Source of the DNA: Chitinophagaceae bacterium
GTDB lineage: Bacteria; Bacteroidota; Bacteroidia; Chitinophagales; Chitinophagaceae
Direction of reading: 5' to 3'
Length of the DNA: 64,000 nucleotides
Assembly (NCBI GenBank): GCA_947488765.1
Contig: CANLAE010000006.1
Coordinates: forward strand, 1 to 64,000
Part shown: in pieces, positions 1 to 64,000 of the stretch
How positions within the stretch are numbered: position 1 is the stretch's first letter
Layout of the letters: the number at the start of each line of letters is the position of its first letter
The notes under the pieces: generated by a model
Databases searched by the model: none
What the model was told of the DNA's origin: nothing
What the model saw: the letters and a program-made list of their open reading frames with translations, nothing else
Program-made: the position numbers and the translations under genes

Positions 1-161
1 AGGTTTCAGCAATTTTGGAAAAAATATTTTCGAATGAAATTGCAACGATTCAATTAATATCAAAACAGAAAAAAATAAATGAATGGTGGAATAATTACAA
101 GGTCCTTTTTGCTGTAATTGCCGCTTTGATTTTTTGTTTGATGATTGCTTTGATTGGATAG
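1..161 (+). CDS. C-terminal end of an unidentified membrane protein (partial)
   Basis: An open frame enters from the left edge, read from base 3, and ends at a TAG at 159-161, giving the last 52 residues of a protein. A polar stretch rich in Lys, Gln and Asn is followed by a hydrophobic segment of about 20 residues (LFAVIAALIFCLMIALIG) that runs right up to the stop. This looks like a C-terminal membrane anchor with the rest of the protein on one side of the membrane. Nothing in the remaining piece identifies the family. It converges on the epimerase gene that ends at 191. Confidence 0.55.
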   Translation, partial: VSAILEKIFSNEIATIQLISKQKKINEWWNNYKVLFAVIAALIFCLMIALIG

Positions 162-190
162 TTTTTATAGAACCCAGGTTGAAAAGATTA

Positions 191-1210
191 CTATTGCAAC
201 ATAGGCATAATTCCCAGTCCCATTGTTCCATTTAACTCAATACTTGAAGGAGTGATGGTTAATCCGGAAGCCAAATCTTTGGTGAGCAACAACGGACCAT
301 CCATATCTACATAATCTAGTTGTGGTAAAAAATTGGCAATCGCAGCAGAGCCAATGCTGCTTTCATTCATACTGCCCATCATCACTTTCATATTCAGGCT
401 TCTTGCTTCTCTAATCATCCGTAATGCAGGAGTGATTCCACTACATTTGGTAAGTTTTATATTAATGCCGTGAAAATGATTGTTGCATTTTGCAACATCA
501 TGTTCAGAAACACAACTTTCATCGGCAAAAAGTGGTAATTCAGATTTTTCAAACAATATTTTCATGCCTTCCCAATTGTCTTTTGCCAAAGGTTGTTCAA
601 TTAATTCAACACCCAATTCTTTCAATTGCGGAATTTTATACAATGCTTCTTCAAGCGTCCATCCGGCATTGGCATCAACTCTGAAAACTGCATCAGTATT
701 GGCTCTAAGGGATTTCACAATTTCTATATCTTCAGAAGTTCCGAGTTTAATTTTATAAATGGGCCATGGTTTTGCCTTGATTTTTGCAACCATATTTTCA
801 ATCGTATCTATGCCAATGGTATAATCTGTATTGGGCAGATTTACCCACGAAGTATTCCAAAGTTGGTATAGATTTTTTTTAGACATTTTACCAAACAAAT
901 CCCAACCGGCCATATCTAAAGCACTGACTAAAAAAGGATTATTGGGTAATAAATGATGCAGGTAATGCCAATATCTTTCGGGATCTGTAAAAGCAAATTT
1001 TTCAATCAGTCTTTTGTTTTTTTCAATATCGGCAACCATTTGTTCAGTGGTAATGTTGTAATAAGTTATTGCCGGAGCCTCTCCAATTCCATACCAGTTG
1101 CCCAATTGTAAAACAACCACCAATGTTGGTTGGTGCGTTTTTGTTCTACCGCCTGAAATAGAGAACGGATATTCAAAAGGCAATTCAAATGTGTGGTAAT
1201 GTAAAATCAT
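191..1210 (-). CDS. Dipeptide epimerase (L-Ala-D/L-Glu epimerase type, enolase superfamily)
   Basis: A member of the enolase superfamily, muconate-lactonizing subgroup, about 339 residues, the usual length. The barrel domain shows the expected catalytic set: the KxK lysines in YKIKLG (near residue 155), metal ligands in FRVDANAGW, LIEQPL and LFADESC, and a second-side lysine in NIKLTK. This pattern fits epimerases of L-Ala-D/L-Glu and related dipeptides, which recycle murein peptides in the cytosol; the exact substrate cannot be read from sequence. The frame could start four codons earlier at 1222, but MILHYH at 1210 fits the family N-terminus better. A copy of a GC-rich dispersed repeat (1256-1277) lies just upstream. 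The gene stands alone. Confidence 0.85.
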   Translation of the reverse strand: MILHYHTFELPFEYPFSISGGRTKTHQPTLVVVLQLGNWYGIGEAPAITYYNITTEQMVADIEKNKRLIEKFAFTDPERYWHYLHHLLPNNPFLVSALDMAGWDLFGKMSKKNLYQLWNTSWVNLPNTDYTIGIDTIENMVAKIKAKPWPIYKIKLGTSEDIEIVKSLRANTDAVFRVDANAGWTLEEALYKIPQLKELGVELIEQPLAKDNWEGMKILFEKSELPLFADESCVSEHDVAKCNNHFHGINIKLTKCSGITPALRMIREARSLNMKVMMGSMNESSIGSAAIANFLPQLDYVDMDGPLLLTKDLASGLTITPSSIELNGTMGLGIMPMLQ

Positions 1211-1255
1211 GAAGAAGCACATTTATGGGTAAAGAATGATGATCAACGAACCGAA

Positions 1256-1277
1256 CGTACAAGTGTGCGACGCAACA
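1256..1277 (-). repeat. Dispersed GC-rich repeat, copy A
   Basis: On the minus strand this 22-mer reads TGTTGCGTCGCAC followed by ACTTGTACG and is identical to copy B at 34393-34414. It sits about 46 bases upstream of the epimerase start. Two shorter relatives lie at 45061-45080 and 19182-19196. It is strikingly GC-rich for this AT-rich intergenic DNA. Confidence 0.7.
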
Positions 1278-1312
1278 AAAGATTGGATTTGTTATTCAGC
1301 CGACCACAAAAG

Positions 1313-1350
1313 AACTAAAAATAAAACCCCGCCAATTGGCAGGGTTTTAA
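1313..1350 (-). terminator. Rho-independent terminator after the membrane protein gene
   Basis: Minus strand: AAAACCC and GGGTTTT arms (one C/A mismatch) around an inner GCC AATT GGC helix, followed by ATTTTTA. It lies 16 bases past the stop of the gene ending at 1366. Confidence 0.75.
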
Positions 1351-1365
1351 AAATATTTGATTGAA

Positions 1366-1932
1366 TTATGCGATTACTAATTTTGATTTTTGTTGTACAA
1401 TGTAATTCCATGCAAACATGATTATCGGCAAGAATACAACTGTAGAAAACAACTCGTTTTTGTAAAAAGGCAATCCCGCTACGTAACAAGTGATTAAGCC
1501 ACTAAGGTCTTTGCTGTAAGCAATGGTGCTGCCTAACCAAACTGATGCGTTTGATAATAAAAAGAAAACGGTTGGTGCTGCAATAGAACCAAGTATGATA
1601 GAATTGTAATTTTTTCCTTTGATTGCCCAGCCAATTAAAGTGGTTAACAACAAAAGTGCGTAATTAAAAATTTGACCTTTGTAAAACCCTTTGAATGCAA
1701 AAAGATTTGCACGGAAAAGTAATTCGATAACAACATCGCTTAATAGTAATGCCAACAATGGCATTAAGAATGTAGCATTTTTTTCTTTTACAATCATTCC
1801 TGAAAAAAGTGCAATTGCAAAAATTGGCGTAAAGCCTGACAAGCTTATTTGGCTTGCAAATAATAATTTGGTTACAACCGTAATAAAAATTAGAAAAGCT
1901 GCGAATAATATGGAACGGTGGGACAATTTCAT
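1366..1932 (-). CDS. Small multi-spanning membrane protein, resembling DUF6580
   Basis: A 188-residue, strongly hydrophobic protein with about five membrane segments, including one right after the N-terminal MKLSHRS and one near the C-terminus (FSTVVFLPIIMFAWNYI). From memory it looks like the DUF6580 family of Bacteroidota, whose function is not established; the compact five- to six-helix form is also reminiscent of substrate-binding subunits of vitamin transporters, but I see no motif proving that. There is no cobalamin, thiamine or other riboswitch-like sequence in the 100 bases upstream. It is followed by its own terminator and appears monocistronic. Confidence 0.6.
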   Translation of the reverse strand: MKLSHRSILFAAFLIFITVVTKLLFASQISLSGFTPIFAIALFSGMIVKEKNATFLMPLLALLLSDVVIELLFRANLFAFKGFYKGQIFNYALLLLTTLIGWAIKGKNYNSIILGSIAAPTVFFLLSNASVWLGSTIAYSKDLSGLITCYVAGLPFYKNELFSTVVFLPIIMFAWNYIVQQKSKLVIA

Positions 1933-2034
1933 TAGAATAGTGTTTAGGCAAAAATAGGAGTAATTGGTTTTAAGACAAATGAGTTTTTTACATGAATGTT
2001 GATAAGTGTAAAAGTTGTTTAATTATAGGATTAT

Positions 2035-3249
2035 TTAGTTAGGGACATATGCTTTGAAAATGGTGGTTGTTCCGCTTGCGGTGAAATGGTAATTGGTATT
2101 GGCAAATGCAGTAAATGCATCTCCTTTTTTGAAGAACATATTTTCTTGTCCTTTTACAATGATTGCGCCTTCAATTACAAAAAATATTTCAATAGATTTT
2201 GTTTCTGCAAAATAAACTTCACCGGGGTTTAAATCAATTTTACAAATGGCAAAATCGGGCACGGGGCAAGGATAGTTTGTTTCGTGCAGGAGTTTCTCTC
2301 CTTTTAAAACTTTTGGTGTGATGCTTTGAAATGCAGTATGCTTCAACAATTCGGGCACATCAATGTGTTTGTTGGTTAATCCACCACGGAGCACATTATC
2401 GCTATTTGCCATTAGTTCTACATTCTGACCTTCTAAATAAGCATGCGGAATACCGGCTGCCTGAAAAATGGCTTCGTCTTTTTGTACACAAACGATGTTG
2501 AATAAATAGATTGAAAAAATACCACGGTCTATATTGTTCCATTCATTGATTGGGGTTTGTTCGTACAACTTTGCCACCCACCAACCGGGTTGATTTTTTT
2601 GTAAAAGTCCTTCACGTTTTTGTCGCAATTCTTTTTTAACAAGCGGCAATAAAATATTGTCAACATCTGACTGATCCATTTCCATTACAAACTGGTACAA
2701 CCCTTTGATACCAGCACTTCTGTACAATGCTAATAAAATATTAAACTCTTTATTTTCGGTTAAAGTAATTTCAATTGCATCATTATTTTTAAAGCCGTGC
2801 AACAACCAAAATTCACTTAGCGCAACCATCACTTCGGGCTTGTGATTTTGATCTTTGTAATTTCTATTTGCTGCATCAATTGGCATACCGGCTGCTTCTT
2901 CTGCAGCAAAGCCTTTGGCAGCTTCAATTTTAGAAGGATGCACCTGAATGCTGAGCATATCGTGTACATCTAAAATTTTAAACAAAAAAGGAAGTTCATT
3001 AAATTGTTGGTAAACTTCTTCACCCAATATTTCAACAGGATTTTGATTGATTAAATCTTTTAAACTAATATTTTCCTGATTGAGATTGATGAAGCTTGAT
3101 GCGGATGCGTGAGCCCCCATCCAATATTCGGCAAATGGTTTGTGTTGTGTATTTTCTATGTGCAATAAATTGGGAATATAGGTTGAGCCGCCCCATGCAT
3201 AATTTTGAACTTTTCCTGTTAATTTAAATAGGGTGTTTTTGGGAATCAT
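2035..3249 (-). CDS. manA: Mannose-6-phosphate isomerase, class I
   Basis: Interconverts fructose 6-phosphate and mannose 6-phosphate in the cytosol, feeding GDP-mannose and derived surface sugars. At 404 residues it has the full class I length. The N-terminal YAWGGS, the zinc-site segments QVHPSK and HKPEVMVAL, and the GIPHAYLEGQNVELM segment with a further zinc histidine are all present, so the metal site looks intact. The C-terminal cupin-like half (EIFFVIEGAIIV) is also intact. It is divergent from yraN, with an 85-base AT-rich gap between the starts. It probably supplies precursors for the same envelope glycans as the genes at 19220-23647, but no linkage beyond that is seen. Confidence 0.93.
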   Translation of the reverse strand: MIPKNTLFKLTGKVQNYAWGGSTYIPNLLHIENTQHKPFAEYWMGAHASASSFINLNQENISLKDLINQNPVEILGEEVYQQFNELPFLFKILDVHDMLSIQVHPSKIEAAKGFAAEEAAGMPIDAANRNYKDQNHKPEVMVALSEFWLLHGFKNNDAIEITLTENKEFNILLALYRSAGIKGLYQFVMEMDQSDVDNILLPLVKKELRQKREGLLQKNQPGWWVAKLYEQTPINEWNNIDRGIFSIYLFNIVCVQKDEAIFQAAGIPHAYLEGQNVELMANSDNVLRGGLTNKHIDVPELLKHTAFQSITPKVLKGEKLLHETNYPCPVPDFAICKIDLNPGEVYFAETKSIEIFFVIEGAIIVKGQENMFFKKGDAFTAFANTNYHFTASGTTTIFKAYVPN

Positions 3250-3334
3250 ATTTTATTTGTTCGATAAAGTTTAAATATTTTATGGATTTAATCTAAACAA
3301 TAATAATTCAAAACAATTTAACTTCATTCTGCAA

Positions 3335-3694
3335 ATGAATAATCACAACAAAAATATTGGAAACAAAGGAGAAGATATTGCAAAAGATTGGCTTGAAAAA
3401 CAAGGCTATACCATTATTGAACGAAACTGGAGACACAGTCATTGGGAGGTAGATATTATTGCAAGCAAAAAAGATAAATTGCATTTTGTAGAAGTAAAAA
3501 CACGAAACTCACACAGATACGGCAAACCCGAAGAAAGTTTTGGAAAAAATAAAATGAAATCATTGAAAAATGCTGCCGAAGAATACCAGCATCAAAACCC
3601 TGAATGGAAAAAAATTCAATTTGATATATTGGCAATTACTTTGCAGCATGAAGAAGTTGTAGAAATATTTTTAATTGAAGATGTCTATTTTTAA
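3335..3694 (+). CDS. YraN family (UPF0102) endonuclease-like protein
   Basis: A 119-residue member of the UPF0102/YraN family, which has a restriction-endonuclease-like fold. The family hallmarks are visible: GEDIAKDWL near the N-terminus, then EVDIIA and FVEVKTR, which together form the E...D...ExK catalytic-type core. Its biological role is not settled; an involvement in DNA processing or recombination is inferred from the fold. It is the first gene of a likely three-gene operon: rlmH follows after 39 bases and the rhomboid gene 9 bases after that. Confidence 0.9.
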   Translation: MNNHNKNIGNKGEDIAKDWLEKQGYTIIERNWRHSHWEVDIIASKKDKLHFVEVKTRNSHRYGKPEESFGKNKMKSLKNAAEEYQHQNPEWKKIQFDILAITLQHEEVVEIFLIEDVYF

Positions 3695-3733
3695 ATCGAA
3701 AATGAAATAGTAGAGCGTGTAATAAATAAAAAA

Positions 3734-4207
3734 ATGAAGTTAATTTTAATTAGTTTAGGCAAGCCACATGATACTCATTTTAAAGATGGCATTCAGGAAT
3801 TTTCAAATCGTTTAAATAAATATTTTTCTAGTGAATGGATCATTGTTGCACCGCCCAAAAATGCAGCAGTATTAAGTGTTTCGGAGGCAAAAAAGACAGA
3901 AGCGGGCTTATTGATGCAACATATTCAGAAAGATGATTTTGTAGTTTTATTGGATGAAAGGGGGAAACAATTCACCTCTCCTTTGCTTGCAAATTTTATA
4001 CAACAACGTGCCAATGAAAGTTGCAAAAGAATAGTTTTTATTATTGGTGGAGCTTTTGGTGTTGATGAATTAATTATTAAAAGAGCAAATTATACTTGGA
4101 GTTTATCTAATCTTGTATTTCCGCATATGATGGTTCGATTAATCTTAGCCGAACAATTATACAGGGCTTGTACTATTTTACGAAATGAAAAATACCATCA
4201 CGAATAA
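3734..4207 (+). CDS. rlmH: 23S rRNA (pseudouridine1915-N3)-methyltransferase
   Basis: RlmH methylates pseudouridine 1915 in helix 69 of 23S rRNA, using S-adenosylmethionine, on assembled 70S ribosomes. The protein is 157 residues, standard for this SPOUT-class enzyme. The glycine-rich knot segment IGGAFGVDE and the C-terminal AEQLYRACTILRNEKYHHE region, typical of the family's last helix and tail, are both seen. It sits in an operon-like run between yraN and the rhomboid protease, with only 9 bases to the next gene. Confidence 0.96.
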   Translation: MKLILISLGKPHDTHFKDGIQEFSNRLNKYFSSEWIIVAPPKNAAVLSVSEAKKTEAGLLMQHIQKDDFVVLLDERGKQFTSPLLANFIQQRANESCKRIVFIIGGAFGVDELIIKRANYTWSLSNLVFPHMMVRLILAEQLYRACTILRNEKYHHE

Positions 4208-4216
4208 ATTTTAAAT

Positions 4217-4858
4217 ATGCTTTCACTTACCATCATTATTATCCTTTTTACAGCAGTTGTTTCTTTCATTGCTTTTAGTAATCAAAAACTTGTGAATGAT
4301 TTGATTTTTCATGTAAACCCAATCAGAGAAAAAAATGAATGGTTTCGATTGGTGAGTTGTGGGTTTATACATGCAGATATTGGTCATCTTGCATTCAACA
4401 TGATTTCGTTGTACATGTTTGGTGAATTGGTAGAAGATCAATTTGCTATTTTCTTTGGCGGTTCAAGTAAAGTGATATTCATTGCGTTTTATGTTACCGC
4501 TTTAATTGTTTGTTTAATCCCAACTTATATTAAAAACAGAAACAATGATTATTACAGAAGCTTGGGTGCATCGGGTGCAGTTTCTGCCATTGTTTTTGCA
4601 GGAATATTTTTATATCCTACAGCAAAAATTGGCATATTCATACTCCCTCCAATTATTCCCGGTTTCATATTTGCGCCAATTTATTTATTCATATCTGCAA
4701 TGTTGTCCAAAAAAGGAGGCGACAATATTAACCATTCTGCCCACATTTGGGGAGCTTTGTATGGTGTAGTTTTTTTAATTCTATCTACCCATTTTTTATC
4801 AAATGTTGATGTTGTAACAAGTTTTACAGAGCAAGTGAGGAATTGGTTTTTAGATTAA
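4217..4858 (+). CDS. Rhomboid family intramembrane serine protease
   Basis: A 213-residue, six-helix membrane protease that cleaves transmembrane substrates. The catalytic dyad is intact: serine 119 in SLGASGAVSA and histidine 176 in NHSAHIWGALYG. The oxyanion-side HxxxN motif (H57 and N61 in GHLAFNMISLYMFGE) is also present. No extra cytoplasmic or zinc-finger domain is attached. It is the last gene of the yraN-rlmH run. The natural substrate is unknown and the neighbours do not point to one. Confidence 0.9.
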   Translation: MLSLTIIIILFTAVVSFIAFSNQKLVNDLIFHVNPIREKNEWFRLVSCGFIHADIGHLAFNMISLYMFGELVEDQFAIFFGGSSKVIFIAFYVTALIVCLIPTYIKNRNNDYYRSLGASGAVSAIVFAGIFLYPTAKIGIFILPPIIPGFIFAPIYLFISAMLSKKGGDNINHSAHIWGALYGVVFLILSTHFLSNVDVVTSFTEQVRNWFLD

Positions 4859-4880
4859 TCATCTTTACTACATTGTTTTT

Positions 4881-4918
4881 TTGTGTATAAAAAAATTTTT
4901 TTATTTTTTTATACACAA
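4881..4918. repeat. Perfect 15-bp inverted repeat, almost all A/T
   Basis: TTGTGTATAAAAAAA at 4881-4895 is exactly complementary to TTTTTTTATACACAA at 4904-4918, with an 8-base T-rich centre. It lies 22 bases after the rhomboid stop and 44 bases before the large exported protein. It may be a weak terminator for the operon or part of the promoter region of the next gene. Confidence 0.6.
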
Positions 4919-4962
4919 TATTAATTTTTTATTATCTTGCTCACTCATTAAATTAAACTGCT

Positions 4963-7900
4963 ATGAGGAAGATTTTACTATTCTGGTTATTTTCATTGGT
5001 TTTTAGTTATTCGATTAATGCTCAATCAGCAAGTACTTATTCATTTGCTGCTAGCACTGGAACTTACACTCAGGTAAATGATGCAACAGCAACTAGATTG
5101 AATTTAGTTGAAGCAGACACCTATCTAAGTACAGCACAATCTATAGGATTCAATTTTGTATATGAAGGTATAACTTATACTCAATTCAAAATGGGTTCTA
5201 ATGGATTTATTAGTTTGAATAGCTTTGGTACTGCTACTCTTACAGCCAACAATTTTTCAACTGCTAATTCTACTTCAAGACCTATTATAGCCCCACTTTG
5301 GGATGATTTGGATGGGAGATCTACGGGATCTGTAAGTGCTGCATATTTCGAAGTAACAGGAAGTGCACCTAATAGAGTTTTAACTGTCGAATGGCGTAAT
5401 TGGGAGTGGAATTATGCATCTAGTACGCCTGTAATTAGTTTTCAAGCAAAACTATATGAAACCACAAATATTATTGAGTTTGTTTACAGATCAGAGACAG
5501 GAACACCAAGTTCTGGTTCAGCGTCAATTGGTATAGGTTCAGCAACTGGCTCTGGCAATAATAGTTATTTAAATTTAACAAGTACTACTACACCAGCAGT
5601 TAGTAGTATTTCAAGTGTTACAACACTTTCAACGAAACCAGCTACTGGTCAAGTTTATACTTTTACGCCTCCTACACCTTGTTCTGGTGCACCACTAGCT
5701 GGGACAGTTTCTGGTCCAGCTAGTGCTTGTTCAGGTATTGGGTTTAACATTACTGCTACTGGTTATTCTACTGGTGTTAGTGGGATGACTTACAGATGGC
5801 AAACTGCTACATCTGCAACTGGCCCTTGGACGAATACAACTGGAACAAGCCCTGCATCTTTTACTGCAACACAAACTTCTACAGCTTTTTATAGGTTGGT
5901 TGACACCTGTACTAATAGTGGTATTGGAGCTGAGTCTAATGTGATATCAGTTACAATTGGTAATGCCAGTTATAGTTCATTGCCTTTTTTCGAAAGTTTC
6001 GAGAACATATGGATTGATGGATGTAATACAAAAGATATTCCAACTAACAACTGGAGAAATAGCCCCGCTAAAACAGATAGTAGCTGGAGAAGGGATGATG
6101 ATGCAGCTAGTGGTGGTAACACGGCTATTTGGGGATCAACAACTTCATACATGTATACACCTGCATCTTCAAATGGTAGTAGATCTGCTCGTTTTCACTC
6201 TGGAAATATAACTGCTGGTCGAAGAGGTATTTTTGATTTATATATTGATTGCTCTTCTGGAGTTGCTACGAAACAACTAAGTTTTGATTATATAAATACA
6301 TCAGGAACCGATTCGTTAGTAATATCTATGTCTACAGATGGTGGGGTATCATTTGCAAGACTTGATTCAATAACTCTTAGGACTGCTTGGACAAATAAGC
6401 TTGTAAATTTTACTTCAACAAGTTCGACTACAATTTTACGATTTACAGCAACTGCTGATTTTGGTAGCACTGATATAGGCTTAGATAATGTTAATGTTGT
6501 TGTTTTGAATACATGTTCAGGTACTCCAACTACAGGAATAATTTCATCAAATTCTACAACTGTATGTGCAGGTAGCAGCGTTTCCTTTTCAAGTTCAACA
6601 TATACTATAGCAACTGGTATGACTTATCGTTGGCAAACATCTGCAACAGGGAGTGATCCTTGGACAAATACAACTACAACTTCCGCTAGTTCATATTCAT
6701 TTACATTTTCAACGCCAGTTTGGGTAAGAAGGGTAGATACTTGTACAAACACAGGTCAGTTTGCAATTTCAAATGCAGTTCAGATTTCAATAAATGCTGC
6801 TACCTACGCAAGTTTACCATTTACTGAAAGTTTTGAAGCTACTTGGATTGATGGTTGTGGAACAACTGGAAGTAAAAGTATACCAAATAACAGTTGGAGA
6901 AATACTCCAACTACAGGGAATAATTCATGGAGAAGAAATGATGAAACAACTGCAAACTCGGGTTGGGGAAGCACTGCAGGTGGTTATACTCCTACATTCT
7001 CTGAAGGTGCCTACTCTGCAAGAATTCATACCTACTCAACAAGCACTCCTGGCAGTTTAGATGTTTATTTAGATTGTAGTTCAGGAGCAGCATCAAAACA
7101 ACTTAGCTATGACTATATTAATACAAGTGGTAGCGATAGTTTAAAAGTCTTTTTATCAACTGATGGGGGTAATAATTTTACTTTTATAGGTACTAAAAAT
7201 ACAACAACAACTACTTGGTCTAGCTTCATTATTCCGTTTACATCATCTTCAGCCACCACAGTAATTAGGTATACTGCTTATGGAGATTTTGGAAGCACTG
7301 ATATTGGTTTAGATAATATAAATGTTGTAAGTGTTGCTTGTGGTTCTCCTACTGGATTAATCACATCTTCAATTACAGCTACAGGAGCAACTTTAAGTTG
7401 GACAGCACCTGCATCGGCACCTTCAAGTTATGAAGTTTTTTATAGTACAACCAATACTGCACCAAATTCTGGCTCTACGCCAAATGTTACTGGGATTGCA
7501 GGACTTACAACAAACATTACTGGTTTATCAAGTGCTACTACTTACTTCGTTTGGATAAGATCCAATTGTGGGGGTTCTGGCAATAGTTCTTGGACAAATG
7601 GTGGATCCTTTATAACAGCCTGTGTGGAGGTTTCAGCATTTTCTCAAAATTTTGATGGTGTTGTTGCAGGTACATTCCCTCCTTGTTGGGCTAAAGTGGG
7701 TACAACAGGAAGTACTTACACACAAGCTTCTACGGTAATTTCATCGCCTAATAATTTATATATCTATAGCAGTTCAACTTCTAATTTAGCTATTGTTGCA
7801 ATGCCTTCTGTTTCAAATGCAAGTGCAGGAACACATCAATTGAAATTTAAAGCAAGAGCTAATTTTACAGTGGGTGGAGTGATTGAAGTTGGTTATTTAA

Positions 7901-9324
7901 CTAACCCAACAGATGCCGCAACATTTGTTTCTTTATCCTCTTTTACTACAACAAGTACTACGCTAGTTGATAACTTTGTGCTTAGTCCTGTAAATGCACC
8001 TGGAGGAGTAACTACACTAGCTTTTAGACATACTGGTTCTCCTGCAAACAGTGTCTTAATTGATGATGTGGTTTATGAACAAATTCCATCTTGTTTAGAA
8101 CCTACTGCACTAAATGCATCTTCAATAACTACAACAACTGCAACAGTTGGTTGGACTGTTCCTTCTGGTACGCCAACCAGTTATTTTTGGGAGCTTAGAA
8201 GTTCTGGTGCTGCTGGTAGTGGAGCTACTGGACTATTAAATAGCGGTAATACAACTCAAAATAGCGTTGCTTTAACTTCTCTTCAATCTGGGACAGGTTA
8301 TCAATTTTACGTTAAAACAATCTGTAGTAGCAATACAGATACAAGTTCATACGCAACTTTAAATTTTAATACTTTACTTACAAATGATGATTGTTCTAGT
8401 GCTACATCAATTACTGCTGGAGCGGGTACTATTAATGTAACTTCAGTAGGAGCAACACAGAGTTTGGCTCCATCATTATGTGGCGGATTTACAGCTTCGA
8501 GTGCATTAGATATTTGGTATAAATTTACTACAACACAAGCTGGAGCTGCAACGATTTTAACTACAGGATTAGATGTTGTAATTGAGGCTTATAGTGGTAG
8601 TTGTGGAAGCTTAACTAGTTTAGGGTGTGCTGATGTTTCAGGCACAACAGAAACTTTAAATTTAACTGGGTTAATTGCTGCAACTACCTATTACTTTAGG
8701 GTATACGCTTATGTTTCTACTGGAGCATTTACTGTAAATGTTTCTGGTGTTGCTCTCCCTGTTTCTATCACCTCATTCAAAGGTGAAAGAAAAGGTGCTG
8801 AAAATCTATTAGCCTGGACTACAGCTACCGAACAAAACAACAAAGGTTTTGAATTACAAAGAAGTGCTGATGGAGTTAATTACTCAACTCTAACTTTTGT
8901 AAACAGCAAAGCAATCAATGGCAATAGCAACACTACTTTGGATTACACTTTCACTGATACTAAACCATTTGCAGGTAATAACTATTACAGATTGAAGCAA
9001 TTGGATAAAGATGGTAAAGAAAGTCTAAGCCTAGTTGTATTAATTAAAGGTTCTAAAGGAACACAATTAGATATTACTTCAATTTATCCTAACCCAACTA
9101 CAAGTCAACTAAATGTAATAATGAGTGCACCTTCAAGAGATAAGGTAACCATTGTTATTACTGATGTTGCAGGCAAAGTACTTGTACAAAAAATAGTGAA
9201 TGTAGTTGCCGGTGATAATAGCATTCAATTAGATGTAAGCAAACTTGTATCTGGTACTTATATCATGAAAGCAATCTGTGAAAATGGATGTGATTCAGGA
9301 TCTAAGAAATTCATGAAGCAATAG
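4963..9324 (+). CDS. Large T9SS-exported multidomain protein (Ig-like, MAM-like, fibronectin III)
   Basis: A 1,453-residue protein with a signal peptide (about 20 residues, ending INAQS) and a C-terminal type IX sorting domain beginning at ITSIYPNPTTSQLNV. Between them I read a beta-sandwich domain (about 22-235), an Ig-like module (about 240-333), a MAM-like module (about 334-515), a second Ig-like plus MAM-like pair (about 516-790), a fibronectin III domain (about 791-886), a FDG-starting jelly-roll (about 887-1040), a second fibronectin III domain (about 1041-1136), a prepeptidase C-terminal-like domain (about 1137-1262), and the LLAWTTATEQNNKGFELQRS segment common before such sorting domains. 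No catalytic domain is apparent, so an adhesive or surface-structural role is likely. Composition is rich in Ser and Thr. It is monocistronic with its own terminator. Confidence 0.85.
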   Translation: MRKILLFWLFSLVFSYSINAQSASTYSFAASTGTYTQVNDATATRLNLVEADTYLSTAQSIGFNFVYEGITYTQFKMGSNGFISLNSFGTATLTANNFSTANSTSRPIIAPLWDDLDGRSTGSVSAAYFEVTGSAPNRVLTVEWRNWEWNYASSTPVISFQAKLYETTNIIEFVYRSETGTPSSGSASIGIGSATGSGNNSYLNLTSTTTPAVSSISSVTTLSTKPATGQVYTFTPPTPCSGAPLAGTVSGPASACSGIGFNITATGYSTGVSGMTYRWQTATSATGPWTNTTGTSPASFTATQTSTAFYRLVDTCTNSGIGAESNVISVTIGNASYSSLPFFESFENIWIDGCNTKDIPTNNWRNSPAKTDSSWRRDDDAASGGNTAIWGSTTSYMYTPASSNGSRSARFHSGNITAGRRGIFDLYIDCSSGVATKQLSFDYINTSGTDSLVISMSTDGGVSFARLDSITLRTAWTNKLVNFTSTSSTTILRFTATADFGSTDIGLDNVNVVVLNTCSGTPTTGIISSNSTTVCAGSSVSFSSSTYTIATGMTYRWQTSATGSDPWTNTTTTSASSYSFTFSTPVWVRRVDTCTNTGQFAISNAVQISINAATYASLPFTESFEATWIDGCGTTGSKSIPNNSWRNTPTTGNNSWRRNDETTANSGWGSTAGGYTPTFSEGAYSARIHTYSTSTPGSLDVYLDCSSGAASKQLSYDYINTSGSDSLKVFLSTDGGNNFTFIGTKNTTTTTWSSFIIPFTSSSATTVIRYTAYGDFGSTDIGLDNINVVSVACGSPTGLITSSITATGATLSWTAPASAPSSYEVFYSTTNTAPNSGSTPNVTGIAGLTTNITGLSSATTYFVWIRSNCGGSGNSSWTNGGSFITACVEVSAFSQNFDGVVAGTFPPCWAKVGTTGSTYTQASTVISSPNNLYIYSSSTSNLAIVAMPSVSNASAGTHQLKFKARANFTVGGVIEVGYLTNPTDAATFVSLSSFTTTSTTLVDNFVLSPVNAPGGVTTLAFRHTGSPANSVLIDDVVYEQIPSCLEPTALNASSITTTTATVGWTVPSGTPTSYFWELRSSGAAGSGATGLLNSGNTTQNSVALTSLQSGTGYQFYVKTICSSNTDTSSYATLNFNTLLTNDDCSSATSITAGAGTINVTSVGATQSLAPSLCGGFTASSALDIWYKFTTTQAGAATILTTGLDVVIEAYSGSCGSLTSLGCADVSGTTETLNLTGLIAATTYYFRVYAYVSTGAFTVNVSGVALPVSITSFKGERKGAENLLAWTTATEQNNKGFELQRSADGVNYSTLTFVNSKAINGNSNTTLDYTFTDTKPFAGNNYYRLKQLDKDGKESLSLVVLIKGSKGTQLDITSIYPNPTTSQLNVIMSAPSRDKVTIVITDVAGKVLVQKIVNVVAGDNSIQLDVSKLVSGTYIMKAICENGCDSGSKKFMKQ

Positions 9325-9343
9325 TAACAAATCATTTAATTTT

Positions 9344-9380
9344 AAAATCCACAACATGTAGAATGTTGTGGATTTTTTTT
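9344..9380 (+). terminator. Strong rho-independent terminator of the large T9SS protein gene
   Basis: Fourteen-base arms AAAATCCACAACAT (9344-9357) and ATGTTGTGGATTTT (9363-9376) are perfectly complementary, with loop GTAGA, and the T-run continues to 9380. It begins 20 bases after the stop. Confidence 0.92.
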
Positions 9381-9624
9381 GGATAAATTTCTATTTAATG
9401 GTGAGTAAATAACTAATCTTTAATAAACATTTCTATATTTTATTTAAGACTTCCATCGTATACATAATTTTTAGAGTGTAAGGCATTAAGTAACTGAACC
9501 TTTAAGAAATCTATTAAAAATCTTGATAGTATTAAAGTAAAATACAAAAAGCTTCTAGTGTTGAGGTCTAAACCATGATGAATTTATTTTAGGAATGATG
9601 TTCTAGATATTCTCACAAGATTAT
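9381..9624. other. Intergenic stretch with no recognisable feature
   Basis: About 240 bases of AT-rich DNA between two converging terminators. I find no open frame of note, tRNA, repeat or promoter-like element here. Confidence 0.5.
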
Positions 9625-9663
9625 AAAAAAAGTGCCAATGAATTATCATCGGCACTTTTTAAA
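9625..9663 (-). terminator. Terminator of the mini sorting-domain protein gene
   Basis: AAAAAGTGCC (9627-9636) and GGCACTTTTT (9651-9660) form a 10-bp stem that works in either direction. On the minus strand it follows the stop at 9679 by about 15 bases and runs into a T tract. Confidence 0.85.
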
Positions 9664-9678
9664 ATATTATAGTTCATT

Positions 9679-10023
9679 TTATTTCACAACCTGAAATTTA
9701 GCACTATCGATAATTCTTCCATTTTTATCACACAACAAAAAGAAGTAAATTCCTCTGTAATAATTGTCCAATGAAATGGTAAGTTTGTTACTAGTCACAG
9801 CTATATCGCTTACTTTTTTCCCAATTGCATTGTACAACTGTAACACGCAACCTTTCTCAAGTGTTTTTTGAAATTCAAAATTTATAAATGAACTGGCAGG
9901 ATTTGGATAAAAGCGGGTAATTTTTACTGTACCCAAATCATTATTCCAATAAGAATTTGCATCAGCAACATTTGCTGAAACTGCAAAAACAAAGAGGAAT
10001 AATAGTGAGTACAATTTTTTCAT
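9679..10023 (-). CDS. Minimal secreted protein made of a T9SS sorting domain
   Basis: A 114-residue protein: a signal peptide (MKKLYSLLFLFVFAVSANVADA), a linker of roughly 15 residues, then a type A T9SS C-terminal domain starting at ITRFYPNPASSFINFEF with the usual pattern of short beta strands (LQLYNAIGKKV, YRGIYFFLL). No separate passenger domain is left. The frame is intact and has a -7-like box upstream (10069-10076) and a strong terminator downstream, so it looks like an expressed gene rather than debris. It might be a decoy or scaffold for the T9SS, or a remnant of a larger cargo protein; neither is established. Confidence 0.75.
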   Translation of the reverse strand: MKKLYSLLFLFVFAVSANVADANSYWNNDLGTVKITRFYPNPASSFINFEFQKTLEKGCVLQLYNAIGKKVSDIAVTSNKLTISLDNYYRGIYFFLLCDKNGRIIDSAKFQVVK

Positions 10024-10068
10024 TGATCCCTTTTAGAAAATGAAGTTAGGAAAAGTTTGTTATGCTTA

Positions 10069-10076
10069 CAAAGATA
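10069..10076 (-). promoter_or_regulatory. Bacteroidota-type -7 box (TATCTTTG) before the mini sorting-domain gene
   Basis: Minus strand TATCTTTG matches TAnnTTTG exactly and lies 46 bases upstream of the ATG. I see no good TTTG box at the expected -33 distance, so this is a half-supported promoter. Confidence 0.4.
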
Positions 10077-10130
10077 TTTTCAATGTCAGGTAATGACATC
10101 AATCAATTCATTGAAAACCAATCACCCAAA

Positions 10131-10598
10131 CTATAAAGTAGCCAATGTATTATTGATAGCTTCAAAGTTTGGCAAATCTCCTGCACTTTCCAATACTTCA
10201 GCATAACGAACAACACCTGCACCATCAATCACAAATGCAGATCTTTTGCTTACACCTTTCATCCAGCCGATAAACACATCATAAAATGCGCCGTATGCAG
10301 CTGAAACTTCTTTGTTAAAATCACTCAACAAAGGAAAGTTTAGTTTTTGCTCTTCTTTAAATTTTGCCAATGTAAAAGGTGAATCAACTGATATCCCTAA
10401 CACTTGTGCATTTGCATTATTATACAACGCAATATTGTCTCTCACATTACATAGCTCTGTGGTACATACCCCAGTAAATGCCATTGGAAAAAACAATAAC
10501 ACTACATTTTTACCTGAAAAATCTGCAAGACTTACTTGATTTCTGTCTGTATCAGGTAATGTAAAAGAGGGTGCTTGTTGACCTACTTGTAAACTCAT
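10131..10598 (-). CDS. Peroxiredoxin (AhpC/TSA, AhpE/PrxQ-like)
   Basis: A 155-residue thioredoxin-fold peroxidase that reduces hydrogen peroxide and organic hydroperoxides in the cytosol. The N-terminal [14 protein letters not shown] and the active-site segment [15 protein letters not shown] place the peroxidatic cysteine in the VCTTE motif, with a second cysteine five residues later that may or may not act as resolving residue. No signal peptide is present. It lies 38 bases downstream of the desaturase gene in the same orientation, so the two are probably co-transcribed; protection of unsaturated lipids from peroxide would be a sensible link but is inference. Confidence 0.9.
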
Positions 10599-10636
10599 AA
10601 AAAATAGTTTTGATTGATATAAAAATTATTAAATAA

Positions 10637-11716
10637 TTAATCGTATTTACCCATTTGTTTTAAAAAGCGAACATGTGCTACAACTGCTTTCCGCATTGTG
10701 GGATATTCAATGTATTGCAGTTGATATTCCATACAAACTGCTTTAACTATTTCGCTGATTGCAGGATAATGCACATGAGAAATCTTTGGAAATAAATGGT
10801 GTTCAATTTGAAAATTAAGTCCACCAACTAACCAACTGATTACTTTATTTTTTGTAGCAAAATTTGCAGTTGTTTTAATTTGATGTGCAGCGAATTCATC
10901 CGGTAATTTATGCGTATCAATATCAGCCACAGGAAATTCTGCATGCTCTACAGTATGTGCCAATTGAAATACAATACTCAATACAAATCCAGAAAACATA
11001 CTCACTACTAAAAAGCCCATCAACCAATTAAACCAACCCACCATCATTATTGGCAATACTATAAAAACAAAACCATGATATACTTTTGTAACCCAAAATT
11101 CTATATGATCTTTTGTCTCCATTTTTTTCAAAGGGACATCACCAATCTTCTTTAAAAAATATTTTTTGTAATCGGTAAAGAATATCCAAAATACGTAAAG
11201 CAACATGTACAAAAACCAAAAATAAAAATGCTGAAAACGATGCATCCACAATCTTTTTTGTGTAGGAGCCATTCTCATGAAAACTCCCACTTCAATATCA
11301 TCATCCACACCATCAACGTTGGTAAAACTGTGATGGATCATATTATGTTTCATATTCCATAAAAAATGATTTGCACCCAACATACTTAATGAAGTAGCTG
11401 CCAATTTATTTTTCCATTTATGCTGGCTGAAACTGCCGTGGCTTCCATCATGCATTACATTAAATCCAATTGCTGCAATTAACCCTCCCAAGAGAAAACA
11501 TTCGGGTATTGCAAAATACCAATGTGGAGTAAAAAAAATCAAATGAACATAGACAGCAACAAATGAAGCAACCAATACAATTGCTTTGGTAAATAAGCTC
11601 ATATTGCCTGTTGCAGAAATATTGTTCTCATCAAAGTATTGCTGTACTCTTTTTCTAAGTTCTGTGTGAAGCGATTCCTTTACTACAGGAAATTTGGGCA
11701 TAGTAAATGGTGTCAT
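10637..11716 (-). CDS. Membrane fatty acid desaturase
   Basis: A 359-residue integral membrane di-iron desaturase that puts a double bond into acyl chains of lipids or acyl-CoA, likely helping membrane fluidity. All three histidine clusters are seen: HDGSHGS (residues 89-95), HNMIHH (124-129) and QIEHH in the C-terminal third, the last being the form typical of front-end and linoleoyl-CoA-like desaturases; a further HTVEH segment precedes it. No cytochrome b5 domain is fused, so electrons must come from a separate ferredoxin or b5-type partner. The regiospecificity cannot be told. It is followed by the peroxiredoxin gene after 38 bases. Confidence 0.9.
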   Translation of the reverse strand: MTPFTMPKFPVVKESLHTELRKRVQQYFDENNISATGNMSLFTKAIVLVASFVAVYVHLIFFTPHWYFAIPECFLLGGLIAAIGFNVMHDGSHGSFSQHKWKNKLAATSLSMLGANHFLWNMKHNMIHHSFTNVDGVDDDIEVGVFMRMAPTQKRLWMHRFQHFYFWFLYMLLYVFWIFFTDYKKYFLKKIGDVPLKKMETKDHIEFWVTKVYHGFVFIVLPIMMVGWFNWLMGFLVVSMFSGFVLSIVFQLAHTVEHAEFPVADIDTHKLPDEFAAHQIKTTANFATKNKVISWLVGGLNFQIEHHLFPKISHVHYPAISEIVKAVCMEYQLQYIEYPTMRKAVVAHVRFLKQMGKYD

Positions 11717-11989
11717 TGGATAGTTTTAATTTATGAATTACTGCAAGATACTTGCTAATACATAAAAAAGTATACTAAAGTTGGATAATCACAAAAAAAT
11801 ATTTATTTTATAACAATCAATTTTAACTGATTTTAAAAAATATAATTGAACATATTTATCTCAAATGCACATTTCCACATAGGTGGTATAACTTCTACTT
11901 GATTGTTAAGTTATTTTATGCGTAGTTTGAATTGTAGAGATATAAATTATTTATTGATTTTTTATTACTACAAAAAATACTGAGTCCGA

Positions 11990-12862
11990 ATGATAGAAAC
12001 CAAAGAAATAAATGCATTACTTACCTTGATAGATGATCCTGATGAAGAAGTGTTTCATACAGTGTCAAGTAAGATTATTGATTTTGGAAAAGGAATCATA
12101 CCCAACTTAGAAAACCTTTGGGAAAACAGCGCAAGTGAAGATGTTCAGGAACGAATAGAACTATTAATTCATCGCCTGCATTACACAGATTTAACAAATG
12201 ATTTTATCGAATGGCGTGACAGTGCCGACCACGATTTACTTTTTGGTGCCTTATTGGTTGCCAAATTTCAATACCCTGATTTAAACACAACGCCTGTTTT
12301 GCAGGAGATAGAAAAGATAAGAAGAAATGTTTGGCTTGAGTTAAATAATTACCTCACACCTTTAGAACAAGCAAATGTTTTAGGCAGCATTATCTTTAAT
12401 TATTATCGCTTAAAAGGAGTAGAAACAACCTATAAAAATCCAGATGAATTTTACATTAATAAAGTAATAGAAACTAAAAACGGCACTGCAGCTATCAATG
12501 GCATTATTTACCAAATAATGTGCAATCTTTTAGACATCAAAGCCAGTATTATCAATATTCCCAACCAAACCATCATTGCATTTTATGCAAGCGATTATGA
12601 TGCTGTTACTTACAAAGGACATCCGCAAGAGAAAATATTATTTTACGTAGAAGGCTTAAACGGGCAGGCTTATGGACATTTGGAAATAGAAAATTACTTT
12701 AAAAAAATTGACATTAAGCCGGCAGCAAAATTTTTAAAGCCGTTATCCAATAAACAAATCATTAAAATGTTGTTGGAAGAAATCAGTCAATGTTTTAAAC
12801 TTGAAAGTAATCTGTACAAACAGCAAGAGCTACTTGCCCTTGCCGATTTATTAAATGATTAG
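11990..12862 (+). CDS. SirB1/transglutaminase-like family protein, apparently degenerate
   Basis: A 290-residue cytosolic protein. The N-terminal part is alpha-helical; the middle (NVWLELNNYLTPLEQANVL and the following IIFNYYRLKGV) aligns by eye with the SirB1/Transglut_core2 fold. In that family a GNPxSL-like motif and a PGHF motif with a histidine are typical. Here the equivalent places read NGTAAIN and IPNQTII, so the histidine appears to be missing and the protein is probably not an active transglutaminase-like hydrolase. It is divergent from the desaturase, with a 273-base gap, and convergent with the S9 peptidase 18 bases downstream. Function unknown. Confidence 0.6.
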   Translation: MIETKEINALLTLIDDPDEEVFHTVSSKIIDFGKGIIPNLENLWENSASEDVQERIELLIHRLHYTDLTNDFIEWRDSADHDLLFGALLVAKFQYPDLNTTPVLQEIEKIRRNVWLELNNYLTPLEQANVLGSIIFNYYRLKGVETTYKNPDEFYINKVIETKNGTAAINGIIYQIMCNLLDIKASIINIPNQTIIAFYASDYDAVTYKGHPQEKILFYVEGLNGQAYGHLEIENYFKKIDIKPAAKFLKPLSNKQIIKMLLEEISQCFKLESNLYKQQELLALADLLND

Positions 12863-12880
12863 TTTCAAGATATTATAAAA

Positions 12881-15304
12881 CTACTTCAATCCTTTTACAT
12901 ATTTGTTCAGCCACTCTCCTTGTTCCCATAACATGTGCAACAAATTTTCTTTGCCCCTATAACTATGTGCTTCATAAGGTAAGTACACAAATCTTACTGT
13001 TCCTCCGTGCCCTTTTATTGCATTATACAAACGTTCACTATTAATTGGAAACGTACCTGGATTATCATCAGAATCGCCATGAATCAACAACAAAGGGGTT
13101 TTAATTTTATCTGCATAACTAAACGGACTCATTTCATAATACAATTGTGGGGCTTGCCAATAGGTACGTTCTTCATTCTGAAACCCAAATGGAGTAAGGG
13201 TTCTGTTGTAGGCACCACTTCTTGCAATACCTGCTTTAAAAAGATTGGTATGTGCCAATAAATTAGCAGTCATAAAAGCACCATAACTATGTCCGCCAAC
13301 TGCAACCCTATTTCTATCTCCAACACCCATTTCACTTAGTTTCTGAACAGCAGCTTCTGCATTTAATTTCAATTGCTCAATAAAATCATCATTCGGCTTT
13401 TTATCTGCAGATGCAGATACAATAGGCATTTCAGCATTATCCAACACTGCGTATCCTTGTGTTACATAAAAAATAGGCGAGCCCCAACTTAATGTTGTGA
13501 AACGATATTTACTGCCACGTATTTGTGCAGCATCTGATGCATTATTAAACTCACGTGGATAAGCCCAAATCAATACCGGCAATTCTCCATCTTTATTTTT
13601 ATCATAACCTTTCGGTAAATACAAATCCCCTGTTAAGTCAACACCATCTGCCCTTTTGTATTGAATTTTTTCTTTTGTAACTCCTACTAATTGCGGATAT
13701 GGATTTTTAAAATCAGTAATCATTCTATCTGCAATCCTTAATTTCAAATTTTTGATGATGTAATTTGGCGGTTCTTGTTGCGATTCTCTGCGTGTTAGCA
13801 ACACCAATTTTTCAGCATCAATCACATCAGATACATATTCAAACGATTCTTTTTGACAACGCCAAATCATTTCACTTTTCTTCGTAGTCAAATCAAAGTT
13901 TGCCAAAAATGGCAAATCTCCATCAGGAGATGAACCCACATTATTATTCAGCAAAATGCTGTTGTTAAACACTTTCACCACATTTCTTCCGTAATAATTT
14001 TTTTCTGTAACAGGTGTTCCCGGATTACCATAAGCATCTGTTGTATTTCTTTCAAACAAAAGTGCTAGGTCAGATTTTACGGTATTAAAAGCACTTACAC
14101 GGGCAATTTGTTTGGCAGTTAATCCTTCAGTTACCCATGCAAAATTTTTATCGCCCCATGTTGTACCACGATAACGCATTTTTGTTTTAAACAATTCCTG
14201 AACCTCACGGTTAAAAGGTGCAGCCCATGCAAATACCTGATCATGAAAATCAACTTTCTTTTTTATCAAACCACTATCCAGCGGAACACACCATGTAATC
14301 GTTGCTGCTTCATCATCTCTCCAGTCAAACAATCGAGGAACGTTTTGTGTATTATCATAACCACTAGGAGTACCTTCTGTACTTGGCAAATCTGCCAACA
14401 CTTTTACTACATTCCCTGAAAAATCAGTAATAGCAAGGGTTGCAGGAAATCCATTAGCAGTAACCAAATAAGAAAAAGGTGTATGAATTGTTTTTGTCAG
14501 TAAATATTTTTTATCCGGCGATGGTGTAAACAAACTATAAATAGCAGGCTTACCAATATTGATTTCAATACCACTTTTTGTTTGTACCAATTGTGCAGTT
14601 GCCATAAAATCAAACAACTGTTCGTCATAAGGCGATTTAATTAAATCCTGGAAAGTAGCACTTGGCGCAGCTTTTCCAATGTTTTGTTGTATCGTTGGAC
14701 CCTTAGGCGTGATTGGTTTTTTAGGCATTGGCTTCAATGCATTCGCAGCAGCTTTGTACAAAATAGTGTTATCATCCAACCATGTAAAAGCATTGCCAAT
14801 GGTAGTGTTTACGGGTTGTTTGTTCCATTGCGTTACTTTCTTTGTGGCAATATCTATTACATAAATATCAACTCTGTTATTGGTTGTATTGGTAAATGCA
14901 ATTTTTTGTTCATTCGGACTCCAACTGATATTTCCTGCCATCAATTTTACAGGCATTCCCATCAATGCAAAAACTTTTTCGGAGTTAATATTTTTTAATT
15001 GAAAATTATTGATAAACGATTGTCTGCTTGGAGAAAAATTATTTGGGTTTAAACGCAAACCTGCCAACCGAACTTCAGGTTGTCCCAATTCTTCTACCGT
15101 AGGATAACTGTTTCTTTCAACCACCAACATCCATTCTGCTTTACTGTCTACACTTATGGTTGGTGTTGGCTTTGCTAGTAATAAGTCTGCAATTTCTTTG
15201 GGAGGTAATTGATAATTAATTGCATCCTGTGCATAACTAATACTTACAAATTGTACAAACAATATGGCAACCAATAGGCGCTTTACAACAAAACGATTTT
15301 GCAT
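12881..15304 (-). CDS. Exported S9 family serine peptidase (glutamyl endopeptidase-like, S9D)
   Basis: An 807-residue prolyl-oligopeptidase-family peptidase with a signal peptide ending in SYAQ, so likely periplasmic. The N-terminal two thirds should form a beta-propeller (WSPNEQKIAFTNTTNNRVD-like repeats), and the C-terminal third is the alpha/beta hydrolase: nucleophile serine in AVGGHSYGAF, aspartate in LLIHGDSDDNPG and histidine in LPYEAHSYR. The segment from WAYPREFNNA to FYVTQGYAVLDN resembles chloroplast-type glutamyl endopeptidases of subfamily S9D, so cleavage after Glu is a reasonable guess. It probably scavenges peptides. The gene stands alone, with a long non-coding region before its start. 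Confidence 0.9.
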   Translation of the reverse strand: MQNRFVVKRLLVAILFVQFVSISYAQDAINYQLPPKEIADLLLAKPTPTISVDSKAEWMLVVERNSYPTVEELGQPEVRLAGLRLNPNNFSPSRQSFINNFQLKNINSEKVFALMGMPVKLMAGNISWSPNEQKIAFTNTTNNRVDIYVIDIATKKVTQWNKQPVNTTIGNAFTWLDDNTILYKAAANALKPMPKKPITPKGPTIQQNIGKAAPSATFQDLIKSPYDEQLFDFMATAQLVQTKSGIEINIGKPAIYSLFTPSPDKKYLLTKTIHTPFSYLVTANGFPATLAITDFSGNVVKVLADLPSTEGTPSGYDNTQNVPRLFDWRDDEAATITWCVPLDSGLIKKKVDFHDQVFAWAAPFNREVQELFKTKMRYRGTTWGDKNFAWVTEGLTAKQIARVSAFNTVKSDLALLFERNTTDAYGNPGTPVTEKNYYGRNVVKVFNNSILLNNNVGSSPDGDLPFLANFDLTTKKSEMIWRCQKESFEYVSDVIDAEKLVLLTRRESQQEPPNYIIKNLKLRIADRMITDFKNPYPQLVGVTKEKIQYKRADGVDLTGDLYLPKGYDKNKDGELPVLIWAYPREFNNASDAAQIRGSKYRFTTLSWGSPIFYVTQGYAVLDNAEMPIVSASADKKPNDDFIEQLKLNAEAAVQKLSEMGVGDRNRVAVGGHSYGAFMTANLLAHTNLFKAGIARSGAYNRTLTPFGFQNEERTYWQAPQLYYEMSPFSYADKIKTPLLLIHGDSDDNPGTFPINSERLYNAIKGHGGTVRFVYLPYEAHSYRGKENLLHMLWEQGEWLNKYVKGLK

Positions 15305-15765
15305 AATAGGTTATTTTTGAAGCATTGAAGATACGCTGAGCAAATGAAGTAAAAACAGTTTGAATTGAAATTTTTGTGGCAATCGGCTGCAACGCTTTAC
15401 CCGTTTGTAGTTGGGGCTTTTCGCATGTAGTCCTCGCAAAGCTGCGGGCTACTTTGCTGTAATCCCCCTGCCTTTTAACGTTAGTTCTTTGTTGAACTTT
15501 TGTCTATTCTATTTATTTGTTTGTTTTCCTAACTTGAATTAATCTTCCCGACTACGTCACGGTGTTACCAAATCTCTGATTTGTAGTAGAAATGATTTTT
15601 AATAGCTGTATCATCAATCAAATGGCTGCCGGATTGCAGTGGAAATACTTTTTGTAGGCACGACAAAAAGATTGAAACGAAAAGCCGGAACTGCAGTTGA
15701 GATAAGGGTTGCAGCTCACAGCCTAAAATATAATTTTCTTTAAACAGACACAAGTTTATTGTGCG
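15305..15765. other. Structured, GC-richer intergenic region (461 bases)
   Basis: No convincing gene is present; a short frame at 15565-15753 has no family features. The DNA is visibly richer in G and C than other gaps. It holds a strong hairpin at 15427-15452 (GTAGTCC paired with GGGCTAC plus an inner CGC/GCG), a hairpin at 15648-15670 (CTTTTTGT with ACAAAAAG), and two near-direct copies of GCCGGAnnTGCAGT at 15628-15640 and 15684-15697 that flank the second hairpin. It looks like one or two copies of a dispersed non-coding element, or a small RNA locus. Confidence 0.45.
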
Positions 15766-16968
15766 TTATCTATCACAAACTTGTATAATTAAAAACTTTA
15801 AGTAGTTGGTATTTTCCATGCCCCATACAATCGGATGATCGGCTGCCTGTGCATTAAATACCACTTGTTTTATTTTTTTGCGGGCATCTTTTGCTGCTAA
15901 TTCTATGGTATGTAAAAACAAATCGGGCGGTACTAAATTGGTGCAACTGCTTGTTACCAAAAAGCCCCCGTCTTTTACCAGTTTCATGCCTCGCAAATTA
16001 ATTTCTTTGTAGCCGGTAATTGCTTTTTGTATGGTTTCTCTGCTTTTGGTAAATGCAGGCGGGTCGAGCATTACAACATCATATTGCTTTCCTTCTTTAG
16101 CCCAATTTTTTAATACATCAAAAGCGTTCATTGCTTCAAAATGTACAATTTTTTCTAAGCCATTTAATGCTGCATTTTTATTGGCTTGTTCTACTGCATT
16201 GGCGCTGATGTCTATACCCAAAACGCTTTTCGCTCCGTAGTGTGCTGCATGAATTTCGAAAGTACCGGTGTAAGTAAATGCTCCTAAAACATCGGCGCCT
16301 TTTACAATATGTTGTATAGCTCTTCTATTGTCTTGCTGGTCTAAGAAATAACCGGTTTTTTGTCCGTTTTCTACATCTACCAAAAACTTCAACCCATTTT
16401 CGTTTATGGTAATTTGTGTATCGAAAGGTTCTGATAAAAATCCTTTTACTTGTGGTAAACCTTCGAGTTCACGTACGGGTACATCATTACGTTCGTAAAT
16501 GCCTTTAGGAGAAAAAATTTGCTGTAAAGCCTTTACAATAGCGGGTTTCCAAACTTCCATGCCATAAGCCAAAGTTTGTATTACAAAATAATCGTTGAAT
16601 TTATCAATGATTAAAGCCGGCATTTCATCGGCTTCTCCAAATACCAATCTGCAGTTTTCGGTATAACCAATTTGTTGTCTGTATTTCCAGCATTGTGCAA
16701 TTCTGTTGTAAAAAAATTGCTCATTGATTTCTTCTTTTTTTCTGGTAAGTACCCGAACCAAAATCTGAGACTTTGGATTAATAAATCCTCTGCCACAAAA
16801 TTTATTATCGTGGTAATATACATCTACAATTTCACCAGGAGCAATTGTTGTAAGGTCTGCAATCTTTGTAGTATCAATGTTTACAGCTTCTACTTCATTG
16901 CCAAATATCCAGGGATGACCATTGAAAATACGTTGTGCTATTTTTCTTTTGAGAATTACTTTTTTCAT
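15766..16968 (-). CDS. Class I rRNA large subunit methyltransferase (RlmI-like, PUA domain)
   Basis: A 400-residue SAM-dependent methyltransferase of the RlmI/YccW type, which methylates a cytosine at C5 in 23S rRNA. The N-terminal PUA RNA-binding domain is seen (RIFNGHPWIFGNEV), followed by the linker GYFLDQQDNR and the Rossmann methyltransferase core with the SAM-binding segment LGAFTYTGTFEIHAA, acidic VLGIDIS, and catalytic-side MLDPPAFTKS. The C-terminal SSCTN segment is typical of the family. Position specificity is inferred from family resemblance only. The gene follows the lipoprotein gene but is isolated from it by a strong terminator. Confidence 0.9.
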   Translation of the reverse strand: MKKVILKRKIAQRIFNGHPWIFGNEVEAVNIDTTKIADLTTIAPGEIVDVYYHDNKFCGRGFINPKSQILVRVLTRKKEEINEQFFYNRIAQCWKYRQQIGYTENCRLVFGEADEMPALIIDKFNDYFVIQTLAYGMEVWKPAIVKALQQIFSPKGIYERNDVPVRELEGLPQVKGFLSEPFDTQITINENGLKFLVDVENGQKTGYFLDQQDNRRAIQHIVKGADVLGAFTYTGTFEIHAAHYGAKSVLGIDISANAVEQANKNAALNGLEKIVHFEAMNAFDVLKNWAKEGKQYDVVMLDPPAFTKSRETIQKAITGYKEINLRGMKLVKDGGFLVTSSCTNLVPPDLFLHTIELAAKDARKKIKQVVFNAQAADHPIVWGMENTNYLKFLIIQVCDR

Positions 16969-17025
16969 AAGGCATCAAAGATAACAGATGCAAGTGCTTG
17001 TAACGAAACTATAAAGTAGAAGCAT

Positions 17026-17060
17026 AAAAAAACTCCAATATTACTATTGGAGTTTTTTTT
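17026..17060 (-). terminator. Strong terminator of the lipoprotein gene
   Basis: A perfect 15-bp stem (17026-17040 with 17045-17059) capped, on the minus strand, by a GTAA tetraloop and ending in a run of T. It separates the lipoprotein gene from the methyltransferase gene. Confidence 0.93.
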
Positions 17061-17074
17061 AATCAATTACTTAA

Positions 17075-17998
17075 TTAATAAGGCAGAATAACTGTGCGTT
17101 GAATACCCGCAGCACTTGTAAAAACCAATTTAAAATAATAACTACCTGCAGGGCAAGTTGTTGCTACTCCATTTGCATCTAAACCATATGTTACCACAAT
17201 TGTTGCAGCCAATTTGTTGTGTGTTACTTGTCCGGAAGTTAACCTGAAATTACAATCCTGACGAACTATCATTGGTTGATTAATAGAAGTGATAAATGTA
17301 TTGCCAAATCTATTTACGCCCCACTCACTTACATTGTTTACACCATCTACAGTGCCTGTACCAGTAGTTGTAATTACAATACCATTATTATAGCTGAAAA
17401 CTCTTTTCTTAGCAATTTGCCATGTACGCTGAGAACCATCATCAAACGTTACAACCATTCCGGTACTTGCAATGGTATGAGTAATAGGACCAACATTTGC
17501 TAAAAATCTTACCAATCCGCCTGTAACATTTGTAATCGTTTTTACACCATTAATAGTAATGCTTTTATTGTCGCTTACTCTGGTGATTTTTAAATTTTGA
17601 TACGTTACTGTAAGTACAGCTCCAATATCTTTCCAGCGTGTAGTACCTGGTAATGTAAGTGTTACAACGCCGGTACGTGTACGAGTACCAAGGCAATTCA
17701 TTCCATTGTAAGTAATGGTAATTTTGCGTGGGTTACTTGTTGAATCTACAACAACAGTTGCATCACAGGGCAAAGCCAATGTTGAAGTAGACTTGCCATT
17801 AAATGAAGTGTAGTTATCAACTACAGTATTTAAATCATTTGAAACTGCATCTGTTTCATTGTTAAAACGTGTCTGATCATCTGAGTGTGTAGCAAGTTCT
17901 GATGTATAGTCAGCGTCAGTAGAACTTTTTTTACAGCCCAAAAAAGACATTGACACTAAAAGCACACTTGCAATTAGGATATTAATTTTTTGTTTCAT
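17075..17998 (-). CDS. Hypothetical lipoprotein
   Basis: A 307-residue protein with a lipoprotein signal peptide: a charged start (MKQKIN), a hydrophobic core and a lipobox-like VSMSFLGC, cysteine 22 being the lipidation site. The mature part is rich in Thr, Val and Asn and looks all-beta (for example LTVTYQNLKITRVSDNKS and GTGTVDGVNNVSEWG); two cysteines in the middle (CDATVVV and NCLGT) could pair. The residues after the lipidated cysteine are KKSSTDAD; polar and acidic residues there are common in surface lipoproteins of this phylum. I do not recognise the family. It has its own terminator. Confidence 0.75.
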   Translation of the reverse strand: MKQKINILIASVLLVSMSFLGCKKSSTDADYTSELATHSDDQTRFNNETDAVSNDLNTVVDNYTSFNGKSTSTLALPCDATVVVDSTSNPRKITITYNGMNCLGTRTRTGVVTLTLPGTTRWKDIGAVLTVTYQNLKITRVSDNKSITINGVKTITNVTGGLVRFLANVGPITHTIASTGMVVTFDDGSQRTWQIAKKRVFSYNNGIVITTTGTGTVDGVNNVSEWGVNRFGNTFITSINQPMIVRQDCNFRLTSGQVTHNKLAATIVVTYGLDANGVATTCPAGSYYFKLVFTSAAGIQRTVILPY

Positions 17999-18079
17999 GG
18001 TATAAATTTAATATTATGGTGAAAATACAACAGATTGACTTGATGTAATCGTTAGAGTTTAATATTTTATTAATAATTT

Positions 18080-19072
18080 TTAACCAAGCGATAAATAACA
18101 AATATCCTTAGGATTGATACTTAAAAAAACCCGCTCCCCTATTTCAAATTGTAAGCTCTTTGTTTTCACTTTTACAATTTGTTCGTTTACCTGAACATGA
18201 ATTATATCAAAGCTTCCGTAGTAATCAATTTTAATAATTGTATCTTCCTGTGTAATATTAGTAGCAGCAGAAATTTGAATATTTTCAGGGCGAATCAACA
18301 ATTGTTTCTTTTGTAATTCTTGCAACGGAATTCCCATTATGTCCTTTGTGTTTGATACAACAAGCAAATTAAAATCTCCAAATAATTCTGCAGTATATGA
18401 ATCAATTGGATTGTTGTAAATATGCTTTGGAGAATTTTGTTGGTGTATGATTCCATCTTTCATAACAATAATCCAATCAGCCCAACTAAGTACATCCTGC
18501 ACATCATGAGAAACCATGATGCAGGTAATTTGTAATTGCTCCGTAATATCAACAATCACTTGTTGCATCATTCTTTTGTGCAAGCTGTCTAAATTTGAAA
18601 AAGGCTCATCCAACAATAATAATTTGGGTGCTGTTACCAATAGTTTTGCCAATGCAATTCGTTGTCGCTCCCCTCCGGAAAGCTGATTGGTTCTGCGTTT
18701 CAGCAGATGTTCAACTTTACAAACTGCATAAATTTTTTCAGCTTCATCATCAGTCATCACATTTACCATCGACATTAATTCATGCACCCAATAATTATTT
18801 CTCAACTCAAAATGCTGGCTCAAGTATGCAATGCCTTTATGCCCAGGCAGTAATTTTTCATCAGGTCCAATAACCTTTTCACCTTCAAAAAATATCGTTC
18901 CAGAATTTGGTTGTATCAAGCCTGCAATCATTTTCAGAACAGTGGTTTTACCAGATCCTGTACTTCCGGAAATAGCAATTTTTTGCAGATGTTGTTGCTT
19001 AAAACTGATGTTGTTTATAACGAGATTTTCCTTCTCAATTCTTGATAAATTATGTACAGTTAAAAATGACAT
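18080..19072 (-). CDS. ABC transporter ATP-binding protein (CUT1/Fe/Mo-type importer class, no permease nearby)
   Basis: A 330-residue ATPase subunit. Walker A (GSTGSGKT), Q-loop region (AYLSQHFEL), signature LSGGERQR, Walker B (KLLLLDEP) and the switch histidine (MVSHD) are intact. After residue 235 a C-terminal domain of about 95 residues (LLIRPENIQIS and the beta strands that follow) resembles the TOBE/MalK-type regulatory domain found in importers for sugars, polyamines, iron or molybdate. No permease or binding protein gene lies beside it, so the substrate cannot be inferred. A copy of the GC-rich dispersed repeat lies 110 bases upstream. Confidence 0.88.
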   Translation of the reverse strand: MSFLTVHNLSRIEKENLVINNISFKQQHLQKIAISGSTGSGKTTVLKMIAGLIQPNSGTIFFEGEKVIGPDEKLLPGHKGIAYLSQHFELRNNYWVHELMSMVNVMTDDEAEKIYAVCKVEHLLKRRTNQLSGGERQRIALAKLLVTAPKLLLLDEPFSNLDSLHKRMMQQVIVDITEQLQITCIMVSHDVQDVLSWADWIIVMKDGIIHQQNSPKHIYNNPIDSYTAELFGDFNLLVVSNTKDIMGIPLQELQKKQLLIRPENIQISAATNITQEDTIIKIDYYGSFDIIHVQVNEQIVKVKTKSLQFEIGERVFLSINPKDICYLSLG

Positions 19073-19181
19073 GTGGTGAAAATAGGAAATTGATGCAGGA
19101 TGTTTCCATTAAAAATTAGGAATCATCTTTTGAAATATAAAAATGATGAAAAAAGCATTATAACTATGTTCATCGTTCTCG

Positions 19182-19196
19182 GCGTCGCACCCTTCA
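19182..19196 (+). repeat. Dispersed GC-rich repeat, copy D (partial)
   Basis: GCGTCGCACCCTTCA, identical over 15 bases to part of copy C (45066-45080). It lies in the 5' region of the ABC ATPase gene, between it and rfbD. Confidence 0.55.
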
Positions 19197-19219
19197 GGGA
19201 TTTGTAGTTTATTCAGCAA

Positions 19220-20101
19220 TTATGCAGTTGCTACATTTAAATTTGCGATGCACAAACGAAGACTTTCTTTCCATTTTGGAATGGTAACTTCAAAATTTTG
19301 TTGAATAAGGCTTGTGTCCATTACCGAATAAAACGGACGCTTTGCAGGTGTTGGATATTCGGCAGATGCAATTGGATGAACCTCACAACTTAATCCCGAC
19401 AAGGCTTTGATGGCAGTAGCAAATTCGTACCACGAAATAAAACCACTATTGCTGTAATGATACACACCATAATTTGATTGGCCACTTTGCAATCCAGTAA
19501 TTACTTTTAAAATTGTTTTTGCTAAATCAAGCGCGTATGTCGGACTTCCAATTTGGTCGCTTACAACATTTAAAGAAGTACGATCTTTCATTAGTCGAAG
19601 CATCGTTTTTACAAAGTTATTTCCATGCTCACAATACACCCAGGATGTTCTGATGACAATCGTTTGCGGATTATTTTCCAATGCTAATTTTTCTCCCAAC
19701 CATTTAGAATAACCGTAATAATTTAATGGTGCAGTTGCTTGTGTTGTAGTATATGGTGCAGTTCCATTACCATCAAAAACATAATCAGTTGAAATCGTAA
19801 TTAAAGTTGCATTGATTGCTGCACATTGTTTGGCAATTTCACCCACACTGGTTGCATTAATTATTAGTGCAAGTTCTTGTTCTGTTTCAGCTTTATCAAC
19901 AGCAGTATATGCTGCACAGTTAATAAAATATTTTGGTTGGTATTGTTTAAAAAAATCAGGAATAGAACCAGGATTACTTAAATCCAATAAGTTTCTGTCA
20001 GCAAATAAAAATTCAAATTCAGAAAAATTATTTGCAATATTTTGAATACTCCAACCCAATTGTCCATTGACTCCCGTTACAACGATTAATGGTTTTTTCA
20101 T
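19220..20101 (-). CDS. rfbD: dTDP-4-dehydrorhamnose reductase
   Basis: Last enzyme of dTDP-L-rhamnose synthesis, reducing dTDP-4-keto-L-rhamnose with NAD(P)H. The 293-residue protein shows the extended short-chain dehydrogenase fold: VTGVNGQLGWSI near the N-terminus, ISTDYVFDGNG with the catalytic Thr/Ser region, and the YxxxK motif in YGYSKWLGE. RfbA, RfbB and RfbC are not in the window. It follows the UDP-sugar genes in the same direction but a good terminator at 20117-20150 lies between, so it may be attenuated or have its own promoter in the short gap. Confidence 0.92.
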   Translation of the reverse strand: MKKPLIVVTGVNGQLGWSIQNIANNFSEFEFLFADRNLLDLSNPGSIPDFFKQYQPKYFINCAAYTAVDKAETEQELALIINATSVGEIAKQCAAINATLITISTDYVFDGNGTAPYTTTQATAPLNYYGYSKWLGEKLALENNPQTIVIRTSWVYCEHGNNFVKTMLRLMKDRTSLNVVSDQIGSPTYALDLAKTILKVITGLQSGQSNYGVYHYSNSGFISWYEFATAIKALSGLSCEVHPIASAEYPTPAKRPFYSVMDTSLIQQNFEVTIPKWKESLRLCIANLNVATA

Positions 20102-20116
20102 ACTTAAATTATATTT

Positions 20117-20150
20117 CTAAAAAAGGTTGCCTTTAAAAAAGACAACCTTA
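20117..20150 (-). terminator. Rho-independent terminator between uxs-like gene and rfbD
   Basis: Minus strand: AAGGTTGTC and GGCAACCTT pair (one G/U), extended by three A/T pairs, followed by TTTTTT. It starts 29 bases after the stop at 20179 and ends 16 bases before the rfbD start. Confidence 0.88.
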
Positions 20151-20178
20151 AAATTAATTGTTTGAACAACAAGAGAAT

Positions 20179-21162
20179 TTATTTTCTGCTGATAAATTCC
20201 TTTGGCTGTTTATTTAATTCTTCAACCGGTAATGATTTAAAGTATTCGTATGTGATTCTCAATCCTTCTTCTCTGCCGATTATTGGTTCCCAACCCAAGA
20301 TTTCTTTTGCCTTTGTAATATCGGGTTTTCGTTGTTTTGGATCGTCTGTTGGTAAAGGTTTGTAAGCAATCTTAACACTTGAGCCGGTAAGTCTTAAAAC
20401 TTCTTCAGCAAAATCTTTTAGTGAGATTTCATTCGGATTTCCAATGTTTACAGGCATGTGATAATCGCTTAACAATAATCTGTAAATACCTTCTACCAAA
20501 TCATCTACATAGCAAAAACTTCTTGTTTGGCTGCCATCTCCAAACACTGTTAAATCTTCTCCACGTAATGCCTGACCAATGAATGCAGGCAAAGCTCTTC
20601 CGTCGTTCAGTCGCATACGCGGGCCATAAGTATTGAAAATACGAATGATTCTTGTTTCAACATTATGGAATGTATGATAAGCCATTGTAATTGCTTCCTG
20701 AAAACGTTTTGCTTCATCATATACACCACGAGGCCCGATAGGATTAACATTACCCCAATATTCTTCCGTTTGCGGATGCACCAGAGGATCGCCATAAATT
20801 TCACTGGTACTTGCAACCAATATTCTTGCTCCTTTATCTTTTGCCAAACCAAGGCAATTATGCGTTCCGTGAGCACCAACTTTTAAAGTCTGTATTGGAA
20901 TTTTTAAATAATCAATAGGGCTTGCAGGTGAAGCAAAATGTAAAATGTAATCTAAATTTCCCGGTATGTGAATGAATTTTGTTACATCATGATGATAGTA
21001 TTCAAAATTTTCAAGGTGAAATAAATGCTCAATATTTTTTAAATCACCGGTAATTAAATTATCCATTGCAATTACATGATAATCTTCTCTGATAAATCTG
21101 TCACATAAATGTGAACCTAAAAAGCCTGCTGCACCAGTAATTAATATTTTTTTTCTTGACAT
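20179..21162 (-). CDS. UDP-glucuronate decarboxylase (UDP-xylose synthase type)
   Basis: A 327-residue NAD-dependent short-chain dehydrogenase that turns UDP-glucuronate into UDP-xylose. [14 protein letters not shown] is the nucleotide-binding loop, [10 protein letters not shown] carries the catalytic Thr/Ser region, and the YxxxK motif is in [25 protein letters not shown] and [15 protein letters not shown] are typical of the UXS branch. Its substrate is made by the next gene upstream, UDP-glucose dehydrogenase, only 33 bases away, which supports the call. An alternative is a related UDP-sugar epimerase, but the UXS-type motifs argue against it. Confidence 0.9.
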
Positions 21163-21195
21163 GATAACTTTTTTGAAGTGTTGACTAATTGCTCA

Positions 21196-22497
21196 TTAAG
21201 GTCTTCCAACGCTTTCGTAATGATATCCTTTTTCTCTGATTTCTTTTACTTCAAATAAATTTCTGCCATCGAAAATCGCTTTGTTTTTTAATGCCGCATC
21301 AATTTTTTCAAAATCAGGTGTTCTGAATTCACTCCATTCAGTAGCAATTACCAATGCGTCTGCATTTAGTAAGGCATCATATTGATTATCTGCATAATTA
21401 ATTAGATTACCGATTTGCAGTTTTACATTTGGCATTCCTTCGGGGTCAAATGCAGTAACAGTAGCACCTGCAGCCGTTAAGGCTTCTATCAAATATAAAG
21501 CCGGCGCTTCACGAATATCATCTGTATTTGGTTTAAATGCAAGTCCCCACAATGCAAAATGTTTGCCTGCTAAATTATTATTGAAATAGGCATTAATTTT
21601 TGGCACTAAATGTAATTTCTGTACTTCATTAACTTCTTCAACTGCTTTTAAAATCTGGAAATTATAATTAACATCTTCAGAAGATTTAATCAAAGCTTGC
21701 ACATCTTTAGGAAAACAACTTCCCCCATAACCAATACCCGGAAATAAAAATCTTTTCCCAATTCTTTCATCGCTGCCAATTCCTTTACGAACCATATCAA
21801 CATCTGCACCCAAACGCTCACACAATTGAGCTATTTCATTCATGAAAGAAATCTTTGTTGCTAAAAACGAGTTAGCAGCATACTTAGTAAGTTCAGCACT
21901 TTTCTCATCCATGAAAATAATTGGATTTCCTTGGCGAACATAAGGTGCATATAAATCGGACATTACCTTTTTTGCACGTTCAGAAGATGTACCAATAACT
22001 ACTCTGTCTGGTTTCATGAAATCTTCCACAGCAACGCCTTCACGTAAAAACTCCGGATTGCTTACTACATCAAAATCTACTTTACAATTGGCAGCTACTG
22101 CCTGATGTACTTTCTCTGCAGTCCCAACAGGTACGGTACTTTTATCAACGATTACTTTATAGTCTGTGAAAATATTTCCTAAGTCTTTTGCAACACCTAA
22201 TACATATTTTAAATCAGCACTGCCATCTTCTCCCGGAGGCGTTGGCAATGCAAGAAAAACAATGGCAGCATCTTTGACGCCTTCTTCTAAATTAGTTGTG
22301 AATTTTAAACGTCCTTCACGCAAATTTCTTAAAAATATTTTTTCAAGCCCCGGTTCATAAATGGTAATTTCTCCATTACTTAACTTGGTTACTTTATTAA
22401 TATCAATGTCGATACAAGTAACTGTATTGCCTGTTTCAGCAAAACATGTTCCTGAAACCAAACCAACATATCCTGTACCAACAACTGCAATTTTCAT
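21196..22497 (-). CDS. ugd: UDP-glucose 6-dehydrogenase
   Basis: Oxidises UDP-glucose twice to UDP-glucuronate with NAD+. The 433-residue protein has the Rossmann start VVGTGYVGLVSGTC, the STVPVGTA segment, and the catalytic cysteine in GYGGSCFPKDVQAL. The C-terminal NAD/UDP-binding half (WGLAFKPNTDDIREAP) is complete. It sits between the sugar aminotransferase (19 bases upstream) and the UDP-glucuronate decarboxylase (33 bases downstream), consistent with one operon for UDP-glucuronate and UDP-pentose sugars used in capsule, exopolysaccharide or lipopolysaccharide. Confidence 0.96.
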   Translation of the reverse strand: MKIAVVGTGYVGLVSGTCFAETGNTVTCIDIDINKVTKLSNGEITIYEPGLEKIFLRNLREGRLKFTTNLEEGVKDAAIVFLALPTPPGEDGSADLKYVLGVAKDLGNIFTDYKVIVDKSTVPVGTAEKVHQAVAANCKVDFDVVSNPEFLREGVAVEDFMKPDRVVIGTSSERAKKVMSDLYAPYVRQGNPIIFMDEKSAELTKYAANSFLATKISFMNEIAQLCERLGADVDMVRKGIGSDERIGKRFLFPGIGYGGSCFPKDVQALIKSSEDVNYNFQILKAVEEVNEVQKLHLVPKINAYFNNNLAGKHFALWGLAFKPNTDDIREAPALYLIEALTAAGATVTAFDPEGMPNVKLQIGNLINYADNQYDALLNADALVIATEWSEFRTPDFEKIDAALKNKAIFDGRNLFEVKEIREKGYHYESVGRP

Positions 22498-22516
22498 AAC
22501 TGATGATTGATAATTT

Positions 22517-23647
22517 CTATTGATTGATATAATTTAAAACATGAGTTGTAATAAACGCCAATTGCATTTCGTTTAATTCTGTATGCATGGGCAAACTAAT
22601 TACTCTTTCTGTCAGCCAGTCTGTAATTGGTAATTCGAAAGATTGGACGCCGAAAGATTCAAAAGCCTTTTGTTTATGACCCGGAACAGGGTAATAAATC
22701 ATCGAAGGAATTTTTTGTGCAGCAAGATAATTCACCAATCCATCTCTGTCAAGGTCCTCTAATAAAAGTGTGTACTGATGATACACATGATTACAATAAT
22801 TTGCAACAAAAGGTGTTGTTATTTTTGGATGATTTGCAAAAGCATTATTGTAAAAATCAGCTGCTGTTCTTCTTGCAGCAATGTAATGATCTAGCTCTTT
22901 AAGTTTAATATTTAGTATTGCTGCTTGTATCGAATCTAATCTGGAATTACACCCAACAATATCATGATAATATCTTTTCTCTTGACCATGATTGGCAATC
23001 ATTTTCATTTTGTGTGCCAATGCTTCATCGTTTGTAAACATTGCCCCGCCATCGCCGTATGCTCCCAAATTTTTACTTGGGTAAAATGAAGTACAGCCAA
23101 TATGTCCTATTGTTCCTGTTTTTTTAACTGTACCATCACTAAATGTATAATCGCATCCAATACCTTGCGCATTGTCTTCGATTACAAACAAATTATATTC
23201 TTTTGCAATTTGCATAATTTCTTCCATTGGAGCGGAATGTCCGTACAAATGAACAGGAACAATTGCTTTTGTTTTTGAGGTGATTGCTTTTCTTACGGAC
23301 TCAGGATCTATACAAAATGTTTTTGGATTTACTTCTACAAAAACGGGTGTTAATTGCAACAAAGCCACTACTTCGGTAGTTGCGATATATGTAAATGAAG
23401 GCGTAATAACTTCATCTCCTGGTTTTAAACCCAAAGCCATCATAGCAATTTGTAAAGCATCGGTTCCATTAGCACATGGTATTGTATAACCAGACTGATG
23501 GTAAGTATTTAAAGCAACTGTAAAATCTTGAACTGCTTTGCCATTGATATATGCCGCACTTTCTAAAACATCATTGATTGCACTATCAATTGCAGTTTTG
23601 ATTTTCAGATACTGAGTTTTAGTATCCACCATTTGAATGGGTATCAT
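22517..23647 (-). CDS. DegT/DnrJ/EryC1/StrS family sugar aminotransferase
   Basis: A 376-residue PLP-dependent aminotransferase that transfers an amino group to a keto-sugar nucleotide. The PLP lysine lies in SFYPSKNLGAYGDGG, and the fold-type I elements CANGTDALQIAM and VIEDNAQGIG are clear. The histidine-rich HNHVYHQYT-like region of substrate binding appears as YCNHVYHQYTL. The substrate is not readable from sequence; the neighbours make UDP-glucuronate and UDP-pentoses, so a 4-amino-pentose or an amino-uronate is possible. It is the first gene of the leftward operon and is divergent from waaA. Confidence 0.9.
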   Translation of the reverse strand: MIPIQMVDTKTQYLKIKTAIDSAINDVLESAAYINGKAVQDFTVALNTYHQSGYTIPCANGTDALQIAMMALGLKPGDEVITPSFTYIATTEVVALLQLTPVFVEVNPKTFCIDPESVRKAITSKTKAIVPVHLYGHSAPMEEIMQIAKEYNLFVIEDNAQGIGCDYTFSDGTVKKTGTIGHIGCTSFYPSKNLGAYGDGGAMFTNDEALAHKMKMIANHGQEKRYYHDIVGCNSRLDSIQAAILNIKLKELDHYIAARRTAADFYNNAFANHPKITTPFVANYCNHVYHQYTLLLEDLDRDGLVNYLAAQKIPSMIYYPVPGHKQKAFESFGVQSFELPITDWLTERVISLPMHTELNEMQLAFITTHVLNYINQ

Positions 23648-23729
23648 GTATCTTGTTTTGAGTGGGCGAAATTAAGGTAATATCGTAGTTAAATGACTTA
23701 GAAAAGTATATTTTTACTGATATTTATTA

Positions 23730-23737
23730 TACGTTTG
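23730..23737 (+). promoter_or_regulatory. Bacteroidota-type -7 box (TACGTTTG) for waaA
   Basis: An exact TAnnTTTG match 21 bases before the TTG start of waaA. No clear TTTG is seen at the -33 position. It implies a very short 5' untranslated region, which also supports the TTG as the real start. Confidence 0.45.
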
Positions 23738-23758
23738 TACCTAAACAACAATCAATAA

Positions 23759-25018
23759 TTGAAGCTATTATACAACATCTTCCTCTTTTTTTATCCTTTG
23801 GCTGCCAGGATTTTAAGTAATACAAATTCAAAAGCAAAAATGTGGACAAAGGGCAGGAAAGATATTTTCAACCAATTATCCAATTCATTTGAACACAATA
23901 AAAGTGAGGTGATTTGGACACATTGTGCTTCATTAGGAGAGTTTGAACAAGGCAGACCTGTATTGGAACAACTAAAAAAACAACATCCCAACGCAAAAAT
24001 TCTAATTACATTTTTCTCTCCTTCGGGCTATGAAGTACAAAAAAATTACAATGGTGCAGATTGGGTTTTTTATTTACCTATAGACGGTAAAAAAAATGCA
24101 AATCAATTTATAAATATTGTAAAACCCACCGTTGTTTTATTTATAAAATATGAATTTTGGTTTTATTATTTGAAAGCCTTAAAACAACGAGGGATCCCTG
24201 CATTATTGGTTTCCGGCAATTTCAGACCTAGTCAAATTTTCTTTAAATGGTATGGATCGTTTTATAGAAATATCTTGCAGTGTTTCGGTCATTTATTTGT
24301 TCAAAATGAAGAAAGCAAATTATTATTAGCAAGTATTGGCATTTCTGAAAATGTAACTATTAATGGTGATACAAGATTTGACAGAGTTATTGAAATTGCA
24401 GAACAATTTTCACCTATTGAGGCCATTGAAAAATTTATTCAAAAAAACAAAGTTGTTGTTGCGGGTAGCACCTGGACTGAAGACGATGAAGAAATGAATC
24501 ATTATGCAAACACACATCAGGAAATAAAGTTCATTATTGCCCCACATGTAATTGAAGCGGAAAGATTACAGGAGTGTTTAAAGTTGTATAGAAATTCAAT
24601 CTTATTCAGTAACTGGCAACAACAAACCGAAAATTCTAACAACCAATACAACGTATTAATTATTGACAATGTGGGTATGCTGAGTAAATTGTATCACTAC
24701 GCAACAGTTTGTTTTATTGGTGGCGGATTTGAAAGCGATGGTGTGCACAATGTATTAGAGGCAGCTGTTTTCCGAAAGCCTATAGTTTATGGACCGATCT
24801 ATGAAAAATTTAAAGAAGCAGTCAATTTAATAAAACTAGGTGGTGCTTTAACTGTTAAAAATGCCTTGGAATTAGAAAGCGAATTTGATTGTTTATTGAA
24901 AGATGAAAGTCTTTGTTTGGCAATTGGCACTAAATCAGCAGCATTTGTTTATGCAAATAAAGGAGCAACAAGATTTGTAACGGATTATATTCAGCTGAAT
25001 CGTCTTTTAACCAATTGA
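23759..25018 (+). CDS. waaA: 3-deoxy-D-manno-octulosonic acid (Kdo) transferase
   Basis: Attaches Kdo to lipid A precursor on the inner face of the cytoplasmic membrane. The 419-residue protein has the N-terminal membrane anchor (LLYNIFLFFYPLAARIL), the GT-B N-terminal motif HCASLGEFEQGRPVLE with the catalytic glutamate, and the C-terminal CFIGGGFESDGVHNVLEAA nucleotide-sugar motif. The start codon is TTG; the next in-frame ATG would remove the anchor, so TTG is preferred. It overlaps convergently by 28 bases with the next gene. It fits the envelope-sugar neighbourhood to its left. Confidence 0.93.
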   Translation: MKLLYNIFLFFYPLAARILSNTNSKAKMWTKGRKDIFNQLSNSFEHNKSEVIWTHCASLGEFEQGRPVLEQLKKQHPNAKILITFFSPSGYEVQKNYNGADWVFYLPIDGKKNANQFINIVKPTVVLFIKYEFWFYYLKALKQRGIPALLVSGNFRPSQIFFKWYGSFYRNILQCFGHLFVQNEESKLLLASIGISENVTINGDTRFDRVIEIAEQFSPIEAIEKFIQKNKVVVAGSTWTEDDEEMNHYANTHQEIKFIIAPHVIEAERLQECLKLYRNSILFSNWQQQTENSNNQYNVLIIDNVGMLSKLYHYATVCFIGGGFESDGVHNVLEAAVFRKPIVYGPIYEKFKEAVNLIKLGGALTVKNALELESEFDCLLKDESLCLAIGTKSAAFVYANKGATRFVTDYIQLNRLLTN

Positions 25019-25650
25019 ATGAAAGTCTGAACATTTTCTGCATTTTCATTCCATCCAATTTTCACTATCAACTCTCTTTGTATCCAGTATTCGGCTTCGG
25101 CATAAATACTAAACCCATTAATTGTTTTAATGCTACGCTCGTACCTATCTTCATCGCCTCTAAATAATTCATTGATAAAAAGATATCTGTCGTTAATACC
25201 AATTGCTTTCTTTAAATCTTTTACGGGAGAGGCCTGCAAAAAGGATGCAACTTCTGTTTTATTTTCTTTGAGTCTATCATTCAAATCGTGATTCTCAGTT
25301 AATAATTTTTCATTTATTTCAAACACTTCTTTTACCTCTTGTACATCCTGATGAGCAAGTGTAGGAATAGTGGCAATCGGATCAAACAACCAACCTAATT
25401 TTTCTTCACTTTTAGCAGCACTTTTTTCAGGAGTTGTAGTTTCTGAAGCAATCGGCAATTCAATTTTTTGTTCATTTTTTGCAATTATTACAGAAGGCAT
25501 TGTTATGGAAACTTTGCTAGTATTTTGACTTATTTGAGTTTCTTGTAATTCTGCTAATAGCATTTGAACGGTGCCCAAAAGACTAGCAGCATTTTGCTGT
25601 TCCTCAAATTGTTTCTTTAATTTATCAATAAGTGTACCCACTCTTTCCAT
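24991..25650 (-). CDS. Conserved protein of unknown function with a disordered middle
   Basis: A 219-residue cytosolic protein. The first 40 residues are helical and Gln-rich (ELQETQISQNTSK follows), the middle is probably disordered (TTPEKSAAKSEEKLGWLFD), and the C-terminal 80 residues are the conserved part: DLKKAIGINDRYLFINELF, DRYERSIKTINGF and AEAEYWIQREL. I recognise this C-terminal block as common in hypothetical proteins of the phylum but know no function. Its 3' end overlaps the 3' end of waaA by 28 bases on the other strand. The frame is intact. Confidence 0.65.
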   Translation of the reverse strand: MERVGTLIDKLKKQFEEQQNAASLLGTVQMLLAELQETQISQNTSKVSITMPSVIIAKNEQKIELPIASETTTPEKSAAKSEEKLGWLFDPIATIPTLAHQDVQEVKEVFEINEKLLTENHDLNDRLKENKTEVASFLQASPVKDLKKAIGINDRYLFINELFRGDEDRYERSIKTINGFSIYAEAEYWIQRELIVKIGWNENAENVQTFIQLVKRRFS

Positions 25651-25732
25651 TGGATATTATACATTTGGGGAGTTATAAAATTCTAAGGCATGAAGTTAAT
25701 GACCTTTTTTAATAAAAATGTAAGTTTATAAA

Positions 25733-26299
25733 ATGTTTATCGAACCAAATATTTCAGGCGAAAGAAGGGGATGGATTGAAGTAGTATGTGGCAGCATGTT
25801 TAGTGGCAAAACCGAGGAGCTAATCCGAAGACTAAAAAGGGCAAAAATTGCTAATTTAAAAGTAGAGATTTTTAAACCCGGAATTGATGTGCGGTATGAT
25901 GAAAACAATGTGGTAAGTCATGATGCCAACTCTGTTAAAAGTACACCAGTAGACAATTCACAAAAAATATTACTGCTTGGTCAGGATGTAGATGTGGTGG
26001 GTATTGATGAAGCTCAATTTTTTGATGAAGAAATTGCAAATGTTTGCGAAACCCTTGCCAGACGTGGCGTACGTGTGATTGTTGCGGGGCTTGATATGGA
26101 TTATTTAGGTAAACCTTTTGGGCAAATGCCAAACTTATTAGCCATTGCAGATTATATCACCAAGTTACATGCTATTTGTGTGCAATGTGGGAATATTGCA
26201 AACATCAGTTATAGAAAAGCGGCTGGCGATGAGCAAGTTTTGCTGGGAGAAAAAGATGTTTATGAACCAAGATGCAGGGTTTGTTACCATAAAAAATAA
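25733..26299 (+). CDS. tdk: Thymidine kinase
   Basis: Phosphorylates thymidine with ATP in the salvage pathway. The 188-residue protein is a type II thymidine kinase: P-loop [18 protein letters not shown], Walker B-like [11 protein letters not shown] with the catalytic glutamate, lasso segment, and a four-cysteine zinc site (CVQCGN and CRVCYHKK). A TACATTTG box at 25660-25667 is a possible -7 element, giving a leader of about 60 bases. It is followed by ccmB after 49 bases on the same strand, though the two are not functionally linked. Confidence 0.96.
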
Positions 26300-26348
26300 T
26301 CTAATTTATTTTTAATAAATCTTCAATCAGCAACCTACAAACGCAATA

Positions 26349-27014
26349 ATGCAGCAAAGGAGACCCAACCAAATAATTACACTTGTAAAAAAAGAAATAC
26401 TGCTTGAAATAAGGCAGCAGTATACTTTTTATGGAATTATCCTGTATGTGGCAAGTACTTTGTTTGTAATTTTTTTATCGATGGGGCAACCCGAAGATAA
26501 AATATGGAATGCATTATTTTGGATTGTCCAACTTTTTGTTTGTGTTAATGCTGTAGCCAAAAGTTTTTTAGCGGAAAGCAAAGGAAGAATGTTATATTTT
26601 TTTACTATTTCCGGCGCTAGAGATTTTATACTAAGCAAAATAATTTTCAACTTACTATTGATGTTAACCATGAGTATGGTTAGTTTATTGCTCTTTATTT
26701 TGTTGCTAGACAACCCTTTAAATAATTTTCCCATGTTTATTGGAGTTACTTGTTTGGGAGGTTGCAGCATCAGTTTGGTATTTACTTTTTTAGCAGCGAT
26801 TGCCGCAAAAGCACAACAACAAGCTGCTTTGATGGCTATCATGGGCTTCCCTATTATTATCCCTCAATTATTGTTATTAATGAAAATTGCCACTCCTGCT
26901 TTTTCAAGCGTTGTGCAGGAAGGCTGGTGGCAAATGATTGGACTACTAGTGGTTTTAGATGCAATGGTGGTATTGCTTTCTTTTATCTTATTTCCGTTTC
27001 TATGGAAAGATTAG
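26349..27014 (+). CDS. ccmB: Haem exporter protein CcmB-like membrane subunit
   Basis: A 221-residue protein with six membrane segments and the CcmB-typical N-terminus (LVKKEILLEIRQQYTFYGI) and C-terminal region. CcmB is the membrane part of the CcmABCD ABC system used in system I cytochrome c maturation, where it helps load haem onto CcmE. CcmA, CcmC and CcmE genes are not adjacent: tdk lies upstream and pyrF downstream. In many relatives ccmC follows directly, so this copy is isolated. The role is taken from the family. Confidence 0.85.
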   Translation: MQQRRPNQIITLVKKEILLEIRQQYTFYGIILYVASTLFVIFLSMGQPEDKIWNALFWIVQLFVCVNAVAKSFLAESKGRMLYFFTISGARDFILSKIIFNLLLMLTMSMVSLLLFILLLDNPLNNFPMFIGVTCLGGCSISLVFTFLAAIAAKAQQQAALMAIMGFPIIIPQLLLLMKIATPAFSSVVQEGWWQMIGLLVVLDAMVVLLSFILFPFLWKD

Positions 27015-27220
27015 TTTTGAAATTTTATGCTTTCCGTTTTTCTCATTTGACTTTCAAGTATTCAAAAAACAAAATTTCCCAACTGCTTTATATACCATAA
27101 TTTCTATCAAATTTATCAAAAAGTTATGGATGATTGGTGCATAGGGCTATACTTTTAATGAATTTAAATAGCCTATTATACTATCAATTTTTTCAACTTT
27201 TTTTTCAGCTTAAAAGAGTA

Positions 27221-27228
27221 TAGTTTCG
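27221..27228 (+). promoter_or_regulatory. Possible -7 box (TAGTTTCG) immediately before pyrF
   Basis: TAGTTTCG differs from TAnnTTTG at one position and ends only 4 bases before the pyrF ATG, so transcription from it would start at or near the start codon. There is no clear -33 box. Confidence 0.3.
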
Positions 27229-27232
27229 TTGC

Positions 27233-28036
27233 ATGAACAAACTCCACCTGATTGATCAAATTCAAATAAAAAAATCTTATTTATGTGTAGGATTGGATAC
27301 TGATTTAACAAAAATTCCTGCTCATTTACAAGGTAATCCAAATGCAATTGTTGCATTTAATAAAGCCATTATTGATGCAACAAAAGACCATTGTGTGAGT
27401 TATAAAATAAATACTGCATTTTATGAATCAATGGGTTTAAAAGGCTGGGATGCAATGGAACAAACACTGCATCATATTCCTGAAACACATTTCAAAATTG
27501 CAGATGCTAAAAGAGGAGATATTGGCAATACCTCGGCACAATATGCAAAAGCATTTTTTGAAACATTACCATTTGATGCAATCACAGTAGCCCCATATAT
27601 GGGAGAAGATTCTATCAGACCATTTTTAGAATATGAAAATAAATTCACCATCGTTTTGGGCTTAACAAGTAATAAAGGAGCACAAGATTTTGAATTACAA
27701 AAATTTGATGAAAATTATTTGTACGAAAAAGTATTGACCACAGTTTCTAAATGGGGCACACCCAATAATTTAATGTTTGTAATTGGTGCTACACAAGCTT
27801 CAGAGCTTTTGAATATCAGAAAAATAATTCCCGAACATTTCTTATTAGTTCCCGGCGTTGGATTTCAGGGCGGCAGTTTAAAAGAAGTGAGTGAATATGG
27901 GTTAAATAAAGACTGTGGCCTATTAATCAACGCAAGCAGAGCTATTATTTATGCAGGAAGCGGAATCAATTATGCAGATGACGCCAAAGAAATAGCAATG
28001 CAATATCAAACTGAAATGGGGATTTACTTACAGTAA
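27233..28036 (+). CDS. pyrF: Orotidine 5'-phosphate decarboxylase, type 2
   Basis: Converts OMP to UMP, the last step of de novo pyrimidine synthesis. The 267-residue protein belongs to the longer type 2 subfamily: CVGLDTDLTKIP at the start, catalytic segment DAKRGDIGNTSAQYA, and the phosphate-binding VPGVGFQGG and NASRAIIYA segments. Together with tdk nearby it handles pyrimidine nucleotides, but an unrelated ccmB lies between them. It is monocistronic with a possible box right at the start codon. Confidence 0.96.
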   Translation: MNKLHLIDQIQIKKSYLCVGLDTDLTKIPAHLQGNPNAIVAFNKAIIDATKDHCVSYKINTAFYESMGLKGWDAMEQTLHHIPETHFKIADAKRGDIGNTSAQYAKAFFETLPFDAITVAPYMGEDSIRPFLEYENKFTIVLGLTSNKGAQDFELQKFDENYLYEKVLTTVSKWGTPNNLMFVIGATQASELLNIRKIIPEHFLLVPGVGFQGGSLKEVSEYGLNKDCGLLINASRAIIYAGSGINYADDAKEIAMQYQTEMGIYLQ

Positions 28037-28092
28037 TTTCATAAGCATTTTTTTATAAAAAAATGTTAATCCATCAAAAACATATTAATACT

Positions 28093-28124
28093 TTTGACAA
28101 ACCAATTTTCTTTGCTTTATTTCG
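28093..28124 (+). promoter_or_regulatory. Bacteroidota-type promoter of the M16 peptidase gene
   Basis: TTTG at 28093-28096, a 20-base spacer, then TTATTTCG at 28117-28124 (a degenerate TAnnTTTG). The predicted start of transcription is about 12 bases before the ATG at 28144. Confidence 0.45.
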
Positions 28125-28143
28125 TTCATACTAAAAACAAAAC

Positions 28144-30954
28144 ATGAAAAAAATTACACAATCTATCGGAATGATGCTGATTTTATTAATCAGTTTTTCA
28201 GGCATTGCCCAGGAAACAAAAATTCCGATTGACAACAAAGTAAAGATTGGCAAACTAGCCAATGGACTTACTTACTACATTCGTCAAAACAAAAAACCTG
28301 AACAGAAAGTGGAGCTTAGACTTGTGATCAATGCAGGTTCTGTTTTAGAAGATGACGATCAACAAGGATTGGCACACATGTGCGAACACATGGCTTTTAA
28401 CGGAACAAAAAATTTCAAAAAAAATGACATCGTTTCTTTTTTACAAAGTATTGGTGTTGGTTTTGGAAATGACTTAAATGCATATACCAGTTTTGATGAA
28501 ACTGTATACATGCTTCCTATTCCTACCGACAAACCTGGAAATGTTGAAAAAGGTTTTCAGGTTTTAGAAGACTGGGCTCATAATGTAACATACCTTGATG
28601 ATGATATTGAAGGTGAAAGAAATATTATTTTGGAAGAAAGTCGTTTGGGAAAAGGTGCGGAAGACAGAATGTTCAGAAAAGTGTATCCCATATTATTTGA
28701 AGGAAGTAAATATGCCAATCGTTTGCCAATAGGGGTTGATAGCATTATCAAAACCCACAAATACGAAACAATCAGACGTTTTTACAAAGACTGGTACAGA
28801 CCAAACTTAATGGCAGTAGTAGTGGTAGGAGATATTGATGTTGTACAAGCTGAAGCGTACATTAAAAAACATTTTGAAGGTTTAACCAACCCGGCAAATG
28901 AAAGACCAAGGGTAAATACCGTTGTACCTGCATATACAAAAAATACAGGATTGATTGCCACAGATAAAGAAGCAACGATGTATCAGGCAAGTATGGTATA
29001 CAGTTCAGTTCCAAGCAAATCTGCAACAACCATTAATGAGTATAAAGATGATATTATTGAAAGCTTATTTTCAACAATTTTAAATCAAAGATTACGTGAT
29101 TTAACACAAAAAGAAAATCCTCCATTTTTGGGTGCAGGAATTGGATTTGATTCTTATGCTAGAGGTTACAAAACGTTTCAGGCACAAACTTATCTCGCTA
29201 CCGGAGATGTAACAAAATCAATAACTACAGTAGTTGAAGAAATTGAAAAAGTAAAACGTTTTGGTTTTATGCAAACAGAATTAGATCGTGCTAAAACAAA
29301 CCTACTTACAAGAATGGAAAGAAGTGCAAAAGAAAAAGACAAGACAGAATCTTCTTCTTATGTAGAAGAATACATTCGTAATTTCTTAACCAACGAACCA
29401 ATTCCAGGTATAGAAGTTGAATACCAATATCATAAAGATTTGTTACCTGCAATCAAATTACAAGATGTAAATGCTTTGGCAAACACCTTAAAGGGAAATA
29501 CCAATTTTGTTACTTATATCAATGGACCTGATGCTAATGCAACTGCACTTCCTACCGGTGATGGATTAGTTAGCGCAATTAAAACTACTGCAAGCAAAAC
29601 AGACATCAAAGCTTTTGAAGAAAAAGCAGTAGCAACCACATTATTAAAAAGAAATTTAACAGCTGGTAAAATTGTAGCAACTGCAAAAAATGCTCAACTT
29701 GGAACAACCACTTATACATTAAGCAATGGCATTAAAGTTACCATCAAAAAAACAGATTTTAAAAACGATGAAATCTTAATGAGCGCAAGAAGATTTGGTG
29801 GTCAGAACAACTATGGTTTGGATGATAAATACAATGCAACTTATGCAACTCAAGCAATTACATCAATGGGAATTGGTGAGTTTAGTCCAACAGATTTACG
29901 TAAAGCATTAACCGGCAAGGTTGCAAATGTTAGTCCTCTATTTTCTCCTGTTACAGAAGGTTTCAGAGGAAACAGTAGTGTGAAAGATTTTGAAACAATG
30001 TTACAACTGGTAAACCTTTATGTGTATGAACCACGTAAGGACACATCATTGTATAAAAGTTTTATACAAAAATCAAAATCACAAACTGCTTTCATGATGG
30101 CAAATCCTCAAACTGCTTTCATAGATACTTTGTATACTACCATGTATGGCAACAACCCATTAGCACCAGTTGCTGTTCCAAAAGCTGCATACTATGATAA
30201 AGTGAATTTGGAAAGAGTTTTAGCAATTTACAAAGAACGCTTTGGTGATATGAGTGGTATGCATTTTACTTTTGTTGGTTCATTACCAAAAGATACTACT
30301 GAAAGATTAATTGAAAAATACATTGCGAGTTTACCGGTAACTGTAAAAAAATACAATTACAAAGACAATGGTGTAAGACCGGCAAAAGGGAAAATAAATT
30401 TAAATGTAAATAAAGGTAAAGAAGAAAAATCTTTAATCCTTGCTATGTACAGCGGTGAAATACCTTACAGCGAAGATTTAGATTTAAAAGCCAATGCCAT
30501 TACTGAAGTTTTGAATATTAAAATCATAGAAGAGTTGCGTGAAAAAATACAAGGTATTTATGGTGGTGGAACGGGTGCGCAAATGGAAAAATATCCATAC
30601 AACCATTATACCATCTTTGCTCAGTTGCCTTGCGGACCTGCAAAAGTAGATACTCTTTTAAGTGCATTGAATAGCCAGATTGATAGCATGAAAATAAAAG
30701 GCCCATCTGTTACCAACCTCAATAAAGTAAAACTTCAATGGATTGAACAAGCCAAAACTGCTGCTAAAGAAAATGGCACATGGCTTCAAAAAATTCAAGA
30801 CGTAATGCTTGAAAATGAAAGTGCAGATCGTTTTATCAATTATGAAAAATATGTAAATGCATTAACACCTGAACAAATAAAAGCTACTGCTAATTTATTA
30901 TTCACTGGAAAAAATGTATTAACAGCGGTATTAAAACCGGAAGCGAAAAAATAA
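28144..30954 (+). CDS. Exported M16 family zinc metallopeptidase
   Basis: A 936-residue peptidase with a signal peptide ending GIAQ, so periplasmic. The inverted zinc motif is intact in LAHMCEHMAFNG (His78, Glu81, His82), and the third ligand is Glu158 in EGERNIILEESR, exactly 76 residues on as in this family. Two M16 halves are fused: the N-terminal half is catalytic, and the C-terminal half (from about residue 520, GTTTYTLSNGIKVTIKKTDF) lacks the zinc motif and closes the chamber. These enzymes degrade short, unfolded peptides. The exact substrate is unknown. It converges with secA across a 40-base palindromic terminator. Confidence 0.92.
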   Translation: MKKITQSIGMMLILLISFSGIAQETKIPIDNKVKIGKLANGLTYYIRQNKKPEQKVELRLVINAGSVLEDDDQQGLAHMCEHMAFNGTKNFKKNDIVSFLQSIGVGFGNDLNAYTSFDETVYMLPIPTDKPGNVEKGFQVLEDWAHNVTYLDDDIEGERNIILEESRLGKGAEDRMFRKVYPILFEGSKYANRLPIGVDSIIKTHKYETIRRFYKDWYRPNLMAVVVVGDIDVVQAEAYIKKHFEGLTNPANERPRVNTVVPAYTKNTGLIATDKEATMYQASMVYSSVPSKSATTINEYKDDIIESLFSTILNQRLRDLTQKENPPFLGAGIGFDSYARGYKTFQAQTYLATGDVTKSITTVVEEIEKVKRFGFMQTELDRAKTNLLTRMERSAKEKDKTESSSYVEEYIRNFLTNEPIPGIEVEYQYHKDLLPAIKLQDVNALANTLKGNTNFVTYINGPDANATALPTGDGLVSAIKTTASKTDIKAFEEKAVATTLLKRNLTAGKIVATAKNAQLGTTTYTLSNGIKVTIKKTDFKNDEILMSARRFGGQNNYGLDDKYNATYATQAITSMGIGEFSPTDLRKALTGKVANVSPLFSPVTEGFRGNSSVKDFETMLQLVNLYVYEPRKDTSLYKSFIQKSKSQTAFMMANPQTAFIDTLYTTMYGNNPLAPVAVPKAAYYDKVNLERVLAIYKERFGDMSGMHFTFVGSLPKDTTERLIEKYIASLPVTVKKYNYKDNGVRPAKGKINLNVNKGKEEKSLILAMYSGEIPYSEDLDLKANAITEVLNIKIIEELREKIQGIYGGGTGAQMEKYPYNHYTIFAQLPCGPAKVDTLLSALNSQIDSMKIKGPSVTNLNKVKLQWIEQAKTAAKENGTWLQKIQDVMLENESADRFINYEKYVNALTPEQIKATANLLFTGKNVLTAVLKPEAKK

Positions 30955-30970
30955 TTATTGTAGCATACAC

Positions 30971-31010
30971 AATAAAAAAAGCTGATTCAATTGAATCAGC
31001 TTTTTTTATT
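30971..31010. terminator. Perfect 40-base palindrome, bidirectional terminator
   Basis: The sequence is its own reverse complement over all 40 bases: AATAAAAAAAGCTGATTCAA and its mirror arm. Each strand ends in a run of seven T, so it can stop transcription of both the M16 gene from the left and secA from the right. Confidence 0.93.
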
Positions 31011-31027
31011 TCATGTGATTTTTTTAT

Positions 31028-34000
31028 TTATTCTTCTTTCCCATGACAAGCCTTGTATTTTTTACCGCTTCCGCAAGGGCAAGGATCATTTCTTCCAATT
31101 TTAGGACCTACTACAATTGGTGTTTGTTTCACCGATGTAGAATCAAGATAATCTCTTTCATTTGCACCATATTCTTGTCCGGCAGCATCAATTTCATCTT
31201 TATTGATTTTCATTTTGCTTAAGTCCGTTTTTTGTTGCTTTCCTTCCTTCACCTGATCGCCCTCTTCTAAAGGAATCATAGCATGACTGAGAAACTCAAC
31301 AATATTTTTATTCACCTCGCCACTCATATTACTGAACAAATTAAATGCCTCAACTTTATAAATTACCAAAGGATCTTTTTGTTCGTATGTAGCTGTTTGT
31401 ACACTTTGTTTCAAATCATCCATTGCCCTCAAATGCTCTTTCCATGCATCGTCTATCAATCCCAATGTAACTGTTCTTTCCAGTGCATTAACCAACTCCA
31501 TACCATTGGTAGCAATGGTTTTATCCATGTTACCCAACACCTGCATTCCTTTTTTACCATCAGTAAAAGGCACAATCACATTTTCAATATGGTTACCCTG
31601 ACGAAGCTTTATATTCTTAAATACAGGAACAGCTTTTTGAGCTAACTCTAGTTTTTTACGTTGATAATTAGCAATAGCTTCATTATATAATTTCTCAGCT
31701 AATTTTACTTCATTCCCTTTCTCCAATTCTTCTTCTGTGATAGAAGAATCAACACCAAAATTTACAATTACCGCCAATCTGAATCCTTCATAATCGCTCA
31801 TTCCTTTATAGCCATTTACCAATCCTTCGGCAACGCTGTAAAATGCATTATCTAAATCTAATGCCAATCTTTCTCCAAACAATGCATGATGTCTTTTTGC
31901 ATAAATAACAGTTCGTTGCTTATTCATTACATCATCATATTCTAACAATCTTTTTCTAATACCAAAATTGTTCTCTTCTACTTTCTTTTGTGCACGCTCA
32001 ATACTTTTTGTAATCATGCTGTGCTGAATTACTTCACCTTCTTTGTAGCCTGCAAAATCCATTACTTTAGCAATACGCTCACTACCAAACATACGCATCA
32101 AATCATCTTCAAGCGTTACAAAGAATTGTGAAGAACCAGGATCACCTTGTCTGCCCGCACGACCACGCAACTGTCTGTCTACCCTTCTGCTCTCATGACG
32201 CTCAGTACCAATAATAGCAAGGCCTCCGGCTTCTTTTACGTTAGGTCCTAATTTAATATCCGTTCCCCTACCCGCCATATTCGTAGCAATTGTTACTGCA
32301 CCTGCAATACCTGCTTCAGCAATAATTTGTGATTCCTTAGCATGTTGTTTGGCATTCAATACATTGTTCTGAATTTGTTTTTGACGCAACATTCTGCTCA
32401 ACAATTCACTCACTTCTACAGATGTTGTACCAACCAATGTAGGACGACCTAAATTTCTTAATCTTTCAATTTCTTCAATCACAGCTCCATATTTTTCACG
32501 CTTAGTTTTGTACACCAAATCTTGCTCATCTTTTCTGATTGCAGGAATGTTGGTAGGAATTGAAACCACATCTAATTTATAAATATCCCACAACTCAGCA
32601 GCTTCTGTTTCTGCAGTTCCCGTCATACCACACAACTTATGGTACATTCTAAAATAGTTCTGTAATGTAACAGTAGCATAGGTTTGGGTAGTTGCTTCAA
32701 TTTTTACATTCTCTTTTGCTTCAATTGCTTGGTGCAATCCATCGCTATATCTTCTTCCGTCTAAAATACGACCTGTTTGTTCATCTACAATTTTTACACC
32801 ACCATCCATTACCACATACTCTACATCTTTATCAAACAAAGTATAGGCTTTCAATAATTGTTGTACCGTATGTATTCTGTCTGCTTTTACTGAGTACTCA
32901 TTAATCAACGCTTCCTTTTGATGTATTTTTTGTTCGGCAGCTAATTCCTTACTTTTTTCAATTTCATTCAAACCGATGCTGATATCTGGCAACACAAAGA
33001 AATTCTGATCTTCGCCCGAACGTGTAATTAGCTGAATCCCCTTATCAGTAAGCTCAACGCTATTATTCTTCTCATCGATATAGAAGTACAATTCTTCGTC
33101 AGCCTTCGGCATTTCTTTTTGTTGATCTGCCAAATAATAGTTTTCAGATTTTTGCAATTTTACCCTGATTCCCGGCTCACTTAAAAATTTAATTAATGCA
33201 GTTGCTTTTGGCAAACCTCTGTGTGCTCTGAACAAAGCCAAGCCACCATCTTTCGGATCATCATTACCTTCTGCAATTTTTCTTTTTGCTTCCAATAAAA
33301 ACTGATTGGTTGCTTTTCGTTGAGCTTCTAATAATCTTTCTATTCTTGGCTTCAACTCAAAAAACTGTTGTATATTATCCTGTGTTCCAATAGGACCCGA
33401 AATAATCAAAGGTGTTCTTGCATCATCAATCAATACACTATCCACTTCATCTACCATTGCAAAGTGGTGTTTGCGTTGCACCATTTCTTCCGGACTATGC
33501 ACCATGTTATCACGTAAATAATCAAACCCAAATTCGTTATTTGTACCATAAATAATATCAGCCATATAAGCATTGCGTCTGGCAGCTGAGTTGGGTTCAT
33601 GCTTATCAATACAATCTACTTTAAGACCAAGCCATTCAAAAATTGTCCCGTTCCACTCACTATCCCTTCGTGCCAAATAATCATTCACCGTTACAATATG
33701 AACTCCCTCACCAGCCAATGCATTTAAATAAGCCGGTAATGTTGAAACCAATGTTTTACCCTCACCGGTACTCATTTCTGCAATTCTTCCGCTATGCAAA
33801 ACACTACCGCCAATCAACTGTACATCATAATGCACCATGTTCCAGGTAATTGGTGCGCCGGCAGCAGTCCATGAATTTTTGTAAATTGCCTGATTACCTT
33901 GTATGCTAATATAATTTTTTTGAACGCTAAAAGCTTTATCCAATTCAGTCGCAGTAGCAGCAATTTCGGTATTCTGAGAAAACCTTCTTGATGTTTCTTT

Positions 34001-34348
34001 TACAACTGCAAATGCTTCGGGTTCAATCTCTTTTAAAATTTCCTCTACCTTTTTATTACGCTCTTTTTCTAATGTATCAACTTCCTGATAAATAGCATCT
34101 TTCGTATGAATATCTTCCAAGGGCAGCGCTTCAGCATCAGCTTTTTTAGTAGTAATCTCCGTATCAATTTCTTGCAAATGAGCCTTAATACGTTGTTTGA
34201 ACTCTACTGTTTTATTCCGCAATGCATCATTGGAAATAGTTTGATATTGCTGAAAGAATTGATTTGTTTTTTCAACCACTGGCTTAATTGCAGCCACATC
34301 TTTTTCACTTTTATTGCCACCTAATAATTTTCCTAAAAATTTCAACAT
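31028..34348 (-). CDS. secA: Preprotein translocase ATPase SecA
   Basis: The motor that drives unfolded proteins through SecYEG. At 1,106 residues it is longer than the usual 850-900, as is normal for this phylum, with extra sequence within the first nucleotide-binding/PPXD region. Walker A is MSTGEGKT, the DEAD-type Walker B region is [15 protein letters not shown], and the second ATPase fold carries [12 protein letters not shown]. The C-terminal zinc motif [15 protein letters not shown], which binds SecB and lipids, is intact. The frame runs 11 codons further upstream, but [11 protein letters not shown] at 34348 matches family starts. Its leader contains a copy of the dispersed repeat. Confidence 0.96.
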
Positions 34349-34392
34349 AATTATATTTTTATGTAACCAACAATAGCACAATTGTTAACACC

Positions 34393-34414
34393 TGTTGCGT
34401 CGCACACTTGTACG
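34393..34414 (+). repeat. Dispersed GC-rich repeat, copy B
   Basis: Identical over 22 bases to copy A at 1256-1277, in the opposite orientation relative to its gene. It lies 45 bases upstream of the secA ATG and downstream of the proposed secA promoter, so it should be transcribed as part of the leader. Confidence 0.7.
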
Positions 34415-34502
34415 GTTGATTATGAATGAGCAATCTTCGTTTCAAAAACCCTGCATCTATTCAGTTTTCGCCAAATTGACACTGCATCGTATTGAAAGAT
34501 GG

Positions 34503-34534
34503 CAAATGTAAAGATTTTGAGCGGAGGTAACACA
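34503..34534 (-). promoter_or_regulatory. Bacteroidota-type promoter proposed for secA
   Basis: Minus strand: TGTG (three of four matches to TTTG), a 20-base spacer, and an exact TACATTTG -7 box at 34503-34510. It predicts a leader of about 150 bases. Confidence 0.5.
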
Positions 34535-34719
34535 TAGGTTTTAAACAGAATTTTATCCAAATAAGTTGAATTTCAATTTTAATTAATGAAATAGCCAAAA
34601 TTTGGTATAAGAAAAGAGAATTTTATGTAGAAATCAGCCAATTAAACAATCCAGCTTTATGTATTTCTCCCGATAAGAATTATTCTGAAATCAAGAATGG
34701 ATTTTTAGCTTGTTTCAGT

Positions 34720-34727
34720 TACTTTTG
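34720..34727 (+). promoter_or_regulatory. Bacteroidota-type -7 box (TACTTTTG) before atpG
   Basis: An exact TAnnTTTG match followed by CACCC, a form also seen at other promoters here. The -33 region is poor. The predicted leader is about 90 bases to the ATG at 34824. Apart from this box, the secA promoter and repeat copy B, the 475-base gap between the two starts shows nothing recognisable. Confidence 0.5.
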
Positions 34728-34823
34728 CACCCAATTAAAGAGATGTACTGAATTTTGCAGAAGAAACCAAATGCATCATTTCATCACAAAAATCAGCATC
34801 CCGAACTAAAAAAATTCTACGAA

Positions 34824-35705
34824 ATGGCAGGTCAACTTAAAGAAGTAAGGAATAGAATAAAAAGTGTACAAAGCACGCAGCAAATTACCAAAGCAATGAA
34901 AATGGTAAGTGCGGCTAAATTGCGCAGAGCCCAAGATGCAATTATTCAAATGAGACCTTATGCTCAAAAGTTACAAGAAATGCTGAGCAATATTGTAAGC
35001 AATATTGATGGTGGTGCTTCTTTAAATTTAGCAGAAGAAAGAACAATTGAAAAAGTATTGTTTATTGTTATTACCAGCGATAGAGGATTGTGTGGTGCTT
35101 ACAATGCCAATGTAGTAAAACTAACCAAAGCAACTATTGCTGAAAAATATGCAACTCAATTTGCAAAAGGAAATGTAACTATTTGGAACATCGGGAAAAA
35201 AGGTTGGGAGTCTTTAACAAAATCCAATTACAAAACTGATGCAACACATAAAGACATTTATTTAAACCTTAACTTTCAAAATGTACAGGCCGCTGCACAA
35301 GCTGCTACCAAAGCATTTGAAAACAAAGAGTTTGACAGAGTTGAAATAATTTACAGCCAATTTAAAAATGCAGCTACGCAAGCATTTGTTGCGGAACAAT
35401 TTCTACCAATTCCAAAAATTACATCAAAAGCAGGAGCAAAAAAATCTGATTTTATTTTTGAACCAGGCAAAGACGAATTGATTGCAGAATTAATGCCTAA
35501 GATTTTAAACACTCAATTGTTCAAAGCAGTTTTGGATGGTAATGCAAGTGAACATGGTGCAAGAATGACCGCAATGGATAAGGCAAGTGAAAATGCAAAC
35601 GAATTATTGAAGTCTTTAAAAATATCATACAACCGTGCAAGACAAGCTGCTATCACCACAGAACTTACCGAAATTGTAAGTGGTGCTGCTGCATTACAAG
35701 GTTAA
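34824..35705 (+). CDS. atpG: F0F1 ATP synthase subunit gamma
   Basis: Central stalk of the ATP synthase, coupling proton flow in the membrane to catalysis in the alpha3beta3 head. The 293-residue product starts at MAGQLKEVRNRIKSVQ and has the conserved N-terminal helix QQITKAMKMVSAAKLRRAQ, the TSDRGLCGAYN segment, and the C-terminal ARMTAMDKASENANELL helix that forms the rotor coiled coil. The frame stays open back to 34755, but ATG 34824 matches the family start exactly. No other ATP synthase gene is nearby: it is separated from atpA and the rest, unlike the usual operon. Confidence 0.96.
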   Translation: MAGQLKEVRNRIKSVQSTQQITKAMKMVSAAKLRRAQDAIIQMRPYAQKLQEMLSNIVSNIDGGASLNLAEERTIEKVLFIVITSDRGLCGAYNANVVKLTKATIAEKYATQFAKGNVTIWNIGKKGWESLTKSNYKTDATHKDIYLNLNFQNVQAAAQAATKAFENKEFDRVEIIYSQFKNAATQAFVAEQFLPIPKITSKAGAKKSDFIFEPGKDELIAELMPKILNTQLFKAVLDGNASEHGARMTAMDKASENANELLKSLKISYNRARQAAITTELTEIVSGAAALQG

Positions 35706-35745
35706 TTATATCAAAACAATATTTTAAATTTATCACTTGTACTTA

Positions 35746-36480
35746 ATGGAAATTTCATCAATCATACCACATATTGAAGCGCTGATTTTTGCCAGCGAAA
35801 AGCCTTTGTCTGCATTAGAAATTGTAGAACTAATCAATAATGCATTTGGATTCTTAGAAGAAAGGGTAACTTTAGATCAAGTAGAAAGTTGTATTGAAGG
35901 AATTCAGGAAAAATATTCATCTGAGTTTTATCCATTTGAAGTAAAATCAAGTGGCGGTGGATTGCAATTCTTAACTAAGAAAGAATACCATAAAACTTTA
36001 GCACAATTAAATGGAGATAAGTTTTTAAAAAGACTATCCTCAGCTGCTATGGAAAGCCTCGCTATCATTGCATATAAGCAACCTATTACAAAAGGAGAAA
36101 TTGAAAGAATACGTGGCGTAAACAGCGACTACAGTGTTCAGAAATTATTAGAAAAAGAACTTATTATAATAGCCGGTAGAAATGAAAATATGCCCGGTCA
36201 TCCTTTAGTATATACTACCAGCAAAAATTTCATGGATTATTTTGGCATTAACTCTACAGATGATTTACCAAAAATTAGAGAAGTACTGGCTGAGCAATTG
36301 GTAGAAGGAACATTGATTAATCCGGAAGATTTTAATTACAATATGAACGTTCCCGAAACAATGGATCAAGTTGAAATGAATGAAAATTATTCAACTGAAA
36401 CCGAACCGATTGCTGAAGAAGAAACATCAACTGATGACAATACAGCTTCATCAGAACCAACAGATGAACAACCTATTTAA
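35746..36480 (+). CDS. scpB: Segregation and condensation protein B
   Basis: Partner of ScpA and SMC in the condensin complex that organises and segregates the chromosome. The 244-residue protein holds two winged-helix domains: IPHIEALIFASEKPLS at the start and the conserved SAAMESLAIIAYKQPITKGE followed by IRGVNSDYSVQKLLEKEL. After residue 190 there is an acidic, probably disordered tail (ETEPIAEEETSTDDNTASSE). A TTG three codons upstream is also open, but ATG 35746 is preferred. ScpA is not nearby. It follows atpG after 40 bases. Confidence 0.93.
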   Translation: MEISSIIPHIEALIFASEKPLSALEIVELINNAFGFLEERVTLDQVESCIEGIQEKYSSEFYPFEVKSSGGGLQFLTKKEYHKTLAQLNGDKFLKRLSSAAMESLAIIAYKQPITKGEIERIRGVNSDYSVQKLLEKELIIIAGRNENMPGHPLVYTTSKNFMDYFGINSTDDLPKIREVLAEQLVEGTLINPEDFNYNMNVPETMDQVEMNENYSTETEPIAEEETSTDDNTASSEPTDEQPI

Positions 36481-36536
36481 CTGTTTAAAACTATCATTCA
36501 TTTCTTCTACAAAAAAGGCAGTAAAAAAAAGCTATC

Positions 36537-37748
36537 ATGCAACAACTAAGTAATGACCAACTCCTATCTGTAGCAGAAAAATTTGGTACACCTACTTATG
36601 TTTATCATGCCGAGCAAATAAATTCAAGATACCAACAACTGACAAATGCATTTGCGCAAAGCGATGTAAAAATATTTTATGCTTGTAAAGCACTCACCAA
36701 CATCAATATTTTAAAGTACTTCAAAAGTATTGGATCAAACATAGATTGCAGCAGCATTAATGAAGCCAAACTTGCACTGCATGCGGGTTTTGAGCCACAA
36801 CAAGTTTTATATACCAGTAATGGAATTGCTTTCAGTGAAATTGAAGAAGCAAAAAATTTAGGCATTCACATTAATATTGACAGCATCAGCGGTTTGGAAA
36901 AATTTGGAAAAGCTTTCGGGCATTCGTATCCTGTTGGCATCAGACTTCGACCTAATATTATGGCGGGTGGGAATTTGAAAATTAGTACAGGGCACGACAA
37001 GAGCAAATTCGGTATCCCAATTGAACAAATGGATGAAATTTTACAGTTAATAAAACAATACGACTTACATATAAAAATTTTACACATTCACACCGGAAGT
37101 GAAATTGATGATGTAGAAGTTTTTGTAAAAGGCATTGAAGTATTATTTGAAATTATACCATTATTTCAGGAACTTGAAGTAATTGATCTTGGCGGAGGAT
37201 TTAAGGTAAAATATGCAGAAGGTGACAAGGTTACAGATATTGAATTACTTGCTTCAAAAGTAAAATCAGCGTTTGACAATCATCCCAATCCCAATGGAAA
37301 ACCATTACAAATATGGTTTGAACCCGGCAAATTTTTGGTGAGTGAATGTGGTTACTTAATTACTCAGGTAAATGTTGTGAAACCCACGCCAGATATACTT
37401 TTCGTTCAAATAAACAGTGGTTTTAATCATCTTATCCGTCCTATGTTTTATGATGCTTATCATCGTATTGAAAATATCAGCAACCCTTCGGGTGAAATAA
37501 AAACATATACCATTACGGGCAATATTTGTGAAACCGATACATTTGCTACTGACAGAGATTTGACTGAAATAAAAGAGTCAGATTACTTGGCTATTTTTAA
37601 TGCAGGTGCTTACGGTTTTGAAATGAGCAGTAACTTCAACAGCAGATACAAACCTGCGGAAGTTTTGATAGAGAATAATGATGCAAGATTAATCAGAAGG
37701 AGAGACGAATGGCAAGACTTACTCCGAGGTCAAATTGATATTGCTTAA
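36537..37748 (+). CDS. lysA: Diaminopimelate decarboxylase
   Basis: Final step of lysine synthesis, decarboxylating meso-diaminopimelate with PLP. The 403-residue protein is a fold-type III enzyme: PLP lysine in FYACKALTN, phosphate-binding HIHTGSEI and DLGGGF, EPGKFLVSECG, and the active-site cysteine in GNICETDTFA. DapD of the same pathway lies at 61405-62220 in this window. It is 56 bases downstream of scpB and 42 bases upstream of an ABC ATPase gene, so the run atpG-scpB-lysA may be loosely co-transcribed without a functional theme. Confidence 0.95.
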   Translation: MQQLSNDQLLSVAEKFGTPTYVYHAEQINSRYQQLTNAFAQSDVKIFYACKALTNINILKYFKSIGSNIDCSSINEAKLALHAGFEPQQVLYTSNGIAFSEIEEAKNLGIHINIDSISGLEKFGKAFGHSYPVGIRLRPNIMAGGNLKISTGHDKSKFGIPIEQMDEILQLIKQYDLHIKILHIHTGSEIDDVEVFVKGIEVLFEIIPLFQELEVIDLGGGFKVKYAEGDKVTDIELLASKVKSAFDNHPNPNGKPLQIWFEPGKFLVSECGYLITQVNVVKPTPDILFVQINSGFNHLIRPMFYDAYHRIENISNPSGEIKTYTITGNICETDTFATDRDLTEIKESDYLAIFNAGAYGFEMSSNFNSRYKPAEVLIENNDARLIRRRDEWQDLLRGQIDIA

Positions 37749-37790
37749 TTATCATTTTACAAAAAATAATTACCAAAAAGATTTTACAAA

Positions 37791-38561
37791 ATGATTGAAA
37801 TAAAAAATATCTCAAAATCTTTTGGCGACAAATCCATCTTAAAAGATATCAATGCTAATTTACAAACCGGCAAATGCAATTTAATCATTGGGGCAAGCGG
37901 AAGTGGTAAAAGTGTACTGACCAAAGTAATGGTGGGTTTATTTGAACCTGATGCAGGGGAGGTTTTGTATGATGGAGAAAATATGACTCAATTGCCACAG
38001 GAAAAAAGAAAAGAATTAAGACAACAAATTGGCATGTTGTTTCAGGGAAGTGCATTATTTGACAGCATGACCGTAGAGCAAAATATTTTATTTCCATTAG
38101 ATATGTTTACCAAACTTTCATACACGGATAAAAGAAAACGTGTAAATGAAGTATTGGATCGGGTGAATCTTAAAGATGCCAATAAAAAATTTCCAGCAGA
38201 AATAAGCGGAGGCATGAAAAAGCGTGTTGGTATTGCACGTGCAATTGTATTGAACCCGAAATATTTGTTTTGTGATGAACCCAATAGTGGTTTAGACCCA
38301 CAAACTTCTTTGTTAATTGATAAATTGATTAAAGAAATAACCAATGACTACAACATGACCACTATTGTTGTAACACACGACATGAATAGTGTAATGGAAA
38401 TTGGTGATTACATTTTGTATTTACACCAAGGCAGTAAGCAATGGGAAGGAAGTAATAAAGACATTATTTACAGTAAAAATGAATTGCTTAATAAATTTAT
38501 TTTTGCATCAGAGTTTTTACAAGATGCAAAAGAAATGAGAATGTTAGAAGATAAAAGATAA
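37791..38561 (+). CDS. ABC transporter ATP-binding protein, MlaF-like
   Basis: A 256-residue ATPase most like MlaF, which powers phospholipid transport between the two membranes with MlaE, MlaD and others. Walker A is GASGSGKSV, the signature is a slightly unusual ISGGMKKR (M in place of Q, normal for the Mla/MCE group), Walker B is KYLFCDEPNSGLDP, and the switch histidine is in VVTHDMNSV. MlaE and MlaD are usually next to it but are not here; lysA is upstream and a T9SS protein downstream. The MCE-type assignment rests on the GGMKKR signature and overall resemblance. Confidence 0.85.
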   Translation: MIEIKNISKSFGDKSILKDINANLQTGKCNLIIGASGSGKSVLTKVMVGLFEPDAGEVLYDGENMTQLPQEKRKELRQQIGMLFQGSALFDSMTVEQNILFPLDMFTKLSYTDKRKRVNEVLDRVNLKDANKKFPAEISGGMKKRVGIARAIVLNPKYLFCDEPNSGLDPQTSLLIDKLIKEITNDYNMTTIVVTHDMNSVMEIGDYILYLHQGSKQWEGSNKDIIYSKNELLNKFIFASEFLQDAKEMRMLEDKR

Positions 38562-38612
38562 ATTCCTACCTTTAATTCAACAAAAATATATCTAGTAATC
38601 AAAATACCTCCT

Positions 38613-40316
38613 ATGAAAAAAATTTTTACACTCTTTTTTTTCTTGCTCTTTGCTTCATTTACTACCAACCTTTTTGCCAATACTGTTTTAGTATCAGGTT
38701 ATGTAAAATATGCAAATGGCAATGCTGTTGCAAACAAAGCAGTTACAATTTCAAATGATTCAATTTCTCCAAACACAACTTGTGGTCCAATAGTTCATGT
38801 AAAATATACCAATGCAAATGGTTATTATTCTGATACAGTAAGTTGCAATGGAAATATCACGGCATTAAAAGTTTCTACAACAGATTGTAATGGAACATTG
38901 ATCATCAATTCTGTTAGTTATATACCAACAAGTCCAAGTGCAGTCAGCAATTTCACATTAAGCTGCAACCCTACAAGCATAGGTACTTGTACTGCTAATT
39001 TTACCACTTCAACTGCTAGTAATGTTGTAACATTTACCAATTCATCTGTTACATCTAGCACATTAGCAGCAACTGTTTGGAGTTTTGGAGATGGCACTAC
39101 TTCTACCCTTGCAAATCCTGTTCATACTTATGCTTTTGCCGGAACATATATGGCATGTTTAAGAATTTTAAGTTCTACAGGTTGTTCAGATAGTTTGTGT
39201 AAAGCGGTTGCAATAACAGTTTCTAATACACCCGTATGCAATGCCGAATTTTTGGCAACAAGAGATAGTTTAAATTATAAATTATTCAAGTTTTTTGCAG
39301 GAGTAAATACTACTTATCCAAACAATGACCCTGTTGTAGAGCGCAAATGGAAATGGGGTGATGGAGACAGTTTATTAGGAAATTTACAAAATCCTACACA
39401 CTTATATGCTGCTGCAGGAACATACAATGTATACTTGCGTGTAAAAACACAAAGTGGTTGTGTAAGTGAACTTTGTAAAACAATTGTAATAACAAACCCT
39501 GCATCTGCATTATGTTATGCAACCTTCAGTTATGTGCCTCAATCAAGTTTAGTAACTTTTAACAGCAGCAATTCAACTGCATCAACCGGTGATAGCATTG
39601 TATACAGAAAGTGGGTTTGGGGAGATAGTACAGCTGCATTAGTTGGCAATACTATTGCACCACAACATCAGTATGCTCAACCCGGATTTTATACGGTTTG
39701 TTTAACCATCAAAACTGCAAGCGGATGTGAAAGAACCTATTGTCAATATGTAACTGCAACCAATGTAAACAGCAATTGTGTTCCGCAATTCATGTATCAA
39801 AGAACAGCTCCTAAAAAAGTGGCATTCAATAGCACAATGAGTTGGGCTCCATTGAATGATAGCATTATTGCACGTAAATGGAAATTTGGAGACAATACGT
39901 ACATTACTTCAGGCAACGTGGTTAATCCTACACATGATTATGCATCATCGGGAATATATACTGTTTGTTTGAAAATAAAAACAGCTTTAGGTTGTGAAAA
40001 TGAAGTATGTAAGCAAATATTTGTTCAGGACAGCACCAACATTTCTCCAACATCAGAACCAATTAGAATTGTAAACTTATACCCTAATCCTGTTACTATA
40101 CAAATGACTACACTGGTATTCAGTGCTTTCAATAATGTAGCTGCTGAATTAGCAATCTTTGATATTTATGGTGTAAAAAAATGGAGCACTAACAAAACAT
40201 TAATGCAAGGAACCAACGTAACTGTAATTCCTACATTTATGCTAGCTACAGGGCCTTATATTTTTAAAGTAAATACTACCTACGGAATAAAAAGTAAAAA
40301 CTTTTTTAAGCTCTAA
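38613..40316 (+). CDS. T9SS-exported protein with four PKD repeats
   Basis: A 567-residue secreted protein. After the signal peptide (MKKIFTLFFFLLFASF to about residue 22) comes a transthyretin-like/carboxypeptidase regulatory domain (VLVSGYVKYANGNAVANKA, to about 115). Four PKD-type repeats follow, each with a WxFGDG/WKWGDG-like core, a HxYAxxGxY signature and a paired-cysteine end (GCSDSLCK, GCVSELCK, GCERTYCQ, GCENEVCK). The C-terminal type IX sorting domain begins at IVNLYPNPVTIQMTT. It is probably anchored on or released from the surface and may bind carbohydrate or protein. It has its own terminator. Confidence 0.85.
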   Translation: MKKIFTLFFFLLFASFTTNLFANTVLVSGYVKYANGNAVANKAVTISNDSISPNTTCGPIVHVKYTNANGYYSDTVSCNGNITALKVSTTDCNGTLIINSVSYIPTSPSAVSNFTLSCNPTSIGTCTANFTTSTASNVVTFTNSSVTSSTLAATVWSFGDGTTSTLANPVHTYAFAGTYMACLRILSSTGCSDSLCKAVAITVSNTPVCNAEFLATRDSLNYKLFKFFAGVNTTYPNNDPVVERKWKWGDGDSLLGNLQNPTHLYAAAGTYNVYLRVKTQSGCVSELCKTIVITNPASALCYATFSYVPQSSLVTFNSSNSTASTGDSIVYRKWVWGDSTAALVGNTIAPQHQYAQPGFYTVCLTIKTASGCERTYCQYVTATNVNSNCVPQFMYQRTAPKKVAFNSTMSWAPLNDSIIARKWKFGDNTYITSGNVVNPTHDYASSGIYTVCLKIKTALGCENEVCKQIFVQDSTNISPTSEPIRIVNLYPNPVTIQMTTLVFSAFNNVAAELAIFDIYGVKKWSTNKTLMQGTNVTVIPTFMLATGPYIFKVNTTYGIKSKNFFKL

Positions 40317-40332
40317 TAAATCAACATAATAA

Positions 40333-40367
40333 ATGAAAACGCTTCAAATTTTTTGAAGCGTTTTTTT
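40333..40367 (+). terminator. Terminator of the PKD protein gene
   Basis: AACGCTTCAA and TTGAAGCGTT form a 10-bp stem with a short AT loop, followed by a T-run. It starts about 20 bases after the stop at 40316. Confidence 0.9.
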
Positions 40368-40407
40368 GTGCTGTTATAATAAAAAATTTGCTAGAAAATT
40401 ATCTTCC

Positions 40408-40872
40408 TCAAGTAATCTCTTCTCCTTTTATATTTTTTGGAATTTGGTTATATATAATTGCAACCAATATCACTACTATAAATCCTATTAAAATATTTAC
40501 TACAATTTTACTTAAAAAAAGTATGTATAAAATTGAATGCATAGTTGATGCATCATGATTATTAACAATTTTATTGTATCCAAAAGTATAATACAATGCA
40601 GTAATAACAGGAATTGCAAATAAGGAACTGAAAATGGTTAGTTTCATACCCACAGCAATCATTTTTCCCATCTTGGTTTGATCATGTAACCTTTTATGGA
40701 TTAAATATGTAGCAATTGAGAGTACAATGATAAATGCAATATTACCAATGTATAAAATCCATGAATCAGCGAGCGTTTGGGTTCTAAAAAAAAAGAGTAT
40801 AGGAATGCAATATGCGATAGTACATACAATAGCCGTTCTAAAATATTCGATTATTGTTATATTTTGATTCAT
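40408..40872 (-). CDS. Small four-helix membrane protein of unknown function
   Basis: A 154-residue protein with four clear membrane helices: IVCTIAYCIPILFFF, WILYIGNIAFIIVLSIATYL, LTIFSSLFAIPVITALYY and VVNILIGFIVVILVAII, with both ends in the cytosol. The layout and the central KMGKMIAVGMKL segment are loosely like the DUF4199 family of Bacteroidota, but the match is weak. No catalytic or binding motif is seen. It follows the 40953-41354 gene after 80 bases on the same strand, with an AT-rich gap. Function unknown. Confidence 0.6.
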   Translation of the reverse strand: MNQNITIIEYFRTAIVCTIAYCIPILFFFRTQTLADSWILYIGNIAFIIVLSIATYLIHKRLHDQTKMGKMIAVGMKLTIFSSLFAIPVITALYYTFGYNKIVNNHDASTMHSILYILFLSKIVVNILIGFIVVILVAIIYNQIPKNIKGEEIT

Positions 40873-40952
40873 AAAACAACTTTATAAACATGAAGTTATT
40901 TTATTTTTTTATCATGAATTATGAAATGAATCAAACACATTTCTGATTCAAA

Positions 40953-41354
40953 TCATACAGCATCAGTAAGGTGTACTTTGGTCATATCTAAATATGCATT
41001 TTGCAATTGATGTACAAAATGAATATTTGGATTGTGGCGTTTATCTTCTCTGTACCAAACTTCCATGTGCTCAAAATTTCCTTTTTGTGGCAGCACAATT
41101 CTAAATGGACCCTTCACATACTTTGCAATGCTGACTTCACTTTCAGTCAAAGTAAAGTGCATTTTGAACAACTGTTGTTCATCTAATGGAATAGGAAATA
41201 AATGTTCTTCTTCAAACCAAAACTCCTGAACATCAGTAGTTACTGCTATTTGTTTATTTGCTCGGTTCAAGCCTGTAACTTCTCCTTCTCTCTTATTGCC
41301 TTCAAATTCGCAAATAACATAATCGCCAATAGTTAGCTCATTAATTTTTATCAT
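40953..41354 (-). CDS. Conserved protein resembling a family common in Bacteroidota phages
   Basis: A 133-residue soluble protein. The N-terminus (INELTIGDYVICEF) begins a small beta-barrel, followed by LFPIPLDEQQLFKMHF and a C-terminal IHFVHQLQNAYLDMTKVHL. From memory, the same order of elements (ELRIGNYV, then PIPLTEEWL, then YVHQLQNLYFALTG) marks a family of hypothetical proteins often found in phages and plasmids of this phylum. No other phage gene is nearby, and base composition is like the surroundings, so this may be a domesticated or remnant copy. The function is not known. Confidence 0.6.
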   Translation of the reverse strand: MIKINELTIGDYVICEFEGNKREGEVTGLNRANKQIAVTTDVQEFWFEEEHLFPIPLDEQQLFKMHFTLTESEVSIAKYVKGPFRIVLPQKGNFEHMEVWYREDKRHNPNIHFVHQLQNAYLDMTKVHLTDAV

Positions 41355-41459
41355 ATAGCAAATTGTTTAGAGCATTAAGGTAAAAATAATTTTTGATAAT
41401 CTAGAAAAAGAAAATAGATATGAGAATGAAAAATATAGAAAATCCAATGCTTAAATACT

Positions 41460-42686
41460 TTATAACGCTGCAATTGATTTTGCAGCAAGCCATCCCGATG
41501 TCCATGCATTTTGAAAATTAAAACCTCCTGTAATGCCATCTACATCTAATATTTCTCCAGCAAAAAACAGGTTTTGCATCTTTTTACTTTGCATGGTATT
41601 AGCTTCTACTTCACTTAGTTGTATGCCACCACAGGTTACAAATTCTTCCTTAAAAGTTGTTTTCCCTTTTACCTGAAATTCATGTGCTGTAAGCAATCTT
41701 ATAAGTTGATTTTGCTGCTTTACCGTAATATCTGCCCAACGTTGCTGCTCCTGAATTTCACACAGTTGTAATAAAAACTGCCACAATCTATTCGGTACTT
41801 GAAAAGGATTTTTAGAATGAACTTTTTGTGCAGCAAACTTTTCTCTGATGTGTATCCATTCATCTCTTAATGAATGTTCATTGTAATTTTTAATCCAGTT
41901 GATTAAAATGGTGAAGTCATAGTTTTTTTCTGCCAAAACCCTTGCAGCATAGGCCGAAAGTTTTAACACTGCAGGACCACTAAATCCCCAATGTGTTATT
42001 AATAAGGGACCTTCATTTGATAATTTTGTTCCTGTTATTTTTATATGAGCAGACTCAACACTAACACCCATTAATTGTAAAATTGGATGTTGTGGTACAT
42101 TAAAAGTAAACAATGAAGGAACCGGTGTTTCAATATGATGTCCTATTTTTTGCAACCACTCAAATTGAGTTGATTTGGGATAACCTCCACATGCAATACA
42201 AATAAAATCTGCTTGTATAACTTGATTGGAATTGGTAAGTAATTCGAAAACAGAATCAGTCTTTTTTATTTCAATAATTTCTGTGCTGTAATTAATTCGC
42301 ACACCATATTTATTTGTTTCTTTCATCAAGCAATCAATAATTGTTTGTGAAGTATTTGTAATCGGAAACATTCTCCCATCGGCTTCTGTAGCAAGGGTAA
42401 CACCTCTTTCCTCAAACCAATCAATTGTATGTTGTGTATTAAACCAGTGAAATGATTTTTTTAAAAAATTTTGTCCTCTAGGGTATTTTTTTACTAGCTC
42501 TTGTATGTCAAAACAACTGTGTGTTACATTACATCTACCACCACCACTTACCCTTACTTTACTAAGGATTTTATTGTTTTTTTCAACAATAACAACTTCT
42601 ATTTTGGGATTTAATCTTGCTGCATTTACTGCACAAAAAAAGCCTGCAGCCCCACCACCTATTACTATTAATTTTTTTTGTGCCAT
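41460..42686 (-). CDS. YhiN/HI0933 family FAD-dependent oxidoreductase
   Basis: A 408-residue flavoprotein of the HI0933/YhiN family (often named aminoacetone oxidase family). The N-terminal FAD-binding loop is VIGGGAAGFFCAV, followed by the family hallmark VRVSGGGRCNVTHSC and, at the C-terminus, TCGGIQLSEV and FFAGEILDVDGITGGFNFQ, the second FAD contact. The frame extends 22 codons further upstream into the preceding gene, but ATG at 42686 directly precedes the FAD loop and avoids overlap. Substrate and role are not established for the family. It starts 17 bases after the stop of the upstream gene. Confidence 0.9.
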   Translation of the reverse strand: MAQKKLIVIGGGAAGFFCAVNAARLNPKIEVVIVEKNNKILSKVRVSGGGRCNVTHSCFDIQELVKKYPRGQNFLKKSFHWFNTQHTIDWFEERGVTLATEADGRMFPITNTSQTIIDCLMKETNKYGVRINYSTEIIEIKKTDSVFELLTNSNQVIQADFICIACGGYPKSTQFEWLQKIGHHIETPVPSLFTFNVPQHPILQLMGVSVESAHIKITGTKLSNEGPLLITHWGFSGPAVLKLSAYAARVLAEKNYDFTILINWIKNYNEHSLRDEWIHIREKFAAQKVHSKNPFQVPNRLWQFLLQLCEIQEQQRWADITVKQQNQLIRLLTAHEFQVKGKTTFKEEFVTCGGIQLSEVEANTMQSKKMQNLFFAGEILDVDGITGGFNFQNAWTSGWLAAKSIAAL

Positions 42687-42702
42687 AATATTATCATGCA
42701 AA

Positions 42703-43560
42703 TTACCATTGGAAGTTGGGCCATGAAAAAAAGTAAATTTTCCACTCACCATTTATCCACTGCATAGATAACTTAAATTTTCCTTCTACAATAATTTGTT
42801 CGTGATTTTCTAATGTGGCTTGATAATGAATAACACCTTCAGCAATCCCTTTTCCAATATTTAATTGCTCGTTAATTTCAAATTGAATATTATTTATTGC
42901 ATACTCGCAATTATTGAAATATTTATAAGCCGCAAAAATATGGTCAAACTTTTTTATAACTTTTTCCTTTGGTAAAATTGTATCATCAGGCATTAATAAT
43001 TCTTCTTCTATCTCATTATTACATTCCGCAAAATTTCTATCAAACCAATGGCTGATAAATGCTGTTGCCTTATCTTCTATTGAAATGCGATGATTGGGAT
43101 GAAAATCTTCGTAGGTGAAGTGTGTAATTAGGCCGTCAACTTTTACATCAACAATTTGATGGTGTAAGAATTCTTCTGTAATAAATTGATACTTTTCTCT
43201 ATTGGTATAATCAGCGTTGAAGTTCAATTGAAGGTGGTGTTCCATCATCATTGCATCAAATGATTTGATTGCGGTTTTTAATCCAAATTCATTGAGCTCA
43301 TTTATGTCTTTAAAAGTTGGATTTCCTAAAATGAATAAAATACTCTGTGTTTCAGCATATTCAAATTGATGTTCAAATGCTAAAATATTTTGTAGAAACA
43401 TATTTTCAACCTCAAGTGGTATTACTTCACCCCCAGCCAAATCTTCAATCTTCCCGCCTAATTCTACCTCAAGTTTTATTCTTAAAATTTCATTTTCAAT
43501 ACGAAGTAGCTCTTTTGCATCTTCGCTAAATTTCTCATACGGTTCGTTTAGTTCGTTCAT
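42703..43560 (-). CDS. Conserved protein of unknown function, possible SnoaL/NTF2-like C-terminus
   Basis: A 285-residue acidic, soluble protein I do not recognise with confidence. The N-terminal half is helical (AKELLRIENEILRIKLEVEL, then LENMF-type helix) and the middle has ITHFTYEDFHPNHRISIEDK. The C-terminal 120 residues end in KLSMQWINGEWKIYFFSW, a pattern like the last strands of SnoaL/NTF2-like domains, which often bind small ligands. No signal peptide is present. It is 17 bases upstream of the flavoprotein gene, so the two are likely one operon and may act together, but the sequence shows no more than that. Confidence 0.6.
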   Translation of the reverse strand: MNELNEPYEKFSEDAKELLRIENEILRIKLEVELGGKIEDLAGGEVIPLEVENMFLQNILAFEHQFEYAETQSILFILGNPTFKDINELNEFGLKTAIKSFDAMMMEHHLQLNFNADYTNREKYQFITEEFLHHQIVDVKVDGLITHFTYEDFHPNHRISIEDKATAFISHWFDRNFAECNNEIEEELLMPDDTILPKEKVIKKFDHIFAAYKYFNNCEYAINNIQFEINEQLNIGKGIAEGVIHYQATLENHEQIIVEGKFKLSMQWINGEWKIYFFSWPNFQW

Positions 43561-43633
43561 AAATAGTAAGTTTAAATAGGTTTCTTTAAAGGTTAAAGAA
43601 GCCGCATTTAAATGTCACTATCAATGATATGAA

Positions 43634-44152
43634 TCAAGATTTTTCTAGTAATAAATCACTGTAAGAATTTTGGATATAATCACTTTGTTGTATTTTAAAA
43701 AAAGAAGCATAATAGGCACACTGATTTTGTAAATCTTCAATTGCCGAAGTTCCATTATTATCAATTGCTTCTACTTCTATGAAAGTTCCAAGACCTACAA
43801 CTTCATCAAAATGAAACTTTACATTGTCAATAAAATATATTTTTCTACGCTTTGCAACTACAACTTTAATCCCATGTACAGTTGTCAAAATATGCTTCAA
43901 AGCCTTATCAGGATTATGTTTGTACAGTATGATATCAGATTGTTTTGCAGAGGCAGCATCAACTCTGTCGTAATAAATTAATGCATTTTCAATGTTGCCT
44001 TCTCTAAGTTTTAATCTGCCTTTTACTACATTAAAGTAAGTATCCACCTGATTATCTTCTCCAATATATTGAGGATTTTTTTGTTGCAGTAATTGTTCCA
44101 TTTCCTGCAATTGATGTGTCTTAGCTTTAAATTCAAAGTTGATGATATTCAT
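43634..44152 (-). CDS. CYTH domain protein (class IV adenylate cyclase-like)
   Basis: A 172-residue single-domain CYTH protein, a fold that binds triphosphates and divalent metal in a beta-barrel tunnel. The N-terminal signature reads EFKAK, the ExKxK variant of the ExExK motif, followed by QVDTYFNVVKGRLKLREGN with the conserved lysine and arginine, and by basic VVVAKRRKIYF and acidic FHFDEVVGLGTFIEVEA. The nearest group is class IV adenylate cyclase/CyaB, but CYTH members also include triphosphatases, so the activity is uncertain. It lies 40 bases downstream of map on the same strand. Confidence 0.85.
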   Translation of the reverse strand: MNIINFEFKAKTHQLQEMEQLLQQKNPQYIGEDNQVDTYFNVVKGRLKLREGNIENALIYYDRVDAASAKQSDIILYKHNPDKALKHILTTVHGIKVVVAKRRKIYFIDNVKFHFDEVVGLGTFIEVEAIDNNGTSAIEDLQNQCAYYASFFKIQQSDYIQNSYSDLLLEKS

Positions 44153-44192
44153 AAAATTATATTCAGAAATACGATTACAAATAATAGATCAA

Positions 44193-44996
44193 CTAGTAAT
44201 ACGAAGCATTTAAATTAATATTTGCTTTTTCGGCAGTTTCAATTACACTATAGTCAGAGAGGATTAAAGCAGTTCCTCTTTTTACACAAACATCATGTTC
44301 AAAATGCACAGAAGGCTTGCCATCTCTTGTTTTTACTGTCCAGCCATCCTCAGCGGTATATACATCTTTGGTACCCATATTAATCATCGGTTCAATTGCA
44401 AGTACTAAATTTTCCTTCAACTTTGGCCCCGATCCTTTTTTGCCATAATTAGGCATTTGTGGATCTTCATGTAAACTTCTTCCCAATCCATGGCCTACCA
44501 ATTCCCTTACAACACCGTAACCATATTTTTTTTCAGTATGTTCCTGAATAGCATTGGCAATGTCACCAATTTTATTATTCACTATTGCCTTTTCAATTCC
44601 CTTATACAAGCTTTCTTTAGTAACCTTTACCAATTGTATCACAGCCTCATTTGATTCTCCTAAAATAAAAGTATATGCATGGTCGCCATGCCACCCATTT
44701 AATATTACTCCCAAATCAATAGATACAATATCACCTTCCTTCAAAGCTACATTATCAGGAAACCCATGAACCACAACATCATTTACGCTGGCACAAATAT
44801 GGTGCGGATAACCCCTGTAATTTAAAAATGAAGGTATCGCTTTATGATCCCTAACAATAGTTGCACACAAGCTATCTATTTGCAGCGTAGTCATTCCAGG
44901 CTTCAATACCTTAGCAACTTCTGCAAGCGTTGTACTAACCAATCTTGCGGCTTCATTCATTAAAGCAACTTCGGCTTCTGTTTTATATATTATCAT
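44193..44996 (-). CDS. map: Methionine aminopeptidase, type I
   Basis: Removes the initiator methionine from nascent proteins using two metal ions. The 267-residue product has the complete ligand set: SVNDVVVHG histidine, SIDLGVI and WHGDHAYTF aspartates, GHGLGRSLHE histidine, LAIEPMI and HFEHDVC glutamates. The frame is open to 45017, seven codons further, but MIIYKTEAEVALM at 44996 aligns with the family start. In many bacteria map follows secY; here it does too, but a terminator at 45158-45193 and its own -7 box separate them, and its leader includes a dispersed repeat copy. Confidence 0.95.
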   Translation of the reverse strand: MIIYKTEAEVALMNEAARLVSTTLAEVAKVLKPGMTTLQIDSLCATIVRDHKAIPSFLNYRGYPHHICASVNDVVVHGFPDNVALKEGDIVSIDLGVILNGWHGDHAYTFILGESNEAVIQLVKVTKESLYKGIEKAIVNNKIGDIANAIQEHTEKKYGYGVVRELVGHGLGRSLHEDPQMPNYGKKGSGPKLKENLVLAIEPMINMGTKDVYTAEDGWTVKTRDGKPSVHFEHDVCVKRGTALILSDYSVIETAEKANINLNASYY

Positions 44997-45060
44997 ACCG
45001 TTTGGTCTAAAACTCATTAATAAATAATTATGTTACCAGCTAAAGTACATGAATCAACAC

Positions 45061-45080
45061 TTGTTGCGTCGCACCCTTCA
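45061..45080 (+). repeat. Dispersed GC-rich repeat, copy C
   Basis: TTGTTGCGTCGCACCCTTCA. The first 14 bases agree with copies A and B except at the edge, and the last 15 equal copy D. It lies about 65 bases upstream of the map ATG, downstream of the proposed -7 box. Confidence 0.65.
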
Positions 45081-45108
45081 ACAATTATCAATTCTAATCA
45101 ACACCAAG

Positions 45109-45116
45109 CAAAAATA
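45109..45116 (-). promoter_or_regulatory. Bacteroidota-type -7 box (TATTTTTG) for map
   Basis: Minus strand TATTTTTG matches TAnnTTTG exactly, about 110 bases before the map ATG. A -33 box is not evident. Confidence 0.4.
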
Positions 45117-45157
45117 TAGCCAATGGGCTAATCTATCCGATTTTAAAATACAGTAAG

Positions 45158-45193
45158 TAAAAAAGAAACCTGTCAGAATACTCTAACAGGTTT
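45158..45193 (-). terminator. Terminator at the end of the ribosomal protein/secY unit
   Basis: Minus strand: a 12-bp stem AAACCTGTTAGA with TCTGACAGGTTT (one G/U pair), a GTAT loop, then CTTTTTT. It begins about 30 bases after the secY stop. Confidence 0.92.
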
Positions 45194-45222
45194 CAATAAA
45201 TATTTACAGTAAATACAATATT

Positions 45223-46578
45223 TTAAATTGCGCTGCTTGTAGGCATTGCTGTTTGTTGTCTACCCTGAACTCTTCCACTACTCATTAACCCATCGTATTG
45301 ACGCATTAACAAGTAAGTCTCAATTTGTTGTAGAGTATCCAAAACTACACCTACCATAATCAATAAACTTGTTCCTCCAAAGAAGGTACTGAAGCTTTGT
45401 GTAACACCCAATCTTTGTGCAAAGCCCGGCATAATACCAACAACTGCTAAGAATATAGCACCTGGTAATGTAATTTTATCCATAATACTTCCGATGTAAT
45501 CTGCAGTTGGTTGTCCTGGTTTAACACCCGGGATAAAACCATTACTACGTTTTAAATCTTCAGCTATTTGTTTAGGATTAAAAATTAATGCAGTGTATAG
45601 GAAAGTAAACCCAATAACCATTACAGAATAAACAAGCATATACCAGAAATTGCTGTGGTCATTAAATATTCTAACAATTCCTTTTGCAGAATCAAGATTT
45701 GTAAAAGAAACCAAAGTAGGTAAGAACATGATTGCCTGAGCAAAAATGATAGGCATTACACCGGCACTATTTACTTTAACAGGTAAAAATTGTCTTGCAC
45801 CACCAAATTGTTTGTTACCAATGATTTGTTTAGCATAATTCACAGGAATTTTTCTCACACCTTGTACAAGGATGATTAAACCCATGATAATAGCAAATAG
45901 AATGGCAATTTCAATTAAGAAAATCAATAAACCTCCGCCACCTTTTTCTTGTTTTGTATAAAATTCTTGAATAATTGATTGTGGTAATCTAGCCAAAATA
46001 CCAACCATGATAATGATAGAAGTACCATTACCTAGCCCTTTATCTTGAATACGCTCACCTAACCACATTACAAACATTGTACCTGCAGTTAATATAACAA
46101 TTGTAGAGAATGCAAAGTATGGTTTGAATGCAGGAATAATAGCTTCTGCATATCCTGGACTATTTAAATACGCGATATATGCTCCGGCTTGAAAAGCTGT
46201 AACAATAACAGTTAGGTAACGAGTCCATTGATTGATTTTTTTTCTGCCACTTTCCCCTTCTTTTTGTACTTTTTGTAATTGAGGAACTAAAATAGTCATC
46301 AATTGCATAAAAATAGAAGCAGAGATATAAGGCATGATACCTAATGCTAATATAGAAGCCTGAGAAAAGGCTCCACCCGCAAAGGTGTCAAATAAACCTA
46401 ATAATCCACTGGCTTTATTGCTTGCTTTTACTGCTTCAAGAGCTATTGGATTAATACCCGGCAATACAATATGTGTTCCTAATCTGTAGGTTAATACCAA
46501 TGCAAGGGTAACAATGATTTTGCTGCGAAGCTCTTCAATGTTCCAAATATTTTTTATTGTTTGTCCTAATTTTTTCAC
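45223..46578 (-). CDS. secY: Preprotein translocase channel subunit SecY
   Basis: The main channel of the Sec translocon, which SecA (31028-34348) drives. The 451-residue protein has the ten-helix layout of SecY: IKNIWNIEELRSKI at the N-terminus, the plug-region segment FDTFAGGAFSQASI, LGIMPYISASIFMQL in helix 2, and LNRSNGFIPG-type loop (LKRSNGFIPGVKPG) before the last helices. The start codon is GTG; no in-frame ATG lies between it and the upstream stop TAA. It is separated from rplO by a canonical terminator hairpin, so both a weak start and attenuation may keep it below ribosomal-protein levels. Confidence 0.95.
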   Translation of the reverse strand: MKKLGQTIKNIWNIEELRSKIIVTLALVLTYRLGTHIVLPGINPIALEAVKASNKASGLLGLFDTFAGGAFSQASILALGIMPYISASIFMQLMTILVPQLQKVQKEGESGRKKINQWTRYLTVIVTAFQAGAYIAYLNSPGYAEAIIPAFKPYFAFSTIVILTAGTMFVMWLGERIQDKGLGNGTSIIIMVGILARLPQSIIQEFYTKQEKGGGGLLIFLIEIAILFAIIMGLIILVQGVRKIPVNYAKQIIGNKQFGGARQFLPVKVNSAGVMPIIFAQAIMFLPTLVSFTNLDSAKGIVRIFNDHSNFWYMLVYSVMVIGFTFLYTALIFNPKQIAEDLKRSNGFIPGVKPGQPTADYIGSIMDKITLPGAIFLAVVGIMPGFAQRLGVTQSFSTFFGGTSLLIMVGVVLDTLQQIETYLLMRQYDGLMSSGRVQGRQQTAMPTSSAI

Positions 46579-46612
46579 TTGATAATTCGGTTGTAAGTGT
46601 TAAATCCTTAAA

Positions 46613-46639
46613 CGAAAAAAAACGCATCTTTGATGCGTT
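46613..46639 (-). terminator. Intrinsic terminator between rplO and secY
   Basis: Minus strand: AACGCATC-AAA-GATGCGTT, a perfect 8-bp stem, followed directly by a run of T. It starts 17 bases after the rplO stop and lies entirely before the secY start, so it should act as a partial terminator inside the operon. Confidence 0.85.
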
Positions 46640-46656
46640 GTGCAAGTTAAGCGAAA

Positions 46657-47106
46657 TTATTTGATAATTTCAACAGAACCTCCTAGCGCTTCGATAGCCA
46701 ATTTAGCTTTCTCGCTGATAGCATTTACTTTGAAATTAAGTTTCGTTTTAATTTCGCCTGTAGCTAATATTTTTACTTTATCTGTGCGACTGATCAAGCC
46801 GTTTACATACAAATTTTCTAATGAAAATTCAGGTAAAGCATACTTTTCTTGAAGCTGTTCAATTTGACCTAAATTAAACACTTTGTATTCAATGCGGTTA
46901 ATATTTTTAAACCCACGTTTAGGAACTCTACGCTGAAGTGGCATCTGACCACCTTCAAAAGCGTTTTTACGAGAATAACCTGCACGGCTTTGACCACCCT
47001 TGTTACCTTGTGTTGATGTACCACCTTTACCAGATGCTTCACCACGACCAATTCTCTTTTCCTTATGTGTAGATCCTTCGGCCGGTTTTAGATTGTGTAG
47101 TTTCAT
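46657..47106 (-). CDS. rplO: 50S ribosomal protein L15
   Basis: Late-assembling 23S-binding protein of the large subunit. The 149-residue product shows the typical glycine- and arginine-rich N-terminal arm (RIGRGEASGKGGTSTQGNKG and the FEGGQMPLQRRVPKRGF segment) and the globular C-terminus ending SEKAKLAIEALGGSVEII. Two hairpins at 47131-47192 separate it from rpmD, and a terminator follows it before secY, so expression around this gene seems adjustable. Confidence 0.96.
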   Translation of the reverse strand: MKLHNLKPAEGSTHKEKRIGRGEASGKGGTSTQGNKGGQSRAGYSRKNAFEGGQMPLQRRVPKRGFKNINRIEYKVFNLGQIEQLQEKYALPEFSLENLYVNGLISRTDKVKILATGEIKTKLNFKVNAISEKAKLAIEALGGSVEIIK

Positions 47107-47130
47107 GTTACTTTTTGATTTTGAACTTAC

Positions 47131-47192
47131 GGGGAATCACCCCTCGCAAATATTAAAAATATAAATCCAACACTTAAAGATAAGTATTGGAT
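47131..47192 (-). other. Two hairpins between rpmD and rplO
   Basis: GGGGAATCACCCC (47131-47143) forms a 4-bp G/C stem, and 47165-47192 forms a stem of ATCCAA and ACTTA arms with one mismatch around AAGA. Neither is followed by a T-run, so they are more likely processing or regulatory structures than terminators. Confidence 0.4.
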
Positions 47193-47199
47193 AAATTGA

Positions 47200-47382
47200 T
47201 TAAGCTAATTCTTCCACTTTTACTAAATGGCTTACTTTATTAACCATTCCTAAAATTTGTGGTGTTGCAATCACTTCTCTTGATGCATTCATTTTTTTCA
47301 AACCAAGTGCAATTAAAGTTTGCTTTTGACGCTCACTTCTATCAATTCCACTTTTAATTTGAGTAATTTTAATCTTCTTCAT
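47200..47382 (-). CDS. rpmD: 50S ribosomal protein L30
   Basis: Small large-subunit protein, 60 residues. MKKIKITQIKSGIDRSERQK followed by LIALGLKKMNASREV is the normal L30 pattern. The frame extends nine codons upstream (to 47409), but ATG 47382 matches the family start. It sits in the standard spc order rpsE-rpmD-rplO. Confidence 0.95.
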   Translation of the reverse strand: MKKIKITQIKSGIDRSERQKQTLIALGLKKMNASREVIATPQILGMVNKVSHLVKVEELA

Positions 47383-47440
47383 AAAATTCCTTTTAAAAAT
47401 ATAGATCAACTTTAAAATTGAGCTATTAATATTATAAATA

Positions 47441-47962
47441 CTATCCGTTAAATACTTTACTTAACTTGATTGTTCTTGTTTTTGCAATATGAATTGGCTC
47501 TCTTAATGAAGTTAAAGCATTGATAGTAGCTTTAACCACGTTATGTGGATTAGCACTACCCAAACTTTTAGCCAAAACATCTTTAATACCTGCACTTTCT
47601 AATACAGCACGCATACTTCCACCTGCTATCACACCGGCTCCTGGTGCAGCTGGTTTGATTAAAACTTTTGCAGCTCCAGATTTAGAAAGTTGCTCATGAG
47701 GTATTGTACCGTGCATAATAGGAACTTTTACAAGGTTCTTCTTTGCATCTTCAATACCTTTTGTAATTGCTTCTTGTACTTCTTTCGCTTTACCAAGGCC
47801 TTGTCCTACAATACCATTTTCATTTCCTACAACTACAAGTGCAGAAAAAGAGAAAGTACGACCACCTTTAGTAGTTTTAACAACACGATTGATGGCTACA
47901 ACTTTTTCTTTAAGTTCTACGTCGCCACCTGCTTTTACTTTACTATCTATTGATTTAAACAT
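47441..47962 (-). CDS. rpsE: 30S ribosomal protein S5
   Basis: Small-subunit protein near the decoding site that affects accuracy and mRNA unwinding. The 173-residue product has the N-terminal double-stranded RNA-binding-like domain ([39 protein letters not shown]) and the C-terminal domain with [17 protein letters not shown]. Order and length are standard. Confidence 0.97.
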
Positions 47963-47990
47963 TTATCTAACTATTAATAATTGTTAGTGA

Positions 47991-48344
47991 TTAGAATTTC
48001 AATCCGCCTTCTCTTGCACCGTCTGCAACAGCTTTGATTCTTCCATGATATAAGTTACCTCCTCTATCGAAAATTACTGTTGTAAGACCTAATTCAGTTG
48101 CTTTTCTTGCAACAGCAGCTCCAACTAATTTAGACTTTTCAGTCTTAGTAATTTTTTGAGCAGCTATTTCTTTGTCTTTAGAAGATGAAGAAGCTAGTGT
48201 AACACCATTATCATCATCAATTAATTGAGCATAAATCTCAATATTACTTCTAAAAACAGAAAGACGAGGTTTTGTTGCGGTACCTGCAATTTTTTTACGA
48301 ATGCGGTAGCGAATTTTCTGTCTTTGTTCTAATTTAGTATTCAT
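47991..48344 (-). CDS. rplR: 50S ribosomal protein L18
   Basis: Binds 5S rRNA with L5 and brings it to the large subunit. The 117-residue product has the basic N-terminus [38 protein letters not shown] and the C-terminal [20 protein letters not shown]. Position between rplF and rpsE is standard. Confidence 0.97.
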
Positions 48345-48407
48345 TATTATTCTATTTATACCTTCCGATTCTGCCGGTGGTAAAGTTTACAAATTTGAAA
48401 TTAACTG

Positions 48408-48962
48408 TTATTTACCAGCAGCTTTACCTGCTTTTCTTCTCAATACTTCGCCTACAAATTTAACGCCCTTTCCTTTGTATGGTTCTGGTTTACGTAAGCT
48501 TCTTAACTTAGCTGCAACCTGACCTATTAATTGTTTATCGCTTCCTTCTAAAGTAATAATTGGATTTTTACCTTTTTCAGTTGCAGTTGTAACCTTGATT
48601 TCAGAAGGAACATCAAAAATTATGTTGTGAGAATATCCTAAAGCCAAGTCTAATACATTTCCGGCATTAACTGCTTTAAAACCTACACCCACTAATTCCA
48701 TTTCTTTCTTGTATCCTTCAGTAACACCTTTAACGGTATTATTAATCAATGATCTATATAAACCGTGCATTGCACGATGACGAATTTGATCTGTAGGACG
48801 GGTAATTATTACCTGGGAATCTTTTACTTCTACTGTGATATCTCTATCAATTGTTTCGGTTAGAGTTCCTTTTGGTCCTTTTACAGTTACCACATTAGTT
48901 GGACTTACAGAGACTGTAACTCCATTTGGTATATTAACTGGTTGTTTCCCTATACGTGACAT
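48408..48962 (-). CDS. rplF: 50S ribosomal protein L6
   Basis: Large-subunit protein near the sarcin-ricin loop. The 184-residue product has two repeated domains and the diagnostic start SRIGKQPVNIPNGV and C-terminal PEPYKGKGVKFVGEVLRRKA. It is separated from rpsH by a 118-base gap, the longest in the spc part, which contains a near-perfect palindrome. Confidence 0.97.
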   Translation of the reverse strand: MSRIGKQPVNIPNGVTVSVSPTNVVTVKGPKGTLTETIDRDITVEVKDSQVIITRPTDQIRHRAMHGLYRSLINNTVKGVTEGYKKEMELVGVGFKAVNAGNVLDLALGYSHNIIFDVPSEIKVTTATEKGKNPIITLEGSDKQLIGQVAAKLRSLRKPEPYKGKGVKFVGEVLRRKAGKAAGK

Positions 48963-49052
48963 ATTAAATAATTAATTGTTGTTTCTAAATTTTTTTCTAA
49001 TGAAGTGTTCAGCTTTCGTATAGACAGCTTATATTATCTTCAAGGTTATTCA

Positions 49053-49080
49053 TTATTTATGACAAATTTGTCGTAAATAA
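49053..49080 (-). other. 28-base near-perfect palindrome directly after rpsH
   Basis: TTATTTAT and ATAAATAA-like arms around GACAAATTTGTC, symmetrical over 28 bases with a single mismatched pair. It abuts the rpsH stop codon and is followed by more AT-rich sequence, not by a clean T-run. Confidence 0.5.
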
Positions 49081-49479
49081 CTAGCTGATGTAACATAAAA
49101 CTTCACCACCCACATTCTGAGCTTTTGCCTGCTTATCAGTTAAAACTCCTTTAGAAGTACTAATGATTGCAACCCCTAAACCGTTTATTACTCTTTTGAT
49201 TTCTGTAGGTTTCGAATAAGCCCTTAGACCCGGACGACTAACTCTTTCTAGAGAGCGTATTGCAGGAAGTTTTGTAATAGCATCATATTTTAAAGCTATT
49301 TTGATAAGACCTTGTTTATTGTCTTCTTCAAATTTGAACTTTAAGATATAACCTTGTTCGTACAAAATTTCTGTAATTCTCTTCTTCAAATTTGAAGCTG
49401 GAATTTCAACAATTCTATGTCCCGCCATTTGAGCGTTACGTACCCTTGTTAAATAATCTGCTATAGGATCAGTTACCAT
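49081..49479 (-). CDS. rpsH: 30S ribosomal protein S8
   Basis: Early-assembling 16S-binding protein, and in E. coli the autoregulator of the spc operon. The 132-residue product begins VTDPIADYLTRVRNAQMAGH and ends with the conserved GLGVAIISTSKGVLTDKQA and GGEVLCYIS. Length and sequence are standard. Confidence 0.97.
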   Translation of the reverse strand: MVTDPIADYLTRVRNAQMAGHRIVEIPASNLKKRITEILYEQGYILKFKFEEDNKQGLIKIALKYDAITKLPAIRSLERVSRPGLRAYSKPTEIKRVINGLGVAIISTSKGVLTDKQAKAQNVGGEVLCYIS

Positions 49480-49550
49480 ATTATTTATATTAATTCAGTT
49501 CTTAAAAATTGTTTCTATTCATCCTCTTACTGAGGAAGTTATAGTAAATA

Positions 49551-49820
49551 TTACCAACTTGCTTTTTTAACACCCGGAATTTTTCCATTGAGTGCCATAT
49601 CTCTAAACATTATTCTTGATAAACCAAAGTATCTCATATAACCTTTAGGACGACCTGTTAATTGGCAACGATTTTTTAAACGAACAGGAGAAGCATTTTT
49701 AGGAAGTTTATCCAGAGCTTCATAATCACCTGCCGCTTTTAAAGCTGCTCTTTTAACAGCAAATTTTGCAACAAGTGCCTCTCGTTTAGCCTGACGGGCA
49801 ATGATGGATTTTTTTGCCAT
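49551..49820 (-). CDS. rpsN: 30S ribosomal protein S14
   Basis: The 89-residue product is the long, zinc-free form of S14: it contains only one cysteine ([20 protein letters not shown]) and lacks the CxxC pairs of the short zinc form. The N-terminal [19 protein letters not shown] and C-terminal [17 protein letters not shown] are typical. Order rplE-rpsN-rpsH is standard. Confidence 0.97.
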
Positions 49821-49880
49821 GTAATTTTAAATTTCAGTTTAAGATTTAATTTCAGAATTTATAATCCTGATATCGTATAA

Positions 49881-50456
49881 TTAATTTAATTCTTTTTTTG
49901 CTCCTTTAAAAGGCATTCCTAATTCTTTCAATAATTCGAATGCTTCTTCATTTGTTCCAGCTGTGGTTACAAATGTAATATCCATACCAGTAATTTTATT
50001 TACTTTATCGATGTCAATTTCAGGAAAAATAATTTGTTCTGTAACACCTAATGTGTAATTACCTCTTCCGTCAAATGCTTTGTCACTAATACCTTTGAAG
50101 TCACGTACACGTGGTAAGGCTACTGATACCAAACGATCTAGAAATTCATACATTTTTTCACCACGTAAAGTAACTCTTGCTCCAATTGGCATTCCTTTAC
50201 GTAATTTGAAGTTAGAAATATCTTTTTTACTCGTTGTTGCAACTGCTTTTTGACCAGTGATCTGTTCTAATTCACCGATAGTAACATCAATTAATTTTTT
50301 ATCATTAACTGCACCGTTTACACCACGATTGATACAGATTTTTTCAAGCTTAGGAGCTTGCATAACCGTTTTGTATGAAAACTTTTTCATTAATGCAGGT
50401 ACAACTTCGTTCTTGTACTTATCTGCTAAACGTGGAGAATATTTAATCGTACTCAT
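49881..50456 (-). CDS. rplE: 50S ribosomal protein L5
   Basis: Binds 5S rRNA and contacts the 30S subunit and P-site tRNA. The 191-residue product starts at [18 protein letters not shown]; the frame is open 12 codons further to 50492, but that part has no family match. [20 protein letters not shown] and [19 protein letters not shown] are hallmark segments. Confidence 0.96.
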
Positions 50457-50504
50457 AAATCTATTGTTTGTGCTCCGTATGTGATGGAGCAAAATTCATT
50501 AATA

Positions 50505-50843
50505 TTACTTAATTGCTTCACCTGACTTTTTAGAAACTCTTACAAGTTTGCCGTTTTCTCTCGTACGTTTTACTTTTGTAGGTGCAGAAACTTTCGCATC
50601 CCAAAGCATTACGTTACTTATATTGATTGAAGCCTCAACTTTCACAATACCACCTTTGGTGTTTTGTGCAGATGGTTTTGTATGTTTTGTAGCAATTGCA
50701 ACACCTTCAACTATTACTCTGCCTTTATCTACAATAACTTCTAAAACTTTACGTGGTTTCTTTAAGTCTTTATCATCACCGGCAATAACAACAACGTTGT
50801 CGCCTTTTTTGATGTTGAACTTTGGTTTGAATCTTGTACTCAT
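50505..50843 (-). CDS. rplX: 50S ribosomal protein L24
   Basis: One of the two assembly initiators of the large subunit. The 112-residue product has the KOW motif (NIKKGDNVVVIAGDDKD) and the family segment VIVEGVAIATKHTKPS followed by GGIVKVEASINISNVML. The basic C-terminal tail ends with SKKSGEAIK. Confidence 0.97.
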   Translation of the reverse strand: MSTRFKPKFNIKKGDNVVVIAGDDKDLKKPRKVLEVIVDKGRVIVEGVAIATKHTKPSAQNTKGGIVKVEASINISNVMLWDAKVSAPTKVKRTRENGKLVRVSKKSGEAIK

Positions 50844-50924
50844 TGTTTATACTTAATGCTATTTTGTAGCTTTAAATTATTTTTAATAACTCAAGGTGTG
50901 TAACCTATGAGTGTGTTTTTGTAA

Positions 50925-51293
50925 TTAAAGAACTTCAGGTGCTAAAGAAATGATTTTCATGTATCCTTTATCACGTAATTCACGGGCTACTGGCCCAAAT
51001 ATACGTGTACCTCTTGGATCATCAGAATTATTCAACAAAACGACCGCATTGTCATCAAATCTGATGTAAGAACCATCTTTTCGACGTAACTTGTTTTTAG
51101 TTCGAACAATAACAGCTTTTGATACAGTACCTTTTTTGATACCACCAGCAGGGATTGCCGATTTAACGGTAACAACAATTTTATCACCAATCTTAGCATA
51201 ATCTTGTCCGCTATTTCCCAATACTTTTATACAAAGTACTTCTTTTGCGCCGCTATTATCAGCTACATTGAGCCTACTTTCTTGCTGAATCAT
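50925..51293 (-). CDS. rplN: 50S ribosomal protein L14
   Basis: Large-subunit protein at the bridge to 16S rRNA and the target of the silencing factor RsfS. The 122-residue product starts [20 protein letters not shown] and ends with [20 protein letters not shown], all highly conserved. Length is standard. Confidence 0.98.
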
Positions 51294-51374
51294 CTTTTTT
51301 AATTTTTAGAATTGTAAATTCAATTGTTTGATTAAGAAATGAATCTTATTGATACAATTAAATCTTAACTAGTT

Positions 51375-51641
51375 TTATTTAGCTTTTTCTACTACTTCTA
51401 CCAGTCTCCAACGCTTAGTTTTACTAAGTGGTCTTGTTTCCATAATTTTCACTATGTCTCCAATTGTACACTCGTCTTTTTCATCGTGTGCATGGAATTT
51501 GGTAGTTTTCTTTACGAACTTACCATAGATAGGGTGTTTAACTTTTCTTTCAACCGCAACTGTTACAGTTTTGGTCATCTTATTACTAGTAACAACACCG
51601 GTTCTAGTTTTACGTAAATTTCTTTCAACCATTGTATTCAT
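51375..51641 (-). CDS. rpsQ: 30S ribosomal protein S17
   Basis: Early 16S-binding protein. The 88-residue product reads [17 protein letters not shown] and carries the OB-fold segments [18 protein letters not shown] and [18 protein letters not shown]. The frame runs 13 codons further (to 51680), but those codons are made from a tandem octamer repeat that lies immediately before ATG 51641; M51632 is a second candidate. The repeat may influence initiation. Confidence 0.95.
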
Positions 51642-51673
51642 TTTGATAATTTGATAATTCGATAATTTGATAA
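51642..51673 (-). repeat. Four tandem octamers just before the rpsQ start codon
   Basis: Minus strand TTATCAAA, four copies in a row (one with a single base change, TTATCGAA), ending directly at the ATG. It occupies the ribosome-binding region of rpsQ, with the rpmC stop at 51722 upstream. Confidence 0.75.
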
Positions 51674-51721
51674 TGCTCATTTGATGAAGGCATGAACAAG
51701 TTATCTCTTAATCGCATTTGA

Positions 51722-51931
51722 TTATGCCAATGCTCTTTTTTCTAATTCAGTTTTTAAACGTGCAATATCTTTTCTAACCTCACGTATTACCATTGGATTT
51801 TCTAATGGTGAAATAGCATGTGCGAATTCCAACTTTTTTAAACGAAGCGAATCCTCAGAGATACGTGCTTTTAGGTCACTCACGTTTAAGTCTTTTAACC
51901 CTTTATTAAAATCAAACTTTTTATTTGCCAT
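51722..51931 (-). CDS. rpmC: 50S ribosomal protein L29
   Basis: Two-helix protein near the peptide exit tunnel. The 69-residue product starts MANKKFDFNKGLKDLNV; the helix LKARISEDSLRLKKLEFAHA and the conserved NPMVIREVRKDIARLKTEL are diagnostic. It is slightly longer at the N-terminus than E. coli L29. A GTG one codon upstream is also open. Confidence 0.96.
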   Translation of the reverse strand: MANKKFDFNKGLKDLNVSDLKARISEDSLRLKKLEFAHAISPLENPMVIREVRKDIARLKTELEKRALA

Positions 51932-51949
51932 CACAATTGTGTTTTAAAA

Positions 51950-52369
51950 TTATGCTTGTAAATCTCTTCTTACAACAAATTTTGTTTTTATTGGTAATTT
52001 TTGTGCTGCTAAGCCCATTGCTTCTTTTGCAGTAGCTTCTGTAACTCCATCGCATTCAAAAATGATACGTCCTGGTTCAACTACTGCTGCCCAAAACTCT
52101 GGGTTACCTTTACCTTTACCCATCCTTACTTCTGCAGGTTTACGTGTAATGATTTTATCAGGAAATATACGGATCCATACATTACCTTCTCTTTTCATAG
52201 CACGTGTCATACTCTGACGAGCTGCTTCAATTTGTCTGTTTGTTAACCAGATTGGTTCTAGTGCTTTTAGGGCAAATGAACCAAAAGATATAGCGGTACC
52301 ACGCTTCGCTACTTCGCGAATGCGACCCTTTTGTTGTTTCCTGTGTTTACTTCTTTTCGGCTGTAACAT
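51950..52369 (-). CDS. rplP: 50S ribosomal protein L16
   Basis: Organises the aminoacyl-tRNA site of the large subunit. The 139-residue product starts [20 protein letters not shown] and contains [40 protein letters not shown] and [20 protein letters not shown], all canonical. Confidence 0.97.
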
Positions 52370-52449
52370 CTTTTATTTAATTTGATAATGTAAAAGTACT
52401 AATACAGATATTTTTGATATTAGCATTTTACACATTGGCTAATTGCAAA

Positions 52450-53238
52450 TTAGTTTCTTCCTCTACCTCCACCACCTCTTGTGTCTCTACCACCACCTCC
52501 ACCACCGCGTCTGTCATCTCTTCTATCAGTTCCACCACGTCTTTCTTCTCTTCTTTCCATAGCTCCTTCAGGTTTTCCACTGATGATATTTGGATTTAAA
52601 TCACGTTTTCCTAATACTTCACCTTTACAAATCCAAACCTTAATACCAATTTTTCCGTAAACAGTTTGCGCAAAAACATTTGCATAATCTATGTCCATAC
52701 GGAAAGTATGTAATGGAGTTCTACCTTGTTTAAATTCTTCGCTACGAGCAATCTCAGCGCCAGCCAAACGTCCGCTTAACTTTACTTTGATACCCTCGGC
52801 ACCCATACGTAATGTAGAAGCAATCGACATTTTCGTAGCTCTTTTGAAGTTAATTCTATTTTCGATTTGACGAGCAATAGTATCACCAACAATTTGAGCA
52901 TCCAGCTCAGGACGACGTATTTCTAAAATATTAATTTGTACATCTTCATTAGAAGTTAGTTTCTTTAACTCCTCTTTAATACGATCAACCTCGCCACCAC
53001 CTTTACCTATGATGATACCTGGCTTACTTGTATGTATTGTTACAATTAACTTACCTAAAGTACGTTCGATAACGATACGTGCAATACCACCTTTGCTTAT
53101 ACGAGCAAGCAAGTAAGTACGTATTTTGTGATCTTCAATTAACTTACCGGCATAGTCTTTTTTGCTAGCGTACCAGTTACTTTCCCATCCGCGGATGATA
53201 CCTAACCTGTTACCAATTGGATTTGCTTTCTGACCCAT
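52450..53238 (-). CDS. rpsC: 30S ribosomal protein S3 with an Arg/Gly-rich tail
   Basis: Part of the mRNA entry tunnel and helicase of the small subunit. The 262-residue product has the KH domain ([20 protein letters not shown]) and the canonical C-terminal domain ending [12 protein letters not shown]. Beyond that, about 50 residues are added, mostly [18 protein letters not shown] and glycine/arginine repeats of RGG type ending [10 protein letters not shown]. coli S3 ends with a shorter basic tail. The extension may bind rRNA or mRNA, but that is inference. Confidence 0.97.
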
Positions 53239-53284
53239 AGTTTTATTTTATTTCCAATATTCATCCCAAATCTGGGAAATATTA

Positions 53285-53632
53285 TTATTTGGTTTTTGTG
53301 TCAACTATTATTGTTACATGATTGCTACGCTTACGAATTCTATAGCCACGACCTTGAGGAGCAGGTTTCATACGCTTAAGTACTCTACCACCATCTACAA
53401 AAACCGTTTTAACTATAAGATTGCTGTCAGCCGCACTTGATCCTTCATTTTTTTGCTCCCAATTATTAATGGCACTTTTCAACAACTTAGCTAAGGGAGT
53501 AGCATTGTGTTGTGGATGAAATTCCAAAATAGCCATTGCTTTTTCTACTTCCATCCCCCTGATAACATCAGCAAGTAAACGCATTTTGCGTGGACCTGTA
53601 GGATAATTATTTAATTTAGCTAATGCTTCCAT
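53285..53632 (-). CDS. rplV: 50S ribosomal protein L22
   Basis: Lines the nascent peptide exit tunnel with its long beta-hairpin loop. The 115-residue product has the start [20 protein letters not shown], and the hairpin loop segment [20 protein letters not shown] with the conserved family sequence. Length is standard. The order rpsS-rplV-rpsC is canonical. Confidence 0.97.
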
Positions 53633-53700
53633 TTTTATTTTATTATTAGTAATTATTTTTGAAAATTGATTTGTTGTAGTTCAAGTTTCAAAATATCAAC

Positions 53701-53970
53701 TTATTGTTTAGAACCTGAGTGACCTCTAAAATTTCTTGTTGGAGAAAATTCTCCTAATTTATGACCAACCATGAATTCAGTAACATAAACCGGAATAAAC
53801 TTATTTCCATTATGAACTGCAAAAGTGTGTCCAACAAAGTCAGGAGTAATTGTACTACGACGGCTCCATGTTTTGATAACACCTTTTTTAGCTTTTGGAT
53901 CATTCATTGCTACAACTTTAGCATCTAAATTTGCATCAATGTAAGGTCCTTTTTTAATTGAACGAGGCAT
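53701..53970 (-). CDS. rpsS: 30S ribosomal protein S19
   Basis: Small-subunit head protein that contacts the A-site tRNA region. The 89-residue product begins [20 protein letters not shown] and contains [20 protein letters not shown] and [17 protein letters not shown], all family hallmarks. Confidence 0.98.
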
Positions 53971-54028
53971 ATTTTTTTATTTAGCTTGTTTATTTTTTTC
54001 TTTTAGAAAATATTTTAACAATAAGAAA

Positions 54029-54868
54029 TTACTTAGTTAATTTTTTTCCATCACGACGTTGAATAATCAATTTGTCGCTTCCTTTTCCTCTTGTTCTTGT
54101 CTTCTCTCCTTTTGCATACTTACCTGTTCTACTTCTTGGATGACCTCCACTTGCTCTACCTTCACCACCACCCATCGGATGATCTACTGGATTCATAGCA
54201 ACACCTCTTACACGTGGACGTATACCTTTAAGGCGATTTGTTCCAGCTTTACCAGCAGTTTCTAAGTTATGATCTCCATTAGAAACAACACCAACTGTAG
54301 CAAAACAATTAATCAATACTTTTCTTAACTCACCACTAGGCATTTTAAGAACTGCATACTTCTCTTCTTTATTCGCTAACTGTGCTGAAGTACCTGCACT
54401 ACGGATTAATTTACCACCTTGTCCTGGCTGCATTTCAATATTATGGATAACAGTACCTAATGGTATATTTTTCATTTGAAGTGCGTTACCAATTTCAGGT
54501 GCAACACTATTTCCACTCATTACCTTAGCGCCCACTTGTAGACCCTGAGGTGCAATGATATATCTCTTTTCTCCATCAGCATAAATTAATAATGCGATGA
54601 ATGCAGTGCGATTAGGATCATATTGGATAGAATCAACAGTAGCTTCGATTTCAAACTTATTACGTTTGAAATCAATAATACGGTATTGTTTTTTATGACC
54701 TCCACCGATATATCTCATCGATCTGCGACCTTGAGAGTTACGTCCACCAGTTTTTTTGATGGGCTCTAACAAACTTTTTTCTGGAGTGTTAGTTGTAATC
54801 TCAGCATACGCATTACCAATTTTCCATCTTGTACCGGCGGTCATTGGTTTGTACTTCTTTAATGCCAT
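54029..54868 (-). CDS. rplB: 50S ribosomal protein L2
   Basis: Needed for peptidyl transfer and subunit joining. The 279-residue product has [17 protein letters not shown] in the OB-like N-terminal domain and the C-terminal [18 protein letters not shown] with the functionally important histidine. Length is standard. It lies between rplW and rpsS as in the canonical S10 operon. Confidence 0.98.
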
Positions 54869-54944
54869 TTTTTTAACTTTTATGCGAAATTTTCAGCTTC
54901 GCTTACTATAATGATTTTTTTAATTCACAACTTTTGAAGAGATC

Positions 54945-55244
54945 CTAAATATTTGCGTACAAATCTATAGATTCTCCTACTGCAACAGTAACGAAAGCTT
55001 TCTTATAAGACGGCTTAGCCCCTTTTATATATCCGGCTTTGGTATAACGCGTTTTATTTTTACCTGGAGCAACTGCAGTGTTTACTGTAGTTACTGTAAC
55101 TCCGTAAAAATCTTCAATTGCTTTTTTAATCTCTAATTTGTTAGCCTTTTTGTTTACTCTGAATGCATAGCAACGAAGTTTTTCTTGTTGCTTATTTGCT
55201 TTTTCAGTTAAAATTGGCTTTACTAATACTTCTGTAAGTTTCAT
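54945..55244 (-). CDS. rplW: 50S ribosomal protein L23
   Basis: Docking site for trigger factor and signal recognition particle at the exit tunnel. The 99-residue product has VLVKPILTEKANKQQEKL and the family segment FRVNKKANKLEIKKAIEDFY, with GVTVTTVNTAVAPGKNKTRY as the extended loop. Order is canonical. Confidence 0.97.
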   Translation of the reverse strand: MKLTEVLVKPILTEKANKQQEKLRCYAFRVNKKANKLEIKKAIEDFYGVTVTTVNTAVAPGKNKTRYTKAGYIKGAKPSYKKAFVTVAVGESIDLYANI

Positions 55245-55271
55245 TTTATATAAGTTGAAACGTGTTCTTAA

Positions 55272-55907
55272 TTATGCTTCGGTGATTTCGTTTTCTGCGA
55301 ATATTTTTGCTGCATTCTCGGTTAAAACCAATACATCAGCATTTACAATTTCGTACGTGTTGATATCAGCCAACAAAGTACTTGTTACATTTGGTACATT
55401 ACGAGTACTTAAATAAACATTGTCATTATATTCAGGTAATACGAAAATAGTTTTCTTATTTGCTATGTTTAATGCCCCCATTACAGTAACCAACTCTTTG
55501 GTTTTTGGTGTTTCCATTGTGATATCCTCAACAATAAGAATTGCATTTTCTTTAGCTTTATAACTTAGTGCAGATATTTTTGCTAAGTCTTTAACCTTAC
55601 GGTTTAATTTGATATCATAACCATGTGGTTTTGGTCCAAAGATTGTACCACCACCTTTGTATAGAGGATTACGAATGTTACCTTTTCTAGCGCCACCTGT
55701 ACCTTTTTGTTTGTGAAGTTTACGGCTTGCACCTTGAACTTCAGCACGAGTTTTTACTTTGTGTGTACCTTGACGTTGAGCACCCATGTATTGCTTTACA
55801 GCTAAATAAATAACATGATCATTTGGCTCAATACCAAAAACTTCTTCGGGTAATTCAACTGTTCTTCCAGTTTTTTTCCCTTGTATATTTAAAACATCTA
55901 CTTGCAT
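55272..55907 (-). CDS. rplD: 50S ribosomal protein L4
   Basis: Large-subunit protein with a loop reaching the exit tunnel; in E. coli it also autoregulates the S10 operon. The 211-residue product has the internal loop HKVKTRAEVQGASRKLHKQK followed by GTGGARKGNIRNPLYKGGG, typical of bacterial L4. It sits 21 bases after rplC. It is a natural candidate to bind the leader before rplC (56547-56861). Confidence 0.97.
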   Translation of the reverse strand: MQVDVLNIQGKKTGRTVELPEEVFGIEPNDHVIYLAVKQYMGAQRQGTHKVKTRAEVQGASRKLHKQKGTGGARKGNIRNPLYKGGGTIFGPKPHGYDIKLNRKVKDLAKISALSYKAKENAILIVEDITMETPKTKELVTVMGALNIANKKTIFVLPEYNDNVYLSTRNVPNVTSTLLADINTYEIVNADVLVLTENAAKIFAENEITEA

Positions 55908-55928
55908 CTGAATTTAATTAAAATGTGA

Positions 55929-56546
55929 TTACTTCTGGATTAATACAATTGAATTATTATGACCCGGAACGGAACCACTAACAAGAATATAATTTTTTTC
56001 AGCGAAAATTTTAACAACTTTCAACCCTTTCATTTTCACTCTGTCACCACCCATTCTTCCAGCCATTCTCATTCCTTTAAATACTCTTGAAGGATATGAT
56101 GATGCACCAATAGAACCTGGGGCTCTTTGACGATCGTGTTGACCATGGGAAGCTTCACCAACACCGGAAAAACCATGACGCTTCACAACACCTTGAAATC
56201 CTTTTCCTTTTGTTGTACCAACAATTTGAACGCTATCACCCTCTTCAAAAATATCAATCGAAATAGTTTCGCCTAATGATTTTTCTATAGAGTAATTACG
56301 AAATTCCTTTGTGATTTTTTTAGCTGGAGTGTTTGCTTTTGCATAGTGATTAATAGCAGCTTTGGTTGCATGCTTTTCTTTCTTATCACCAACTGCTAAT
56401 TGAAGTGAGTTGTAACCATCAGTTTCAATGGTTTTAACTTGTGTAACGATATTTGGAGATACCTCGATAATGGTACAAGCTGTTTGCTTGCCATCTGCTT
56501 CGAAGATGCTCGTCATACCAATTTTTTTACCAATAATTCCTTTCAT
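55929..56546 (-). CDS. rplC: 50S ribosomal protein L3
   Basis: One of the first proteins to bind 23S rRNA, with a finger near the peptidyl transferase centre. The 205-residue product starts [20 protein letters not shown] and carries [15 protein letters not shown] and [20 protein letters not shown], the conserved finger. It is separated from rpsJ by an unusual 315-base structured gap. Confidence 0.98.
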
Positions 56547-56861
56547 CGTTTTTGCGGTTTGTGCCCCGCTTGAGGTGTGGAGGACTTGAAGCCAGATGAA
56601 TTTGCTTCATTCAATCCCTGTTTGCTGCCGACCTTTTCCTGAATTTCATTTTAATCTGCTTGGTGCATATTAAAATGAGGGGAAGTACCGGAAGTAAACA
56701 AACCTCGAAGGGCCTGTTTATATGTACTTTTCTCTTTTCGTTTTAATAACTTTAAGAGAAATTTTTTCTATCAGAGCTCTTTTCTTGTAGTTTAAAACAA
56801 TTGAGAGTTGACTATTTTTATAAGAACTTTATAATTATACTTCTTTAGGAAGAATAAATAA
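56547..56861 (-). promoter_or_regulatory. Structured 315-base leader between rpsJ and rplC, candidate ribosomal-protein RNA regulator
   Basis: The gap has no open frame of note. As minus-strand RNA it contains several hairpins: AAACAGGCC and GGUUUGUUU (two G/U pairs) with a CUUCGA loop at 56696-56719; a 9-bp CAUUUUAAU/AUUAAAAUG stem at 56647-56677; and a short AUGAA/UUCAU stem near 56596. No exact TAnnTTTG box is present, so it is probably transcribed from the rpsJ promoter. Adjacent ribosomal protein genes are usually a few tens of bases apart, so this size and structure suggest a regulatory element bound by L3, L4 or another product. Confidence 0.5.
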
Positions 56862-57167
56862 TTATGCTTTAATCTCTACCTCTACTCCTGAAGGCAAATC
56901 TAATTTACTCAAAGCATCAACCGTACGAGATGATGAAGTGTAAATATCCAACAAACGCTTGTGCGTACATAATTGGAATTGTTCACGACTTTTCTTATTC
57001 ACGTGCGGAGAACGCAATACTGTAAAAATTCTTTTACGTGTTGGTAAAGGAATAGGACCAGTTACAACTGCCCCTGTACTGCGAACTGTCTTTACAATTT
57101 TCTCAGCTGATTTATCTACCAAGTTATGATCATAAGACTGTAATTTGATTCTGATTCTTTGAGACAT
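56862..57167 (-). CDS. rpsJ: 30S ribosomal protein S10
   Basis: Small-subunit protein that also acts in transcription antitermination as NusE. The 101-residue product is standard: [40 protein letters not shown] and [20 protein letters not shown]. It follows a strong promoter 29 bases upstream, so it is the first gene of the S10 unit here; fusA and tuf do not precede it. Confidence 0.98.
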
Positions 57168-57195
57168 AATAGAGACCCAATTTTTGGTTGGGGTG

Positions 57196-57227
57196 CAAAT
57201 GTAGGGTGTTATACATTAACCATCAAA
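57196..57227 (-). promoter_or_regulatory. Consensus Bacteroidota promoter of rpsJ
   Basis: Minus strand: TTTG at 57224-57227, a 20-base spacer and TACATTTG at 57196-57203, matching both consensus boxes exactly. The predicted start of transcription is near 57189, about 20 bases before the ATG. Confidence 0.8.
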
Positions 57228-57393
57228 GTTTTTTTAAACTATTTTTATTTTTTTTTGAAAAAATAAAAAAAACTTTCAAAAACAATGCAGTTTACGTTTG
57301 ATTGAGGATAAAATAAGTTCAAAAAAAATAGAAATATAAAAATAGAAATATGCAAATAAATGCTACAATCCCAACCAATTGCATTAATACCCA

Positions 57394-57426
57394 TAAAAAA
57401 ACCCCATCCAAAAAAGGACAGGGTTT
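57394..57426 (-). terminator. Terminator after rpsG
   Basis: Minus strand: AACCCTGTCC-TTTTTT-GGATGGGGTT, a 10-bp stem with two G/U pairs, followed by a T-run. It starts 23 bases after the rpsG stop and ends the rpsL-rpsG unit. Confidence 0.88.
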
Positions 57427-57448
57427 GTATTGTAATGATGATTTGAAG

Positions 57449-57916
57449 TTATACTTTAAAATGTGAGAAAGCTTTGTTCGCTTCAGCCATACGGTGCACA
57501 TCTTCTTTTTTCTTGAATGCAGCACCTTCGCCTTTACTTGCAGCCATGATTTCATTCGCTAATTTATCAGCCATTGTTCTACCATTTCTTTCACGGCTGT
57601 AACGGATCAACCATTTCATGCTCAATGAAATTTTTCTGTCTGCACGTACTTCACTTGGAATTTGAAAAGTAGCACCACCAATTCTTCTACTTCTAACCTC
57701 TACGGCTGGAGTAACATTTACCAATGCTCTCTTCCAGATCTCGTATCCATCTTCATTTGTGATTTTACTTACTTTATCAACTGCGTCGTAGAATATAGTA
57801 ATTGCGGTACTTTTCTTTCCGTCCCACATTAAGTTATTAATAAAACGAGTTACCATTTTGTCATTAAAACGCCCATCGGGCGCTAGAGGTAATTTTTTTG
57901 CTTGTGCTTTACGCAT
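57449..57916 (-). CDS. rpsG: 30S ribosomal protein S7
   Basis: Nucleates the small-subunit head near the exit site. The 155-residue product has the start [40 protein letters not shown] and the C-terminal [20 protein letters not shown]. It follows rpsL after 48 bases. Normally fusA comes next; here a terminator does. Confidence 0.98.
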
Positions 57917-57964
57917 GGTATATCAAATTAAATGATTCAAATTATAAATAATCCTCTGGCAGAA

Positions 57965-58345
57965 TTATTTTTTAGCTTTTGCTTTTTTAGTTCCGTATTT
58001 ACTACGACTTTGTTTTCTATCTTTCACACCCGCAGTATCTAAACTACCACGTACAATATGATAACGTACTCCTGGTAAATCTTTTACCCTTCCACCACGT
58101 ATTAATACAATTGAGTGCTCTTGCAAGTTATGACCTTCACCTGGGATGTAGGCAATAACCTCAATTTTATTTGTCAAACGCACTTTCGCAACTTTACGCA
58201 AAGCGGAGTTTGGTTTCTTTGGAGTAGTTGTATAAACTCTGGTACATACACCACGACGTTGTGGACATGCATCTAAAGCTCTTGACTTACTTTTTGCCCT
58301 GATGATTTCACGGCCCTTTCTAACTAATTGTTGTATTGTAGGCAT
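57965..58345 (-). CDS. rpsL: 30S ribosomal protein S12
   Basis: Decoding-centre protein, the target of streptomycin resistance changes. The 126-residue product has [20 protein letters not shown] and the two critical loops: [17 protein letters not shown] with the conserved lysine at the K43-equivalent, and [19 protein letters not shown] with the K88-equivalent. The residues at the resistance positions look wild-type. A consensus promoter precedes it. Confidence 0.98.
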
Positions 58346-58373
58346 TGTAACCCTTTTATTTTTTTTCGGACGG

Positions 58374-58405
58374 CAAAAGTAGGTGTCATCCTTTATAATT
58401 CCAAA
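58374..58405 (-). promoter_or_regulatory. Consensus Bacteroidota promoter of rpsL
   Basis: Minus strand: TTTG at 58402-58405, a 20-base spacer, and TACTTTTG at 58374-58381. Both boxes match the consensus and the spacing equals that of the rpsJ promoter. The start of transcription should be near 58367. Confidence 0.8.
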
Positions 58406-58508
58406 ATTAAAATCTCAAATTCAAAAATAATTTATTTTTTAGAGCAAAAAATACTTTTTCATCCTACAATAAAAAAGGAAATCTCCCCAAAATTCATAAG
58501 TTTTCCAG

Positions 58509-59573
58509 TTAAACTTTAATCATCCAGCCATAATTATCAGGCACTTTATTGTAACGGATATCATTCAACCTCTTTTTCAATTCAGGTGCTGTTTTCCATT
58601 GGTCTACATCAAATTCCATTACGTAATCTTTGTACTTCAATTCCTTAATTAATGAAATTGTAGCGGCAGTACCTGTTCCAAACACTTCAAATAATGCCCC
58701 AGATTTGTGGGCATTTATTAAGTCATCGATAGTTATTTTTCTTTCTTCAATTTTAAAGCCCATTTCTTGCAAAACCGTTATAGCACTATCTCTTGTAACG
58801 CCTGATAAAATAGTTCCTTCCTCCAAAGAAGGCGTTACAGCCGTATCGCCAATAATAAAAAATACATTCATTGTACCAACCTCTTGCAAATATTTATGTT
58901 CAAAGGCATCTGTCCACAAAACCTGGTCGTAACCTGCTTTTTTTGCCAATGCTGTAGCCAACATACTTGCACCATAATTCCCTGCATTTTTACTAAATCC
59001 AACTCCACCCGGTGCAGCCCTTGTATATTTTTCTTCTACATAAATTTTCATAGGAGCATTGTAGTACGGACCTGTAGGGCTGAGAATAATCATAAATTTG
59101 TAGGTCTCTGAAGGCTTTACTCCTATTACATTATCTGTAGAAAACATAAATGGTCTGATATACAAACTATGGTCTGCCATTGCAGGAATCCACTTTTTAT
59201 CCATCTCAACCAACATGCGCATTCCTTCCATAAAAATATCTTCCGGAACAGTTGGCATTTGCATACGTTCTGCAGAAACATTAAAACGTTTAAAATTATC
59301 TGCTGGTCTGAAAATAAAAGCATTTCCATCTTCATCTTTGTAAGCTTTTATCCCTTCAAAAATTGCCTGACCATAATGTAATGCAGCTATCGAAGGTTCT
59401 AAAAGTAATGGTTGGTAAGGCTTTATTTCTACATTCTTCCATTCACCATCTTGATAATCTGCTTCCAACATGTGGTCTGTAAAATATTTTCCAAATGGAA
59501 TATTTTCTAAAGAAATCTCATTGATTTTGCTCGTTATAACTTTTGTAATGTTAATGTCTATTGCTGCTGTCAT
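58509..59573 (-). CDS. ilvE: Branched-chain amino acid aminotransferase
   Basis: Transfers the amino group between glutamate and the keto acids of leucine, isoleucine and valine, with PLP. The 354-residue protein is a fold-type IV enzyme of the longer (BCAT2/eukaryote-like) class: HYGQAIFEGIKAYKD near the N-terminus, YIRPFMFSTDNVIGVKPS, PLP lysine region VGFSKNAGNYGASM, and the C-terminal VFGTGTAATISLI. It is divergent from the next gene with 62 bases between starts. No attenuator-like structure is seen upstream. Confidence 0.95.
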   Translation of the reverse strand: MTAAIDINITKVITSKINEISLENIPFGKYFTDHMLEADYQDGEWKNVEIKPYQPLLLEPSIAALHYGQAIFEGIKAYKDEDGNAFIFRPADNFKRFNVSAERMQMPTVPEDIFMEGMRMLVEMDKKWIPAMADHSLYIRPFMFSTDNVIGVKPSETYKFMIILSPTGPYYNAPMKIYVEEKYTRAAPGGVGFSKNAGNYGASMLATALAKKAGYDQVLWTDAFEHKYLQEVGTMNVFFIIGDTAVTPSLEEGTILSGVTRDSAITVLQEMGFKIEERKITIDDLINAHKSGALFEVFGTGTAATISLIKELKYKDYVMEFDVDQWKTAPELKKRLNDIRYNKVPDNYGWMIKV

Positions 59574-59635
59574 TGGAATATATTTGTTGCAAAGAAAAGA
59601 AATTTTTGAAAACTAACACTCGTTATTATTTTTAA

Positions 59636-60169
59636 ATGAAATCAAGTTTACAAAATATACAATTGCCTGCCTTTGTTTTAGTGGATTTATACAAAGAAAG
59701 CATAGTTGTACAAGAAACTGAGCAAGTGGCACAGAAAATAAAACAAGTTGTTGATGAAACACCAAAAGGAAAATGGTTTTTGGGCGACAATAAAAAACAA
59801 ATTACCATTCTTGTACATGATGTTGAAGCAGTATTTTTAAATGACAATGCTTACACATTTTTATCGACTATTTTGGCAGCATGTAAATTAAATGTTGGAG
59901 ATGTGGCAATTATCAATTTTGCAAAAACAAAAGTAACTTTAAACACAATACTAAATGAGCTAAAACCCCATAATCTATTGATATTTGGACCTTCCTCAGT
60001 AAATATTGATTTACCATTTTCAATCCCGCAATATCAAATTAAACAACTTGATAATTGTAATTATCTCACAGCAGTTTTACTTGAAACAATGCAGGGAAAT
60101 ACGCCAAATGCAAAAGAAGAAAAGGGTAAATTATGGACAAGCCTTCAACAACTATTTCAACTAAAATAA
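59636..60169 (+). CDS. Conserved hypothetical protein
   Basis: A 177-residue soluble protein. The predicted elements alternate as in an alpha/beta fold: KQITILVHDVEAVFLNDNAY, LAACKLNVGDVAIINFAKTK, and HNLLIFGPSSVNIDLPFSIP. There is no signal peptide and no recognisable catalytic motif. It is probably conserved in the phylum, since the frame is intact and codon use is like the neighbours, but I do not know its function. It lies between ilvE and rdgB, 77 bases before the latter. Confidence 0.6.
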   Translation: MKSSLQNIQLPAFVLVDLYKESIVVQETEQVAQKIKQVVDETPKGKWFLGDNKKQITILVHDVEAVFLNDNAYTFLSTILAACKLNVGDVAIINFAKTKVTLNTILNELKPHNLLIFGPSSVNIDLPFSIPQYQIKQLDNCNYLTAVLLETMQGNTPNAKEEKGKLWTSLQQLFQLK

Positions 60170-60246
60170 AGTTGAAATTTTAGTTTAAAATTTAGATAGG
60201 TTAAAAATCAGAAATTATAAAAACTGTACTTCAAAATTAATTACTC

Positions 60247-60828
60247 ATGCGTACATTAATCTTCGCAACAAATAACCAACATAAAATTGATGAGATAAAA
60301 AAAGTAATTGGTGAACAGTTCAATATCATCACATTGCAGGAAGCAGGTATAAATATTGATATACCGGAACCTCATGATACATTAGAAGCTAATGCTACAG
60401 AAAAATCTACTACAATTTATTCAATAACAAAACTTGATTGCTTTAGCGAAGACACAGGATTGGAAGTTGAAGCATTAAATGGCGAACCGGGTGTGAGAAG
60501 TGCAAGGTATGCAGGTGATGGAAAAAACTTTCAAGCAAATATTGATTTGCTTTTAAATAATTTAGAAAATAGAACCAACCGAAAAGCAAGATTCAGAACG
60601 GTAATCTCATTGCTAATGGATGGAAAAGAATTTTTCTTTGAAGGCATTTGCGAAGGTGAAATTATACAACAACAATCCGGAAATAAAGGCTTTGGTTACG
60701 ACCCTGTTTTTATACCCTTGGGTAGTTCAAAAACTTTTGCGGAAATGTCAATGGATGAAAAAAATGTTTTTAGCCACCGCAGAAAAGCAACAGATTTATT
60801 ATTACAGTTTTTAGCAGAAATAAAATAA
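60247..60828 (+). CDS. rdgB: XTP/dITP diphosphatase (non-canonical purine NTP pyrophosphatase)
   Basis: Removes xanthosine, inosine and related abnormal nucleotide triphosphates before they enter DNA or RNA. The 193-residue protein begins with the typical LIFATNNQHKIDEIKKVIG and contains CFSEDTGLEVEALNGEPGVR (metal site) and the base-binding GFGYDPVFIP with the following FAEMSMDEKNVFSHRRKA. All parts of the RdgB/HAM1 family are present at normal length. Confidence 0.96.
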   Translation: MRTLIFATNNQHKIDEIKKVIGEQFNIITLQEAGINIDIPEPHDTLEANATEKSTTIYSITKLDCFSEDTGLEVEALNGEPGVRSARYAGDGKNFQANIDLLLNNLENRTNRKARFRTVISLLMDGKEFFFEGICEGEIIQQQSGNKGFGYDPVFIPLGSSKTFAEMSMDEKNVFSHRRKATDLLLQFLAEIK

Positions 60829-60906
60829 TGCTGAACAAATAAATTCAACTGAAAGCATTACTATCAAAGAGATTCAAAAAAAAGATTACCATCACAAATA
60901 AAATTT

Positions 60907-61341
60907 ATGGAAAGAATAAAATTAAACTTACCTGAACAATTTTTATTTTCTACAAATATTGCTTTAAGAATTACAGACATCAATTATGGTGGGCATGTAG
61001 GCAATGATAGTTTTCTTTCTTTAATCCATGAAGCAAGACAACAATTTTTAAACTATTACCAATACTCTGAAATGAATTTTGCAGGAACAAGTTTAATTAT
61101 GGCAGATGTTGCAGTTGAATACAAGAAAGAATTGAGTTATGGAGATGTTGTAAAAATTTCTGTAACTGCAATCGGCTTCGACAAGTTAGGCTTTGATATT
61201 TTTTATTTATTGGAAGTAATTGAGGAAGAAAAAAATTACATAGCGGGAAAAGCAAAAACTGGAATGATGTGTTTTGATTATCAAAATAAAAAACGAATGC
61301 AAGTTCCAGATGAGGCAGTGATAAAATTTGCAACAATTTAA
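60907..61341 (+). CDS. Acyl-CoA thioesterase, 4HBT hotdog family
   Basis: A 144-residue single hotdog-fold protein. The DINYGGHVGNDSFLSLIHEA segment corresponds to the active-site region of the 4-hydroxybenzoyl-CoA thioesterase family; the aspartate comes seven residues before the family's conserved histidine. Such enzymes hydrolyse acyl-CoA or acyl-carrier thioesters. The chain-length preference cannot be read. It is likely to be transcribed with rdgB (78 bases upstream) and perhaps dapD (63 bases downstream). Confidence 0.85.
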   Translation: MERIKLNLPEQFLFSTNIALRITDINYGGHVGNDSFLSLIHEARQQFLNYYQYSEMNFAGTSLIMADVAVEYKKELSYGDVVKISVTAIGFDKLGFDIFYLLEVIEEEKNYIAGKAKTGMMCFDYQNKKRMQVPDEAVIKFATI

Positions 61342-61404
61342 AATTAACACAAAAATTCAAAATACAAACCCAAATCATATCACTTATTTTCGCAAAAAAA
61401 TTTT

Positions 61405-62220
61405 ATGGAATTGAATAAATTAATCGCTGAAGTTTGGAATGACAGATCATTACTTAAAGATGAAACATACACTAACGCAATTCGTGCTGTAATTGAAGAA
61501 GTAGACAAAGGAAGATTGAGAACTGCATCTCCTATTGAAGAGGGTAAATGGCAAGTGAACGAATGGGTGAAACAAGCGATACTATTGTATTTCAGCATAC
61601 AACAAATGCAAACATGGGAACTAGCTCCATTTGAATTTTACGATAAAATGTTGTTGAAAAAGGATTATGCAAGTTTGGGTGTACGTGCTGTTCCGCATGC
61701 AGTTGCAAGATATGGCGCATACCTTGCAAAAAATGTTGTATTGATGCCAAGCTATGTAAATATTGGTGCTTATGTAGATGAAGGCACAATGGTTGATACA
61801 TGGGCTACTGTAGGCAGTTGTGCGCAAATTGGCAAAGGTGTTCACTTAAGCGGTGGTGTTGGAATTGGCGGGGTTTTAGAACCATTACAAGCAAGCCCTG
61901 TGATCATTGAAGATGGTTGTTTTATCGGCAGCAGGTGTATTGTTGTAGAAGGTGTAATTGTAGAAAAAGAAGCAGTGCTTGGTGCCAATGTTGTATTAAC
62001 ACAATCTACTAAAATTATTGATGTAAGCGGAGATCCACCAATCGAAATGAAAGGCAGGGTTCCGGCAAGAAGTGTTGTTATTCCTGGAACTTACAACAAG
62101 AAATTTCCTGCAGGTGAATTTGGTGTCGGCTGTGCACTCATCATCGGCAAACGCAAGCCTAGCACAGATTTGAAGACAAGCCTTAATGATGCACTAAGAG
62201 ATTTCAATGTGAGTGTTTAA
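61405..62220 (+). CDS. dapD: 2,3,4,5-tetrahydropyridine-2,6-dicarboxylate N-succinyltransferase
   Basis: Succinylase branch enzyme of diaminopimelate/lysine synthesis. The 271-residue protein has an N-terminal helical domain and a left-handed beta-helix with hexapeptide repeats (VNIGAYVDEGTMVDTWATVG), the catalytic-side LSGGVGIGGVLEPLQA, and the C-terminal GVGCALIIGKRKPSTDLKTS. LysA at 36537-37748 completes the same pathway. Its presence indicates that this organism uses the succinyl route rather than the aminotransferase DapL route. Confidence 0.96.
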   Translation: MELNKLIAEVWNDRSLLKDETYTNAIRAVIEEVDKGRLRTASPIEEGKWQVNEWVKQAILLYFSIQQMQTWELAPFEFYDKMLLKKDYASLGVRAVPHAVARYGAYLAKNVVLMPSYVNIGAYVDEGTMVDTWATVGSCAQIGKGVHLSGGVGIGGVLEPLQASPVIIEDGCFIGSRCIVVEGVIVEKEAVLGANVVLTQSTKIIDVSGDPPIEMKGRVPARSVVIPGTYNKKFPAGEFGVGCALIIGKRKPSTDLKTSLNDALRDFNVSV

Positions 62221-62245
62221 TCAATTCTTTTTTTGATTGATTCTA

Positions 62246-63667
62246 TTATTTTAACCCTATAACTGCTCCACTTAATTTTTTATAAACGTGGGGCAGTATT
62301 TTTTTAAATCGGTCATAAGTAGCCAAAGAAACATTTTTGGTATCAAAAGGTACATATTGCACATATTGTTTTTCAGCACCTGCTACCCTACCGTATTTGT
62401 ATTGGTAGGTAAACCAACCATCAGGCTGCAAGCTCGCTTCAGCCAAAGAAGTATTGGGAATTGCAATAAAAAACTGACTACTTAAATCGATGTTTTTATT
62501 ACTCAATAAAGTATTCTTTAATTGTAGTTGATGCAGTACAACATAAGCTGCCTTTGCTGTTTCCACTGCAGGGTCTATGAGTTGTACATAATTTGCCAAT
62601 ACATTTCTATAACGATAATTCCCATTTTTTTGATAGTTATATAATTCAATCAACACTTTTTGAATAGTGTCTTTCATGTATGGATAATGTGTACAACCTA
62701 AAATCAAAGTATTCATGGGTGGTGCGTTGGGTGCTGTTTTGTTGTTCCGCATTTTTTCTAACAAACTCACCAAATGATAACGTACATAATTTGCAGGTTC
62801 ATTAATTTGAACATCAGTACAAGTGCCTTTATCATCAAATTCACACAACAATTGATTATAGCTTTTATTAAAATGATACATCTCTAACAATGCAGTATCA
62901 ATTGGATAATTTTCATTTTTATAAGAAGGACCTTTATAACCTTTTCTGGGCGTTTTAGCAGAATCGATATAATAACTCCAATCTCTGTCGATACTCTCTG
63001 CAAGACCAACTCCACCCTGACTTACGATAGATAAATTATTCAATCCGTAACTCTTTGCCATTGCATTTAATGTCAATGGATATCCATTACTTGCAACAGT
63101 TCCTGCAGTTGCAAAAACACCAATGGTACCTTGTTGTTTTTTTTGATAATCAAGTGCTGCTTTTGAGCCTGCTTCAATTACACCAACAACAGGAAAATTA
63201 GCATTAGAAAATGATTGCGAAAACTTTTTTACTTCGGGCAAAGCATAAGCTGTGGCTGTGTTACAAGCCAATATGATCATTTTTACAGGCATTTTTTTTT
63301 GTGAAATCCAACTCTCATTTTCTTTGGTAACAAATTTTTGCTGTAAAAAAAAATTCATATTTTTCAAGATGTGTTCTTTCAATAAATCTGTTTTATGTTC
63401 GGCTGCATAATTACCATAAGGCATGTTAGCTTGATCTGCTAAATACTGATAATATTCACCTGCAAAATCCAACTTTCCATCAGCTCCAGGTTTGCCTGTT
63501 ATATTATTAAAAGCATCTAATGTTAGCATGGCTTCTAAAACAGTAAGTCCACCAGTGCCTGAATCAAAAACCCCAATCGGATTATTGTTTAGTTTAACTT
63601 CTTTTTTTTGTGCTATGCTTGTCAAACCAAACACTAACAATAACAACAAGATTTGAAATGCTTTCAT
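62246..63667 (-). CDS. Exported aspartate/glutamate racemase family protein (MurI homologue)
   Basis: A 473-residue protein whose core is that of glutamate racemase, with motif IGVFDSGTGGLTV (31-43) and both catalytic cysteines, C135 in LACNTATAYALPE and C325 in ILGCTHYPY. Two things differ from MurI. It carries a signal peptide (MKAFQILLLLLVFGLTSIAQ), so it is expected in the periplasm, and the two cysteines are 190 residues apart instead of about 110, because of a large insertion (about 225-315) with two extra cysteines. The frame is open six codons further upstream, but ATG 63667 starts the signal peptide. It may racemise amino acids outside the cytosol; this is inference. Confidence 0.85.
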   Translation of the reverse strand: MKAFQILLLLLVFGLTSIAQKKEVKLNNNPIGVFDSGTGGLTVLEAMLTLDAFNNITGKPGADGKLDFAGEYYQYLADQANMPYGNYAAEHKTDLLKEHILKNMNFFLQQKFVTKENESWISQKKMPVKMIILACNTATAYALPEVKKFSQSFSNANFPVVGVIEAGSKAALDYQKKQQGTIGVFATAGTVASNGYPLTLNAMAKSYGLNNLSIVSQGGVGLAESIDRDWSYYIDSAKTPRKGYKGPSYKNENYPIDTALLEMYHFNKSYNQLLCEFDDKGTCTDVQINEPANYVRYHLVSLLEKMRNNKTAPNAPPMNTLILGCTHYPYMKDTIQKVLIELYNYQKNGNYRYRNVLANYVQLIDPAVETAKAAYVVLHQLQLKNTLLSNKNIDLSSQFFIAIPNTSLAEASLQPDGWFTYQYKYGRVAGAEKQYVQYVPFDTKNVSLATYDRFKKILPHVYKKLSGAVIGLK

Positions 63668-63779
63668 GAAAATTAATTTATACAAGTATAGTTCTATTAC
63701 TTTGTGTAATGTAATATCATTTTTTCAATTATTATCAATCAAGATAAAACTTTACAAATTTATCAGCAAAGAAAACCCA

Positions 63780-64000
63780 ATGAAATCAATACCTAATGAG
63801 CAAATTAAACTAAAAGGATTTTTGATTACATTATTGGGTGCAATTTTATTTTCAACCAAAGCAATCTTTATAAAACTTGCGTTTGCCGGTACAAAAGTAG
63901 ATGCAGTTACATTGCTTTCTTTACGCATGCTTGTTGCACTTCCATTTTATATTGCTGCTGCAATTATGAGTTATAGAAAACCAACAAATCAACCTATAAC
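63780..64000 (+). CDS. EamA family transporter, N-terminal part (runs off the window)
   Basis: The first 73 residues of a drug/metabolite transporter-type membrane protein. After MKSIPNEQIKLK comes a helix with the family signature GFLITLLGAILFSTKAIFIK, then VDAVTLLSLRMLVALPFYIA as the second helix. Only the first two of usually ten helices are visible. Substrate unknown. It is divergent from the exported racemase gene with 112 bases between the starts, and continues past the right edge. Confidence 0.8.
   Translation, partial: MKSIPNEQIKLKGFLITLLGAILFSTKAIFIKLAFAGTKVDAVTLLSLRMLVALPFYIAAAIMSYRKPTNQPI

Follow-up and report, generated by a model that had tools for sequence, protein, structure and literature searches.

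In Escherichia coli, the S10 operon is regulated by L4 through a long structured leader RNA that precedes rpsJ, and the available part of the source also describes attenuation at a Rho-independent terminator (PMC10931766). The ribosomal leaders surveyed by Eckert and Weinberg in 2020 are RNAs with covarying structure that lie consistently before genes of ribosomal proteins, and several of them (those of L13, S4, S15 and S16) come from Bacteroidota; however, among the 20 leaders in Table 1 of that survey, none precedes rplC in Bacteroidota, and the one before rplC-rplD is archaeal (Archaeoglobi) (PMC7247131). A further related case is boxA, for which the accessible text of one study gives the E. 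coli consensus GYTCTTTAANA, the repression of suhB by Nus factors in E. coli and, for a few genera of gammaproteobacteria, putative boxA sites close to rpsJ (PMC5725501).

The RNA described here, from the S10 operon of a member of the Chitinophagaceae, compares with each of these systems. Like the E. coli S10 leader, it is a long structured RNA proposed to control the genes of this operon, but it is situated between rpsJ and rplC rather than before rpsJ, and its gap contains no terminator-like site. It shares with the surveyed leaders a covarying structure found consistently before a ribosomal protein gene. As with suhB, a Nus-factor operon carries a boxA-like element in its mRNA; in the present case, however, the element comes after the S10 gene, ahead of a structured leader, and binding of NusB-S10 to it is putative. 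In a search of mostly open-access literature, no description was found of a leader before rplC in Bacteroidota. The RNA is presented as a new ribosomal-leader candidate, unusual in place and make-up.

The rpsJ-rplC gap of the window

The window, that is, the whole stretch of 64,000 nucleotides that was analysed, carries on its minus strand the genes rpsL, rpsG and rpsJ, a 315-nt gap (running from 56861 to 56547), and then rplC, rplD, rplW, rplB and onward (Table 1). The original prediction had described a gap of this length between rpsJ and rplC, unusually long for the cluster and without a coding frame, and each of these points was borne out. The gap occupies exactly 56547-56861 between two minus-strand genes, and the neighboring spacers are far shorter (15-81 nt for the eleven from rplX to rplC, and 48 nt for rpsG-rpsL); the rpsJ-rpsG spacer is likewise long, at 281 nt, but the rpsJ promoter and terminator-like sites are located there. 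Within the rpsJ-rplC gap, the longest open stretch starting with ATG has 25 codons, which rules out a hidden gene, and a repeat or mobile element was ruled out because the gap sequence is single copy in its genome. The identity of S7 (rpsG) was confirmed by NCBIfam, as were those of S10, L3 and L4; the remaining gene names were read off translations.

Table 1. Features of the rpsJ-rplC region in the window.
Feature	Position	Strand	Remarks
Bacteroidota-type promoter pattern TTG-N20-TACATTTG	57196..57226	-	ends 28 nt before rpsJ start
rpsJ, ribosomal protein S10 (also NusE)	56862..57167	-	NCBIfam TIGR01049, E 6e-43
Leader RNA, whole intergenic	56547..56861	-	315 nt
boxA-like element AGUUCUUA	56821..56828	-	starts 33 nt 3' of rpsJ stop
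P1 hairpin GUCA-A-CUCU ... AGAG-CUC-UGAU	56770..56812	-	minimum-energy fold of the stretch and covariation
P2 hairpin AAACAGGCC-CUUCGA-GGUUUGUUU	56696..56719	-	UUCG hairpin of the original prediction; 99% of cells paired, nearly invariant
P3 stem, internal loop GGUAC/AAAAGGUC, inner stem UUCC/GGAA	56625..56694	-	internal loop conserved; variable tip 56647-56677
P4 hairpin GGGA-UUGA- ... -G-UCC	56582..56618	-	conserved GGAUUGA, freely covarying upper stem
P5, possible hairpin GCGG-GGCACAAA-CCGC	56554..56569	-	directly before rplC start; 1/4 pairs significant
rplC, ribosomal protein L3	55929..56546	-	first gene 3' of leader; NCBIfam TIGR03625, E 2e-75
rplD, ribosomal protein L4	55272..55907	-	second gene 3' of leader, rival ligand; NCBIfam TIGR03953, E 9e-68

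The promoter pattern upstream of rpsJ was called with a consensus that we take to be the Bacteroidota type. Of 121 related loci, 115 have such a pattern no more than 200 nt before rpsJ and one has it inside the gap; an internal promoter was accordingly rejected. Because the pattern precedes rpsJ and is not in the gap, the gap is most likely an internal leader, leading from the first to the second gene of the operon. The absence of a terminator-like site from the window's gap favors translational control over attenuation. Farther upstream, a terminator-like hairpin with a T run was noted at 57399-57426 (-), 3' of rpsG and before the rpsJ promoter, so that transcription of rpsL-rpsG appears to be separate from that of the rpsJ operon.

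At the gathering score, Rfam gave no match in the window's rpsJ-rplC gap, and a relation in sequence or fold to the E. coli S10 leader was judged solely by this absence. No Rfam match fell within the gap in 13 related loci either, the sole match there being a DUF805b cis-regulatory RNA outside the gap (locus L061, 320-356). The sole Rfam family in the window is a Flavo-1 RNA at 15620-15695 (+; 54.2 bits, E 6e-9).

Conservation and fold of the leader

In the first set of relatives, rplC was found in 38 of 39 genomes. Among 24 Chitinophagaceae loci (window included), 19 have a gap of 273-423 nt with shared sequence blocks; these blocks are missing from the remaining five, in which the gap is 98-228 nt. 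The rpsJ-rplC gap measures 4-78 nt in five loci of other families, and in locus L027 rpsJ was not found. A set of 80 loci from named relatives identified the window's family as Chitinophagaceae. Long leaders are present in Sediminibacterium, Hydrotalea, Flavisolibacter, Terrimonas, Flavihumibacter, Gynurincola, Paracnuella and Puia, and short leaders in Chitinophaga, Ferruginibacter, Flavipsychrobacter and Taibaiella.

A covariance model of the rplC-side part of the leader (R1) was built from 34 of 46 long leaders, the other 12 being excluded owing to long inserts. R1 matched 251 of 394 sampled Chitinophagaceae genomes, representing 70 of 101 genera, and gave no match in 143. When genomes sampled from the order or from the class were searched, 27 of 198 and 2 of 198, respectively, were matched, every one of them from Chitinophagaceae. 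Among the matches listed, R1 was found once per genome, with two matches in G258 and in G265. The leader stood consistently upstream of a ribosomal protein gene, as ribosomal leaders do: rpsJ came before and rplC after the gap in all 96 R1-matching loci (L118-L213, some of which repeat earlier genomes), and the best match was within the rpsJ-rplC gap in 89 of 89 loci outside the training set of the model. An extra match in L143 (E 0.003), on the opposite strand and extending beyond the end of the gap, was taken as chance. A candidate regulatory RNA of about 300 nt, with no Rfam family, is thus common to most sampled Chitinophagaceae.

Folding of the transcribed (minus) strand yielded -70.1 kcal/mol, compared with -53.0 (sd 4.5) for shuffles, giving a z of -3.8 and a lower energy than 100 of 100 dinucleotide shuffles. 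The plus strand of the gap reached z -3.4, which is near enough to the minus-strand value that folding energy alone cannot tell the strand. In the 34-sequence alignment, 85.2% of the cells in the proposed helices pair, compared with 75.3% after shuffling (0 of 500 as high), and 52-56% pair when one strand is slid by one column; the weakest helices are the variable tip of P3 (59%) and P5 (60%). An unprompted RNAalifold run recovered P2, P3, P3b and P4, and did not recover P5, which we regard as a possible, weak hairpin. For the 89 leaders outside the model (together with the chance row of L143), 94.7% of cells pair versus 80.0% when shuffled, in an alignment that leans to the model.

Covariation was also measured by a model-free approach. 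Here, 123 non-redundant gaps were aligned by sequence alone, a tree was made, and the inferred substitutions were thrown again over the tree to give the null; this null, which preserves phylogeny, came from our own script rather than from R-scape. The seven top-covarying column pairs were in P4b and P1b, and the eighth was in the P2 loop. When all column pairs were candidates, four reached E < 0.05; when the 52 proposed pairs were candidates (P1a having been added to them after the all-pair result was viewed), 29 had a two-set E < 0.05, with at least one in each of the ten helices P1a-P5. A secondary structure supported by covariation, as in known ribosomal leaders, was therefore obtained from the covariance comparison that the original prediction had proposed. 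Its proposal of a structured gap containing a UUCG-loop hairpin stood in part: the fold is under selection and P2 stays paired with hardly any variation, but the loop consists of the six bases CUUCGA, whose end bases C and A are unpaired, and it is not conserved, given that 26 of 123 relatives carry another loop. The relatives, among which a lack of conservation or a pseudogene would have spoken against the prediction, show the gap conserved in sequence and structure and no pseudogene. Judged from these comparisons of sequence, the gap is conserved and under selection.

The individual helices differ in how they vary. P2 contributes just one covarying pair (an AU to UA exchange) because it hardly varies. 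In the upper stem of P4, seven of seven pairs have changed on both sides, six of them significantly in the covariation test, and the window's own P3 has one U-C mismatch. Conserved unpaired residues were observed in the P3 loop (GGUAC/AAAAGGUC), in P4 (GGAUUGA) and in the P1 loop. Two further pairings noticed by eye, AGUUCUU with AAGAGCU and AAGGU (in P3) with ACCUU (before P5), were dropped, as no covariation support was found for them.

P1, the boxA-like element and candidate ligands

P1 consists of two short helices around an asymmetric loop, in which a 5' AU mostly faces a 3' CGCU or CUCU; the window has AA facing CUCU. The A and the last U of the loop are able to pair, which leaves a U opposite CKC, or in the window an A opposite CUC. 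P1b is paired in 41 of 41 aligned long leaders by way of CG, GC, UA and AU exchanges. A search for the loop with 5' AU or AA, two pairs below and four above, gave 113 of 123 long leaders against a shuffled mean of 7.5 (maximum 13), 30 of 33 short leaders against 0.4 (maximum 1) and 10 of 10 leaders of a second family, f8; with AU alone, the counts were 105 of 123, 24 of 33 and 10 of 10, respectively. Under a stricter helix demand, 18 of 123 long leaders passed (shuffled 1.25), because the lower helix is short in long leaders. P1 is the most widely shared part of the leader and recurs without the rest in sister genera and in the second family, which the original prediction did not foresee, as it did not foresee the boxA-like element. 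P1 ends 13-15 nt before the rplC start in f8; short and long leaders place it a median 18 and 203 nt, respectively, from the start codon, the long ones having P2-P5 in between. We read P1 as the putative binding site and P2-P5 as a relay domain that may have been gained or lost. From f8 (P1 alone) through the short leaders (P1, often with boxA) to the long ones (boxA, P1 and P2-P5), leader size changes around a fixed loop.

These features also bear on the possibility that the stretch from rpsJ to rplC is shielded or cleaved by way of its hairpins, giving S10 and the remaining products in different amounts, with nothing being sensed. Several hairpins with variable tips between two cistrons would suit such a processing or stability element; however, the conserved unpaired residues suggest a bound partner, and P1 is kept beside the start codon in short leaders and in f8. 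We consider this explanation very improbable.

A search for the boxA-like element as GYTCTTW found it in 112 of 123 long leaders against a shuffled mean of 11.6 (maximum 22) and in 17 of 28 short leaders against 0.8 (maximum 4); it was absent from 11 in each group and from all 10 f8 leaders. Across the whole window, AGYTCTTW occurs 12 times, compared with 12.1 expected, and is thus at chance level there. The element resembles the boxA of rRNA operons, in that the AGUUCUUA/U core is common to the rrn operons of two relatives, where AGUUCUUUGAAAG lies before 16S and AGYUCUUUGACAUAUUGG before 23S; one relative's rrn operon also has AGUUCUUAU 3' of 16S. A model of boxA and P1 made from long leaders (R2) matched the short leaders L076, L065, L072 and L066 with E 0.0008-0.012, and other short leaders less well. 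The boxA of E. coli serves as the NusB-S10 site.

One explanation would assign the whole RNA to the Nus factors: NusB-S10 on the boxA-like site would antiterminate, or would repress rplC in the manner of suhB, and the fold would serve the Nus complex with no other ribosomal protein involved. The frequency of the element, far above that in shuffles, and the matching elements in rrn operons of relatives speak for it, as do the repression of suhB and the putative boxA near rpsJ in some gammaproteobacteria, within the portion of the source available (PMC5725501). However, f8 has P1 without the element, which is also missing from 11 long leaders (of 123) and 11 short ones (of 28), and this explanation does not account for the invariant loops of P1 and P3 and bulge of P4. 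The element is also short and differs partly from the E. coli consensus, with A in place of T at position 7 in most leaders. Control by Nus factors alone is, in our judgment, decidedly unlikely.

Our preferred reading, which is tentative, is that the gap RNA is a cis-acting leader in the S10 operon, acting as an autogenous translational operator whose ligand is most likely L3. Free L3 in excess over rRNA (with L4 as the next candidate) would bind the P1 loop, and bound P1 would lower translation of rplC, and of downstream genes by coupling or through Rho. The short distance between P1 and the start codon in sister lineages would permit simple occlusion. In the window's type the distance is ~200 nt, too far for P1 alone to occlude the start codon, and P2-P5, situated between the two, would have to relay binding. 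NusB with S10 would bind the boxA-like site and either carry RNA polymerase through ~300 untranslated bases or provide a second input.

The original prediction had named L3 or L4 as the regulator. Its proposal of an autoregulatory leader gains from the finding of a covarying RNA directly before rplC; it leaned on L4 by analogy with S10 operons, whereas the evidence leans weakly to L3. This leaning arises because P1 is directly before rplC in two families and because a like loop is present in 23S domain VI. The latter came from a search of four rRNA sequences (two 23S, two 16S) for the P1 loop with its strands in either order. It gave one site, the same in both 23S sequences, where CGC faces U; the chance expectation was 0.4-0.9 matches per rRNA sequence. 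With the sarcin-ricin loop as the reference point, at its assumed E. coli number, the site is at about E. coli 2681 in domain VI and belongs to what we take to be helix 96 (H96). Bacterial L3 contacts domain VI near helix 95, and L4 sites are mainly in domains I-II. In yeast, L3 contacts rRNA domain VI near helix 95, according to the accessible part of the report (PMC9508819). Helix 96 lies next to the sarcin-ricin helix, the region of this contact. The helix 96 likeness lends weak support to L3, and several results speak against it: an unconstrained fold displays the 23S loop in no more than three of six 23S loci, 32 of 200 shuffled 23S sequences yield a motif as large, and CUA, neither CGC nor CUC, stands at this site in the one f8 23S sequence that covers it.

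Other comparisons with rRNA yielded little. Mimicry at the level of sequence was rejected, since the 9-mers shared with two 23S loci numbered 16 and 18 versus control means of 16.1 and 17.6. R1 had no match within 23S or 16S at E < 1, its best match at rRNA loci being downstream of 23S (E 0.074 in one search and 0.016 in another), and no convincing R2 match was obtained at rRNA loci, where the best one (E 1.3) lay before 16S. Early ideas of a likeness to 23S H97, 23S H24 and 16S h24 were dropped. To our knowledge, L3 is not known as an autoregulator in bacteria; if it is the ligand here, it would be one not otherwise known for any bacterial leader.

The same feedback with L4 as ligand, encoded by the second gene 3' of the leader, would make the RNA a counterpart of the E. 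coli S10 leader. L4 regulates the E. coli S10 operon through its leader, as the available part of the source states (PMC10931766), Table 1 of the survey by Eckert and Weinberg names L4 on the same 'prior' ground for the archaeal rplC-rplD leader (PMC7247131), and rplD comes next after rplC in the window. On the other hand, the E. coli leader precedes rpsJ and the window's RNA lies 3' of it, P1 stays adjacent to rplC in f8 and in short leaders, and domain VI, which holds the sole similar loop identified in 23S, is away from the main L4 sites. We regard L4 as an unlikely ligand.

A ligand of another kind, either a ribosomal protein from outside the products of the operon or a small molecule, would also be compatible with a fold large enough for a complex binding site. 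Helix 96 has protein neighbors besides L3, such as L14 and L19. However, the RNA is found only before rplC in the loci examined, and regulation is commonly exerted through feedback from a product of the same operon; we consider such a ligand quite improbable.

An elaboration of the L3 reading, which we consider decidedly unlikely, is a leader with two inputs, in which L3 would bind P1 as a mimic of 23S helix 96, NusB-S10 (with S10 from the preceding gene) would bind boxA, and P2-P5 would act as a switch. In such a switch, the foot of P2 and an extension of P3 would compete with each other, and the P2 loop strand could pair with GGGGC close to the start codon. Pairing between the loop strand and GGGGC was best with the leader's own loop in four of seven loop types; of the 26 unusual P2 loops, 17 outperform the common loop in pairing with the tail of their own leader and nine do not, and this column pair was absent among the 60 covarying column pairs listed. 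If the two-input leader is true, the S10 complex that antiterminates rRNA would tie ribosomal protein synthesis to rRNA synthesis. The presence of a boxA-like site and a putative ribosomal protein operator in one leader would make a link between rRNA antitermination and ribosomal protein supply directly testable.

Gaps in other lineages

P1 occurred once in 44 loci of the order's other families, 21 of which have a gap of at least 30 nt; most of these families have short gaps without P1. Together with the 143 of 394 genomes lacking an R1 match, this indicates that the proposed control is not universal. In two loci of family f4 (L246 and L030), with gaps of 43-46 nt, UUAAC-CAUAGC-CGCU-GUUAA or a similar sequence precedes rplC, and this hairpin is possibly P1 shrunk to its loop and lower helix. 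The 64-nt gap of L261 (family f15) contains UUC-AU-GAAAC ... CUCU-GAA, which is P1-like with a mismatch in the upper helix and was not counted by the scan. In the Chitinophaga-type loci L057, L061, L067, L083 and L022, a P2-like hairpin, GGUCGCGCC-UUCU-GGGCGACC or similar, precedes P1, the reverse of the order in the window.

The rpsJ-rplC gap of Flavobacterium (about 400 nt) is likewise long and in the same place. However, it has a promoter pattern near rplC and no visible sequence relation to the window's leader, and P1 was found once or twice in 27 loci (L088-L117, 25 of them usable and mostly Flavobacterium), which is at chance level; given this different arrangement, the Flavobacterium gap was rejected as an instance of the same leader. 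In locus L103 (DMPB01000139.1), an apparent 256-nt insert in rplC proved to be a run of N in the assembly and was rejected as biology. In L090-L106, a conserved promoter pattern was observed near rplC, and the 5' end of the gap appeared terminator-like by eye; Flavobacterium rplC may start its own transcript within the gap.
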